This document shows, piece by piece, positions 1 through 64,000 of a stretch of DNA of 64,000 bases. Position 1 is the first letter of the stretch, and every line of letters starts with the position of its first letter. A program made the position numbers and the translations under genes. The notes below the pieces were generated by a model, which saw only the letters and a list, made by a program, of their open reading frames with translations, was not told the DNA's origin and ran no database searches. Origin of the DNA: Anaeramoeba flamelloides (taxonomy: Eukaryota; Metamonada; Anaeramoebidae); assembly GCA_027625915.1 (NCBI GenBank), contig JANTQA010000012.1:2387001-2451000 (forward strand), given 5' to 3'.

Positions 1-173
1 ATAAAAAGCCTTCAAGGCTAATGGAACTAATTCAACACTCTATCAATTACCAAAGAGAAGCTGGAATACTTACCCAGTCGAAAGGTATTTTTGATTTGTT
101 TGCTGGATCCGATAAAATGAAATTTGATGGAAACGATCAACAAAGCACAATTCGGTTAAGCAAAATAATTAAG
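1..173 (+). CDS. 3' part of an unassigned exon, cut by the window edge
   Basis: The frame is open from base 3 and includes a methionine at base 21. It reads as ordinary protein (mixed hydrophobic and charged residues, for example GILTQSKGIFDLF) and ends at ATT AAG followed by GTAAAT, a good 5' splice site of the type used in the other genes of this window. Past that point the frame soon becomes T-rich and stops at 221. I infer the last part of an exon of a plus-strand gene that starts before the window. I do not recognise the protein and could not find a convincing next exon; the DNA after it is AT-rich and repetitive. Confidence 0.4.
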
Positions 174-494
174 GTAAATTGTTGTTTTTCTTATTCTATG
201 TTTTTTGAAAGCGAGTCGTAAATTAATTGTTTTTTTTTTTTCTTTTTAAACAACACACAAAAAAAAGTTCGAACCATAAGCAAAAAAACAAGGAAATTGA
301 GTTGTGAAATCAACAGAAAATTAAATAATTAACATAAATTTTTTTTAAATAATGAAATGATTAGAATTAAGTATTATCCATATTTTATACTCTGTAGGGA
401 TCGAAATACAGTATCTTAACTTTTCAATATGATTTTAAAAGAACAGTAAATTAAAGGAAAGTCAAAATATTGGAAATAATACGGGTTTTTGAAG

Positions 495-1685
495 ATTTAA
501 GGGACGAGTAAACAAAAAAAAATCTTCAAGTAAATTTAATGACAAATTCAAAAAAATATTACCGCATCTCGAAGTTGAAAACTGGTGTAAAAATCTGATT
601 ACTAAAAAGTAAACTTACTTTCAAATCAATTTCCAAAATGAATTATTGTCAAAAAACTTTGTTCCATTTTTCTCATTTTTGAAAAAGTTCAAAATTCAAC
701 ATATTTCCAAATTATTCCAAAAAAAATTATTTTCTTTGAAAGAAGAGTGAAATCTTAATATCTGTAAAGGAAGTGTACAAAAATACACTTTAAAAACAAG
801 ACCCTATAAGTTCTAAAATAACTAAGTCTAAAAAATCTACTTAATTTCAAAAAAATTACAATAATTATTTTAAACTTTTACAAATATAATTTTTTCTCAA
901 TATTGAATAAAAAAATCTGAGAAAAAGAATCAAACAAAGAAATTAAAAATTCTCCCAAAATACTTTTTTAAAACCTGGATAATTCAACTTATAATCTAAA
1001 GTAATACTTTTTAATTTGATTATTTATAATCAATAATTAATTACTCAATCTTAATTCTTTCAGTGAGTTATTAACAACACAAAGACCAAATGTATCAATA
1101 AACTTTAGAATTATTTCAAAATTTTTTAAATATTTTCTAACAAATAAAATTAATTCAAATAAATAAATCTAATAAAAAAAAATACTAAATATTATCAAAT
1201 AACTGATTTTAATACAAACAGTTCCTTGTTTATACTCTTAATGTTTGAAAAAGAATTTTGCCTAATCTTTTTAATTTCAAGAAATTTAATAAATATTTGT
1301 GAATAAAATAGATGATCAATTTTTTCAGATCTTCAAGGGATTCAATATTTGAATTATTTTTATTGTTTTTTTAAAAATCAGATTAAAGGTTCAAGGTTAT
1401 TTGTTAATACAGACTCCCAGAAATTACTCAAAGTGAGATTACTCCAAATAAAAATTTTTTTGCAAATTTTTTTTTTTCTAATTCGATCCAAAAATACCAA
1501 CAAAAAAGGATCTGATCTTTTGACTGAAAATTTCATTGGGAAAATGAACTCTTTTAAAAATGATAATTCATCTCTCTAAAGTTGATAAATGAGGTTGTAT
1601 ATCGAGTATAATTGTACCCTTATGTAAAGAATTACTCGATTACCTTTGGGGAAAAAAATAAATAAGAGTTACTAGTCCCTTAAAT
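495..1685. repeat. Dispersed 1.2 kb element, copy a, with TTAAGGGACTAGT-type inverted ends
   Basis: The left end (495-511) and right end (1669-1685) are inverted copies of ATTTAAGGGACTAGTAA with one mismatch. The interior aligns along most of its length with 22278-23590 and about 57430-58685. Shared landmarks are TTCAAAAAAATATTACCGCATC, AAATTCTCCCAAAATACTTTTTTAAAA and GTTATTAACAACACAAAGAC, each seen in at least two copies. There is no coding frame of substance. It is most simply a non-autonomous DNA transposon, but the family is not one I recognise. Confidence 0.6.
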
Positions 1686-2245
1686 GAAAATATTGGTTGA
1701 TCCAAAAACTAAAATGAATTTCCTAACCTTTCAAAGTAACTGTTCGTGAAAAAAAGTAAAAAAAGGAAAAAAAGTTCAACTCAATTTTTAATTTGATAAC
1801 CTTAATAGAAACAGAAAACAAAAAGTAAAATCAAAAAGAAGAAACAAATTAACTTGAAAGAATAATCCATTATATTATTTTCAATTGATTCAACAAAAAC
1901 AATTTAAATCTACTTGATTTATCCAAAACCGATTGGAGTACTTTTGTAGATCCTCAAAAATAGTCAATTTTTTTCAACAAATTTTTAATGAAAGATCAAT
2001 TTTAGAAAAACCTCATTACAAAAGATAGTATAATTAAAAAAACGGTTATTGTGTTGAATCCTCCATTTTGTCTGTAGCCATTTATTTTTTCTTTTCATAA
2101 TTGATCTTACTTTGGATTTTCAGGTTCTAGTATGGTTACCAATTAAAAATCGTGTTTAATTTTTTTCCCAAATAGTAAATTTAAAAATCGATTTTTTTTA
2201 TTTAGATAGCTGCGGGTTCTATCCAAATTATTTTCAAGTAAACCC
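1686..2245. other. AT-rich stretch without a gene
   Basis: I see no coding frame, RNA gene or clear repeat boundary here. A short piece around 1825-1870 resembles 55735-55790 (both contain AACAAATTAACTTGAAAGAATAA-like sequence), so some dispersed repeat is probably present. Confidence 0.4.
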
Positions 2246-2450
2246 CATTCCAAAAATTTGGACACACCCAAAATCAAATATAGGCAAAATAACACTCAAT
2301 TTATTATATTTTTCCAAACCTAATATAAAACCACATTTAAGTTACCAAGGATAAATGTTTTTCTAAGTAATCATTTTCATCCAAATAAAAGAAAAAAATA
2401 TAAAACAAAAAAAAAAAAAAATTGGTGTGTCCAAAATAATGAAACGAGCG
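2246..2450. repeat. Small inverted-repeat element with TTGGACACACC ends
   Basis: ATTCCAAAAATTTGGACACACC near 2248 is mirrored by GGTGTGTCCAAAATAATGAAAC near 2424-2445. The roughly 200 bp between has no coding potential. This fits a MITE. A further GTGTCCAAATTTTTTGAAT piece lies at about 2747, so related sequence may continue downstream. Confidence 0.4.
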
Positions 2451-3108
2451 GAACAAAAAATGTATTGGTAAATTTGTTGAAATTTCACCAACAATTGAGG
2501 ATAGATCAAACGATAAGATAACATCTACAAATTGTATGTAATTTTCCAATTTAACAAAACCAAGCACTAACCTTCTATCAACCATCGAAAAAAATTTCCA
2601 GATCTAATGAAACAGATTAAATAACTTGAAAAAAGGAAATGAAAACAAAATAAAAAAGACAAAAAATGAAATAGTTTGTAAAATCAAAATTCTTCCCAAA
2701 TTGAATGTAAAGTGGAGTATTGCTATTCTTTCAACCGTTTAAACTGTGTCCAAATTTTTTGAATTTAGTTTAGATTGATACACTCGGAGTAAACTAAATG
2801 GGGATTGACAATAATTTGGGTAGGACCCAGGTGCAATGAAATTTTGATTTTTGAACCTTTTTAAGGGAAATTACTACTTTGGTTAATGTAAAAAATAGTT
2901 TTACCCAAGTGAAAAATTTTCGAAAAAAAACTTACTTTATAATGGGTAGGCTCAACTTCCATTTTAAAATTAAGAAATTTCACAAATTATCTAAACAGAT
3001 ATTTTTATGTATATGATAAAAATAAATTAAAAACGAAATTTTGCGACTTATGTAAAAATCATTCTAATCGGGAAATAATAGAAGATATCGATCATTTTCT
3101 TTGGGATC

Positions 3109-3283
3109 GTGTCGTCAAGTGCCTAGCTTTTCCAGAATTTATAAGAATTGAGTAAAATCTTTGATTTTTCTCCATTCTTTTAAATTCTGGAAAAGCTAAC
3201 AACGGTTTTTTTTAATTTAAGAAATAAACAGAAAATTAAATAAATTTTCTGTTTCTTTCTTAAATTAAAAAAAACTAACGACG
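3109..3283. mobile_element. Foldback element of the GCCGTCAAGTGCC family, copy A
   Basis: It consists of two back-to-back hairpins. The first pairs AGCTTTTCCAGAATT with AATTCTGGAAAAGCT; the second pairs TTTTTTTTAATTTAAGAAA with its complement around an AAATAAATTTTC centre. It is nearly the same as copy B (3483-3656). Its position inside the LINE reading frame, between LWD and the resumed tail, gives boundaries good to a few bases. There is no coding capacity; mobilisation must be in trans if it was ever active. Confidence 0.75.
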
Positions 3284-3482
3284 CCCATTCTATGGAAAAA
3301 ATCGAAAATTTTGGATTAAGGAATTAATTCAAATAAACAAAAATAATAAGCAATTAAAGAATAATATTCTTAATATTATTCGAAATAAAGACTCAATATT
3401 TATTTTATCATTGGTTAATGATAAAGAAAATTATAAATTTTTATTAAAATTTCTAAACAAAAATTTAGAAATTAGGGAAAGT

Positions 3483-3656
3483 GCCGTCAAGTGCCTAGCT
3501 TTTCCAGAATTCAAAAGAATGGAGAAAAATCATAGATTTTACTCAATTCTTTTAAATTCTGGAAAAGCTAACGGCGTTTTTTTTTAATTTAAGAAATAAA
3601 CTGAAAATTAAATAAATTTTCGGTTTATTTCTTAAATTAAAAAAAAACCTAACGGC
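3483..3656. mobile_element. Foldback element of the GCCGTCAAGTGCC family, copy B
   Basis: This 174 bp two-hairpin element begins GCCGTCAAGTGCCTAG and ends CCTAACGGC, so the outer ends are inverted (GCCGT...ACGGC). TG precedes it and follows it, a possible 2-bp duplication. It sits in the same LINE fragment as copy A, 200 bp away and in the same orientation. Confidence 0.75.
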
Positions 3657-3709
3657 TGTAAGAAGAAACTAGTTTCCTTCCTTCAAAATAAAAAAAAAAA
3701 AACCTAATT

Positions 3710-5654
3710 TTTTGAACAAGAACTTTTTATTCAACATTCTTTTAAGCCAATAAATACATTTTTAGTAATAAAAGTAATATTCACAGACCATAAGATATGA
3801 ATAGTACTTAACAAAGTTGTTTTACAAAAAAAAAAAAAACACAGCCCAAAATGAACCAAAAAACCAAAGAAAGCAAGAATTTTTTCAGAGAATTGATTTT
3901 TTCAATAAACTATGACTTATTTATGGAGTGCATTCGCTCTGTGGAAACTCACCAATAATTAAACTCCTAGAATATCACTTCAATATAGATCCATTAGTAA
4001 GTGAAATATTTTGATTTTAAGGGATTAAATCGAACTAAGAAGAAGTATAAAATTAAAAGAATTTTTCTATTGAAAGTAAATCATATTAGTGACCCTTGGT
4101 TCAAATTTCTCTTAAAAATCCAATTTCTGAAATAGTACTAAAAGTCGATCTAATCAATTAAAAATGATACTTTTATTAGTAAAAAAAATTCAACAATTTT
4201 CGAAAAAAACCTGCATTTTGAGATAAATTTAAAGATTTAATTATCAATATCCATATTCTAATGTTGAAAAATATCTTTCTTAAATTAATCTCAAAATGTG
4301 AATTATTGGTTAAAAAGTTCGATTTTTGAAAAACATTAAATAATCAACTCATAGATTATTTTTAGAAAATTAAATCATAAGGTATATAATAAAAAGCGTG
4401 AGGAAATTTATTTTAATATATCTTTATTAAAACTAATTTTAATGTTATTATTCAAATACCCAAAATTTGGATCCATCATTAGTTGATTCTTCATAATAAT
4501 TCAATTTGTTTATTTATAAAGCATTACTTTAATGAAAGATATCAAAGTTTCTGATCACAATTTTTGATAATATTTTTTTAGGTATGAAAATTCGTAATTA
4601 TTTTTTTCTTTTTGATAATACAAATTGTTTTTTTCTAGGATTATTCCTAGAAAAAAAAATCCAATAGAAGGGGAAACTTATAACTGAATTGAATTGTTTT
4701 GAAAAAAACGATTGTATCCTTACCATATTGCTCAATTATTTATTGAAATTAGCCGTAACTTGTTTTGTTCAAAAAAAAAGTGTTTTTTTTTTTATTTTCA
4801 TTTTTTTGAATTATTTTCATAAATATATTTTTGAAACACAAACAATGGGTTCTGATTCAATTAGTAGTAATAATTCACTGAATGTTATTTTACTTATTCA
4901 CGGATAGAAATACTATCAAAGAAAATATTATAAGAACTTTTCAAAAAAAAAACCAAAAATGCCACACTTTTTTGAAAAGTTCTTCTATTAAAAAGTATCT
5001 CGAAAATACAACTAGCTTCATAAAAAGGAAACTAAAGAAACCAATCTTTTGGTTTTTTATTTTGATAATTATTGAATAAATCTTTAAATTAAAAAATTAA
5101 AAAAAAATAGTTACTTTTATAAGATTCTAAATCTAAGTTATTGAATATTTTAACTACTATTATTTTGGTATCAATATTATAATTTTTGAAAAGTGATTAA
5201 AAAAATAACCAATATAATCAATTTTTAATTGTTGTCATTAGTAAAAAATGTAATAATTTATTGTTTAATAAAATTTATACTAGATTTTTATAGGAGTCAT
5301 TTTAACTCCATGTATCGCTAATAGGATTTCTCTACACGATAACATACTTTGACATTATAAACGAATTTATGGTAAAGCTAATTCCTAAACAAAAAAAAAA
5401 AAAAAAACATGAAAAATTTTTTATTTGTTTGAATATTTTTTGAAAACATTTTTCTTTACAATCTTTTTTTTTGAGAATAATTTCATCACTATTTTTTATA
5501 ATAATAATATAGATTACTTTAATAATCATAATAATAAAATAAAAGCATTTTTTTACAAAACCTTAGTTCTAAGCAATAATAACGTTTCAATATTCATTTA
5601 TTCTATTTATAATATTACAAATTATATCCTATAACTAACATATAACACAACAAA
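3710..5654. other. Gene-poor DNA upstream of the WD40 gene
   Basis: No gene is seen. There is a perfect 16-bp stem (AGAACTTTTCAAAAAA at 4934-4949 mirrored at 4969-4984), which looks like a tiny Tc1-type inverted repeat. From about 5020 to 5320 the sequence resembles 57085-57340, a further dispersed repeat. The last 100 bases before 5655 are the probable promoter and leader of the WD40 gene. Confidence 0.4.
5020..5320. repeat. Diverged dispersed repeat shared with 57085-57340
   Basis: Both places share, in the same order, a GATAATTATTGA-like block, an AAATTAAAAAA-rich block, ATAATTACTTTTA, and a closing AATAATTTATT...TATAGGATTTT block. The similarity is patchy, so this is an old repeat with poorly defined ends. 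Confidence 0.35.
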
Positions 5655-6659
5655 ATGTATTACATAAAAAAGTTTGTGGAAGGGGATTATCCAACGTGTG
5701 TTGAATATTCGGATTGTGGAAATTATTTAGTTTCTGGAACTAAAAAAGGATTTATTGAAGTATGGGATCCTATGAATGGCGAGCTTAATTCCAAGTTAGA
5801 ATACCAAAAATCAAATAAATTCATGAGACACGAAACTTCGATTTCTGCTTTATGCTTTACAATTGATTCAAAATTACTGTGTTCTGGTACATCAACTGGG
5901 GAAATTAAAATATGGCATGTAGCAAGTGGGAAATCTTTAAAAATAATACATTTACCTGACGAAAAGAAAATTACTTGTTTAAAATTCTCAAAAGATCGAA
6001 TGAAAATTGTAGTCAGTACTATTGATGGTATTTTAGAAATTTATGGATTGAAATCCGGTAAGTGTATTAAAAAATTTGATGGACACAAAGCGAAAATTAA
6101 TTCTTTTGTATTTACCCAAGATGGCAAGTCTTTAATTAGCTGTGGAGATGATTGTTTGATCAAAATATGGAAAATAAAAACTTCAGAATTGATTTCTTCT
6201 TGGGGAATTGATCAAAGGAATGATAATAATAATGAAAAAAATGATAAACAAGACTTAAAATATGTACAAAAAAAGATTAATTTTATTCATCTATTACCAA
6301 ACACAAATACATCATCGCCAAAATTAATGATTTCAAATGATTCGCAAACTCTTTATTTGACTTCTATTTACGGGGAAACATTAAATAGATTTATCCCATC
6401 CAAAATTAAAAACGAATCTTTTAATTTTCGTTTATGTTCATCTTCGGTTAATAGCAAAACTCTCTATTTGGTGGATAATTCAAATTATTTATATTCATTT
6501 AATTTATCAAATGGCGAGTTTAATCGTGAATTGAAAGTTCACGAGTGGGTTTCACTTGATTTAAAAATACATCCAAATAATAATATTCTTGTTACATGCT
6601 CTGAAGATTCAACTATTAAAATTTGGAAAATATTTTCTACCGAACAAAAAAATAAATAA
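5655..6659 (+). CDS. WD40-repeat protein matching the SMU1 propeller
   Basis: This 334-residue protein is a single beta-propeller. The repeat ends GFIEVWD (32-38), GEIKIWH (82-88), GILEIYG (125-131), LIKIWK (168-173) and STIKIWK near the C terminus are visible. Order, spacing and phrases such as YLVSGTKKGFIEVW, GLKSGKCIKKF.GH and FTQDGKSLISC match the WD domain of SMU1, a spliceosomal factor that works with RED/IK. SMU1 normally has about 200 further N-terminal residues with LisH and CTLH motifs. Here an in-frame TAA lies 12 bases before the ATG with no splice acceptor between, so the protein really starts at the propeller. An Asn/Lys-rich loop lies at 186-206. It is therefore a WD-only paralogue or a gene that has lost its N terminus; other seven-blade WD families are less likely. 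The strand and frame are certain. Confidence 0.88.
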   Translation: MYYIKKFVEGDYPTCVEYSDCGNYLVSGTKKGFIEVWDPMNGELNSKLEYQKSNKFMRHETSISALCFTIDSKLLCSGTSTGEIKIWHVASGKSLKIIHLPDEKKITCLKFSKDRMKIVVSTIDGILEIYGLKSGKCIKKFDGHKAKINSFVFTQDGKSLISCGDDCLIKIWKIKTSELISSWGIDQRNDNNNEKNDKQDLKYVQKKINFIHLLPNTNTSSPKLMISNDSQTLYLTSIYGETLNRFIPSKIKNESFNFRLCSSSVNSKTLYLVDNSNYLYSFNLSNGEFNRELKVHEWVSLDLKIHPNNNILVTCSEDSTIKIWKIFSTEQKNK

Positions 6660-9172
6660 TTTAAATTTCTTTATATATAATAATTATATCAAGGTTCTTT
6701 ATTATTTTTTTTTCAGAAATAAATGTAGATTTAAATGAATTTTCTTTAATAAATTTTGTTTTGTGTTTTAAAAATATTTACATCAATAAAAAACATTAAT
6801 TAAATGTCACTTTTCACAGTTGGTAGCCCAATAGTCTTTGAAATAAAATTTGTTTTTTGAATTGTTATCAAAGAAAATATTCGATATCGAAAATAGAAAA
6901 AAATGATCTTTGAAAGAAAAGTTTATAATTAAAAATTGTACAAGTTACATACAATAAAAAATTGAAAAAAAAATTTCAACATTGGGTAATTTTTTTTAGG
7001 TTCTTGTGATTTTATTATTTTTTCATCCAAATTTTGTCAATTTTTTTTTTTTTTTTTATTTGAACAGTTTGTTAACATATAAAAAAAATTTGAATTTTAA
7101 TGATTAAAACACATCATACTTTACTGGAATTTTTTTTTTGGACACGTTATATCCCAACATTGCCTAAAATTGTTTAATAAATCTTTTATTCATTACAAAA
7201 GATATTTTAACAACTCATAGAAAAATTATTTTGATAACTGATTACCGTTCAATAACAATATATATATTTGATTAAAATATTTAAAAAGGTTGTAATTAAA
7301 AGTTAAAATAATAAATATTTTTTTCATAAGAAAAACTTTGTGAAATTTTTTCAATAAATATTTTTTTTTCAAATTTAAAAGATTTGTCCAAAAGTATGAA
7401 TCAGATGAATATTCGATTTTTTTTTAAATTGTAAATTATCAATTTTTCTTTATGGCTTCTTAAAATCTAGACTTAAAACAAGTAATAGTATTGTCATCGT
7501 GATCTCTAATCAAAAATTATTTTTAAAAATCTGGATTAATTTGGATTGGCAAATTCGGTTTTTACAAAGACTTATATGAAATTTTTACCAAACACACAAG
7601 TCGTTGAAATTTAGTTTCGATTTATATAGAATTTTATTATATTTATATAATATTTAAGGGTTATTATTTATTTTTTTTTAAATTTAGACTAATTACTTTC
7701 TCTATTTTAAAAGTTTTTATTTCTTTAATTTAATGTATTAAATAAAAATTTTTTCTACAAAAATATTTTTTATTATTTTTTTATATTTCTTTATTTGAAG
7801 TTTTAGATAATCATTCATATTAATCCATTAATTTTAGCCTAAAGGAATATATTTAATTTTTCTCTTTATTCAATTTTTATTGAAATTTTTTACTGAAAAA
7901 CAAAGTAACTTTTTCAGTAAATATATTGTTTTATTTATTTTTTTAATCATAAAAGTAACAAAAGTATTTTGATTATTCTTAATAAATAAATGTAGTGAGT
8001 TTTTAATTACTATAAGAATAATAATCAAATTTTTAATGAAAAAAAATTCAATTTTAAGTATAATTTTTATGATTCTGAATATATTCTTTTTATTTCACTT
8101 TGAAAAAAAAATATAAAGCATAAGTACTTTATCTTTGAATGATTTTAACTTTTTATTATAATAAAAATTAGGATTAAAGAGAAATAATAAAAAAAAAAAT
8201 TATTCAATCAATATCATTTTTAATCTTTTATTTTAAATTTAAAAAAATTAGGTCAATTACAGATCTTCAATATATATATATAAACTCTTTTTCAAACAAA
8301 AGATTACACCTCTCAAATCACACAATACCATCGAATTTGGTTATTAATAAGACAATTACCTATTGGTGATTTTCATTTTAATTATTCATTTTTTATTTTC
8401 ATTTTTTTTTTATTTATGGATATTGAACAGTAGGAAAATGAGAAAAAACAAGATAAGAAGAAATCAATTTTGAGATAATCTACCAGTATAAAAATGGAAA
8501 AAGTTTAAGTTTGATCACGAATGAGCTAGATATATGATGTTAGATAGACCATTATTTTATTGATTGATGTTACAAAGAAAAAAGAAAAAATCGAAAAAAA
8601 AACAATTCCAACAAAATAAAAAGATGAATTGTGTTTTTATCTTTGTAAATGAGACTTTAAAGAATAAAATTTTGACAGGTAAAGAGTTATCAATAAAATG
8701 TAAAAGAACTTTTCCTTAATTTATAAAGTTCAAAGGTTTTTATTGGATTTTATATTTTTTTTTAAACTTTACAATTTACAAAATGAGATTTCGTATTTCA
8801 AATAAAAGGGCACATCAATTTTTAAAATATTTAATTTTTATTTTTATTATTTTGTTTTAATGAGTTTTAAATATTCAGTTGAGTGTTTTTTTTTATGTTT
8901 TATGGAATTTCTTATATTTTAGAATGAGAATTACAATTAATTTGATTCAAATATGAATAATTCTTGAAAAATTCTCTACTCTTTGTTTAGAAAAAAAGTT
9001 TTTATATATTTACTTCCTACAATAGGGGTATTTTTTATTTTTAGCAAAATTTACAGTAATCAACAAAAAAAAAAAAAAATAATTTTAGCTCTTCTTTTAA
9101 ATTTTAAAAAATGAATTGGGATTGTTGATCAATAAACTAATAAAGGGTAAAAAAAATTCAACAATAATAAAA
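6660..9172. other. AT-rich gene desert
   Basis: The 3' flank of the WD40 gene is followed by about 2.4 kb of very AT-rich DNA with T and A runs. I find no protein-like frame, tRNA or clear repeat in it. Confidence 0.45.
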
Positions 9173-10199
9173 GGAAACAATTGTTATAAAAAAGAATTAA
9201 AAGATATTTTTTATCTTGGGATTTGGTTAGAAAAAAACACACATCTTGAATATAATTTCAAAAAAGTAGAAAAGTCCTTGTAAACACTTAATCGATTATT
9301 TCAACAAAATAAACTCAATAATGGAGTCAAAATAACTTCTTTCAAAGCTCTCATTTTAAGTCAACTTTATTATGGTCTTGAAATATTTGACTTGAAACAA
9401 AAATGATTTTGAAAGAATTGATAGATTTATCAATAAATCAGTCACAAATTTCTTACAAATTAATATCCATTCACCTCGATTAATTAATAAAACTGAAGCA
9501 AAAAATTGATCTCGCTAGATTAAAAAGTATACCGAAGAAAATATAAATTGATAGAAAAATTAGATTTCTTAAATTTAAAAAAATTAAAAACAATACTAAA
9601 TTTTCGAAAATTGGAAAATGAAAATATTAATTGGCACACTAAGGGATTAAAATTATTAGATTTAGAATTAAAAGTTTTTCGATTAACCGAATTAGAAAAT
9701 TCATTTAGTTGAAAAGTTCAAAAATATCTAAAAATCATAAAACAACAAAATTGCAATTTCAAACAACAAAAATATTTAAACTGGAAAGCTTCAAAAACAA
9801 TTCTAAAATTTCGAAATTTTACTAATTGTTTAAATAGGTACTCTTATGTAACAAGTAAAAATAAAAATAAAAATTGTGATTTATGTAAATAAAAGTTAAA
9901 TATTGATATCATTGAAGATTTCGATCTTTTTTTATGGGACTGTCCGGCCTATAAAATAAATCGAAAAATCTGGATATCTGAATTTTTTGAAAAAAATAAA
10001 AAAATTAATAATATCGGAGATATTATTAATAAAAAGAATTCATCATATATATTATCATTAGTAATTGATAATACAATTTGTGATTCTTTCACAAAATTTC
10101 TAAAAAAAAGTTTAGAAATTAGGGCACACATGAGAAAAGCAATTTTCTCTCTTCAAAAATAAAAAAATAAAAAAAAAAAAAAAAAAAAAGGAAACAATT
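9173..10199 (+). mobile_element. 5'-truncated LINE copy with target-site duplications
   Basis: About 1 kb of non-LTR retrotransposon 3' end. Near 9190-9350 it reads KELKDIFYLGIWLEKN, then a segment ending LILSQLYYGLEIFD, the region just after the reverse transcriptase palm. Near 9870-9960 it reads CDLCK...EDFDLFLWDCPAY, a zinc-knuckle tail. It ends in SLEIRAHMRKAIFSLQ, a stop and an A-rich tail at 10160-10189. GGAAACAATT occurs immediately before (9173-9182) and immediately after the poly(A) (10190-10199), a textbook target-site duplication. The frame has several stops, for example after VEKSL near 9280 and after FDLKQK near 9405, so this is a dead, 5'-truncated insertion. It is related to the fragment at 2.9-3.7 kb. 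Confidence 0.85.
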
Positions 10200-10377
10200 T
10201 TATTTTAAACTATTTTTCATAAATTTTGACTCACTTTATAATGTTAATGGGAGTTGTTTCGAGGGTTTATTCCAGTATTCTTTACAAAAAATATTTTCAA
10301 ATTTTTGGATCAGAATCATTTTTTCTAATTTTGCAAATTTTAGTTTTGCTTTTTCTTTTGTTTTTCTTTTTTTTTTT

Positions 10378-10409
<32 letters not shown>

Positions 10410-11890
10410 TTTAAAGATCCTGTGGAAAAAAAAAGAGATTTTCGAAAAGACAAATAATCACTAAGAAAATTGAGACTTTGTAATGTCTTTGAAAATGGAT
10501 TTAATTATTCATAAAAAATCTTGTTGTTCAACTTTTTTTCAGTGAAAGTTCAGTAATAAAAAATAGGTAAGGCTCATTTCAAAAATTGTGACTCACTTTT
10601 TTTTAGTTTTTGGTTTTAATTTTTTTAATTTTTAATATATCAGGCTTTTATAGATTTAGAATGACTTAAAAGTGAATTACAAATCATATTTAGTTATTAA
10701 TTGTTCTTGAATACTAAAGGATATTTTATTTTTTTTAATTTATTATTTCAGGTTAGTCAGAATTTTTGAAAAAGAGTTTATAATAGAAAAATTATTTAAA
10801 ATTGAATTTATTTATAATTTAATGAAGATTACACGTTAAAATTTAAATTTAACAAGGTTGTAAACGTTTAGATATTTGTTTTTTTTTGATCATAAGTGAT
10901 TACCCAATATATATTTTTACAAAAAAATCAAAGGTATTGAAATACTCTGAATTTTTCGAAACAAAAGAAAGTATTTAATCTATTTTTTTGGGATATAACC
11001 CTTAAAATTTCAAATTCTAAAGTATAAAACGGAATTCAAGGAAGACTGGAAAACAGTATTTTATTGCTTTTTTTGAAGTAAAATTTTCTTTAAAAAATTA
11101 AATCTTTAATAGTCATCAGGGATTTGGTACTCATTTTCGTTAATGAGATTAACTTTTTGAGATTATTTATTACCTAGTGAGTTTGAAAAATTATAAATAC
11201 ATCATGGATAGAAAATCATTTATAACATAAATGTTTGGTAGTAGTTAGATTATCTTTTTCGAGTTGAAGATATTTACAAAAAAAAAAAATTTAATTTCTA
11301 TACCCATAGAAAGAAGAGTATAATTTCAATTTTGTTTTTTAATTTTTTTTTGTTTATTTGGGAATGGGTATTCCACCAAGTATAGAACAAAAGGAGTTGT
11401 GTTTGCTCAGAAAAAAATTCTAAATGATATTTCTATTTTTCCACAAAAAAAATTAGATTATTTTTTTTTTTTTTTTTTTTTTTTATTCTTATCACTAGAA
11501 AAAAACATGTAAATTCTCATCCCCTTTTTTTAGACTAATCTTTAAATTATTTTTGTTTTAAGTAACTAAAAAATAATATAATTTTGGTAATATTTTTATT
11601 TTTTATCAATTTTTCGAAAAAGATTCTGGGTTTTAGTTGAACCCAAATAGGAAATCAAGAGCGAGTGTTAAACGATTTTCTGATCAAATTTAGATGTTTA
11701 AATTCATTAAAACAAATTCTTCAAAATATAAAAACATTTTATTCTCATATATTTTGACAAGTCATTTTATAAATATTTGAAAACTTTTTCTCACAATTTT
11801 TTCAAAAAACCTGTTAAAAACAATATTTAAATTTCCAAAAAAAATAATAATAATAAAAAACAATAAAATAAAAGAGGAAATTTTATTTAA
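10200..11890. other. AT-rich DNA with long T runs, 3' flank of the SAC9-like gene
   Basis: No gene is seen. It contains near-pure T tracts at 10366-10412 and 11460-11484. The last 100 bases or so before 11891 are probably the 3' untranslated region of the minus-strand gene. Confidence 0.45.
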
Positions 11891-13087
11891 TTAATACAAC
11901 GAAACATTTCCTGGAACAAGAATTCCTCGATAATTAGAAATATATTCAATAATAACTTTATTCACACACCACAATTTATTAAAATCAAAATAAAGTTTTG
12001 TGCCATGTACAACTTTTGGAATTATAAAAATTCCGCATAATTGATGATTTATTGGCTTTCCCTTTGAGTTTGTTATTATTACCGAAATAACTAATTTTTT
12101 AGGTTGGGAATTTGGGTGATTATGATTTTGTATTACTGTGTATGATAACCCGGAAATCAAAGTTTTTGGTAAATAAAGTTGAAGTATTCTCGAAATGGGA
12201 TCGTATTTCATTTTTTTAATCCAAATTATTTTTTTTTTGACTAAATTTTCTTTTTGTGATTTTTTATTTTTATTTGAAATCCTTTTTGGAGAATTATTAC
12301 GAACCATTTCTTTATACAAATATTTTGAATTTGCTATACTGGTTGTGTTAATGATTAATTTTCCCAAGTGTATTAGTTTTGGTATATGTTTCTTTATTTT
12401 TTTTCTTTTGTGATTAATTTGCTTATTTTTATGATGATTAATTTTTTTAATACTTTTATTATTCCGTTTCTTGTTTTTCTTTTTATTATTATTATTATTT
12501 ATATTCTTTTGATTGTGCTTTTTTGGTAAAGTAATTATAAACGAAAGAATTTGACAAGTAATTTTTTTTGGAAATAATAAAGTAATTTGTGATTCTGGTG
12601 GGATTTTTTGAGTTTTTTGATTTGTCTTTGTTAAATATCCATTATTATTATCATCATCATCATCATCATCAGTATTTCTATTGAATGTTTCTTCGTCCCT
12701 ATCTTCAAACTCGCCGTCTACTGTTTCTTTTATATTATTACCAATAACATCAGAAAGATTGTTATTGTCATTTTCATTTTTACTAATATTCTTACCAATG
12801 CTGTTGTTATTATTAATATTATTCATTTCTTTTTGAATTATTGAATTTTGATCTATTTTAAATTTTCTTTTTTTTTGTTTTTTATATTCCTTTAATAAAT
12901 TCCATTTTGCTACAGGAATCAATTTAGTCAAGGTATCACCTGCATTACAGGTGATTATTGGATAATCTTTTTTATTATACCCCCAATAATCAACAATTAA
13001 AGTGATACTAGTCACATCTGATTTTTTTAATAGTGAAATTAATATTTCCAATTTTTTTAAACCCTTTGGTGCAAACCAAATATTTAA

Positions 13088-13123
<36 letters not shown>

Positions 13124-16100
13124 TGAAATTGAAATATTGTTTATAGGGGGTGAATATATACTTGTGGGGACATTATTTAAAATTAAATAATTTGGTATGT
13201 TTTTGTGTTCATTTTTACAATTATGCAAATACTGTTTTAGAGAAATAGAATTATTTGAAGAAGAAATTAATTTTAATAGTTTTTGATATTTTTTAGTTGA
13301 ATATTTTAATTCTTTATTTTCAATTTTCAAATTTTTCGAAATTTCATTCAAGTATTTTAAAATTCGTTTTTCTGATTTTAAAATTTTGGAACAATTTCTA
13401 CAAACATTTTTCTGTTCTTCCCAATTATATAGATTGATTAATTTTTTTTTTTTTTTTATACAATTTGAACAATAATTTTTTAAACAATATAGGCATTTAT
13501 TATTTTTTGTAAAATCGATCTTATTGTTGTTAACAATATTATTAACTTGAATATTATTATCTTTTTCATCATTATTAATTGATATAGGATTTGGAATAAA
13601 TGCCGTTGTGTTTTTATTTTTTGCTTTGCTATTATTAGTGATACAATTTTCATTTGAGCAATTGAGTTTTTTGGTTTTGCTTTTTTCTCTATTAACCAAT
13701 TCTATCAGAGTCTTTTCATCTCTAAAATATAAAAATCGTTCAGGATTGAAATCATATGGATTATAATTGTGCTGTATTAAAATGCGATCTCTTTCTGATT
13801 GTGAGATTGAAAATTTTAATCGTAATAATTCCAATAATAAACTTTGGAAAAATGTAATATTATTTGTGGTAATATTTTCGAAGGTCATTAGGCTTTGTAA
13901 ATGAGAAAGATATTCTTCAAATAGCCTTTCTTTATTATTTTTATAATTTGGCTTAAATTTTAAAATTGCGTCAATTGGGTCTTGATGTTTTATTAGTAAT
14001 CTATTCAGACTTTTATTAATTTTATTTATTTTTATTGCTTTTTTATCTTTATTCTTGGATTTGTTATTTTCTTCAAGTTTCTGATCTTGATTCGTATTAA
14101 TATAAATTGAATTGTTGTTATCGTTTGGATTATTTTCATTATGATTATTTTCAATTTGAAAAATATTTTTTTTTAATAATAAATTATTATTATTTTCAAA
14201 GAAATTTTTTTTTTTTTGAAAAATATTCATTATATTATTTTTTTTAAAAAATTGATTCATATTCTGAAACTTTGTAAAAAAATAAAAATTGTTTTTTTGA
14301 AAAGATTTGAAAGTTCTTTCTGATTTCCAAAAATTTTTGATGTGACTTGTTTTTTTAATTTCCTTTGGTAATATTAAATTAAATAAATCATGAATTTTAT
14401 GTAAATTTTTTTTTTTTTGAAATTTATTTTGGATATTTGCTTTATGATTATTTTTCTCTTTGACCTTCCCAAAAACATCTATTTTACCTAATATTAAATG
14501 ATGATCAATATTTTTTTTAAAGTCAATTAATGATTTTCCATAAAAATTTAACCATACAATTCTTGAAATGGTTTTTGGACAAGGCCTGAATCTGTAAATA
14601 TTATTTTTTATGATATTATTTGGTTCTTTATTATTATTATGTTTATTTTTTTTGTTATCTTGATATTTTTCCCTGACATGGTCACTATCATAATCATAAT
14701 CATCATCATCATCATCATCATCATTTGTATCAATGGCATTATTTCCGTCAAGATTATTATTAATATTATCCAAGTCATTATCATTAATAAATTTTTCAAA
14801 TAAATTTTTTTGGTTTTTTTGAAAAGAATACCATAATTTGGTACCATCAGCACAGAATGGTATTTTTTCATTATAATAGATGGTTTGCAATTCATCAATG
14901 GTATTGCCTACAGACAAGTCCATAAAATCTGGATAATGGCCATATTCTAATTCATGCCGAACTGTTAAACAAATTTCAGAAACAATACAAGGTTGATTTA
15001 ATAAAATTACAACACTAACTTTTGTACAATGCTTTGGAACTATCCATTTAATTTCTGGATCGTTTAATAATAATGGAAGTTTTGGTAAGATTTGGATTTT
15101 TTGTCGATGATTTTCAGAACGTGTAATTACTTTTTTACATGGAATACTTCTTAATAAACTTGATGGGAAATCAGATACAAGTTCAATATTAGAATTTTTC
15201 TTCTTGCTATTTTTACTTTTGCTTTTGCTTTTACTTTTGCCTTTATTATTGTTTTGATTTTTGCTTTTGTTAATTCCTAAAAAAATTTGTGATAATTTAT
15301 ATTTTAATTTATCATTGATTGATATTGAATATAATTTGCTTAATATTGGATAAGTTTTGACAGAAATTCCTCCAAATTTTTTTAAATAGTTCTTTAATAC
15401 TTGATCACCATTTTCAAATTTGTTTGTAAATAAAATTGATTGGATTCTTCCATTTATATAAAATAATTCTGCTAATGCTTTTTGTATTTGAAAATCCAAA
15501 ATTTCAGTAAATTTACTAAATTTTAAGTGCAGTAGATTCCAAGATTCCTTTTGCTTTAAATTTTGCCCTTGGTTTTGTTTTTCTTCATCTTCATCTTCAT
15601 TTTCATTTTCATCTTCATCTTCATCTTCTTTATTTTTGTCTTCTTCTTGATAATTATTCATTTCTTTTTGCAAATCACCATAATTTAATAATCCAATGCT
15701 AATTTTTCTACAAATCTCTGCAACGATTTGTTGTGAAATAAAATGCATTGAGGTGTTTGTTTGGAGTGGTTTTTTTGTGATGGTTAATCGAAATAATTTG
15801 TCTTGTCTTGTTTTTACATTAAAAATAAAATTTAAATTGTTTGGGGTGCAATTTAAAAAATTTTTTTTATTCTCGAATTTGAAATTCTTATGAGATTTTT
15901 CTAATTCTAATTTTCGGATTTTTGTTTTTGTCAAAAAGCCACTATTTAGTTTTGTTTTTGATAAAAATGGTTTAATTGCCTTCCAAAAGTTGGTAATACC
16001 CGAAGAATAATTTTCATTGTTGATTTGCCCATTCCAATCAAAATTATGGAAATTGAAATCCAAATCTACAATATTCTGGAAACTTTTAATTGAATTCTGG

Positions 16101-19100
16101 AAACTTTCAAACAATTTATTTTCATTCTTTGATTTTTTTTTTGGAAAAAAACTAAGGCAATTCAATGTTTTAATAAAATTGCTGGAAAATAGTTTTTTAT
16201 AATATTCAGTGGTGCCTTTATACGGTGATCTATTTATTCTAATTTTTTTTTTTATTTTTTGATTAATTGTTTTTATTCGGTATTTCCAATTGGTTGGAAC
16301 ATTTCCTATTCGGAAAATCATACTATACCACCAAAAAGTTTTTTTTTCTGGGATCTGTTGGAAAATAATTAATTCTGTTTCAGATTCATTGCCTGGTTCT
16401 TTGGATTTTTTTTTGTTTTTTGGATTTTTTATTATTATTATTTAAAATAATTTAAAATTAGGATATATTAAAGGTTTGTTATTGATTAAATTTGTTTTTT
16501 TTATTTGTAAAAAAGAGTGAAAAATTGGAAAAAATAAATTTTGAATTAAATTTTTTTTTACAATTAATGACTTTCTTATGGATCTAAATATCAATTAAAT
16601 TTCAGTTTCACATTTGATCAAATTAATATAATTAATTATTTGGTGATGATGAGAAATATCCTTTTTTAACTTGATGAAATGTATTTATGAAAAGTTATAG
16701 TTAAGTTTTGAGAATGATAACTAACATTTCTAAAGATAAATTATTTTTTTTTTTTTTATTATTTGATGAGTGAAAAATTTAATTTAAATTTTCCCATAAT
16801 GTATTGTAATTTTTTCGCTGTTCTGATTTTTTAAAAAAAAAAAGAAAAACATTGATGAATTTTCTCTCTTTTTCAAAAGTAGCATAATTTAAATTTTTTT
16901 TTCAGCCAAAGTTGTTCCAACCCTTCATTGAAAAATTATAAGAAACATTTAATAAATTTTTTTCTTTGATCTATTGATTTTATTTTAAGAGAAATAAACT
17001 TTTTCTTTTTTCTCAAGAAAAGAAAAAAGAAATAAAAAGTATTTTTAAACTGGTAGGGAAAAAATAGAGAATAAAATTTTTCATTTGATTAAGGGTCGAG
17101 TCATTACGGTTGAAAAATACTTTTCTTAAATGGATTAAAAAAATTTTGTAATTTTAATGAGTGCCTAATACCAATCAAAAACTAACCAACCACATGTGAA
17201 GCGTGATCGATCTCCAAAAATCAACAATCAAAAAAGGACATTTTTTTAGAAAAAAGCGCCAAAGAGAGCCACTCAATTTCCAATTAGAATGGTTGTGATT
17301 TATCATTTTGAAAACAACTGTGAATGATTTTGAAGGGTCACTCTTTGATGCTTTTTGAGATCTCGAAGATTTATTTTTTTCATTTTTTTCCTTTCTCGAA
17401 TTAGTTATTTTTTTCTAAAGAATATTACAAAATCCTTACTTTTTCAAATATAGAGAGTTACAGTTTAACCACAAATTAGATTAAATCGAATTAAATTGAT
17501 TGTACACTTTTAGAAAACAATTTGTTTTAAATTAAAGAAATTTAACCCTTTGGAAATTTAAAAAAAAAAAATAGAAGTAATTTTTAATTAAATTTTTGAT
17601 TTTTTGGAATTGAGAATGATTTTTCAACTTTTTTTTGTTAAATGTAATTTTTCACCAATGAGATCCTCTCAAAATTATTTTTTTGTTATTCCAATTTGAA
17701 TTTTGTCAATCAAAAGAAGGGCAATTCCACAATACCATTTTTGGTTTCAAGTTACTGTTTGAGTATGGAGTAAATTCACGATAAATGACTAGACTGTTAA
17801 TCATCAAAGTTTTCAAGCTAATTAATCCATGAAAATAATAACATGTTTTTAGCAACTGTTAAATAACTTTTTTAGAAAAATTAAACCTCTTTAAAGTTTG
17901 CAAAATACTTAGAAATTGATTTTTTCTTTTGAAATTTTATTTTGTTCTACAAACCATAAATTGGTTATGAAAAATTATGACAAACCTTAAATTTTATAAT
18001 CGAAGATTAAAAATTTTATGTTATCCATTTTTTGTTTTTTGGTTTTAATATTGACAAACAAATTTATTAAAAAAACTTCCATTAACGTAGATCTTCAATT
18101 TCCAAAATTGCAAAAATCTCAATTTTTTGACAATTTAAAAGCAATGATCGAAAAATACTTTCAAGTTTCTGTGATTTCTGTGATTTCTGTGATTTCAACT
18201 CTTACCATTGTGAAAAAAATTTGGTACATTAAAAAAAATTGGGTCAGTCAAAAATTTGTTTTCGTTTTTTAAATAATAAATATTAGCAAAATTATTTTTG
18301 ATCAAAGTAAAATTTTATGAACAAATCTTACATCCAAGAAAAACCAAAGTCACTATCAAACTATAATTTTCAAAATTAATATTAAATTGTTGCATTTTGA
18401 CTATTTAGAATTACTGTGGAACTCTAAAAAAACCGAATTTTAATTGTAAACTTTACTAAAAATAAGAGAACTATTTAATAGGAAATATTAAAATCTATTA
18501 ATTCAATAAAATATTTATCATTGCTAATTAACGCAAATTTATCAAAGTTAATCTTAAATATCCTTTTAAACTAAATTGAATCAAATAATCTTCCAAAAAA
18601 GCTATTTTTTCAGAAGAGATTGTTTTCCACTAATGTTTTACAATCAAAACTTCAAAATAACAAAATATCAAGATTTTAGAAACCATTTAAATTCTTTAAA
18701 TCCTCATAGACAAACTTTAATTTAAAACAGTTATTAATTTTTGGTCTTCCCAAACAATGAATAACTTGATCTTGGAATGAAATCTAATAAAAAAAAAATA
18801 ACATTTTTAGTAAAGTTTACAATTAAATGTCAATTTTTGTTTTTTAGAGTTCCACAGTAATTCTAAAAGGTTAAAATGCAACAATTTAATTTTACTTTTG
18901 AAAATTATAGTTTGATAGTGACTTTGGTTTTTCTTGGATGTAAGATTTGTTCATAAAATTTTACTTTGATCAAAAATAATTTTGCTAATATTTATTATTT
19001 AAAAAACGAAAACAAATTTTTGACTGACCCAATTTTTTTTAATGTACCAAATTTTTTTCACAATGGTTATGAAATTCAATTTTTGTAAACGTTTATAACA

Positions 19101-22069
19101 AGTAAAAAAAAAAAAAATATTTTTGATGTAAGAGAACATATTATTTAAATCTGAGACAAATCAATTTTTCTATTTCATAAAAGACAATTTTGTCATAGAA
19201 AATTGAATTTCTATGTCCTATAACTTTTCATGATGGATTTGAAACGACTGTAGGTTTTCGTAGAGTATCTTCAAGTTCTGGGTTTTTTTTTTACTGTTTT
19301 ATTCTGTGGAGTGTTCTAGGTTTTTTTTAATTTTAGAAATAAAAAGAAAATTTTAATAAATTTTCTTTTTATTTCTAAAATTAAAAAAAACCTAACGAAA
19401 AACTATTGATTTTCTGAGTAAACAGAAAACTCAAGAAAAATTAATGGCAATCTTGGAAATTCAAAAGAATGGGTGAAAACACAAAGATTGTACTCAATTC
19501 TTTTAAATTCTGGAAAAGTTAATGGCAATTTTTTTTAGTATAAGCTTTTGTTGAGAAAATTTATTGATTTTCTAATCAAAACTTTAAATCCAGAAAAGTT
19601 AACGGTGGGTTTTCTTTTTATTTAGAAAACCAATATATTTTACGAATAAAACAGATCACTTCAACAAAATAACAGTTAGTTTTTTTTGTAATTATTAATT
19701 TGATTCTGAAAATCTAATGATTTTTTCAAGAAAAAATAATAATTCAAAAAAAATATTGTCATGAACTTTTCACAAGTTTTCTGTTTACTAATAAAATAAA
19801 TAGATTTTCGTTAGGTTTTTTTTAATTTGAGAAATAAAAAGAAAATTTTAATAAATTTTCTTTTTATTTCTCAAATTAAAAAAAAACCTAGGACACTTCA
19901 CAGAATAAAACAGAAAACTAGTAACTCTGGGAACTTTACGAAAATTTGAATATTTTTTATCAGTTTATTATTTTTCTGTATTTGGAATTTAATGCGTATT
20001 TACTCCTTTTTTTAAAAATAATATTATATTAACTTGACTTTTTCATCATTAAAATTAAAAGTTTGAAAAAAAATTCAGTGAAACCGTTTTGAAAATAAAA
20101 AAATAGCATATAAATAGGAATTTTTTTTTCTAAAAGACTGGAAATTTAAAAACTGGATTATAAGATACCCCCCGTCTCTAAATTCCAATTTATATGCAAA
20201 CTTTGTAATATTATTTTTTTATTATGTTGTAAATAATTATTGCTTGATTGGTTACGTTTTGTATCTACCAAACAGATTTTTCTGTCTAGATATTTACCAT
20301 TTTTTCTTTTTCATGCAGCACATTATCCAATTAATAACAACTGATTTTAGAAATCTTAACTTGAGTGAATTTTTTTTATATGTTTCCTCAAGAAAGCATA
20401 ATCAAACAGTACTTTTTTATTTTTGTAATTTTTGTTCGAATTATTTTTATTATTATGCCTATTTAATATTTATGTGTGACCTATCTTGGAAACTTTTTCT
20501 TTTGGTAATAATTTTTTGATAATAATTTTTTGATGGTTTTCTTGTTGTATTTTTTTTCAAAGTTAAAAAATTTTCTTTTTTACGGATATTCCATAACAAT
20601 TTTCAGAGAGTCAAAGCAAAGATCAATATTTATATTCAATTTAAAGATTATTTCTAAAATTAATTATTCTTTGAGAAATCATTTCTTGATTCTCTTTTAA
20701 TAAAGTCAATTAAAAAGCAATATTTATTTGAATTGAAACAATTTTTAAAAAGGCACCAATTGTAAATTCTTGAAATTTTTTTGAAAGATCCACAGGCTAT
20801 TGTGAAGAATTTTGAGAGATGTTTTGAAACAAAAAAAGATCCTTTGTTTCTTGAATTGGTAAAGAGTACATTTTGTTTCCATTTAAACTTACAACTCCAG
20901 AACAGCTCTCTGAACTTTCTTTATTTTTAGCTTTGGATCGTTTTTTTTTTTTTTTGGAACCGATGAAAACAAAAGAAATAAAATAAAAAAAAATATTGAA
21001 TGTTACCAAATTTGCTATTGACACCACCAGCATAGTATTTTGTCCCAGTATTTAAATTTGATCTTCGTGTAATCACACAAATTTTTAATTTTTGTTTTCT
21101 GTTTGAAGAAATGTGTGCTTGTCCGTTTTTGACTGTGAGAAGATCTTTTGTTAAAGCACAGCCCTGTAAGAGCACTACACACCACCTTCTCAAACCAAGT
21201 TTTGTAAAGGGGATGGCTAACCAATTATTCCAACAAAAATCATTACGACATCTTTAATTTGTGAATTAGGTTCACGGTTTTGTGGTTGATTGGTTTCATA
21301 CAATTGTAAGCAAGTTCAAAAATATTGAAAGAAATATAAAAAAAAAAATTTTAAAATAAAAGCGAAAAGGTAAGAGGAAAAAAAGATTCAAATAAAAAAA
21401 AAAAAAAATCAATAGAAAAGAGGATACTCTCCAATTGGATAATCTGATGGGTAAGGACGGGTAATGTCTAAAGTTTCACAGTAGTAATGGAAGTTGTTAA
21501 TTGGGAATTGGTGGATTAAATTATTTGTTTTTGGAAAAGTTGTATTGTTTAAGGGAAGGAAGTGTAAGGGAATTCTGATCCAATGCGACTTTTCGATTGT
21601 TTTTATTCTGTTTCCCCCATGCAAACGAAGAGACGTTTTTGCAGATAAAACAACTAACAAATGCCCAAATTTTCCCATTATACAAAACCCAATCAAAGCC
21701 TTGCAACGAACATGCGTTTTTTCTTTGATACCTCTGTTTCTTAATGCTTCAAGAGCAGCTTTTTCATTGGTAAACAAATCATATCCCTCAATTCCAAAAT
21801 ACCTTATTTTCCCAAGAATTGGCTCGATGGAAAGTATTTGAGTGTCCTCTCTTGAACAGATTGAACTGATAATATACTGAATAGTGTTAAAAAAATCAAT
21901 TTGTTGTTGGTTTTTTTTTTTTTTGTTTTTTTTTTTTTTTATTAGGTTTTTTTCCTTCTTGTGTAAAAAAAGGCAATAAAAAGGAAATAATAAAAAAAAA
22001 ATTTACAATATGGTTAGAGTGTGACTGAACAATAAGGTGTGTAGTTTTTCGAATTCTTTTGCTACTCAT
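11891..22069 (-). CDS. SAC9-like phosphoinositide phosphatase family protein, catalytically degenerate
   Basis: I assemble four exons: 22069-22007, 21957-21428, 21251-21007 and 16392-11891. They total 5340 bases, giving 1779 residues. All junctions keep frame, with GTAAAT, GTATCC and GTAACA donors. The first acceptor could also lie 3 bases on, at 21954. Homology to plant SAC9 runs end to end: ISSICSREDTQI, CKALIGFCIMGKFGHLLVV, NFHYYCETLDITRPYPS, WNNWLAIPF...WCVVLLQG, FWWYSMIFRIGNVPTNW, PYKGTTEYYKKL, a discoidin-like segment (CIVSEICLTVRHE...LSVGNTIDELQ), a Cys-rich finger (about 13380-13500) and a C-terminal GTKLYFDF block. SAC9 acts on PI(4,5)P2 at the plasma membrane and endosomes. Here the CX5R(T) loop is ITKKPLQTN (about residues 484-492; 15755-15781), so the nucleophilic Cys and the Arg are absent, and the WW insert is replaced by an acidic run. 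A pseudophosphatase is likely. Identity is confident; function is inferred. Confidence 0.9.
17100..17720 (-). repeat. Dispersed repeat, minus-oriented copy (others at 51560-51960 and 62870-63250)
   Basis: The reverse complement contains CAATTTAATTCGATTTAATC, then a GATCTCAAAAA block and a GTTTTCAAAATG block. The same order is seen in the two plus-strand copies. It has no coding capacity. The ends are not clear, so the element class is unknown. It lies in the giant SAC9-like intron. Confidence 0.55.
18204..19067. repeat. Foldback element with 260-bp inverted arms
   Basis: The left arm (18204-18464, starting ACCATTGTGAAAAAAATTTG) is the reverse complement of the right arm (about 18804-19067) with only scattered mismatches and small gaps. 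The 340 bp between the arms shows no coding frame. This is the structure of a non-autonomous foldback DNA transposon. Just before it, CTGTGATTT is repeated three times (about 18168-18195). Confidence 0.8.
19293..19913. repeat. Compound hairpin element related to the GCCGTCAAGTGCC foldbacks
   Basis: The ends are inverted (CTGTTTTATTCTGTG at the left, CACAGAATAAAACAG at the right). Each is followed inward by a perfect AT-rich hairpin (TTTTTTTTAATTT.AGAAATAAAAAGAAAATTTTAA and complement) flanked by CCTAG or CCTAACG. The middle (19445-19530) carries the AATTCTTTTAAATTCTGGAAAAG hairpin of copies A and B. It looks like several family members joined together or a longer parent element. Confidence 0.65.
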
Positions 22070-22277
22070 CCAAGATCAAAAAAGAATATTGAGTTGCAAA
22101 AATTGTATTGAATTGAGAAACAAGCCTTGCAAAGATTCTGGAAATAATAAAAAAAAAAAAACTAAAGTGGACAAAAATGAAAGAGCTCAGGTTTATTTTC
22201 ATAAGGATTTGTTTTGATCTTTCTTAGTGATTTTCAAAAAGCTTTTTATAATGGGTTATAGTAAATAAACTGGAAGT

Positions 22278-23590
22278 GTTTAAGGGTCTAGTATCTTAAC
22301 AATTTCTTCTAGTAAATCTAGTGGTAAATTCAAAAAAAATTTTAACCTCATCTTGAAATTCCAAAATGAAGTTCAAATCTGGGTATTAAAAAATTAAACT
22401 TCCTTGCAATGAGATTGTTATTAATGAATTATGGTGTTTAAAAGTTTGATCTATTTTTCACATTTGAGAAAAGGTCAAAATTCGACATATATTTCGAAAT
22501 TTATTTCAAAAAAATTATTTTCTTTGAAAAAAGAAAGAAATCTAATTGACCAGTAAAGAAAGAGAAAAAAGTGACCTTAAAAATGAAACTATCAAGTTAT
22601 ACAAAAAGCTCAGTCAAAAAATCAACTTATTTTTAAAAAAATATAAATAATTCTCTTAAACTTTTAAAAAAAATATAATTTCCTTATTCTAAGATCAGTC
22701 CAAATCAATTTTTTAAGTTTTCTTAAACAAAAATATATAGGAGAAAAAAAACCAAAATACTAAACTAAAAATTCTCCCAAAATACTTTTTTAAAAACTGT
22801 AAAATTAAACTTGAAAAAATCAAGTTATATTTTTTAATTAGATTAATTTTAATCAATAATAAATAAACCAATCTTTATTTCTTCAGTAAGTTATTAACAA
22901 CACAAAGACTTAAAATATCAACAGGCTTTATTATAATTACTCAATTTTAAAAATATTTTCAAACAATTAAAAAAGATTCTAAGAAATAATGTAGATAAAA
23001 AAAAAATGGATATTATCAAGTAAGTGATACTAAGAATAATATTTTGTTGTTTATACATTTAATATTTGAAATCAAATATTTTCGAATTTTTCAAATTTCA
23101 TGAAATTTAATATATATTTGTAAATATTATAAACAATCAATTTTTTTATATCTTCAGTGGATTCTTTATTTGATTTATTTTTCTTATATTATTAAAATAA
23201 GATTAGTTGTTAAAATGTTATTTTTCTCGAGAAAAAATATTAGAAAAAATATAAAAAATAATAATATATTTTTCAGATCTACATCACTTGTTATATTTGT
23301 TATTTGTTTAAAAAATATCTGAAATTACAAATAGTAAGATTTTATCAAAATAATAACATTTTGACAAATTTTTCCCTATTTTTTTTTCACAAAATCCAAA
23401 CCAAAAGGTTGAGGATCTTTCTATCTAAAAAATATTTTGTGAAAAATGAACTTTCCATTAAAATGATAATATAATTCTCTAAAGTTAAGAAATGAGGTTT
23501 GTTTATCGGGTTTAATTGTACCCCCTGTATAAAAAATTTCTTATTAAATTTGTGGAAAAAAATAAATAAGAGTTGTTATTCTCTTAATAA
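22278..23590. repeat. Dispersed 1.2-1.3 kb element, copy b (TTAAGGGACTAGT family)
   Basis: It aligns with copy a over most of its length (AAATTCTCCCAAAATACTTTTTTAAAA, TTATTAACAACACAAAGAC, ATGAGGTT..TATCG near the right end). The left end is TTTAAGGGTCTAGTA; the right end is more decayed. The orientation is the same as copy a. It lies between two minus-strand genes. Confidence 0.6.
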
Positions 23591-24065
23591 AGGAAATAAT
23601 ACAATTTGGCGAAACGTTTTGAAAAAAATCTTTGAAGTGTGAAAAAATAGCTAATAGGAGATATAGAAATTGTTCAAGTTTAATGAGTTCTTCCAAATTA
23701 TATTTATTATACCAGAACTTGTTTGTCATCCTTAGTAGTTTTTTCATAGTGAGAAAACAATAAAATGAAAATAATTTTTTTAATTCTGAAATTCTATTTA
23801 TAATTACTGACAAATTGATATAATTTCGTTTTTTTCAACATAAAAATAAAAAATATAAAGACTAAAAATAAGATAATAAGTTGTATTTTTATTGTTATCA
23901 AATAGTATAAAAATTGTAAAAAAAATATTAAAATTTTAAGTATCAAAAAATATTCAACAAAATAATTAAAATAAAGAAGTCGAATTAAAAAAATAACTAA
24001 ACAAAATATTTTTTTCAAAAATATTCTATTCTATTCGATATTTTATATTTATCAATGTTATCAAT
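23591..24065. other. 3' flank of the DAG kinase-like gene, no gene seen
   Basis: The minus strand is open over 23544-24018 in two pieces, but the translations are Phe/Leu/Ile-rich with no recognisable domain and they partly overlap copy b. I treat them as chance open frames in AT-rich DNA. Confidence 0.35.
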
Positions 24066-27000
24066 TTATTTAATTTGTTCAATTGAAGACATTTCTTCAA
24101 CTTGATCAGTTTGTGATATTTTTTTAATAATTATTGGCAGGGTGATATTAAAAATCTTTACTGCGAGTGTGGCAGTTAAACAAGTTGAGACGGGAATTGT
24201 AAAATTATCATTAATTCTTCCAAAGGTGTATAATTCAGCTAGTGTTGCTGTTAAGCTGGATACAGTTGCTATTTATTTTCGGTTTAGGTAATGATTTTGT
24301 TTGAAAATATAATAAAAATTAATAATTAATAATGTTGCAAAAAAAAATAAAAATAAAAAATAAATTAAATGAAGTAAGCAAAGGAAAAATATCAAATGGA
24401 TGGGCGCAATTTACCTAATATTAGAGAATCTGTTATTGATAATCTACCAAAGAAAAGAAATCCAAATAATGTGATAGTAAGGCTTGAAACAAAACACCCA
24501 ATTGATCCTTGCAGACTTTTTTGTCCAAATATTTTGGTTGTGCCAAATGTTTTCCCAATAATTGCCGCCATTAAATCACCAAAAATTAAACACCACATTG
24601 ACGTCATTGCAATTAAAGGGTGAAAAAATGCGCCTGATAAAAAAATGCCACTTGTAAACCAGGTCATTCCTGAAGTGTGTTTGTATTCTCTTTTTCTCAT
24701 GATTTTCCCAATTATTAGCAATACATATTGTTGAAATTTTGGCCATCTAAACCTTGTAACTTCGACACAAATAGCAACGAAGCTCATTATCCCCAAGACT
24801 AAGCTGAAGTGGAAGCGGGTAATTAATCCCATTTTAATTCCAAAATAAAATAAGGTTGGATAGATCATTCCTATTTTATTTGAGTTAGTTTTTTGTTTTT
24901 GTTTTTTTTAATACAAAAGATAATTTTTAAAATGTTATAATAAAAAATTAGAATCATTTAATTGTTTAAAGGTGTTTTGTGGCTAGTTTGAAAAGTGTTC
25001 TTTGTTTAAGTTCAAAACACGTTTAACTAAAAATTTAATTGTTATAAAATTTTGTATAACAGTTAAGTAGTATTTTTAATCTATTTAATTTATAATTCAT
25101 TTTTTTTTTCTTATAACTCAAAACTTATTAAAAAACGTGTAACCCCAAAAATTATTTAATAAAATCATGAAAATAGCTGATCAACTACAATATGCCTACT
25201 TCCAGGAAGATCTTAAAAAACTTTTTTGTTAAACTTTTTCAGACTGACTTTACTGGTGTTTGTAGACAAAAAGGGGAAAATTTTCACTTTACTTCATTTT
25301 TTTATTTTATAAATAGAGTTTTTGAAAGAAATAGGTTATAATTTATGAAAGGGAAAGGAAAATGAACTGAAAATTTTCCCCTCATTTATTCTACAAATAA
25401 CTGTAGTGAAAATCTGTTTCCAAAATTTTGGATTTACCATCAGTGCTGCTTTTAAGCAACAAAATTTATGGTACACAAAAAAATCCCAAATTTAAGCAAA
25501 TAAATTTTTATTTTATTAGCAAAAACCCGATAAAAAAATAAATTCCCAAAAAAAAACTGTGCTTAATTTGGATTTTATTTTGTTTTTAAATAAATTATTT
25601 GATTAGAATCCAAATTTTGTGCTTAAATTTGGAATTTTTTTTTTACCTTAACTTTCCTTCAAAGTTTGTTCCTTAAATGTGGTACTAACTATATTTGACC
25701 TGTTTAAATAAATAGAAATTTTTACAATCTTTCAGATGGAAAACTGGGAAGGTATAAAGGGGGCATAGATCATGTCAATTTCTTAATATTATTGTAATAC
25801 TCTTAAGGTTGTTTATCGATTTAAATATTTTAAAATTTTTTGATCTCTTTAAAATCCAAAATACGAAAGTCAAAGAAAAAATAAGAAGGCTTTGAATTTT
25901 AAAAAAATGTGAGAAAAAAATTGTTATAAAAGTGTGGTCATTCGGCCATTTTAAAAAAGAGAAAAGATTTTAGGAATTCGGATACACAAGAGGAATTAAT
26001 AACTCGAGCCTTAAATAATAAAAAAAAAGTAAAAAGTTTTTTTTATATGAGATTATTAGAATTAAAAGTTTTATGTTTTAACAAAGTGAAAAAAAAAAAT
26101 TTAAAATATTGCTTTGTTTCAGACACAAGCCTTTTACCGCATTTAAAGACTGGTCCCACTCACTTTATTTTAATAGAAATTTTTTTAAAAAAGTTTAATT
26201 CTGAAAAAATTTTCACTATTTTAAAATAGAAAACTTTAAAAAAGTTTTAAATTAGTCCTCACATTTTTAAAACGACTGTATAAAAAACTGAGTAATTTAT
26301 TTTTTTTTAAGATTGTTAGAATTACACTAATCAAAATAAAGCATGCACAACGACTATAATCCGTGTTTCAAAATATTATCCGTGCTTTTTTTTATTCTTG
26401 TACCAAGGCAACATACAATCTACTACCCAATAGTATACCTAAGTTCAAATCAATTTTGAAAGTAAAGGTCTGGTTATTTTCAGTAAAATTTAAATTATTC
26501 ATGCAAATAGTTGAAAATTTTCCATAATATTCTCAATTTTTTTGAAATTTTTTGTTTTTTTGATGATTAAAATTTACTCCTATTTTTTGAGATAAATTTT
26601 GCAATTTGATCCTTCATTTTTAGAATTTGTTTCAATTAATAGTACTTTAAGAAATCAATACAATATTTTTTTAGGTTTTATTTTCAGTTTCTTTAATTGG
26701 TTAATGTAGGGTCTTCTATAACAAAAAAACACGCTTTTTATTTTGAAACAGGCATTAAATGTTTTTGCACGCTTTATTTTGACTACAGTAAAAAATTTAT
26801 CAGGTTTTTTGTTTTAAAAAAGTTCTTTTCTTCCCTACCTAGCCTCTGCCTTATTGAAAGGTTTGTTACTCTCTTTTTGAAAGCATATTTTTTTAATTCT
26901 AAAAAAGTGTTCACTTTTTTAAAATAGAAAACTGAAAAAAAAAATTAAAAAAGTACGGACTTTCCTCAAATGGCTCGATGTTAAACCGTTTATTTTGAGA

Positions 27001-28206
27001 CTGAAGGAAGTGAAAAGGCCAGTGGAATAATGACTAGAAAAGAATGGGTACTATTTTCTTGTGTAGGATAAAATTGTTTAATTTTTTTTCTTTTTTTGAT
27101 AATAAATAGTTTTTTCTCTGATTCTGTTTGCATTTTCATTTATTTTTTTAACATTCAGGTAGAAGTTATTTTGAATCAAATAAAAAAAGAATGAAAATAT
27201 TATTCAATTTAAGTTTCACCTTAATTTTCAAACAAAAAAAAAAAAACGATCAGTAAATTTTTAGTTAAAAATTTTCTCTTTGCCTTTTTAGATAAAAATG
27301 GGAAGAATTTTTGTTTTAAGTTAATTCGTGTGAGTTACTTTATTCTTTTCTGATTTAAATGGAATTAAATTTTGATTTCTAATCTTGATCATTGTGAACA
27401 AAGCTGTAAAAAATTAAAAAAAACTGAAAAAGTACAGTCATTTTCAAAAAGTGTGACAAAAAAGATTTTTATCAAGCTCATAAACGTTGGTTAACTAAAG
27501 TTTGTCAATTTTTGTCTGATACTTTTGAAAACTTTTTTGTTACACTTTTTGAAAATGACTATTGTTTATGTGTCTTGTTTCAAGTTCACAAATTCTTTTT
27601 GGATTTGTTTTTTATTAACTTGACAGAGGACCGCAATTCAAAACAAATCCATAATTGTTGGTTTGTGGACCTGTTTGCTTATTTGCCCCTTCGTTTGCTT
27701 CAAAAAATCTAAAATCAACCAACAAGAAGCTTTTGTTAAAAAGAGTTTTAATGAGCTTTTTTGTAAGATTGGGCAACAAATTATTTTGTTAATGATCACA
27801 GAGTATAATTAAAAAAGAAACAGAAAAGATACACATAACAAGAGTAAGTGGGTACTAAAAAATTTTTTTAGTGTACACTTTTTTACAAAGAATGCTTGTT
27901 TGTGAGTTTGTTATTTTGTTGATTCATAAAAATCAAAGTTCGAATACAAAAGAAAAAGTTTCACATTTTTAGAAGATGAAATCACTTACCAGCTAAGTGA
28001 AACCCTTTTCTTCTAAGTTCTCTAAAAACGCTCCTCAGCTTTTGTGCCCTCATAATGTTTAGGGATCTTAAAACCTTGTGTAAAGAGCGATTGAAAAATA
28101 TAAAAACAATCGCCAGAATACCACATACACCTAAAAATCCCAAGAGTACAGCCAATTCTTGTCTGTGAAGATCCCAATTTCTTATAAGCATTGATCGAAG
28201 TCCCAT
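24066..28206 (-). CDS. CTP-dependent diacylglycerol kinase / dolichol kinase family membrane protein
   Basis: Three exons: 28206-27990, 24870-24415 and 24268-24066. They total 876 bases, giving 291 residues. The donors are GTAAGT and GTAAAT; the acceptors are ATAG and AATAG; phases match at both junctions. The joined protein has a membrane segment at 17-38 and the family's RRKGFHLAG motif (65-73), which is itself split by the first intron. Further membrane segments, an RKREYK loop (131-136), FGDLMAAIIGKTFG (169-182) and KSLQGSIG (190-197) follow. These are the marks of Dgk1/Sec59-type CTP-using lipid kinases, and the order fits yeast Dgk1 better than dolichol kinase. It should phosphorylate diacylglycerol (or a polyprenol) at the ER or nuclear membrane. 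The C terminus is short and polar. The product class is confident; the substrate is inferred. Confidence 0.85.
25435..25693. mobile_element. Tc1-type MITE, diverged copy of the CAGTCAGTTCC family
   Basis: The left end (CATCAGTGCTGCTTTTAAGCAAC) and right end (reverse complement TATAGTTAGTACCACATTTAAGG) are diverged inverted repeats. Internal CCAAATTTAAGC and its complement pair as well. The end pattern (CAGT..., then TTTAAGGCAC-like) matches the better copies at 30098-30299 and 52017-52673. Confidence 0.5.
26323..26790. mobile_element. Tc1/mariner-type MITE, 468 bp, copy 1 of the TACTGTAGTCAAAATAAAGC family
   Basis: The ends are inverted: TACACTAATCAAAATAAAGC at the left and GCTTTATTTTGACTACAGTA at the right. 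The whole element aligns, in reverse, with the nested copy at 52086-52565, including a central block with AATGAAGGATCAAATTG in one orientation. No transposase frame is present. Confidence 0.8.
27433..27562. mobile_element. 130-bp Tc1-type MITE with CAGTCATTTTCAAAAAGTGT ends
   Basis: TACAGTCATTTTCAAAAAGTG at the left is mirrored by CACTTTTTGAAAATGACTAT at the right, with a short AT-rich centre. The CAGT start next to TA is typical of Tc1/mariner elements. A similar but diverged element lies at 62212-62340. Confidence 0.7.
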
Positions 28207-29574
28207 TGTGTAATTTTATGTATTCTTCTTTAAAGTTAAAAATAGTTTTTAATTTGGTTTTGAAAAAAAATAATTTTGATTGTGCAAAAATGGAGTTAAA
28301 TGTTGTAAAATGAACACTTAAAAGCTATTTATTCAAAAATTTAATTTCGAGTGCTGAGTGTTCTGTCTTTTTTTGACTTTTACAATCCATATATTTAAAA
28401 TAATTTAATAATGTTGATAATTTTCATAATATTTATTTTGGAGATGCTAACATCCATGGTGTTTTGGTTTTTGAAGTTTAGAATTTTACACTTCATCATC
28501 AATTCAAATTATTTTTTTTAATTAACTTAAAATTTGGGAGTTTTAAAACAAAGAGATACCAAAAGAAAGAGAACATTTTTAAAAAGATTTTCTATTTTAT
28601 TAACCAAAAAATCTCTTAAATTTTTTGCTTAAGTGAATAAAAATTTTGTGAGGTTTTTTTCGAAAATCGATAAACAGTTGCTTTGTTTGGTTGTTTTTCT
28701 TTTTTTTTTTTTGAGGAGATGTGTTATTTACTAATTTAGTACAATTTATTTTGAAAAAATTTATTTTGATTTATGTCCAAAAAAATTGCAATTTTATTCA
28801 GAGTTAAACCTGCTTTCAAGACAAAATTTTATGACTTTCCAATTGTTATCCACAAGTTTTTGCCTAACGAAATTTTTGTGACAATTCAAAAAGTGTATGT
28901 TTTTCAATTGTGATTCATTTGTCACATATTTTTCCAGCTGAATCTTGTACAAACTCTCTATTTTAGTCAAATTAAAATCGGAGAGAGATTTAATTCGAAA
29001 AATTAGAAGTTTTAAAAATTAGATATTTTAAATAAACGAAATAAAACGAATCTAATCTTGTGGATCGAAAATGGTATCCTTCTGAAATTGTAGGAATTTT
29101 GAAATCAGATTTCTAAATATAAGTTTGTTTTATTAGATTTATTTTCAAACGAAAAGAGAAAAATGTCTTCGAATCATCATTTGGGGTATTTGACAACAGA
29201 AAAATAGTTTCTATAAATTGATTGAAATCCATTAATTGTCGAAATTATTTTTCACTAAGAGTAGCTAAATTAACAACTTAAGTTGGTATATGAATTGGAA
29301 AAATGGACTTAGGTGTTGAAAGAATAACACTTTCTTGCTTAAAAACTATTAATTCGAAACACAACTCTCTAAAATTTTTTTCAGTTGGTTACAGCTGTTC
29401 CAATAACATTTGACACAATATTTTTGACTTTGTGGCCAACTAACTTGTAATAAATCTTCAGCTGTTCCAATTCTACCATGAAATTTTTTGAATACTGAGA
29501 AATTTAAATAAATATAGAAAATTTTTTTCCTTTTTAAATCTTTTTTTAATCATTTTGAATAGCACGTTCTATTG
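28207..29574. other. Gene-free DNA upstream of the DAG kinase-like gene
   Basis: The first few hundred bases should hold the promoter of the minus-strand gene starting at 28206. Beyond that I see no frame or repeat boundary that I can defend. Confidence 0.4.
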
Positions 29575-29956
29575 GCTTAAATACTGAGAGACTTTATAAA
29601 ATTAGTTGTTCCTTCAAAATATTCATAGTCTCGAGTTGTTTAAAAAGTTGAGCACCAAGATTACAAAAATGGAAATAGAACTAAAAAATTTATTAAAAAA
29701 ATTTGAATTTATCAGTTCTGATAAATTCTATTAAATTTCAAAAAATTTTTAGTTCATTTTCCATTTTTATTAAATCTTCAAACTCTACTTTCTTATCAAT
29801 CAGTACAGGACAAAGAATATTTTGAAGAACAACTAATTTTGAAGAGTTTCTTAACACTTGACTTCATAAAATGTTTTAGTCAAGGCTATGACTTAAATAA
29901 TTTCAAAAAGGAAAATCAAGTAAAAATTTTCAACCATTTATTAGAATTTATCAGTA
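29575..29956. repeat. ACTGATAAATT-ended element with an inverted partial copy abutting it
   Basis: The element at 29716-29956 (241 bp) has ends CTGATAAATTC and GAATTTATCAG. Next to it, 29575-29716 is an inverted, partial copy of its first half, so the junction forms GAATTTATCAGTTCTGATAAATTC and the region folds back for about 140 bp. The same element lies at 60004-60237 in the opposite orientation. Confidence 0.7.
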
Positions 29957-30097
29957 TCAAATTTTGATGTTGGATAGGAATTTTAAAAAGTTGAATATTA
30001 GAATTAGAAAGCTCATATTGAAAATATTTTTTCATAAATGAGTTGATATGAAAAATAAACTTCGGGTGTGATCAAAAAAAAATTATTTTTTTTAGAG

Positions 30098-30299
30098 TAC
30101 AGTCAGTTCCTCTTTTAAAAACACGAACTTTCAAGGAAATTTAAGGCACAATAAAAATCTCAAATTAAGGTTTAAAAATTCAGATTCTAGTAAAATAAAT
30201 TGTAAAAAAAAATATTACAAATTTTGTGCATTAATTTGAATTTTTTTTGAGCCTTAAATTTTGTTGAAAGTTTGTGCCTTAAATTTGAAACTGACTGTC
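30098..30299. mobile_element. Tc1-type MITE of the CAGTCAGTTCC family, uninterrupted copy
   Basis: The left end TACAGTCAGTTCCTCTTTTA with AATTTAAGGCACAA inward is mirrored by TTGAGCCTTAAATTTTGTTG and GAAACTGACTGT at the right. It is about 200 bp with no coding frame. It contains the intact sequence ATTCTAGTAAAATAA, the empty version of the site that carries an insertion in the 52 kb copy. Confidence 0.8.
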
Positions 30300-31475
30300 A
30301 ATTTAATGTAGCTTCTCAATGAATTTTCATATTTTTAGAGTCATTTTTTGTTCTGAAAATTTATTTTTTTAAAATCAGAAAAAATTCTGAATATTGGCTC
30401 ATTTAGGATAATTTTTTTTTCAATATAAGCTTTACTATTCTCATAACCAACTTTTTAAAAATCTATATCGTCACAAAAGTTTGATATTGAAAAAAATTCA
30501 GGCTAGATTTGGAATAACTGTACCGTTTTTTCAATTCTGAAATTGAAACCTGGTCTTCATTGAAGATTCTTTGAGGTTACAAATTGTTAAAAAAAAAAAA
30601 AAATTGAACAAAAAAATAATAGAGATCACAAATTATAATCTTATTCTTGTTAATTCACTTGTAAAGAAAAGGAAGAAAAAAAAAAGAATTTTTTTTCATA
30701 TTTATGATTCAAATATCAAAACATGAACTTTTTGGATTTGGAGCCAGAACAAAAAATATTTTAATAAACTGTTTATTTTTACAAAGATATTGTTCATTGA
30801 AGAATTTTAACTTTTTTGTTTAATTTCATTCTAAAATTAAATTTAAGCTTTTTCAGAATTAGTAATAAAGATTAAACAAATAATTGTTACTTAAGGGGTT
30901 ACCTGTAACAAGAAGAAGCCTAATATTAAATTTTGTTGGTATTGAAGGAATACATTAGTTCTACATGGTTTATTTCTCTCAAAATCTATTAGTCAAGTGG
31001 TAATATTTGTTGATCTCACTAATTAAAAATGATCAATGTCTTAGTACAAAAAAACCAACAATTTCAGAAAAATATTTGAATTTCACAATATATCTTTCAA
31101 TATTGAGCCATCAATACTCTAGGGTTCAAATTTCAACAATAAATTTATTTATTTTTCTCAAAATATAGATTATTTGTTAATAATTTAATTTTTTAAAAAA
31201 TTAAAACTTTGAGATTATCTTAACAAATTATTTCAATGTAAGGTTGGAAATATAGTAGATAATACAATGAAATTCACAACATAAGGAAATAAAATTAGGC
31301 CTTCTTTGGATATTTTTAAAAATAACGGAGTTCTTTTAAATTATCAAAAACCGAAAGATTTTTTTTTAATTTGAGAAATTAAAATAAAATTTTAAAAATT
31401 CCCTTTTTATCTTACAAATTAAAAAAAAATCTAAAATAATTAATTTCAGTATTCGCCTTAGTAGCCTATGAATAG
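30300..31475. other. AT-rich stretch without a gene
   Basis: No coding frame is seen. A decayed AT hairpin at 31353-31430 (TTTTTTTTAATTTGAGAAA and its complement) resembles the second hairpin of the GCCGTCAAGTGCC foldback family. Confidence 0.4.
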
Positions 31476-31939
31476 TAACTTCTGAGAGAAAAATGTTGGA
31501 CACGGAAAAATGGCTGGACACCATTTTTAATTGGGAACATTAGTAAAATTGAAAATCAAATCATTTTGATAACTAGCCGACTTTTATATAACCCCAGGTT
31601 TAAAGTTGTTACAAGTTCATTAATCTGTGGTTTGTGTAGAAGACTCATTTGAATGGTTGATAACTAAAGTAGATCATGCTATTTTAACAAAAATTCAAGT
31701 TTTAGTAAAGTTACTATTAATTCTGAAAATGGTAATTTTTAAACTTGCTTTAGATGATAAAAGATAAGGTTTTGAAAAAGTAGAATTACATTAATGGTTA
31801 TTCTGGCAAGTAGATTATTGTTATTTTCTTTAGTTATTTCACAAACGATTGAAATTAAAAATCATTTTCAGTAAGGTTCCTAACTAAAAATGGTGTCCAA
31901 CCATTTTTCTGTGTTCAACATTTTTCTCTCAACAGTTAA
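31476..31939. mobile_element. MITE with TTAACTGTTGAGAGAAAAATG ends, copy 1
   Basis: The ends are inverted (TCTGAGAGAAAAATGTTGGAC and the complement of CTGTTGAGAGAAAAATGTTG), and a second inner pair ATGGTTGGACACC is also mirrored. It is 464 bp long with no coding frame. It aligns end to end, inverted, with 53011-53460. Flanking bases (TAA or TTAA) suggest a TAA/TTAA target site. Confidence 0.8.
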
Positions 31940-32337
31940 TCCAGATCTTATTATTCAATGTTATTTTTAAAAAAATAAAGTTTTCAGGTAATTTAAATTT
32001 TTTTAATTAAAAAATCTGAAATTGTGTAATTTTCACAATTACTTTTTCTTCTTAAGAAGAATCACTTTTTCACAAGTATGAGGAAAATAATATAGATTTA
32101 ATATGAAGTGTTATATCTGAACTTTGTAATTTATGAGATATTTATTGTCTGACAATATACCATTGACTTATTTTTTGTATCGTTACTATCAAAAATATAG
32201 AATGTAATTGTTAAATTGGGTCTTCTTGAACTATAAAATTGAAATTGAAAATAAAAGATTCTAGTAGACTCCCTACTTTTCATGTTGATTTATTTTCTAT
32301 TTGGATTGTTATCATTTTCAAAAAATACTCGTGATTT

Positions 32338-33158
32338 CTGTCAAATCTAAAACTCGGAAATTTCTGAAACCCGGTAATTCCATTTTTCTGATCAATTGTA
32401 AATATTAGTAAAATGTCAAAAATATACTGCCATTTTACCGACAAATAACCCAATTACCCAGCTACTTATAACCTTTCCAATTGAGGTATTGGCTAAATAT
32501 TCTGAATCCATTAATTTTAACTCTTTGGTGAATTCAGAAATCAAAAAAATCCAAAATTTGTAAAATTAATTGAGAACATTACTGAAAATTGAAAATCAAA
32601 TTTATTGCGATTTTCCCTTTAGATAAATTCTAAATTTATTAGGAATCATCTTTATTAGAATTATTTTGTTATTGCATTTATGAAATAATAGTTTTATTTA
32701 CTTTATATCTTTCCGTTAATAATTTTTTCAAATTTTTAAATTTCTATTGGGAACCTTAGAGGATTTATTTTTTTACAAAATTGTTTTCATAATTTCATGA
32801 AAATTTACAATAATCAAACACCTCTCTCAAATTCAAATTCTCTCAAATATTTTAAAAGTATGAAAATGTTTTTTATTTTAAAATTTAAAATCAAAAGTGG
32901 ATTTTCATTGTCAGTTATGTTCTCAATTAATTTTTCAAATTTTGGATTTTTTTGATTTCTGAATTCACCAAAGAGTTAAAAATGATGGATTCAGAATATT
33001 TAACCAATACCTCAATTGGAAAGGTTATAAGTAGCTGGGTAATTGGGTTATTTGTCGGTAAAATGGCAGTATATTTTTGACATTTTACTAATATTTACAA
33101 TTGATCAGAAAAATGGAATTACCGGGTTTCAGAAATCTACGGGCTTTAGATTTGACAG
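32338..33158. repeat. 821-bp foldback element with nearly identical arms
   Basis: CTGTCAAATCTAAA at the left is mirrored by TTTAGATTTGACAG at the right. The arms pair for about 260 bp each (left to about 32600, right from about 32905), with very few differences over the outer 200 bp, so the element is probably young. The spacer has no coding frame. Decayed relatives of the right arm lie at about 33290-33490 and 34190-34400. Confidence 0.85.
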
Positions 33159-35802
33159 TTTGGATCAGTTTTTCTAATGTTCACTTATTAAATTTTCAAA
33201 ATTTCTGACAAAATAATCGAATTTTTTTCGCATATAAAAATTTTGAATCACAATAGGTAATTAAGTTCTGTTTTAATTTTTAATATTTGGAATTTTTTTG
33301 TTTGGAATAGTTACCAAAAGTATAAAATTGATGAATTTAGAATATTTATCTAATACCCCAATTGGGACAATTACTGTTTCTTGATAATTGGTATATTTAT
33401 CTTAAAAATGGAAATAAATTTTTATATTTCAACAAATCGTTTTAAATGATCTGAAAAATGGAATTTTAAGGGTTGTTTTATTTGTGGAATTAATGTTGTG
33501 AGTTTTGAATAAATTTTAAAATCAGACCCATTTTTATCACCTACTGGTATTTGAATAATAAACAGTATAAATTTTCATTTCATTTTCATTTTTCTTTTTG
33601 AGATCGAGAACACAGATTTCACTACTTGTTGGGAACTAAATTTATTAAAGAAAAATATGTGATTGAAAGTGAAAATTGTTTCCCTTTTAGAATCGAAATA
33701 CCAGTAAAATATTTATCTCTTTTTTGATTTGATAAAGTTTTTTCATTCTTTTTTGAATTACCTTCGATTAAAGAAAACTAATTGGCATGAAAAGATGTTT
33801 TTAACTGTGTTTTCCAATTGAACTTTTGGAAAATTATGAAAAAAAAATTTTTTAAATATTAGATATTTGAATTATAAACGGGAAAAATTTTTCACCTCTT
33901 TTTACAAGATTTTTCTTTTTACTAAATTGAGTTCTCAAAGAAGTAGGTTTGGGTTTGGGGCTCTATTTGGAATGGGAAATTGAAAAGGAATTGAAAAATT
34001 TTTCCCTTTTTTAATTCAAATATCAGTTAAGATCTCAATTCAATAAAATTCTCGTTTTGTAAACAAAACAATTCACCCTAACATTTGTTTTTGATTCTAT
34101 TTTTTATTTTTCTATTGAATAATTACAAAAAAATTAGATTTTTCTTTCTCAACTCATTTATTACAACAGTTAGTCAAGTTTTCTTTTCATTTTTTAGATT
34201 ATGGATTTTTTTGTTTTGTACATTTACCAAACGGATAATATTGATAAATTTAGAATATTTAAATAATGCCACAATTCAGTTGATTACTGTTTCTTGATAA
34301 TTGATATATTTATTTTAAAAATCAAAAAAATTTTTATAATTCAACAAATCGTTTCAAATGATCAGAAAATTTAAATTCCTGTATTTTTCTTATTTGTGGA
34401 TTTTAGAATTGGGAGTCAGTAAAAAATAACTCACACTAATTTTTCTCAATTGTTCTGTTTTTTCTTCACAAAGTAATTAATTATGATCTTTTTTTGCATT
34501 ATTTTATTCTTGTTGAGATGAATTTCAAATTTCAACCAAAATACCTGTGCTGTAAAACTTCTTGAGTGTTATTAACAAGAAGGTTTTTTTAATCTAAAAT
34601 TTTTCCCCTTTATTTTTTTTTTTCTTTCTCAATTTTTCCGATTGAACTCATAAATTGTATTTTTTGAGAATAGCCTTCAAGAAAAACCAAAAGATCAAAA
34701 AATTCAGACAAATTTTTTACAAAAAAAAATCTAAAAAAAAAATTATTTCAGTTCTCAAAAATACAAACTTATTTCATTAAAAATCAGAAATTTTTGAACA
34801 AGTATTGTATAAAATCAGTTAGAATTGTAAATTTCCATTGATTTTTGAATCTTTGAAAGTTCCATTTTATCTTTATCGAAAATTTTAAAAAGTGTTTGCA
34901 AAAGCTTTTTCATCAATTCACATTTCAGGGCTGTAACCAAAAAAGAAAAAGAAATAATCGATACCACCCCAAAAAATCACATGATTTTGACAAATTATAG
35001 ATCTTTTTCAAAGCTCTTAAAGAACTCTCAAAGGATGAAAAGGCTTGAAATAGTGAATTTTTTGTAATCGAATAAAATTTAGGAAAAATTTTGGAAAATT
35101 ACTTATACAAGCATTTCGGTCTTTTTTTAAGAATCGAATTGAGTTTCTGTGTTCACAAATAAAGAAAAAATTAATCTAAATAGAAAAATGAAAGGAATAA
35201 AATTTTGCTTTAACTTCCCTAAAAATAATTAGAAAGAAAACAGAAAGATCTTGTAAAAAAGTTCTTACTTTTTTGAAAACTTTTTAAAGTTTTTTTATTT
35301 TCATAAAGGGAATATTTTTTCGAGAAAATTTAGTTTTAAAATCGTATGTCTACCTTTAAATGTAAGCCAGGAGTTGGTTAGGGAAGAAAAGCACCCTTTT
35401 TATGAAAAACAGTACTCACTTTATTAAAATTGAAAACTTTTTCAAAATTTTTGATTCTGACAATCTCATAAAAAAAAACAATTACCCACTTTTTTCTAAT
35501 AGATACATTCTTCAAAAATTTTAGTTTCACAATTGTAAAATGTAAATTATTGACTTCAAATTGATTTGTTGGATTAAAGAATTTGAATTTAGGTTTAATT
35601 CAGCTCAACATTGTTCGCAAGTTGAACCAAAATGTAGTTCAATTTCGGTTTCATTATCTATTGTAAATATTAAAACCAAAGTTCGGGCCTCACTTAGATA
35701 GGGTTGATCAGACTCGTAATAATCATTTTGGAAATTTATTTTCATTTTTTTTTAATTGTCTTCAAAGTTATTTTTCAGAAATTTACTAGGCGCATTATTA
35801 AC
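33159..35802. other. AT-rich DNA upstream of the G alpha locus with decayed repeat pieces
   Basis: Two pieces (about 33290-33490 and 34190-34400) share GAATTTAGAATATTTA..TAAT.CC.CAATT and TTACTGTTTCTTGATAATTG with each other and with the right arm of the 32338-33158 element. Otherwise I see nothing. The promoter of the G alpha locus should lie near its end. Confidence 0.45.
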
Positions 35803-36833
35803 ATGGGAAACAATAACCAAAGAAAGTCAAGGAGAAAAGAAATGTTAAGGAACCTGCGAATTGAAAAACAGCTCGAAACAGAAAGTAGTATTGGGCAAAC
35901 TTTTAAAATTTTGATTTGTGGTAAATCTTGTTCTTTTTTTTTTTTTTTTTGGTTTTACCCATTTTTTATCAAAAACTTTTTTCGGAAATTAATTAATTAA
36001 TTCACTTTTCTGTTTCTAATGAACTTTTTAAAAATTCATTCTCGATCTCAGTTATCCCTTCTGTGTAAAAACCACACACCCTTTTATTCTTAAAGGTGTT
36101 AAATTGTTTAAAACTCAAAGTAAACAATTCAAGTAAAGAAATTGAATAGATCTTTAAAAATACGTTTTTTTCAAATTAAAAAATATGTGACTATTCTTTA
36201 CAATTTAATATGTAAGATCTCGTTCCAGAATGGATTTAAAGTTTTTGTTTGTTCCCATAATTTAACTTGCGTTTGATATTGTTAACCGCCAAATAGTCAA
36301 GAAAAAACTTGCATCATTTCAATTGTTTAAATATTTTTTTTTTTTTTTCGAAAAGATATTTCAATTTAATTTGACTTTAGATAAAATTTGAATGTGAGTA
36401 CCTTCAAAAAGTAAATTCAAACAATTGAAATTGACTTTGGCAAAAAGGAAATTCCAAAAAATTGTATTAATTCGTGGATCTACCCTAATTTTCAAGCTAA
36501 TAAAATTTCCAATTTTTTACTATTAGAGAACGTTGAGCAAATGTCATCGGAAAAACAACATTATTGAATAGATAGGTTTTATTTTCGAGATCTAGCTCTT
36601 CAAAAAGTTTAAAATTCAGTGTTTGGGTCTTTTCTCACAAGAAAAAAAGAAAAAGTATTATTGTAAAATAATAATTGTAATCTTGCAAATTTTTCGATTT
36701 TCTTGTGAAAAAGGTCAAGGTATGAATAAAAAAACTCTTAAAAGAGTTTCTAAATCTCAATTAAATTAACAAACTAAGAATTTTTTTTTTTTTTATTATT
36801 ATTTAACGGACGAGTTTTTAATTCCTCTTATTT

Positions 36834-36969
36834 GCCGTTGGGTTTTTTTCAATTTGAGAAATAAACCTAGGCACTCCAGGTGAGGTTTTCCGGAATTGAA
36901 AAGAATATAGAAAAACCAATAATTTTACTCAATTCTTTTAAATTCTGGAAAACCTAGGCACTCTACGGC
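36834..36969 (-). mobile_element. GCCGTCAAGTGCC-family foldback, internally deleted copy, inside the G alpha intron
   Basis: Reading in reverse, it starts GCCGTAGAGTGCCTAGG, has the TTCCAGAATTTAAAAGAATTG hairpin and ends near CCAACGGC. Compared with copy B, the second (AT) hairpin is mostly missing. It lies in the 3.2 kb first intron of the G alpha locus. Confidence 0.65.
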
Positions 36970-37904
36970 ACTTGATTGATTCCTAAATTATTATTTCGAA
37001 ATTTTGTTAAATACTCAAAAATAAATTTATTACCCACTAAGGTTAATAAATATGATAAATCTCTTTTTCTAATAATATCAAAAACAGAAAAAGTGAAATT
37101 TTTATAAATTCTAATAATTTTCAATTTTAGATCAATGCCAAAATTTCATTTTAACTATTTCATAATTTCCGTTTCAAATCTATAAACATAAAACAAATTA
37201 TTCAAGCTCTTCTAAATATTTTTTAGAGTTACTTTTACAAGTTTGAAATATTTTATAATTTGAACTTGTTCTTGGAAATCCTTATTTGATAAATTTTCTA
37301 TTAATAATCTTTTTGATAATTGTTTTTTGTCTGAGTTTTGAAAAAAAGTAATTTTTTTATCCTATTGCTTCAAAAGAAAAATTCATTGTGGGAAGTGAAT
37401 GTAAAATAACACAATAACTAAATACTTTTCGGGGTGGAAATGTATTCCTTAAGTTATTTAGGATCTATCACAGGGAAGCCTATAATTAAAGTAAAGGAGT
37501 GAAAAAAATACTAGTAATTAAAAAAATGTTAAAAATTTTTTTAATCATGAATATTAGGAAAATTGTTATGTAATTGCAAATATTTTAAATCAAATCCTTT
37601 TTATAAATAACCATATTTTTTTTATGAAAATAGTTATAAACCTACCTTAAGTTTATTAAAGTAGAGTGTCTCTAGAATACTCAAGTATTTGTTTTGATAG
37701 CGTATTGTAGATCTACTTATTTTGAAAAACAATAGAATTATTGATAAAGGTTTAATAGAGTTTGAAAAATGATAATTTTTATTCTTGTTTTTTGATTGAT
37801 TGAATATTGTTTTGAACAAGGGTAATTTCATTAATCGTCATTTAAATAAGTGGGTGAGTTATAATTTTAAAAAGTTTGATTCTTAAAAAATTGGATTTGA
37901 TCTT

Positions 37905-38170
37905 AAATACTGTTATTTTCCAATTAATAAATGAAAATTTTTATTTCAATTTCCAAAATGTATATTAATTCTTACCATTACAATCAAAATAGTAGAAAAA
38001 AAATTATGTCTTAGAGTTGGCAAATTAAGTTTCATTAAGTATCTAAAAATCTCATTTCTAAAAGATTAGTTAAAATTTTTAGACGTTTTCAACTAATTAT
38101 TCCTAGATAAATATTTTGGAAAATTTCTACTAAAATTTTTCTTTTTTTAATTAGTTAATAAGAGTGTTCA
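37905..38170 (+). repeat. Dispersed repeat shared with 55795-56055
   Basis: Both copies contain ATGAAAATTTTTATTTCAAT, AAATTATGTCT.AGAGTT and, near the end, AAATATTTTGG. The order is the same and both are on the plus strand. There is no coding frame and the ends are unclear. Confidence 0.45.
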
Positions 38171-40436
38171 AAACTAAATAAATTTTACAATTTTCCTAAT
38201 ATTCACAATTAAAGAAATTTTACGGTATTTTTTTCAGGTCTGGTATTTTTTCAACTACTATATACAGTTACTGAAATAATCCCTGTAGACTTTGGATAAA
38301 ATTGTGAAACAAATGAAAATCCTTGCTTTTTTTCTATAAGGAAGCTTACATACAAATAATCACAGAAACCGGCAATATAGTAAATTAGATACTGGTTTCT
38401 TAAAGTTCCTCAATTAATTAAAAACATTTTCTCCAAACGAAAGATCAAAAACAAAATTTTTTTCAAAAAATAGGAAAAATTTTTGTTTAGTATTTTTAAC
38501 TCAAGTTAAATAGTAAAATTCCTTTAAAAATTGGAATCATAATAAATTTTTTTTATAAAACAAGGAGTTTACCTTCAAAATTGTTTTGGCCTTATGTTTT
38601 CTTGTGTATATACAATTAGGCGATTTATACTGGAACAAGAAAAAAAATAAGCACAACTTAAATTTAAAACAAGGGTTTTAAAGCCCCTTTATTTTTCATA
38701 ACAGAATAATACAAAAATTTTTCAAAAGTGGCCCGAATCTGTATCAGAATATAAACAACAATAAGACACTGGCCAATTTTAACCGCTTTCTAATATAACT
38801 TTTTGAAAATAGAGTGTTTTGTAATTTTTTTCATGACCCAAAAACCTTAGAAGTTTAATATGTTATGAAAAGTGATTAACTGATTTCAAGAGATGCTTTG
38901 AAAGGTTTTGTCTCACAATAATTGAAAATGACAAGAAAATTTTTTTTAATTCTATTTTTTTTTGCTTCTTTGTGGGATCAAAAAAAAATCTATCACACTA
39001 TCTGTTTTCTTTTTATTTTTCCCTTTATCAGTAACATTTTGAAAAAACTAAAATTATTTTTCTGGTCATAATTTGTAAAATATTTAAACTTTATAGGAAC
39101 CGGAGACTCGGGAAAATCAACACAGATCAAACAAATGAGGATCTTATATTGTGATGGTTTCCCAAATGAACAAGTGCAGCTTTACAAAAATACCATTCAA
39201 AAAAGCATCAGATTGCATATGAAAATGATGATCCTTGGTGGAAAGAGAATTGGAATTAACATTACAAACAAAGTCAACAAATAGCTTGCCGATGAATATT
39301 TGAATAACTTTCAAAATTATAAAAAAATCAAGAATATTGCAACAAAGAAATATATACACTCAAAACATTATGGAAGGATCAAAGCATTCAAACATTGTGG
39401 AAAAATCGAAATGAAATCCAAATTCCTAAAAATGTTGATTAGTACGCCTATTCATTTTTATTTTTATAGATTAATCCTAACAATTTGTTTTAACTTTTTT
39501 TTTTTTTTTTTTTTTTTTTTGTAATTATTTTTTATTAGTTATTTTAATGATCTTGAAAAATATTGCAGCAGAAAATTTGTTCCAACAAACAAAGACATTG
39601 TATTGTTTCGCATACCAACAACTGGGATTGTAAAAATAAATTTTCAATCACAAAAAACAAATTGGGAGTAAGCTGTTATTAATTCTTTTTTTTTAATTTA
39701 TTTTTGATTTTATTTACTACTTTTTTGTAGATCTACTTTTGTTTAAAAAACAAAAGAAAATAAATTGATTTTTCAATGAATATTTATTAATTTTTCTGAA
39801 TTGTAATTAATAACCCGATATATTTTAAAATATCTATTTAGAATCATTGATGTGGGTGGTCAAAGAAGCGAAAGAAGGAAATGGATCCATCATTTTGGTG
39901 AGGTTGATTTGGTTTTTTTCGTTATTGCAAGTAACGAATTTAATAAAAAATTATATGAAGACGAATCAATAAATAGAATGAAAGAAAGTGCAATTATTTG
40001 TAAAAACCTCCTAAATAATCAATATTTCAAAAAAAACAGATTGCTCTTTAGTCTTTACAAAAACAGATTTACTCAAAAAATGTCTAGAGTTAACACAATT
40101 TAAAATATATTACAAAAAGTACAATGGTAATAATAGTTATGAAGAAGTCGCAAAATATATTCAAAAATTATTTATCAAAAATATTAAAAAAAAGAAGAAA
40201 AGAAAAATTAACTGTCATTTTCTTTGCTCAACTGAAAAAAAAGAGGTAATTGTTTTTATTATTTTTTCTTAGTTTTATTTGTTATTCCTTGCAATGTGGT
40301 TAACACCTAACTTTAAATTTTCCTTTTTTTTACTTCTCTTGACTTTTTTTACTTTATTACTTTTGTTTAGGCTCAAAATATTATTAATTCGACAATTCAA
40401 AAATATTTGGAACGGAAATCAAAATCAGTTTTTTAA

Positions 40437-40572
40437 TTGTTGTGTTCTTGAAATAACTATTTGTTTTTGTGTTTATTTCAATATTGTTTTATTTTTCTTA
40501 TTTATATTCTGTTTTATTTTTTAATTATGATGATATTTTTTTTTATCTATTGTATTTAAAATAATTATTCTT

Positions 40573-40603
<31 letters not shown>

Positions 40604-40790
40604 CCTTTTCGTCAATCTAAAAATTATCGTCGCAATCTCTGTTTCACTCCCATTAACTCATACAATACTGAAAAATTCGATTTTTTTGGGGAACGATCAA
40701 TTAAAGATTGTTTAGAAATAAGAGAAATAATAAAGTCCAGATTGGAGTTGATATTCATAAATGAAATACCTTAACAAACTTTCAATTTTC

Positions 40791-40825
<35 letters not shown>

Positions 40826-42231
40826 TCAATTGTTGGTGGACTATCATATTAAAATCCCATAAAATATTTTACCAGTTTCTTTGAAAATTTAATTTTGCTG
40901 AAGAACTTGAACATGTAATAAAATTCTAATACATGATTTTTTTAAACATGGGAGTACATATATTTATCTTAGATCCCAATTTAAGTCAACTTTGGTCGTT
41001 ATATCTTAAATTATTCCAAAGGATTCAAAAATTATCTATTATTTTTTTTTGAAAATTCTGGGATAATGATAATTTTTGTAAAAAAAATAATTGATTTAGT
41101 TAAAATAAAAAAAGAACCTTTTTTTTTTTTTTTTTTCAAAACATTAAATTTTATTCTTTCAATTTCTTCATAATCTTTTTTTAAACATTGATTTATATAA
41201 CAGATAATTTTGTTTATTTTTTAAATGTATATATATATATATATAAATGTTTTTTATTTTCTCTCTAAAATGGTTCAATATTTCCTGTATGTGTAAAATC
41301 TTATTTATATTTTAAAATGAATTATAGAAATTATGTACATTATTAAGATGTCGTTTGTGTAATTTAAGTTGGCTTGAAAGAAATAAACACAAGATCGATG
41401 TTATTATCTTGGCTTTTCAATTCTCTAATCTTTATATCAAATTCTCCAAAATAAAGAAATTATTTTCCTGTGAACTGCACCTCTTAGAAATTGTAGTCTA
41501 TGTTTTGATAATCACTGAAATTTGATTTGTAAAATAAAATTTTCAACATTGAATACAAACTACCAATTATCTTATTTATTATACCTTAAGTACAACGTTC
41601 CTACCCTGGAGAGTATTGATTCAGTGTGTTATTTTTTCAAAATAAAAATTCTTTGTAGGATAAGAATGTCAAACAAGACAAAAATATTACTAATTTCAAT
41701 GGTGAAAATCAAACTGTGGCAAAAAAAAAAATTATCAAAAAGATTATTAAATGAAAATTTTTAAAAAAAAAACGGATTTTAAGTGATTTCCAAGCATATA
41801 TTCAAATTTGAAAACATTTCAAACTTGTAAAAGTAACTAAAAACAATATTTAGAATAGCTTAGGAAAGTTTTTAAGGTTTGAAGATTTTAAATAGAAATT
41901 ATAAAATAGTAAAATCAAATTTTGGTATGATCTTCAAATCCGTGAAAATCAGTAAAAAGTGAAAAAATTTTCCATTTTTTTGTAAAACAAAATTCTCAGT
42001 GTCTAAATCTAACTGAGAGTTAGGAAGTCTATTAAGAGTGTTTTTATCAACAACTTAACTTTTATGGCTTCTAAACATTTTGCTTTAAGTTTTATAATTA
42101 TTGAAAAAAATCATTTTTTTCCATTTTTGAACTTTTTTCTCTTTTTTTAAATAATAAAAACAACACAACAAAAAAAAAATTCCTTCTTTCTGTGGATCAA
42201 ATTATTTAATTAAACAAACAAACACACACCA
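40437..42231. other. Spacer between G alpha and the SH3 gene
   Basis: It contains a T run (about 40577-40602), an (AT)n microsatellite (about 40795-40820) and a (TA)n run (41228-41244). Bases 40609-40774 are open in the plus direction and read like protein (SKNYRRNLCFTPINS..., then FFGERSIKDCLEIREIIK, stop), but there is no start, no clear acceptor and no family I recognise. It may be a stray exon or gene remnant. The last 150 bases should hold the SH3 gene promoter. Confidence 0.35.
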
Positions 42232-43278
42232 ATGAACGACAATTATTCCAAATTACAAAAAGTTTTAAGTGGACTCTCTGAGCTTCGGGAATTACACAAG
42301 GAAACGAATAAACAGCACGTAGCGCTAAAAAAAATGAAGGAAACATATCTCAAAACAAAAATCGAATACAAGGGCGAGCTTGACACGGAAATTGAGGCCC
42401 TTGGAAAACAGGTTTTACATTTAAAACAGCGAAGGGCACTTTTAACAGAGCTCCAGCAGCGATTGAGTGCCATTGCACATGTGTCAAGAGAATTCCCAGG
42501 GAGGGGACCCGGCCAGGTGCCTGTCACAGCAGGCGATCGTCTGTGGGTTCTTCTCGCGGACGAGGAAGGTTGGACAACGGGGAAACTAATTGGCACCCGA
42601 AGGTCGCGAAAGGGCAAAGTGCCAACCAATTATCTAACAATTGAAGTGCAGCCGCCTCTTCCAGAAAATGAATGGAGCAGCAAATGGGGCGAAGCAGAAG
42701 ACCATTTAGCGCAATTCCAGAAACTTCAGGAATCCTTTAAAACAACTTCTGAGCCGAGTATTCAACAAATCAGTACAGGCAACACGACAACAAACTCCAC
42801 TGATAGCCTCTTCAAACCTTTTCGAGGCAAACTAAGATCAGAATCGTCTTTAATCAAGGAGCAAGAAAAAGTTCTTGAAAGCCCAATTAGTGCGGTTGTG
42901 TGCTTTGATTGGAAGGCACGGCAATTAGATCAGCTTTCAGTCAAGGCAAACGAGAGGGTTATGCTAATTGCAGTGAAAAATGACGAATGGGGAAAGGTCA
43001 CCAATAGCATGAAAAAGCAGGGCTTTATTCCATTGGATTGGATCATCAAAACAAAGACTTTCACAGGAACAGTTAATTCTGATCTAATGCCCAAAAGGGT
43101 AATTAGACCAAAGCCAAAGGACCTTTCCGTATATTTCCCTGAATGGATGAAAATGCCGGCGAGCAATAATGATGATTTAAAAAAGGAAAATAAATGGTTA
43201 AGAGAAGAGGTCGTTAGATTACGAGAATTAGTCGAAAAAATGGAAAACAATTCAAAAGATGAAATTAAAAAAATTTAA
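42232..43278 (+). CDS. Coiled-coil protein with two SH3 domains
   Basis: This 348-residue intronless gene starts at an ATG preceded by ACAAACACACACCA. Residues 1-80 are a charged, heptad-like coiled coil. A first SH3 domain spans about 82-138 (EEGWTTGKL at 111-119, GKVPTNYL at 128-135). A linker follows, then a second SH3 at about 219-273 (AVVCFDWKAR, NDEWGKV, QGFIPLDWI). A short helical tail (about 313-340) looks able to form a second coiled coil. Such proteins usually act as adaptors that bring proline-rich partners to membranes or actin; no catalytic domain is visible. The base composition is clearly richer in G and C than its neighbours, with codons such as CAG, GAG, GGG and CCG. The architecture is certain; a specific orthologue is not. 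Confidence 0.88.
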   Translation: MNDNYSKLQKVLSGLSELRELHKETNKQHVALKKMKETYLKTKIEYKGELDTEIEALGKQVLHLKQRRALLTELQQRLSAIAHVSREFPGRGPGQVPVTAGDRLWVLLADEEGWTTGKLIGTRRSRKGKVPTNYLTIEVQPPLPENEWSSKWGEAEDHLAQFQKLQESFKTTSEPSIQQISTGNTTTNSTDSLFKPFRGKLRSESSLIKEQEKVLESPISAVVCFDWKARQLDQLSVKANERVMLIAVKNDEWGKVTNSMKKQGFIPLDWIIKTKTFTGTVNSDLMPKRVIRPKPKDLSVYFPEWMKMPASNNDDLKKENKWLREEVVRLRELVEKMENNSKDEIKKI

Positions 43279-45414
43279 TTCTGAATTTCTCACACTTGGG
43301 TTCAACAATGAATGTACAATTTGGTATTTGGTTATTTACTCAATTTGTTTGAGGAAAATATTTGTTTTTTTTTTTCTTGTATTTTTTTATTTCAATTCTT
43401 TTTTGTTTTAAAAATATTCAAATTAATCTCTCCATTTATTTTTCTTTTCTTTTCAATCTTTCCAGTCTATCAAGTCAGCTTTATCTAATTTGATTTGGTT
43501 TGATTAATTTTTTTTATTAGATTGGTTTTTTTTAAAAATACTGATAAATTCTAAAAAAAAATTTATGGTTTAATTTACATTTTTTGAAGTTTGTGACTCT
43601 GCTTTTAAAAACATTATACTCCTAAAAAATATTTTTAAGATCAATTAATTTCAACAAGTTTCTTAATATTAAAACAAATAAGATTCTTTTTTTCATGTTT
43701 ATTCTAAAAGAATTAGAAAATTAGTAAATGGAAAACGAAGTAACAATTTTCCAATATTTTAGGTATTTCCAAAAAAGTGTGGCAATTTTTTTTTATATTG
43801 TATTAAAAATCCTCTTTGTGAGTGGTTTTATTTGTTAATTAACAATGTTAAATTAAGTGAAATATTAATACCAATGGAATCAGTATCTGTTAGCATTTTT
43901 TTAAAAATGAAAAAAAATAAAATTTGATTTTTTTAGAGTTAAAATGAAAGTCCAATTTCAATAAAAATAAAGCAATATGGTAAGGGTATAAATAATTTAT
44001 TAATCAATAAAAAAAATTTTATAAACTATTCATTTCTATTGTAAATTTTACTGAGATTAAAGAAGTTGAGAAAACAAATATTAAAATCAAAAATTCAATA
44101 ATATATAGAAATTTCACCTCTAAAAAATATCAGATAAAACGGAGTTCAGAAATTTTAATTTATTTTTTTTAATGTAATGTCTTACTTTCAAATAAATTGA
44201 ATGATTATTCAGAATCAATGAATAGTTGGTTAATCAATTTATATATTTCAATAGTTTTATAATTGTTGGGTTTAATAAAGATATTTGTAAATAAATTTGT
44301 CAGACTTTATTAGAAATAGCTTATATTGAATTTTGGAATATTGAAATAATCTGAAAAGTGTGATAACTTGTTAAAATAATAGTTTATTTCTGAAATGTTA
44401 TTTAAAGTGAACCTGGTATTTCATAATAATTTTATTTACTTTATTTTTCAATCTGATTATATGAAAAAATGTTTTTCAAATCAAAATAAATTTACTCAAA
44501 AGTTTTTTTTATCATACACCTCCCTTATGGACTTTCCAAAAAATGTCACTTTAAGAGGACGTATAGTTCCAAAAAATATGAAAAAGAACCTTTATCTCTT
44601 TGGATCTAAAAGAACTTGAAAATTTTAAGGTATTTGGAATTAAACTGATCAGATCCTGAATAGTAAGTCGGGAGTTTTTTCCTTTTCACAACCCTAACGT
44701 TTTAAAGTTGAAATTTTTTTAAAGAGTATTAATTCTAAACATTACAATATTTCTCTTAGAAGAAGAGCAAAGGTGTTGTAGTGTTAAGTACAAACTGATC
44801 ATGAAATATCTTCTCAGATAAAATTTCAAATTCCCAAAAAAATTGTAGATTTAAATAGTCCATCTTGATCTCAAAAGATAAATTGGATTATTCCACAAAG
44901 TTTTGAACCGAGGTTTACTAACTGTGACTTTATTTTGAACAATACTTGAGTCTGAATGACAATCTCTCTAACAGAAAAATTCAAAAATTCATCATTTTTT
45001 TATTATTTAGTCAAATGTGTATCCTGATTGTTAGTGTGTGTTATTAATGAACAAAAAAAGTAAGTAAAACCATATCTCCTTTCTAATACATTATCGCACA
45101 CCCTTAATCCAAAACATTGTTCCCATTTTAAGATAATTCGTTTACTAAAAAAAATCAAGCAATCAAATGGATCAACGACAACAGATTTAATACAAATTAC
45201 AAACTGGAAACATCATGTTTATTAAATGATTTTCTTTATTCCTGGTGTTTTGTAATGAATAAAATGTTTCCGACCCTCTTCTTAAAAATAAAAAAGTAAT
45301 TCATTCAAAATATTTTTGTCGTTTCTTGAAAAAAAAAAAAAAACCGATTCACTTCAAGAAAAAAGTTAACTAATTTCAATTTTTTCTTCTTTTTTAAATC
45401 CTCTTTTAATCTAG
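43279..45414. other. Gene-poor spacer before the giant PH-like gene
   Basis: No firm gene is seen. The upstream exon(s) of the 45415 gene should lie here or further back, because that exon opens directly after a splice acceptor; I could not find a phase-compatible start exon. One possible mini exon (ATGAACAAAAAAA|GTAAGT near 45050) is out of phase. Confidence 0.35.
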
Positions 45415-46672
45415 ATCTTTGGACTTTAATTTAAGACAGTTATTTTTTCAATGCAACCTCTGGGAAATTGGTCTCAATGGCAATTTGTCAATTCAACAAG
45501 ATCTTACTTTTAGTCAAAATAGTTTCTTGCCAATTGCAAAATTAATCTTTCAATTAATCCAAAAAATTGAAATGGATCAATTACACGACAATGAACTTAG
45601 TTTTAATCCCTACGTAGACTCTCACTCAGAAATACAATTCAATAAGAGAGGCAAAAATAGCACTTACTCAAAATTAACAACTTCAAACGAGTTATCTAAT
45701 GAAAATGAATTAAATAAAACCGCAACTGAAAAATCCATAAAAGCAACCAATAACTGGGATTTTAAGATTACAAATAGTAACCAAAAATTTTTCGAGATGG
45801 AGTGTATTAAATTTAACACAAACAAAACCATAAAGATCAAAGAAAATTTTCAAAATGGATTTCAAATTTTCACACTAAAAAATGTAGATACCAACAATTT
45901 TGTTGATTTGATCTTGAAAACAGAAACTATTCAGCTAATTGATAAAAATAGTAATGGGAATAACAACAATGAAATTTTATTAAATGAGTGTTTTAATACA
46001 GAACCCATATCAAATTTAAATTTAAATGAAGACAATATCTTACAAGACACCCTTATTCTAAGTAAAGAATATACTCTAAATATAAGAAGCCATCAAACGC
46101 GAAAGTATATTTTAAAATTTCAATTAAAACCTAATAAACCCAAGAAAATCTTACCTATTTTAAAAACTTTTCGAACTTATCAAAATTCTTTCAAATATGA
46201 TTTAAAATTATCAGAGAATCCAAAGGGTATAAAGAAAAAAACACATTATTTAAAATCTCTACTTCAAAAAAAATTAATTCAAGGAATAGCGTGTTTTGAA
46301 ATATTAATAATGAAAACACATACAAATGGCAAATTTCAAAAACAATTCCAAAGGGGAAGAATCATTATAAATTCAGAAAGGGTGATTTTAAAGATGTATC
46401 ACAATAGTAATAATAATAATAACAATAATAATAATAACAACAATAATCATAATAATAACACTTATAGCAACAATAACAGCAACAATAATAAAAATACTAA
46501 TAAAAATAATAATAATTGTGACAATAACAATAGCAATAACAATAAAAATGATAATAATAATAATGATGATGATAATAATAATAATAATAACAATAAAAAT
46601 AATAACAATAATCATAATAATAACACTGATAACAGCAACAACAGCGATAACAGCAACAACAACAACAACAGC

Positions 46673-46745
<73 letters not shown>

Positions 46746-49700
46746 ATAATAATAATAATAATAATATATTTTCAATAAATTTTCAATGGAAACTAACTGA
46801 AATGAATCTAAAGATAGAATTCTTAAAAAATATAATCCAAATTTATACATTTTTAGATAAAAAATTTCTTATTAAATGTAAAAATAAATTGCAATTTTAT
46901 TTAATTTATCATAGTCTTATAGAATTTTCAAATAAAAATTTAAGCAATTTTTTCCAATCACCATCTTTGGTTTCTCAATCTCTTTCATTAAAACTTTTGC
47001 CCGAAAAGGAACAATCAAATTATTATGCAATTTTTAATCAATCTGGATCTTCTCCAATAATTTTTCAAAATTACGAATTTCCAAATTTGAATAATCTTCA
47101 AAAACTTTATAAATTTGCTCTATCTGGAAATGAAGATCAAAATTATTTGAAATTGGAAAAAAATTTATATCATTTAATAATGTCCGTTTCTGAAGGTTAT
47201 CAGTATCCTTTTAAAGCACAGCTATTAAATTATAGTCGTAATTCTAATAGCAAAATTATCAATAATAAAAGTAATATTATTATATTATTTGGTTTACAAG
47301 GTATTACAATAAAAACCAAAAATAGAAATAAAAAATCTGAAATAATATATTCGGGTTTATATTCGTTTCGACAAAAGATATTTCTTCATATTTTTCATAA
47401 TAAAATAATGATATTAAAAATATCAAACGATAAGAAATATATTATAAAATGTCAAAATGTGAAACAAAGAAATTTAATTTTTAATTGTTATTTATCATTA
47501 AGAAAGTTTTGTAATAGCCCGACGTTTCCACAAGTTCCGATTCCCATTATTTCCGTTTATTCGCCAATTTTAAATAGAGAATTTAAAAAAATAATAAAAA
47601 TAAATAATAAAAATTATTCCCCAAACAATAATTTAATTACACCATCAGTTTTTAAACATTCAAATAAAGTTAATTCACGAATTTTATTTTCATCCATTGT
47701 CATTATTTTAAATTCACTTGATGAATATGTAGGAGAAATAAAAATTATTTTATATAAAAATTGTTATCAAATAAATTTTATTTGGTTAAATAATCAAAAG
47801 AATTCCAATAAAGCATTTAGCATTGGTAGCAGTGATAGAAAAATAAAAAAGGCTGATAAAAACAAAAACAATGTAATTTTAGACGACATTGGAAGCAAAA
47901 ACAATTTTTACACTTATATTAATAAAAATAAATCCTTTGACAAAAATCTTAATGATAATGATAGCAATCATACCAATTTTGATAACATCGAATATAATAA
48001 TAATAAAAGCAATAATAATGATAATAATGATAATAATAATAAGAATAACCTTAATAATAACAATTATAAAAATAATAATAATGATGATGATGATAACAAT
48101 AATAGCAATAACAATAAAAACAACAATGTTAAAAGTCATAAGAGTAATAATATATTAAATATAAAAAGATATTATTCAATTTATTCAAAATTAAAGTTTA
48201 AAGATCAAAAATCCTTAATAGGTAGACTAGTTATTGATGAACACAATTTTATAAAAATAAAATTTAAAAGTAATAATGAAAAGAGTATATTTTTAAAGAA
48301 TTGGGATGAGATTTCTTCAAACAATTTAAAGATGAATAAAAAACCAAAAATTCAATTTCAAGTGAAATTGTATTGTTATTTTCATTCTTTAAAAGATGAA
48401 AATGATGAAATTATTAAAAAAGTATCGATATTAATGTTAACAGGGGAAGGCTTAAAAATAATTACTGATAAAAAACAGATTTTTTTAGAGTTTTATTTGG
48501 GTATAGAAATAAGGATAAATAAAAAAGATCCAAAAAATTTAAAAATAATTATTGTGGGGGAAAGTCTAAATATAAATATTTTTTTTTCTTCATTACAATC
48601 GTCAAATTCGTTTAAACAAAATTTCCATAATTATTACAATGGGTTTATCTATCAAAGTTTTGGATTTTTATGTAAAAGATATAAAATTTTCAAATCCAAA
48701 GAAAAAAAATTTTTTAAAAAAATAATATTAACAGAAAATCAAATAATACTCGACGACACAAATATAATTAATAAATATTATGTTAATAAAATTAATACAA
48801 TAAATATTACAAATGAAGATAGCTATTTAAATAAAAAACTTATAAATTCCTTTTTAAAAATATGTTATTCAAAATCTTATAATTATTTTTTTAATAAATC
48901 AAAGCATTTGTGTTTGAAAAACACCATATATTATAAACAGTATAACGTTCAATTAATAATCAATAGTCGATCGAAAAAGAAATACAATTCAATTTTGTTA
49001 TTAACAAATAAAAGATTTATTTTTGTTGTTTTCAACAATCAAAATAATAATGATATTTTAAATGCTTTAATAATTGATTTAGTGGTTATCAAAAGGAATA
49101 AAAATAAAAATTTAATTAAATTGGGCTTTAAAGATGAACAAAAATTAAAATTAATTTTCCCAAGTTCAACACAATTGATTTATTTCATAATAAATTTTCA
49201 AAAAAATCAAAAAAGATTATTATTATTAAAAAAGCATAAAATTAAAACCTTAGAAAAACAAAATTTCAAATTCCCAATAATTTTATATAATAAAAGTCAA
49301 ATTTTTAATTCGGTTAACAGTGAAATCTACATCGATTATAAAGAAATTTTTATTTATTTTTTAAATAATAATAAAAATATAAAATACAAAATACAAAAAA
49401 TTTCATTCAAAATACAACCTAATTATAAAAATCAACTTTTATTAAAAATACATGCAAATGATGAAATTTGGTATATAAAGTTTATTAATAATATTGAATT
49501 TAATTATTTTTTTGAGTTTTATAATTTGGTTAAATCACAGCTAAAATTAAAATATTTTAATTATTTGCAGGCTGTGAAAAAAAATCATAAAAGCCAATTA
49601 TTTTATCCTATTTTAACTCTTAATAAAAACGATTTTCCAATAAATGGTGAAATTCAAGTTGATTTTATTAATAATAGAATCATGATAATAGAATGTTTGA

Positions 49701-50785
49701 AAACTGGCTCTTTAACTATACACAATATACCAATAAAAAAATTGATTATTGAAAATATTGATTATAATAATTCTATCATTGAATTTGAAAAAAAAAATAC
49801 TCATCAAAAAATTGTTTGTCAATTTAAAAATAATTTAATTTTAAATTTGGTTTTAAAATTTATAAAAAAAATTTTATATTTTGAAAACAATTTTTCAAAA
49901 ATAAATCCCATAAATTATTATGAGAATATTTTACAACACAACAACCATGTTTTTTCTAATTTAAATGTTGGTACATATGGTGGTCATGGTATTTGTAGCA
50001 GTGGCGATACGTGCAATAATAATAGTGAGGACAGTGGTGATGATAAAGGTGGCAATATACACGGTGAAAGGGTTGACAATAGAAAAAAATGTGATAGGTG
50101 TATATGGGAAGATAAAATAGAAAATACAAAGATCATGAAAAATAATGATGGTATTTTTATTTTAAATAGTAATAATAATTTTAATTATACTTATTTTGAT
50201 ATTAAATATCATAAAAAAAAAATTAATAGTGATAATTCAATAAATGACGGGGTTTTAATTATCGATCACCAAAATAATTCAATTATCATTCAAAAATATT
50301 TAAAAAATTATAATATACATATCCTATATCCTCGGCAAATGAAAATATTTAAAGATCCTCAAAGATTAATTATCAAAATACTGATAGATGATTTGTCTTT
50401 TATAATCGAATTTCGTGAAATTGATCATGTTAGACAATTTTTTTATTTGTGTAATAAAATTAGAGCACCAAAGCTCAAGTTTGTTGATAACGCGAATTTA
50501 TCACCAAATAGCTTCCCAATCATTTCCCGAATAAATTCTTCATTTGAAAAAAAATCATTAATCAAAATTAAAAACATTTTTTTAATAATCACATTTGATT
50601 TAGACATGGACTTGATATTTTCTTTATTTAATTTAAGATTTTATATTAATAAAAATGTAAAAAATGTTCTTAAAATTGTTTTATTAAATAAACAATCTTT
50701 TAAAATAAATTTTGAAAATGAAAAGTCTCTGCAGCAATTTATGAAGATTATTAATTATTCCATGAAAGGGAACCCCATAGGTTAA
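45415..50785 (+). CDS. Giant protein built of tandem PH-like units with poly-Asn loops
   Basis: The exon begins after the acceptor TTTTAATCTAG at 45414; an in-frame TAA lies just before. The first residues (LDFNLRQLFFQCNLWEIG) are protein-like but not an ATG start, so the N terminus is on an unseen exon; the first in-frame ATG is near 45572. About 1790 residues follow. From 46040 to the end I see about ten units of roughly 90-100 residues, each with alternating hydrophobic strands and a closing amphipathic helix. Examples are VQLIINSRS..SILLLTNKRFIFVVF...LIYFIINFQ (48935-49205) and DGVLIIDHQNNSIIIQKYLK...VRQFFYLCNKIR (50225-50465). This is the pattern of PH/GRAM folds, but no unit matches a named family by eye. 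Poly-Asn inserts (46400-46760, 47950-48130) and a Gly/Cys-rich insert (49975-50110) sit between strands. Lipid or protein binding is a guess. Confidence 0.65.
46650..46743 (+). repeat. AAC trinucleotide microsatellite within the coding region
   Basis: An almost pure run of about 25-30 AAC codons (Asn), bordered by mixed AAT/AAC/GAT repeats from 46400 to 46765. Being made of whole codons, it changes length without breaking the frame, and it probably differs between strains. Confidence 0.85.
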
Positions 50786-51559
50786 AATGTAAAATATTTT
50801 TTGTTTGCATAAATATAATTTATCTAATTAATAATAACCAATTTTTGATGATTATTTTTTTTTTTATCAAAAAATATCGCTTATTAAAGCACTTGAAAGG
50901 GAAACAATTGGAAATTGGATTTTTTAGAATTAAAATTGTTTTTCAATTCTGAAAGGGGTCATTTAATAAAATTTTCTTAATATTGAAAAATATTCAAGCG
51001 GGGTTCAAAGGTATTTTATAATTATTGTCCAAAAGATAAATTAACTAAATTTTTTTTTTCTTTCAAAAAAAAAAAAAAAATGATGAAAATTTAGTTCTAG
51101 TTTCAAATAAAATGGTTGGGTTAATACATCATGTTGGTTATGGGCAGAATATATGTGCTATGTTCTGTTAATTAATTTGACTTAAGATGTTAAAAGGGGG
51201 TTAAAATAAAAAAACAAAAAATAATAAAATGTAAATTATTTGAGTTGATTTTTTTTTTTTTGTTTTTAATGGTGGTTTTGTGTAAAAAGGTGATGTGAAA
51301 TGCCCTTCTTTTGGGCGAAAAATTCAAATAACAAAAAATAAATAGTTGGTGGATCTCCATTGACAAAAAATTCAATTAAAAAAAAAAAATACTTGTTTCT
51401 TATTTTCTATTTCTAAGTGTTAAATTTCTTCAACAAAAAATTCAAATTTTCTTTACTATTTATTGCAAAAAAAATTGAAAAAAAAATTCATTCGGCTTTC
51501 AAATATGTGATTTTTAAATCATGAAATATTTCAATTTTTTAAAGTTGAAAAGAAGCTTA
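50786..51559. other. 3' flank of the giant gene, no gene seen
   Basis: AT-rich. Around 51295-51380, CTTCTTTT..GCGAAAAATTCAAATAACAAAAAA resembles 62465-62510, so the dispersed repeat that follows (51560-51960) may extend back into it. Confidence 0.4.
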
Positions 51560-51960
51560 AAATATTAATTTCCCTTTTAGAATCGGGGACTTTGATTATG
51601 ATTTTAATCCTTGGGTTGGGTTTTTTTTTGGAAAGCTGAATCAAACTGATGATCCTTTAATTTTACAATTAATAGTAAGTTCACAATCGATTTAATTCGA
51701 TTTAATCTAATTTATTGTTAGTTTGTACTGATCGAAATTTAACAAAAGTAAGGGTTTTATAATATTTTTTTAGTGAAAAAGAGAACTAATTTGAGAAATA
51801 AAAAAAAAAATCTTCGTGATCTCAAAAATGTAGAAGAGATAGACTTCAAAACGAAAACATTTGTTTTCAAAATTGTAAACACGGAAATTTAAACTGGGAA
51901 TTTAGTATTAATCTTAGATATTTTTTATAAAAATGCCCAAGTTTTACATTGTTGATTTTT
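51560..51960 (+). repeat. Dispersed repeat, second copy of the 17100-17720 family
   Basis: It contains CGATTTAATTCGATTTAATC, the GATCTCAAAAATG block and the GTTTTCAAAATTG block in the same order as the reverse complement of 17100-17720. Confidence 0.5.
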
Positions 51961-52016
51961 GGAAATAGATAATCGACTCATATGAGTTACATTTTAATTA
52001 GTATTTGGCATGAATA

Positions 52017-52673
52017 TAGTCAGTTCCACTTTTAAGATACAAACTTTGAACGAGATTTAAGGCACAAAAAACAATTCAAATTCTACTGTAGTCAAAATAA
52101 AGCTTGTAAAAAAAATTTAATGCGAGTCTCAAAATAAAAAGTCTGTTGTTTTCTTATAGAAGGCCTATACACTAACCCATCAAATGAACTGATAATAAAC
52201 CCTAAAAAATATGTTATTGGTTTCTTAAAGTTCTATTTTTTAAAAATGAATTCTAAAAATGAAGGATCAAATTGGAAAATTTATCTCAAAAAATAGAGTT
52301 AATTTTTCAGTTAATTTTTATCATTAAAAAACAATAAAATTCAAAAAAATTATGAATATTATGGAAAATTTTCAACCCTTTGCATGAATAATTTAAATTT
52401 TACTCTAAATAACCAGACCTTTACTTTCAAAATTTATTTGAACTTTGGTATACTATTTTTTGGAAGATTGGATGTTGCCTTGATACAAGAAAAAAAAAAA
52501 AAGCACCGGATATATTTTGAAACACGGATTATAGTCTATGTGAACACGCTTTATTTTGATCACTGTAGTAAAATAATTTAAATAAAAAAATTCCAAAAAA
52601 TGTTTCTTAGTCTGAGATTTTTTTTGTGCCTTAAATTTAATTGAAAGTTTGTGTCAAAAAAATTGAACTGATG
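52017..52673. mobile_element. CAGTCAGTTCC-family MITE split by a nested MITE
   Basis: The left part (52017-52085: AGTCAGTTCCACTTTTAAG...TTTAAGGCAC...AAATTCTA) and right part (52566-52673: TAGTAAAATAATTT...TGTGCCTTAAATTTAATTGAAAG) together match the uninterrupted copy at 30098-30299. Between them lies a second element of another family. Confidence 0.8.
52086..52565. mobile_element. Nested Tc1/mariner-type MITE, 480 bp, with a TA target duplication
   Basis: The ends are CTGTAGTCAAAATAAAGC and GCTTTATTTTGATCACTG, flanked on both sides by TA (52084-52085 and 52566-52567). The empty site in the 30 kb host copy has a single TA (ATTCTAGTAAAAT). The body aligns in reverse with 26323-26790. There is no transposase, so it is non-autonomous. 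Confidence 0.88.
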
Positions 52674-53010
52674 GTAAAAAAATTTAAATTTTTTTTAGCC
52701 TTTTCAGAACGTTATTTATAAACTTAATAATAAGATCCTTAAGTTAAAAAATTATGATTTCACACATATATTGCTTAAAAATCGAGGTAACTTTTTTTAC
52801 TTAACAACACTTGTTTTTTTTGGAATTGTTCGAAATTATGAAAGGAATTACAAGATCAAAATTCAATCTCTCTCAATTTAAAAGTTATCACATTGAAAGG
52901 CTTAAAAAACTTACTCAACACTTTCTGGAATTTGCTTTTCATAAAAACAGTTTCAGGTTTTTGAAAGTAAACCAATATTTTGATATCCATACAATCTCAA
53001 AAAATATTCT

Positions 53011-53460
53011 TTAACTGTTGAGAGAAAAATGGTTGGACAGCATTTATAATTGGGAACCTTACTGAAAATGATTTTTAAATTTTGTCGTTTGTGAAATAAC
53101 TAAAGAAAATAACAATAATCTACTTATTAGAATAACGATTAATGTAATTCTACTTTTTCAAAACCTTATCTATTATAATCTAAATCAAGTTTAAAAATTA
53201 CCATTTTCAGAATTAATAGTAAACTTTACCAAAACTTGGATTTTTGTTAAAATAGCATGATCTACTTTAGGTTATCAACCATTCAAATGAGTATTCTACA
53301 CAAACCACAGATTAACGAACTTGCAACACCTTTAAACCTGGATTTATATAAAAGTCACCTAGTTATCAATAGGATTTGATTTTCAATTTTACTAAAGTTC
53401 CCAATTAAAAAAGGTGTCCAACCATTTTTCTGTGTCAAACATTTTTCTCTCAACAGTAAA
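53011..53460. mobile_element. MITE with TTAACTGTTGAGAGAAAAATG ends, copy 2
   Basis: It runs from TTAACTGTTGAGAGAAAAATG to CATTTTTCTCTCAACAGTAAA, 450 bp. It is the inverse of 31476-31939 throughout, including the ATGGTTGGACACC-type inner repeats and a shared CTTTTTCAAAACCTTATC block. It has no coding frame. Confidence 0.82.
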
Positions 53461-53807
53461 TATCAAAATGTTATCTTTTATTATTTTTTACCCTTTTTTG
53501 GCTTATAAAAGTTTGTGTAAAGTATTTAAAATTTGCAAAAATATTAAAGAGTAGCAGAGACTATAATCTAGCAGATGTCAGTTTGAAAGTTTTAAAAATC
53601 TGAAATTGTTTATGATGATTGCTCTTTTCTTACTTTCTTACTATCTAACAAGTCAAATTTTTAATTGAAAATATTCTGGTTCGTAAAAAAATAGAAAGTA
53701 AAACAAAAACAAAAACAAAAAAGTCTCAAAGTAAAAATGTTTAAAAGGGTTTAATTATATTTATTTATTTCTTTAGAATAAAGATAAATAGAGATTTTAA
53801 ATTTAAT

Positions 53808-54194
53808 TTAGTTTTTTTCAGAGCCTTCTTTCTTTTTTGGCCTTAAGGCTTCGTGGATAAATGGAATAACACCACCTTCATGAATTGTAACACCATCAAG
53901 TAATTTACCAAGTTCGTCATCAGATTTGATGGCTAATTGGACGTGTCTTGGGAGGATTCTTTGCTTTTTGTTATCAATAGCTGCGTTTCCTGCCAATTCG
54001 AGTAATTCTGCAGTTAAGTATTCAAGAACAGCTGCCATGTAAACTGGAGCACCAGCACCAACTCTGTTTGCGTATTTTCCTTCTCTTAAATGTCTATGGA
54101 TACGACCAACTGGAAATTGAAGACCAGCTTTGAATGATCTTGAGACTGGTTTTGCTTTTGGTTTCTTTTCGCCTTTCTTTGCTTTTTTGGACAT
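53808..54194 (-). CDS. Histone H2A
   Basis: This 128-residue intronless core histone starts [15 protein letters not shown]. It has [20 protein letters not shown] (23-42), the [16 protein letters not shown] helix, [10 protein letters not shown], and [18 protein letters not shown] with acidic-patch residues retained. It ends [11 protein letters not shown] without an SQ(E/D) motif, so it is not an H2AX type. It deviates from the canonical form at AIDNKK (usually ARDNKK) and [17 protein letters not shown] (usually GVTIAQGGVLPNIQAVL). It is divergently transcribed from H2B 815 bp away, the common arrangement for co-regulated H2A/H2B, and shares a leader motif with it. Confidence 0.98.
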
Positions 54195-55009
54195 TTTAGA
54201 TAAAGTATTGTTTAAATTTTTTATTAATAAAAAAAAATGATTATGAATCTTTGGAAAATTATTTTTAATGACTTGATCTGATAGTAGTATTTGAAATAAA
54301 ATGTTAGAGTCATTAGATCCGTTGATTTTTTGAAAACTTTTAACGAATTATTAGATATTTGTAAATCGATGAAAAATATTTTATTAACATAAAACAATTT
54401 TTGAAAAATATTTCTTTCATTTGACAAGTTTTTACAAGAAACGGGATTAAATAATAAAGTCTAATTTGGTTTGTTAAAATTCTATCGAGATTTGTTGAGA
54501 TAAAGTTTTATAAAAAAAAGATTTGTTTTGAAATAATCCAATAATTTTCCGATTTGAAAGAGGAAGATAAACGATTAAATAAAAAGGGTGTACTATGATT
54601 TGAGTTCGTAAATTTTGATTTTTTAAAAGGGATTTTCAAATTTTTTTAATTAGTAAGAATGAAAAAAAAATAAATGACTAAGAATTTTAAAATATTGAGA
54701 AATTGGTGAAAAAACAACACTACAAAAATAGTATGTGAATTGTCAACCATTTCTTCATAGATCTTCTTTATTTTTTTTTCTTGAAAAGTCTTAATAACAA
54801 AGTGGTAACTCAACTCGAGTTGAGTTAAAATGGATGTAGTTCAGAAAACAAAATCAAAAAGTACAAATCCAAAATTTTCTAAAAAATCGTAAAAATATTG
54901 GGTTATTTCAAAACAAAATTATATTAATTTTTACTTTTTATAAAAAATTTTCAAAATAAAGAATCATTTTTTTAAATTAATAAAAAATATACACAATACT
55001 TTATCTAAT
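54195..55009. promoter_or_regulatory. Divergent H2A/H2B promoter region
   Basis: 815 bp between two start codons, with no gene inside. It holds a 22-bp perfect palindrome (54806-54827) and, against each ATG, the same 16 bases ACAATACTTTATCTAA (54993-55008 for H2B; 54196-54211, reversed, for H2A), each separated from its ATG by one base. These are the best candidates for shared control. Confidence 0.75.
54806..54827. promoter_or_regulatory. 22-bp perfect palindrome in the histone promoter
   Basis: The core AACTCAACTCGAGTTGAGTT (54807-54826) is extended by one matching base on each side. It contains a CTCGAG centre. In such AT-rich DNA a GC-containing perfect palindrome of this length is unlikely by chance. 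It lies about 180 bp from the H2B start and 610 bp from the H2A start, and looks like a binding site for a dimeric factor. Confidence 0.6.
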
Positions 55010-55354
55010 ATGTCCAAAAAAACAGTTAACAAGGAAGACGAAACCAAAAAAAGAAAAAGAAGAGTAGAAACATACTCAACATATGTCTACAAGGTCTTAA
55101 AACAAGTCCATCCAGAAATTGGTATCTCAAACAAAGCAATGAGGATCATGAATTCATTTGTCATGGACGTCTTTGAAAGACTTGCAATGGAAGCCTCTAA
55201 CTTGGCTAGATTCAACAAAAGAGGTACAATCACATCTAGGGAAGTACAATCTGCAACTAGATTATTGTTACCAGGTGAACTTGCTAGACATGCTGTTTCT
55301 GAAGGAACCAAAGCTGTAACAAAATACTCAAATGCTACACACAAAGATGATTAA
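55010..55354 (+). CDS. Histone H2B
   Basis: This 114-residue intronless core histone starts [20 protein letters not shown]. It has the [21 protein letters not shown] helix, [46 protein letters not shown] and [14 protein letters not shown], all canonical. The N-terminal tail is shorter than in animals and plants. The start is fixed by the shared 16-base leader motif one base upstream of the ATG. It is paired with H2A on the opposite strand. Confidence 0.98.
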
Positions 55355-56559
55355 ATCATTTTAACCTTTTTAAAAACACACCTTCCATTTAAATAAAAAC
55401 CTTAATCAAATTTTAATCTCATTTTATATTTTTTTTTCTTTCTTTTCTATTGAGTTATTTGAATATTTTAGGAGAAAAAAAAATTACTACATTTTTTGAC
55501 ATGAATGTCTTTTTTTTTTTTCTTTTCATAAAGTGACAATGTAAGTTGTCAAAGTTTATTATAATTAACCCTTCCTGTTTTGTGTGTTATAAAAATTGAT
55601 TATATGTCTTTGTTTTTCAGTTACCCATCAAAAGTCCAAAAATCGACTGATAAATTCAAAAAAATATATCTCATTTTTTTTATATGAGAAAAAAACCGAT
55701 ACTATATTTCATAGTGAAACCTGACTGAAAAACAAAAAGGAAGATTAATAAAAAAAAGAAGTAAATTAACTTGAAAGAATAATTCATAAATTTACTGTTA
55801 TTATCCAATTAACAAATGAAAATTTTTATTTCAATTCCCAAAAAGAATATTAAATATTACTGCAACAATCAAATTAACAGAGTAAAAATTATGTCTCAGA
55901 GTTCACGATGGTAAGTTTAGTTTATTGTCAAAAAAATCATTACGAAACCATGTTGTAAAAGATCTTTTTGTTGTATAACTTATAAATAGAAAAATATTTT
56001 GGGATGTGATCTAAAAATTTTCATTTTTTAATTGGTAAAGAAAAGTATTACAAGTCAAACCAACAATAAGAATTTTGATCTGTTTCCATTGTCAAATACA
56101 GATCGAATTGTTTTTGAAGATCTCAGAGATAATCAAATTATTCAATAAATTTATAACAATTGATAGAATCTAAGGACTTTGAATGAACATAGTACAGGAA
56201 AACATATAAGCCATAAATTTATCAAAATAAGGAACATACAAAATATAAGTCAACAATGACAAAAAATAAGAATGGACATTCGAACAAATATTTTTTTTTA
56301 TCAACTTTAGGGATTAACTTCTTCCCAGAAAAGTCTTAAATTAAAAAAAGTTGACATTGGATCTAAATCACGTCATTTCAATAAGGTTCAAATATCTCGA
56401 AAAAAATGATTAGTAAAGTAGTATTAAAAGTAGATCCCTTTATTTAAAAATAATCCTTGTATATGTAAAAAAATCCAGAATTTCAGAAAAAATCTGCATT
56501 TCACCACAAATTGAACAGTTGAACCATGGATTTTCAGACCAGAAAGTTTAAAAATTTTT
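55355..56559. other. Gene-free DNA downstream of H2B
   Basis: The H2B 3' flank is followed by a dispersed repeat at 55795-56055 shared with 37905-38170. Otherwise nothing is recognised. Confidence 0.4.
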
Positions 56560-56859
56560 GTCGTTATTTGCACGAAGTTGAGGAAATAAGCAATATATTT
56601 TTGAAAAAATGAGCGAGCTTGCATGAGTTATTGTTTGTTGAAATGTGGAGATCTTCACGAAAAAAATGACAAAAAATAACTGTCGTTATTTGTACGAAGT
56701 TGAGAAAATAAACAATATATTTTTCTAGATAGGGTGAGATTTATATCACCCAGAAAGAAAAATATTTTGCTTGTTTTTGAAAAAATGAGCCAGATTGCGT
56801 GAGTTATTGTTTGTTGAAATGTGAAGATCTTCATGTAAAAAACAATGACAAAAAATAAC
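56560..56859 (+). repeat. Local tandem duplication of about 120 bp, second copy carrying 55 extra bases
   Basis: Unit 1 (56560-56681) and unit 2 (56682-56859) share CGTTATTTG.ACGAAGTTGAG, GAGTTATTGTTTGTTGAAATG and AATGACAAAAAATAAC. Unit 2 has an extra block (about 56737-56790) with a GGGTGA...TCACCC hairpin, either inserted in it or lost from unit 1. Confidence 0.8.
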
Positions 56860-57084
56860 CAATATAAATATGTTTAGAAGAATGGTTATTTCTTTTCATT
56901 TTTTTAGCTTAGGTTTCAAAAAAATAATAACTTTTTTAAATTTGATGAATATGTATATTACTTTTAAAAAATTATTTTTTTTTGAAAAATTCAATAATTA
57001 ACCAATAGATTCTTTTGACTAATTTTTTTCTTAAATATTTAAAAATATAATTGATTTAACAATTAGCTTTATACAAAAGGAAGC

Positions 57085-57340
57085 AGAACTAATCATTCTT
57101 TGGGATTTTTTACTGGCAATTATTGAGTTAATCTTTGAAATTAAAAAAAAAAATAAAAATAATTACTTTTAGTAGTTCGAAATATGGATTATTAAATACA
57201 AGGAATAGAATATTTTGTGTTTCTATTTTTTAGATTTTCAACAAGTAAATTAAAAAAAAATTAATAAAATGATAATTTTTATTGTGATCCTTTGTTAAAA
57301 ATCCAATAATTTATTATACAATATTAATTATATAGGATTT
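57085..57340. repeat. Diverged dispersed repeat shared with 5020-5320
   Basis: Same block order as the 5 kb copy (AATTATTGAGTTAATCTTTGAAATTAAAAA, ATAATTACTTTTA, AATAATTTATTATACA). Old and patchy. Confidence 0.35.
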
Positions 57341-57429
57341 TTTCAAACCATGTAAACAATGTTACGCTGTTACCATTTACATTCAATTACACACCATTTT
57401 GGTCATAGAAGAACCCACGAAAACTTTAA

Positions 57430-58685
57430 CCCCTTAGACAATAATATCTAAAAAATATTTCTCTTATCTTCGATAATTACCCCTTAATAACATATGTTAT
57501 CAATTTCAAAAAAATAATTATTGCATCTTATATTGAAAAAAAATATCGAAATTTGATTGTTTAACATCAAAATCACTTTTAAATTTAACTTGCCATATAG
57601 TTAAATAAATCATTTTTTTAAAAAGTTAAATCAAGCTTTACCCATTTTTGATTATTTCAAAATCCGACAAATTTCCGAATTATCTCAAAAAAAAAATAAT
57701 TTTTTGAAGAAGAAAGAAATCTTAATATCTGTAAAGGAAGTCGACATAAATACACTTTAAAAACGAAACTTTTCCCTTTTGGAAAGATTACAGTCTAAAT
57801 AATATAGTTAATTTCAAAAAAATTACAATAATTATTTTAAACTTGTAAAAAATATTCTTTTTTTCATTCAAAGAACAGTTCAAATTAATTATTTCTTTTT
57901 TTGAACAATGGAATATCTGAAAAACAACCAAAAAATTAAATTAAATTCCCCAAAAATATTTTTTACAAAACCTGTAAATTTTAGCATATAACCAAGAAAA
58001 ATAGTTTTTTATTTGATTATTTTTAATTAATAATTAATTATAAGCCGCAATTCATCCATTAAATCAATAGCAACCCAGATAATAAAAGTACCAAAAAAAA
58101 TTTATTAAAATTTCTCGATTTATAAACAATATTTTCAAAAAAATAAAACGAATTCAACTTAATGATTATCATAAAAATAAATAACAATATTCTCAAATGA
58201 TCCAATTTTAATTATAATTGGTTCTTTTTTATACTTTTAATACCTAAAAAAGAATCTTTGTTAATGGATTATATTTCAAGATATTTTATAAATATTATAA
58301 ATAAAATGGTTAATGAATTAATTCTGACTGTCAATTTTTTTAATTTTAGATTTATTCTTCATTTATTTTTAAAATAAGATTAAAAATTCAATATTACTTG
58401 TTCATATAAACTCTCAGAAAAAACAAAAAGTGTTATTGCTGTAAAAATAAAAATCTCTTGCAAATTTTTCTTTTTCGCAATTCAAAACAAAAAAAAAACC
58501 AACAAAAGGATCTTAATATGTTAACTGAAAATCTTTTTGGAAAGAAAGAACCCTTTTAAAAATGATATTTTATAAATATCGAGTTGATAAATGTACTTTT
58601 TGATCAAATTAGATTGGATCTTGGCATCAAAATAAGTATTCTATTAACTTTGGAAAAAAAAATAATTAGATTTACTTTTTCCTTA
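57430..58685. repeat. Dispersed 1.2 kb element, copy c (TTAAGGGACTAGT family)
   Basis: It aligns with copy a from TCAATTTCAAAAAAATAATTATTGCATC onwards, including AATCTTAATATCTGTAAAGGAAGT and AATTTCAAAAAAATTACAATAATTATTTTAAACTT-type blocks (described from both copies). Same orientation as copies a and b. The left terminal repeat is not clear. Confidence 0.55.
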
Positions 58686-59630
58686 AGGGACTAGTCTATA
58701 TTAAATTTTTTTAGGTAAATTTAATAGAGATTTCGAATTTTTTTGCCAATTACTTAGATTTGAAATCAAAGTTCAAAACTTCTTAGTATAGTAATGAAAC
58801 CTTGCTAAATGAAATTCATTAAATTTAGTTTTTATTTTTATACAAATTAAAATTTTTTCATTTTTTTCACTTTTTTGAAAATTGCATTTTTCAAACTTTT
58901 AGCAAAAACACAAAAAATAAAAAAAAATATTATCAATAAAGCAAAACCTTGTTATGTTTATGGAAGAAGTACAAAAATCAATTTGAAAAATAAACCTGAA
59001 AAGGTTTTTTTGGATTTGCATGAAAAAACAGTTTGATTCGAAAAAAATATACAATTTATGCTTTACTCTTAATAAAAGATTTTCTTTCTTGCCTTGTACC
59101 ATTCTTTTTTTTTTTTTTCATGAATCTACTTTTTGAGTTTACACTCTTTTGTTTTTGTCAAATTTGAAGTTTTTTCAAATGTTCCCAAATTATCATTCTA
59201 AAAGTTTTTGTTAGAGTCAAAAACAATCAAAGAAAAGAATAAGAACTATTTTTTTAAAAAGTAATTATTAATAAAACAAATCGAGTTCTTTATAGGGTCA
59301 ATTTGGATGAATAGAAGTGAAAGAGAAAATATTCACTAGTTTTAAATTATTTTTTCGTTTTTAAAAATGAAAATAAATATTATTTTTGAGAAAATAATTA
59401 AATCCAAAATTAATCAATAAATTCTCATCTGCTAAATATATTTCTTTAAAAAAACATTTTTATATAAGTCACTTTTTTTGACAGAATTGTAAAATTTTAA
59501 AAAAACAAGCACTAAAAGGTTCTAACATTAAAAAAAACTGTCTATTTTCAATTCTAAACATATTTCAAGATAAGGATTCCCAATTTAGTTATTGGTCAAA
59601 AAAAAAAATTAATGGAGACTAGTCCCTCAA
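58683..59630. repeat. Element d bounded by TTAAGGGACTAGTCT inverted ends
   Basis: TTAAGGGACTAGTCT (58683-58697) is mirrored by AGACTAGTCCCTCAA (59616-59630) with one mismatch. These are the same ends as copy a, directly abutting copy c. The 930 bp interior did not align obviously with copies a-c, so it may be a distinct member using the same ends. No coding frame is recognised. Confidence 0.45.
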
Positions 59631-60003
59631 GAGATAATTGTATCCTTTGGAACTAGATCGTGATTATATTCTGAGTCATACCACGTACTAACCATTTTAA
59701 GATACTGTATGTTTCTTAATAAATTCAACAAAATTTTCATTTGTCTTTCTACAAAAAATGTATATAAAGTTCAAAGCAAAATTAATAAATTCTGATAAGA
59801 AATGAAGTAGTATGGTTTTTTCCTTTTTAGAATTATAAGATTTTATACTATCTTTGAATTCTTTGATCTGTATTCTATTTTTGGCAAGCTGAATGAAAAT
59901 TTTGGATCTTTTTATTTTGGAAGTGGCAGTATATCTGATTTTTTCAACAAAATGGTCAATTGAAAATTTAGAAAAATCGCTCAATCTTTTACATATGGTA
60001 GAT
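59631..60003. other. Unassigned minus-strand open stretch
   Basis: The minus strand is open from 59984 to 59697 (about 95 codons) and reads plausibly (KRSKIFIQLAKNRIQIKEFK, FVEFIKKHTVS). It lacks an ATG at its beginning and matches nothing I recognise. It could be an exon or a remnant; chance cannot be excluded. Confidence 0.25.
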
Positions 60004-60237
60004 TACTGATAAATTGCAATTTATGTTTGGAAATTTTTACTTGATTTTCCTTTTTGAAATTTTTCTGTTCAAGCTTAGAATAATGCATTTTATGTGATCA
60101 AGTGTTAAGAGACTCTTTAAAATTAGTTGTTCTTCAAAATTTTCTTTATCCTGGACTGTTTGATAAGAACAAATTCAAGATTTATCAAAAAGGATATTGA
60201 ACTAAAAATTTTTAAAATTTATTCGAATTTATCAGTA
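60004..60237. mobile_element. ACTGATAAATT-ended MITE, 234 bp
   Basis: The ends are ACTGATAAATTG and GAATTTATCAGT. The interior (CTTGATTTTCCTTTTTGAAAT, GATCAAGTGTTAAGA, AAAATTAGTTGTTCTTCAAAA) is the inverse of 29716-29956. It lies about 195 bp upstream of the TDP1-like start, in the likely promoter. Confidence 0.75.
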
Positions 60238-60431
60238 TATCAAAATCAAAATCAAATTTTTTCATTGAATATTGCATAAATATAGAATTAGAGAGAATAA
60301 TAACCCCTATAATAACTTTTATATCAAAAATTAAACTATTTTTCTCCATAGTCTTTGTTCTTAATCTCTGTCATTTTTTCGATTTTCACTAACTTTACAG
60401 AATTAAGTTTAAAAAGCTTTGGGTTTAAAGG

Positions 60432-62144
60432 ATGTCTAATAATGAAGAAAGTGATTTAGAAAGGGCACTACAAATATCGCTTTTAGAATCACAAGGTAAA
60501 AATGCATCACACCTATATGTAGATCTCCAAAAAAACAAGCAACGGCAATTAATTCAACAACAAAAGCAAAAGCAACAACAGCAATTATTCAAACAATTAC
60601 AAACTCTACAACAACAACAACAAAAACAACAACAACAACAACAACAGCAACCAAAGAGAAAAGAAAGGCAAAATTCACATTTACTAAAGCTGCGCTTTAA
60701 CGGAAAAAAGTTTTATTTGAATAGAACAGAAAGCATCGAAACAAATTCTATCCAAAACAAGGATATGGTTTCGATAAAAGATCTTGTGGCGGGGGAAATC
60801 AAAACAGCAATTTTATGCACTTACTCGCTCCAGGTTGAATTTCTGGATGAACATTTTACAGGGATCAAAAACTTGATCTTGATCAAGCATTGGGATGAAA
60901 ATGAATATGATGAAGGGAAATTCAGCTCCAAAACACAAAAAATCAAGCACATGACTGTCATACACCCACCACATACCATATCAGGTGGCTGCTTTCGAGT
61001 TAAAATGATGATTCTTGATTTCCGATCCTTTCTACGTATCGTGATCTGCACAGCAAATTTAACAAAAGTTGATTGGTATATCACCGGCCAAGTAATCTGG
61101 GTCCAGGATTTCCCTTTGCACCCAAAAGTGAATTCGAACAAGGTATTTCGTTATTTGGAGGACAACGAGAATATCATTCGCAACGAGCAACGCGGCACTG
61201 TCTTTTTTAAGACTCTTGAACATTTTTTTGAACAGATCAATGCGCATAACCTCACTTCCATCATTTATTATTATGATTTTTCCTATGTGCAGGTAGAACT
61301 ATTGTTGTCCATCCCCGGGTTTCACGATGTCAAGCCCAAATTGAACCAAAAAGTTTATGGGCTGCTCCATTTGAGAAATATTATTGAAATCGGGAAGAAA
61401 AATCTATTCAATAGTGTTGTTAGTGAAAAGAAGAAACAGAAATTAAAAGAATCCTTTAACAACTATGAATTATTTTACCAATCTTCGTCTATAAGTTCCT
61501 ACCATCGTGACAATTGGATTCATTTGATTCCGAAAATTATTTCTGGGATTGAATTTCCTTGGGAACAATCAAAAAATGAGAACATTAATTATTATCAAAA
61601 AAAAAATATACAGATTCCAATTGATATTGGAAATGAAAACGAAAATGTAAAAGAGAAAGAGAAAGGAAAAGAGAAAAAGAAAGGGAAAGCTAAAGAAAAA
61701 TTTAAAATTATATATCCATCACTTAATCATTTAATTAAAACAAACAGCTTTACGGGTGCTGATTGCCTGGTGATCAGAAAAGGAATTTGGAAGAGGAAAA
61801 AATTTCCAAAGCAATTATTTTATCAATGTAAGAGCTACAACCCAAAAGTTATTTTACATTCAAAAATTTTAATTGGCTTTGTAGGTAATTTGAAGTTTTT
61901 ATATTTAGGATCACATAATTTATCACCTGCAGCTTGGGGGCAAGTTACAAACAAAAAATTGAAAATCTCAAATTACGAAATGGGGGTAGTTTTTTTTAAA
62001 CAAACAGAAGAAGAATGGGATGACTTGCTAGAAAATTTACCTTTCAAATTCCCACCAGAAAAATACCAACCAAAAGATCAACCATTTTGTTTTGAGTTAT
62101 ATCAACAAATCGTAAAGGAATTTCGTGAGAAATCAAAAAATTAA
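60432..62144 (+). CDS. Tyrosyl-DNA phosphodiesterase 1 homologue with an N-terminal UIM
   Basis: This 570-residue protein is intronless. Residues 8-20 (DLERALQISLLES) form a ubiquitin-interacting motif, followed by a Gln-rich tract (about 38-73). The TDP1 fold runs from about 110, with a first motif in GGCFRVKMMILDF...CTANLTKVDW (R189, K191, N209) and a second in YNPKVILHSKILIG...LGSHNLSPAAWG (H476, K478, N496). TDP1 removes stalled topoisomerase I peptides from DNA 3' ends through two HxK motifs. In the family the first is HxK, but here the histidine, the expected nucleophile, is arginine (codon CGA, 60996-60998). The second motif is intact. A Lys/Glu insert (about 402-423) separates the halves. 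The protein may therefore be inactive, altered in chemistry, or a ubiquitin-reading scaffold. The family assignment is firm; activity is an inference. Confidence 0.92.
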   Translation: MSNNEESDLERALQISLLESQGKNASHLYVDLQKNKQRQLIQQQKQKQQQQLFKQLQTLQQQQQKQQQQQQQQPKRKERQNSHLLKLRFNGKKFYLNRTESIETNSIQNKDMVSIKDLVAGEIKTAILCTYSLQVEFLDEHFTGIKNLILIKHWDENEYDEGKFSSKTQKIKHMTVIHPPHTISGGCFRVKMMILDFRSFLRIVICTANLTKVDWYITGQVIWVQDFPLHPKVNSNKVFRYLEDNENIIRNEQRGTVFFKTLEHFFEQINAHNLTSIIYYYDFSYVQVELLLSIPGFHDVKPKLNQKVYGLLHLRNIIEIGKKNLFNSVVSEKKKQKLKESFNNYELFYQSSSISSYHRDNWIHLIPKIISGIEFPWEQSKNENINYYQKKNIQIPIDIGNENENVKEKEKGKEKKKGKAKEKFKIIYPSLNHLIKTNSFTGADCLVIRKGIWKRKKFPKQLFYQCKSYNPKVILHSKILIGFVGNLKFLYLGSHNLSPAAWGQVTNKKLKISNYEMGVVFFKQTEEEWDDLLENLPFKFPPEKYQPKDQPFCFELYQQIVKEFREKSKN

Positions 62145-62211
62145 ATTTTATTAAATTCTTTTCAAGATGTAATGTTTTTTTTTTTTATTTTTTTTATTTT
62201 TAATTTTTTTT

Positions 62212-62340
62212 TGGTCTTTTTAAAAAAGTGTGATAATAAAATTTCTGGAAAATCTATAATATTGTTTACAAACACCAATAAACCCATTTTGAGAACAATA
62301 TTAAAAACCCCTTTTACCACACTTTTTTAAAACGACTTTA
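62212..62340. mobile_element. 129-bp Tc1-type MITE, diverged relative of 27433-27562
   Basis: GTCTTTTTAAAAAAGTGTGATAA at the left is mirrored by TTACCACACTTTTTTAAAACGAC at the right. It lies about 70 bp after the TDP1-like stop, so probably in its 3' untranslated region or flank. Confidence 0.6.
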
Positions 62341-62559
62341 TTTTTAATTATATTTTTGATATTGAAAAGTCATTATTTTTAATTTAAGGGTCTAACCGCT
62401 TACCCTGGATTTACTCCATACCAAATGAGTGTCTTGCTCTCTAAAAACGACATTATGAAACTGCACTTCTTTTAGTTGAAAAAATTCAAATAACAAAAAA
62501 AAAAAAAATTATAGCATCTCTACAACAAAGAGACAATCAAAAAAAAAGTTAGCAGGATC

Positions 62560-62860
62560 TCAATTTCAAAAATTCAACAAATTTTGAAAAAAAAATATCA
62601 ATAGGATTTTCAATTACAAAAAATCAAATTTGAAAAAGAAAAGTTTTAAGGGATTCTCAATTAAAAAAATGCAAATAACAAAAAAAGATAAAGTTTCTCA
62701 AAAACAAAAATTCAACATCCAAAAAAAGTTCAAAGGTTCTTTAATTACAAAAATACAATTAAAAAAGAAAAAAAATATCAAAAGGATTTTCAATTACAAA
62801 AAATCAAAAAAAGAAAAACAAAAGTTTCAAGGATTCTCTATTAAAAAAAAACGATCTTTT
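62560..62860 (+). repeat. Degenerate tandem array with a GGATTTTCAATTACAAAAAATC core
   Basis: The core recurs at about 62605, 62651, 62734, 62776 and 62836, with spacings of roughly 45-80 bp. A long Lys-rich open frame over it (62630-62983) is a by-product of the A-rich units, not a gene. Confidence 0.5.
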
Positions 62861-62869
62861 TTATTTAAA

Positions 62870-63250
62870 TCTCCAAATGCTTTACCTTTCTCCAATTTAA
62901 AATTATTTTTTTTCTATCAGTACAAAATTGATTTAATCCGATTTAATCTAATTTGCGGTTGTTTAATAACCCACTATATTTGAGAAAGTGATGTTTTTGT
63001 AATAATCTTGAGATAAAAATAAATCCTCTAAAAAATGAAAAAAAATGAAAAAAAAAAAATCAAATAGATATCAAAATGCCACAAAGTTTGACACTTCGAA
63101 ACGAACACAATTGTATTCAAAATTACAATTTCCAACAATTTCAATTGGGCATTGGGTGTCGCTCTTTGACCCTTTTTTTTAAAAATGAACCTACTTTTCA
63201 CCGTTGAACTTTTGGAAATCTATCTTACATCACATATTGGTTTGTTTTTA
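62870..63250 (+). repeat. Dispersed repeat, third copy of the 17100-17720 family
   Basis: It has TTGATTTAATCCGATTTAAT, TTTGCGGTTGTTTAATAA and, further on, ATGAACCTACTTTTCACC, in the order of the other copies. Confidence 0.45.
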
Positions 63251-64000
63251 ATTGTTTTTAGTCACTCATAAAAATTGCTAAAAAATTTTTTCATCGTAAT
63301 TAATCCACCCTTAGTTACAATCTTTGATTAAAATATTGGAAATTGAATTGTACCCATTAAATAACTTGGAATTAGAAAGAATCCACGCTCCTACATTTTT
63401 TTAAATTTTATCAAAATGATAAAAATTCATAAACAAAAACTGGATCAAAAATTTATTTCATGAAAATTTATTATTTGATCATTTTTTATTTATTCTCATT
63501 TTACATTTAATGACAACAAAACAAATTAATCTTACACAAAAAAACAACCATCGAAACTATATTTCAAAAATTGTGATTAATCTGAAATAATAAATTGAAA
63601 AAATATATCTATCTTTTATATTTTAATGACAACTAATGATTAAATCTTATTAATAATTCACTTTTTAATTCATTATAAATCTATAACAACCTGGATATTT
63701 TAAAAAATAAAAAAAATAAAATCAAAAACTAAAAAAAAGTAAAGTCACAATTTTTGAAATGTACATTACAAATTTTTTATTACTGAGTTTTTCCCTCTAA
63801 AAAGGTTAATACGAAGATTTTTTACTAATAAATATATAAAATTTAAAAGACATTACATTATCTCAATTTTCTTAATGTTTATTTGTATTTTCAAAGATCT
63901 TTTTTTTTTTTCCACTTGATCTTGTGCAGAAAAATAACTAAGAAAATTTTCATAAAAAAAATAAAAGAAAAAGTTTCAAAAAAAAAAAAAAAAGGATCAA
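63251..64000. other. Window end, no gene seen
   Basis: AT-rich DNA. A short AAAGTCACAATTTTTGAAATG at about 63742 resembles Tc1-type ends seen elsewhere, but no partner lies in the window. Confidence 0.35.

Follow-up and report, generated by a model that had tools for sequence, protein, structure and literature searches.

The minus strand of the window, the 64,000-nucleotide stretch of Anaeramoeba flamelloides DNA analysed here, carries a four-exon gene whose product is, on balance, likely to be a pseudophosphatase of the SAC9 family: its fold is predicted to be kept, the cysteine-phosphate chemistry is lost, and the dead SAC domain would act as a docking or regulatory surface. This reading is drawn from the loss of the nucleophile, the arginine and other conserved residues, the placement of the gene in an eight-member clade of similarly altered paralogues, purifying selection in one dead pair, and the near-identity of the protein to the public A. 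flamelloides record P0001.

Splicing of the gene (Table 1) gave a product of 1754 residues with zero internal stops, which corrects the 1779 residues of the sequence-only reading. Exon 4 encodes, in this order, the catalytic part of the SAC domain, a first GBDL domain, a FYVE-like zinc finger, a second GBDL domain and a C-terminal region (Pfam). The SAC (Syja_N) domain scored 99 bits in P0001 (cut-off 27), and the search of the contigs with PF02383 lists exon 3 of the window gene without exon 4. The two SAC9 GBDL domains of the window gene scored 63.4 bits (cut-off 30) and 35.6 bits (cut-off 27), and the SAC9 C-terminal domain PF24765 gave a weak match of 13.9 bits, below its cut-off of 27. 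A canonical FYVE finger, the mark of which is a basic RHHCR motif, was not found: the match reached 20.6 bits versus a cut-off of 27.8, and the position of this motif reads NNKCLYC, with eight cysteines present. No WW domain was matched by Pfam in the window gene or P0001 (E up to 1 and up to 0.1), and neither a myotubularin phosphatase nor a PH-GRAM domain was among the Pfam matches.

Table 1. Coordinates of the SAC9-type gene and its parts in the window.
Feature	Position	Strand	Remarks
Four-exon SAC9-type gene	22069-22007, 21876-21428, 21251-21007, 16398-11891 (stop included)	-	Splicing as in P0001
Exon 1	22007..22069	-	Start codon at 22069 (MSSKRIRKTTHLIVQSHSNHI); GT-AG intron; splice as in P0001
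Exon 2	21428..21876	-	SAC (Syja_N) domain, N-terminal part
Exon 3	21007..21251	-	Mid SAC domain, CRNDFCWNNWL ... AGGVNSKF; PF02383 match C13:2408011-2408346
Intron 3	16399..21006	-	4608 nt, GT-AG
Introns	22006-21877, 21427-21252, 21006-16399	-	All three GT-AG
Exon 4	11891..16398	-	Open frame, 1516 codons; stop codon 11893-11891
Replaced catalytic loop TITKKPLQTN	15755..15784	-	Active SAC9-type: NCADSLDRTN
NGRIQSI replacing active NGDxxSx	15434..15454	-	Asp to Arg, exon-4 residue 318
NFDWN replacing FDWH of most active proteins	16031..16045	-	His to Asn
SAC9_GBDL_1st match	14822..15061 (C13:2401822-2402061)	-	Pfam, 2.6e-17
FYVE-like zinc finger	13376..13660	-	Pfam FYVE match 13510-13376 below cut-off; eight Cys across 13660-13391
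SAC9_GBDL_2nd match	12881..13099	-	Pfam, 1e-8

Intron 3 contains two pairs of inverted repeats, 18204-18431/18840-19067 (228 nt arms, 98% complementary) and 19321-19454/19752-19885 (134 nt arms, 87% complementary), which are perhaps remains of a mobile element. Directly downstream of the gene, a broken coding-like stretch (9100-10170) looks by eye like the last part of a reverse-transcriptase element of the non-LTR type. Neighbours recognized by Pfam in the window are a WD40 protein (5646-6659), a two-SH3 protein (42214-43278), histone H2A (53808-54347) and a tyrosyl-DNA phosphodiesterase (60429-62144).

The catalytic C-x5-R loop is absent from the window gene. Positions 15790-15755 of the minus strand translate to RLTITKKPLQTN, and residues 458-467 of the spliced protein read TITKKPLQTN; alignment with active SAC9-type proteins places Ile459 at the nucleophilic cysteine and Gln465 at the catalytic arginine. 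Translation and alignment thus bear out the replacement that the sequence-only reading had put forward, and the flanks it had quoted (DKLFRL before, TN...AEICRKISIGL after) are present. The register of the loop is anchored by a flanking arginine in all 15 active and all eight dead rows, by the asparagine after the loop (15/15 active and 7/8 dead rows) and by the following helix. Two further matches to the C-x5-R pattern in the long exon, CKKVITR and CPKTISR, fall C-terminal to the SAC domain and do not represent the P-loop. Hydrolysis by the SAC mechanism needs a cysteine nucleophile and a phosphate-binding arginine, as is usual in C-x5-R phosphatase chemistry, and with both missing it is not expected of the window protein. 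P0001 (1760 aa) is a 98% identical counterpart with the same dead loop; over 1746 aligned residues it differs by 15 substitutions, besides 22 gap columns, and the first 514 residues, which contain the dead loop, are free of substitutions. This shared loop, the related TLAEKPRLTN of the paralogue C22a (counterpart P0002) and the loss of conserved columns outside the loop argue for a loss of the motif beyond chance or base error.

The gene belongs to a large family. Profile searches with PF02383 (35 candidates, 35 scored, five of Sac1 type) and PF24790 (17 candidates scored, 16 matches) over the 254 Mb, 76-contig genome, in which the window lies in contig C13, agree on at least 16 SAC9-type loci, eight with and eight without C-x5-R; all copy counts are lower bounds. 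Loci were labelled by contig (such as C13b), and "active" is used for presence of the motif, a definition by sequence. A second, catalytic copy, for which the sequence-only reading had advised a search, is thus represented by eight SAC9-type loci and five Sac1-type genes. The active loops read NCADSLDRTN in C33a, C1c, C1a, C51, C41, C1b and C33b and ICPDSLERTN in C17, and the five single-frame Sac1-type genes have NC(L/M/I)DCLDRTN. The dead loops are NSQESLDRTN (C13c), NSQNELKVLN (C1d), NCKNSLEETD (C9a), SGSENIIQIN (C22b), SGSVMKEDFLKTN (C13b) and SGSVVHESLSKTN (C9b), besides those of C22a and the window gene. Cysteine and arginine are each absent from seven of the eight dead copies, and none has both. 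The states are graded: in C13c (L023, G000:C13:15187073-15197072) the cysteine is changed to serine and the arginine kept, C9a has glutamate for the arginine and keeps the cysteine, and the rest are rewritten more widely. Cysteine to serine is the laboratory change by which substrate-trapping mutants are made. The public records P0001, P0002 and P0020, the last carrying the start of exon 4 of C13b, are named phosphoinositide phosphatase sac9-related, a label that is misleading for the dead branch.

Two gene models among the active copies showed irregularities. The reading frame of the long C1a exon shifts at a homopolymer of roughly 30 A (L011, around offset 8227-8279), by a frameshift, a short intron or an assembly length error. 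In P0006, the public counterpart of C41, residues 1-200 form a serine/threonine-phosphatase domain ahead of SAC9; in the genome the frame is interrupted by a stop close to where the two parts join, so that P0006 may be a fused gene model.

A maximum likelihood tree was built from 23 rows: the 16 paralogues, P0008, P0009, P0012, P0015 and three proteins of A. ignava. In it the eight dead copies formed a single clade (bootstrap 100/99) with the active C33b as sister (100/100), and the window gene paired with C22a (100/100). P0008, sac9-like by its source, is presumably from Mastigamoeba. After removal of the loop columns and, for their long branches, of the Tritrichomonas and Carpediemonas rows, the clade was recovered from 21 rows at 99/98, and the same clade was obtained when the long rows were included. 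The 19 Anaeramoeba rows cluster with the dead clade nested among them, in trees the rows of which exclude plant SAC9. C9a falls inside the dead clade, forking with the five most eroded copies at 93-94% bootstrap; the cysteine may therefore have had a single loss followed by a regain, or repeated losses. These trees do not fix how the main Anaeramoeba groups and the A. ignava rows branch, and so do not date the loss against the species split. All three A. ignava proteins found (P0003-P0005) keep C-x5-R. No dead copy was found in A. ignava among the candidates sharing most words (best 7986 and 7984 scored), lists that were probably filled by low-complexity words, and absence from this species is not implied.

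To see which residues are lost and which kept, we took the 72 columns of exon 4 in which 13 or more of the 15 active rows agree. Twenty of these columns are kept by at most two of the eight dead copies, 34 by at least seven, and 18 are intermediate. The lost columns include the cysteine, both aspartates and the arginine of the loop, the threonine of RRGT, the aspartate of NGD, and the arginine and glutamine of RRYQN...RQ; the commonest kept residues are proline, glycine, leucine, glutamate and tryptophan (21/34). The histidine of FDWH is missing in all dead copies, but its change alone is no mark of death as it is also missing in three of the 15 active rows (C33b, C17 and igA). These residues match what is expected when the fold is preserved and the active site is not, and the SAC fold is kept in the predicted structure model.

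The kept fold, together with the two lysines in the loop of the window gene, would also suit a dead pocket with retained phosphoinositide head-group binding, which would sense the lipid or shield it without turning it over. We consider such a lipid reader rather unlikely, since the loops vary across the clade (TITKKPLQ, SGSENIIQ, and SGSVMKEDFLK with a three-residue insertion), the second arginine of RRGT (exon-4 residue 31) is replaced in five of the eight dead copies, and the active residue at Thr33, Arg213, Asp318, Arg355 and Gln367 is kept by at most one of them. With so many conserved residues lost around the pocket, scaffolding or regulation is favoured over head-group binding. The mean pairwise identity over the eight loop columns was 0.18 in the dead clade versus 0.91 in the eight active paralogues; over 30 loop-flanking columns it was 0.53 in the dead clade versus 0.54 in the active copies. 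The constrained flanks, and a histidine fixed just after the loop (H219) in five of the eight dead copies, could be taken to mean that new residues run a reaction by another route in the same cleft, but the loops vary widely and offer no common candidate for a nucleophile, which makes this improbable. No excess of clade-specific fixed residues, a sign of new function, was found: seven occur in the five most eroded copies, one in seven copies and none in all eight, compared with 20 and seven in two active three-row clades and two in a six-row active set.

Codon models point to constraint on dead and active copies alike. For the SAC part of the dead pair C13b/C9b, dN/dS was 0.063 (375 codons; 2dlnL 114 versus omega 1), and for the active control pair C51/C1b it was 0.065 (462 codons; 2dlnL 210). 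The exact values are soft because dS is high (2.4 and 1.9, respectively; with a different frequency model, 5.3 and 2.6); the model with 61 codon frequencies gave 0.028 for the dead and 0.048 for the active pair at larger dS. The values quoted are from the unfiltered run, and an earlier filter (local identity at least 30%, enough letter variety) lowers dN. What can be depended on is no more than that the two pairs are alike and that omega is far below 1. The three-residue loop insertion is common to C13b and C9b, and both are nested deep within the dead clade, so their dN/dS reflects selection after inactivation. The dN/dS of the window gene and C22a was rejected owing to saturated dS (over 30). 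Mismatches of their SAC parts by codon position (0.29, 0.22 and 0.45, filtered run) and a 2dlnL of 137 (unfiltered) still point to purifying selection. In comparisons of exon 4 with the public counterparts, C22a versus P0002 showed 30 substitutions in 1694 residues (two in the first 380), the active C41 versus P0006 showed 13 in 1453 (all beyond the first 380), and the window gene versus P0001 showed one in the first 380; orthologues of two A. flamelloides strains have a mean identity of 94.8%, a value given in PMC11550330. In these comparisons, as in the codon pairs, dead and active copies are similarly constrained.

Lost catalytic residues and the long branches of several dead copies might be expected of a pseudogene family decaying after a recent release of selection. 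This is contradicted, and rendered highly improbable, by long-exon frames of 1484-2059 codons that are open in all eight dead copies despite a nonsense share of 8.6% among random substitutions in this exon (simple weighting), by the intact GT-AG introns of the window gene, by the dN/dS of about 0.06 in a pair split after inactivation, and by the 514 substitution-free residues shared with P0001. Paralogue survey, trees, codon models on paralogue pairs and the comparison with P0001 agree in this respect with the sequence-only reading, which had seen a catalytic loss with selective retention. The chance that the dead loop is an artefact of assembly, splicing or alignment, as the AT-rich genome with its long homopolymers and the frame break of C1a at an A run could suggest, is next to negligible, being contradicted by the same loop in the separate record P0001, the related loop in C22a and P0002, and a position in mid-exon between conserved flanks.

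The pseudophosphatase reading thus combines lost catalytic residues, a fold kept by prediction, and selection seen on a related dead pair and versus P0001. With its pair of GBDL domains and its FYVE-like zinc finger, the dead protein would be placed on endosomal or phagosomal membranes. There its SAC domain could recruit or retain catalytic SAC9s and partners from endocytosis, or compete with them, in the manner of inactive myotubularins. Adaptor or regulatory work on such membranes is the most likely role we can propose for the branch, which is probably a lineage radiation of SAC9 pseudophosphatases retained for non-catalytic work, with regulation by membrane or partner binding as its presumed form. 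More tentatively, the eight pseudophosphatases may form a second, non-enzymatic SAC9 system. They would serve the active SAC9s as adaptors or regulatory subunits at expanded membranes of endosomes, phagosomes or symbiosomes, and a stepwise catalytic loss would be readable among the paralogues; we would give this wider proposal a lesser chance. The symbionts of Anaeramoeba are housed in symbiosomes bounded by membrane, and its endosomal regulators, Rabs included, are expanded (PMC11550330), which makes an endosomal or symbiosome setting plausible for the family. Pseudophosphatases are already known; a monophyletic radiation inside SAC9 is the new part, judged by the openly licensed literature searched (most subscription papers lie outside it), in which no pseudophosphatase branch of SAC9 was found, and no paper treating both Anaeramoeba and SAC9 was among the best matches listed. 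Because eight of the 16 members of this enzyme family are dead, all within a single clade and to differing degrees, the dismantling of an active site under retained selection becomes directly readable.

Among known systems, yeast Inp51/Sjl1 is a working protein although its SAC domain lacks the catalytic motif, the activity coming from its 5-phosphatase domain; unlike the dead clade of Anaeramoeba, it is a single gene without a radiation. The inactive myotubularins (MTMR5, MTMR9-13 and the IMLRK proteins of Amoebozoa) likewise have the cysteine and arginine replaced in C-x5-R phosphoinositide phosphatases and have multiplied beside active ones in one protist lineage (sections of PMC2927912 and PMC6563779), Entamoeba having eight active and 11 inactive members (PMC2927912). 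Dead myotubularins form heterodimers with the active members, which they likely regulate (PMC6563779). They belong to another phosphatase family, with a myotubularin domain, mostly a PH-GRAM domain and other accessory domains. With Arabidopsis and protist SAC9-type proteins the window gene shares the succession of a Syja_N SAC domain and the first and second GBDL domains, and it groups within the Anaeramoeba SAC9-type proteins; it differs from them in lacking C-x5-R, in the replaced FDWH histidine and NGD aspartate, in the FYVE-like zinc finger and in having no Pfam WW domain. Plant SAC9 has a WW domain after the SAC domain and is called plant-specific in the portions of PMC9436410 that describe it; both SAC9 GBDL domains occur in proteins outside plants (P0003-P0005, P0008, P0009 and P0012), including proteins of the metamonads Anaeramoeba and Carpediemonas. 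A parallel to the loop itself is the SAC9 C459A laboratory mutant, which is stable and colocalises with SH3P2, C459 being required for SAC9 function (PMC9436410, in the portions on this mutant). It is likewise without the nucleophile, but its loss was engineered, whereas that of Anaeramoeba is natural and common to a clade.
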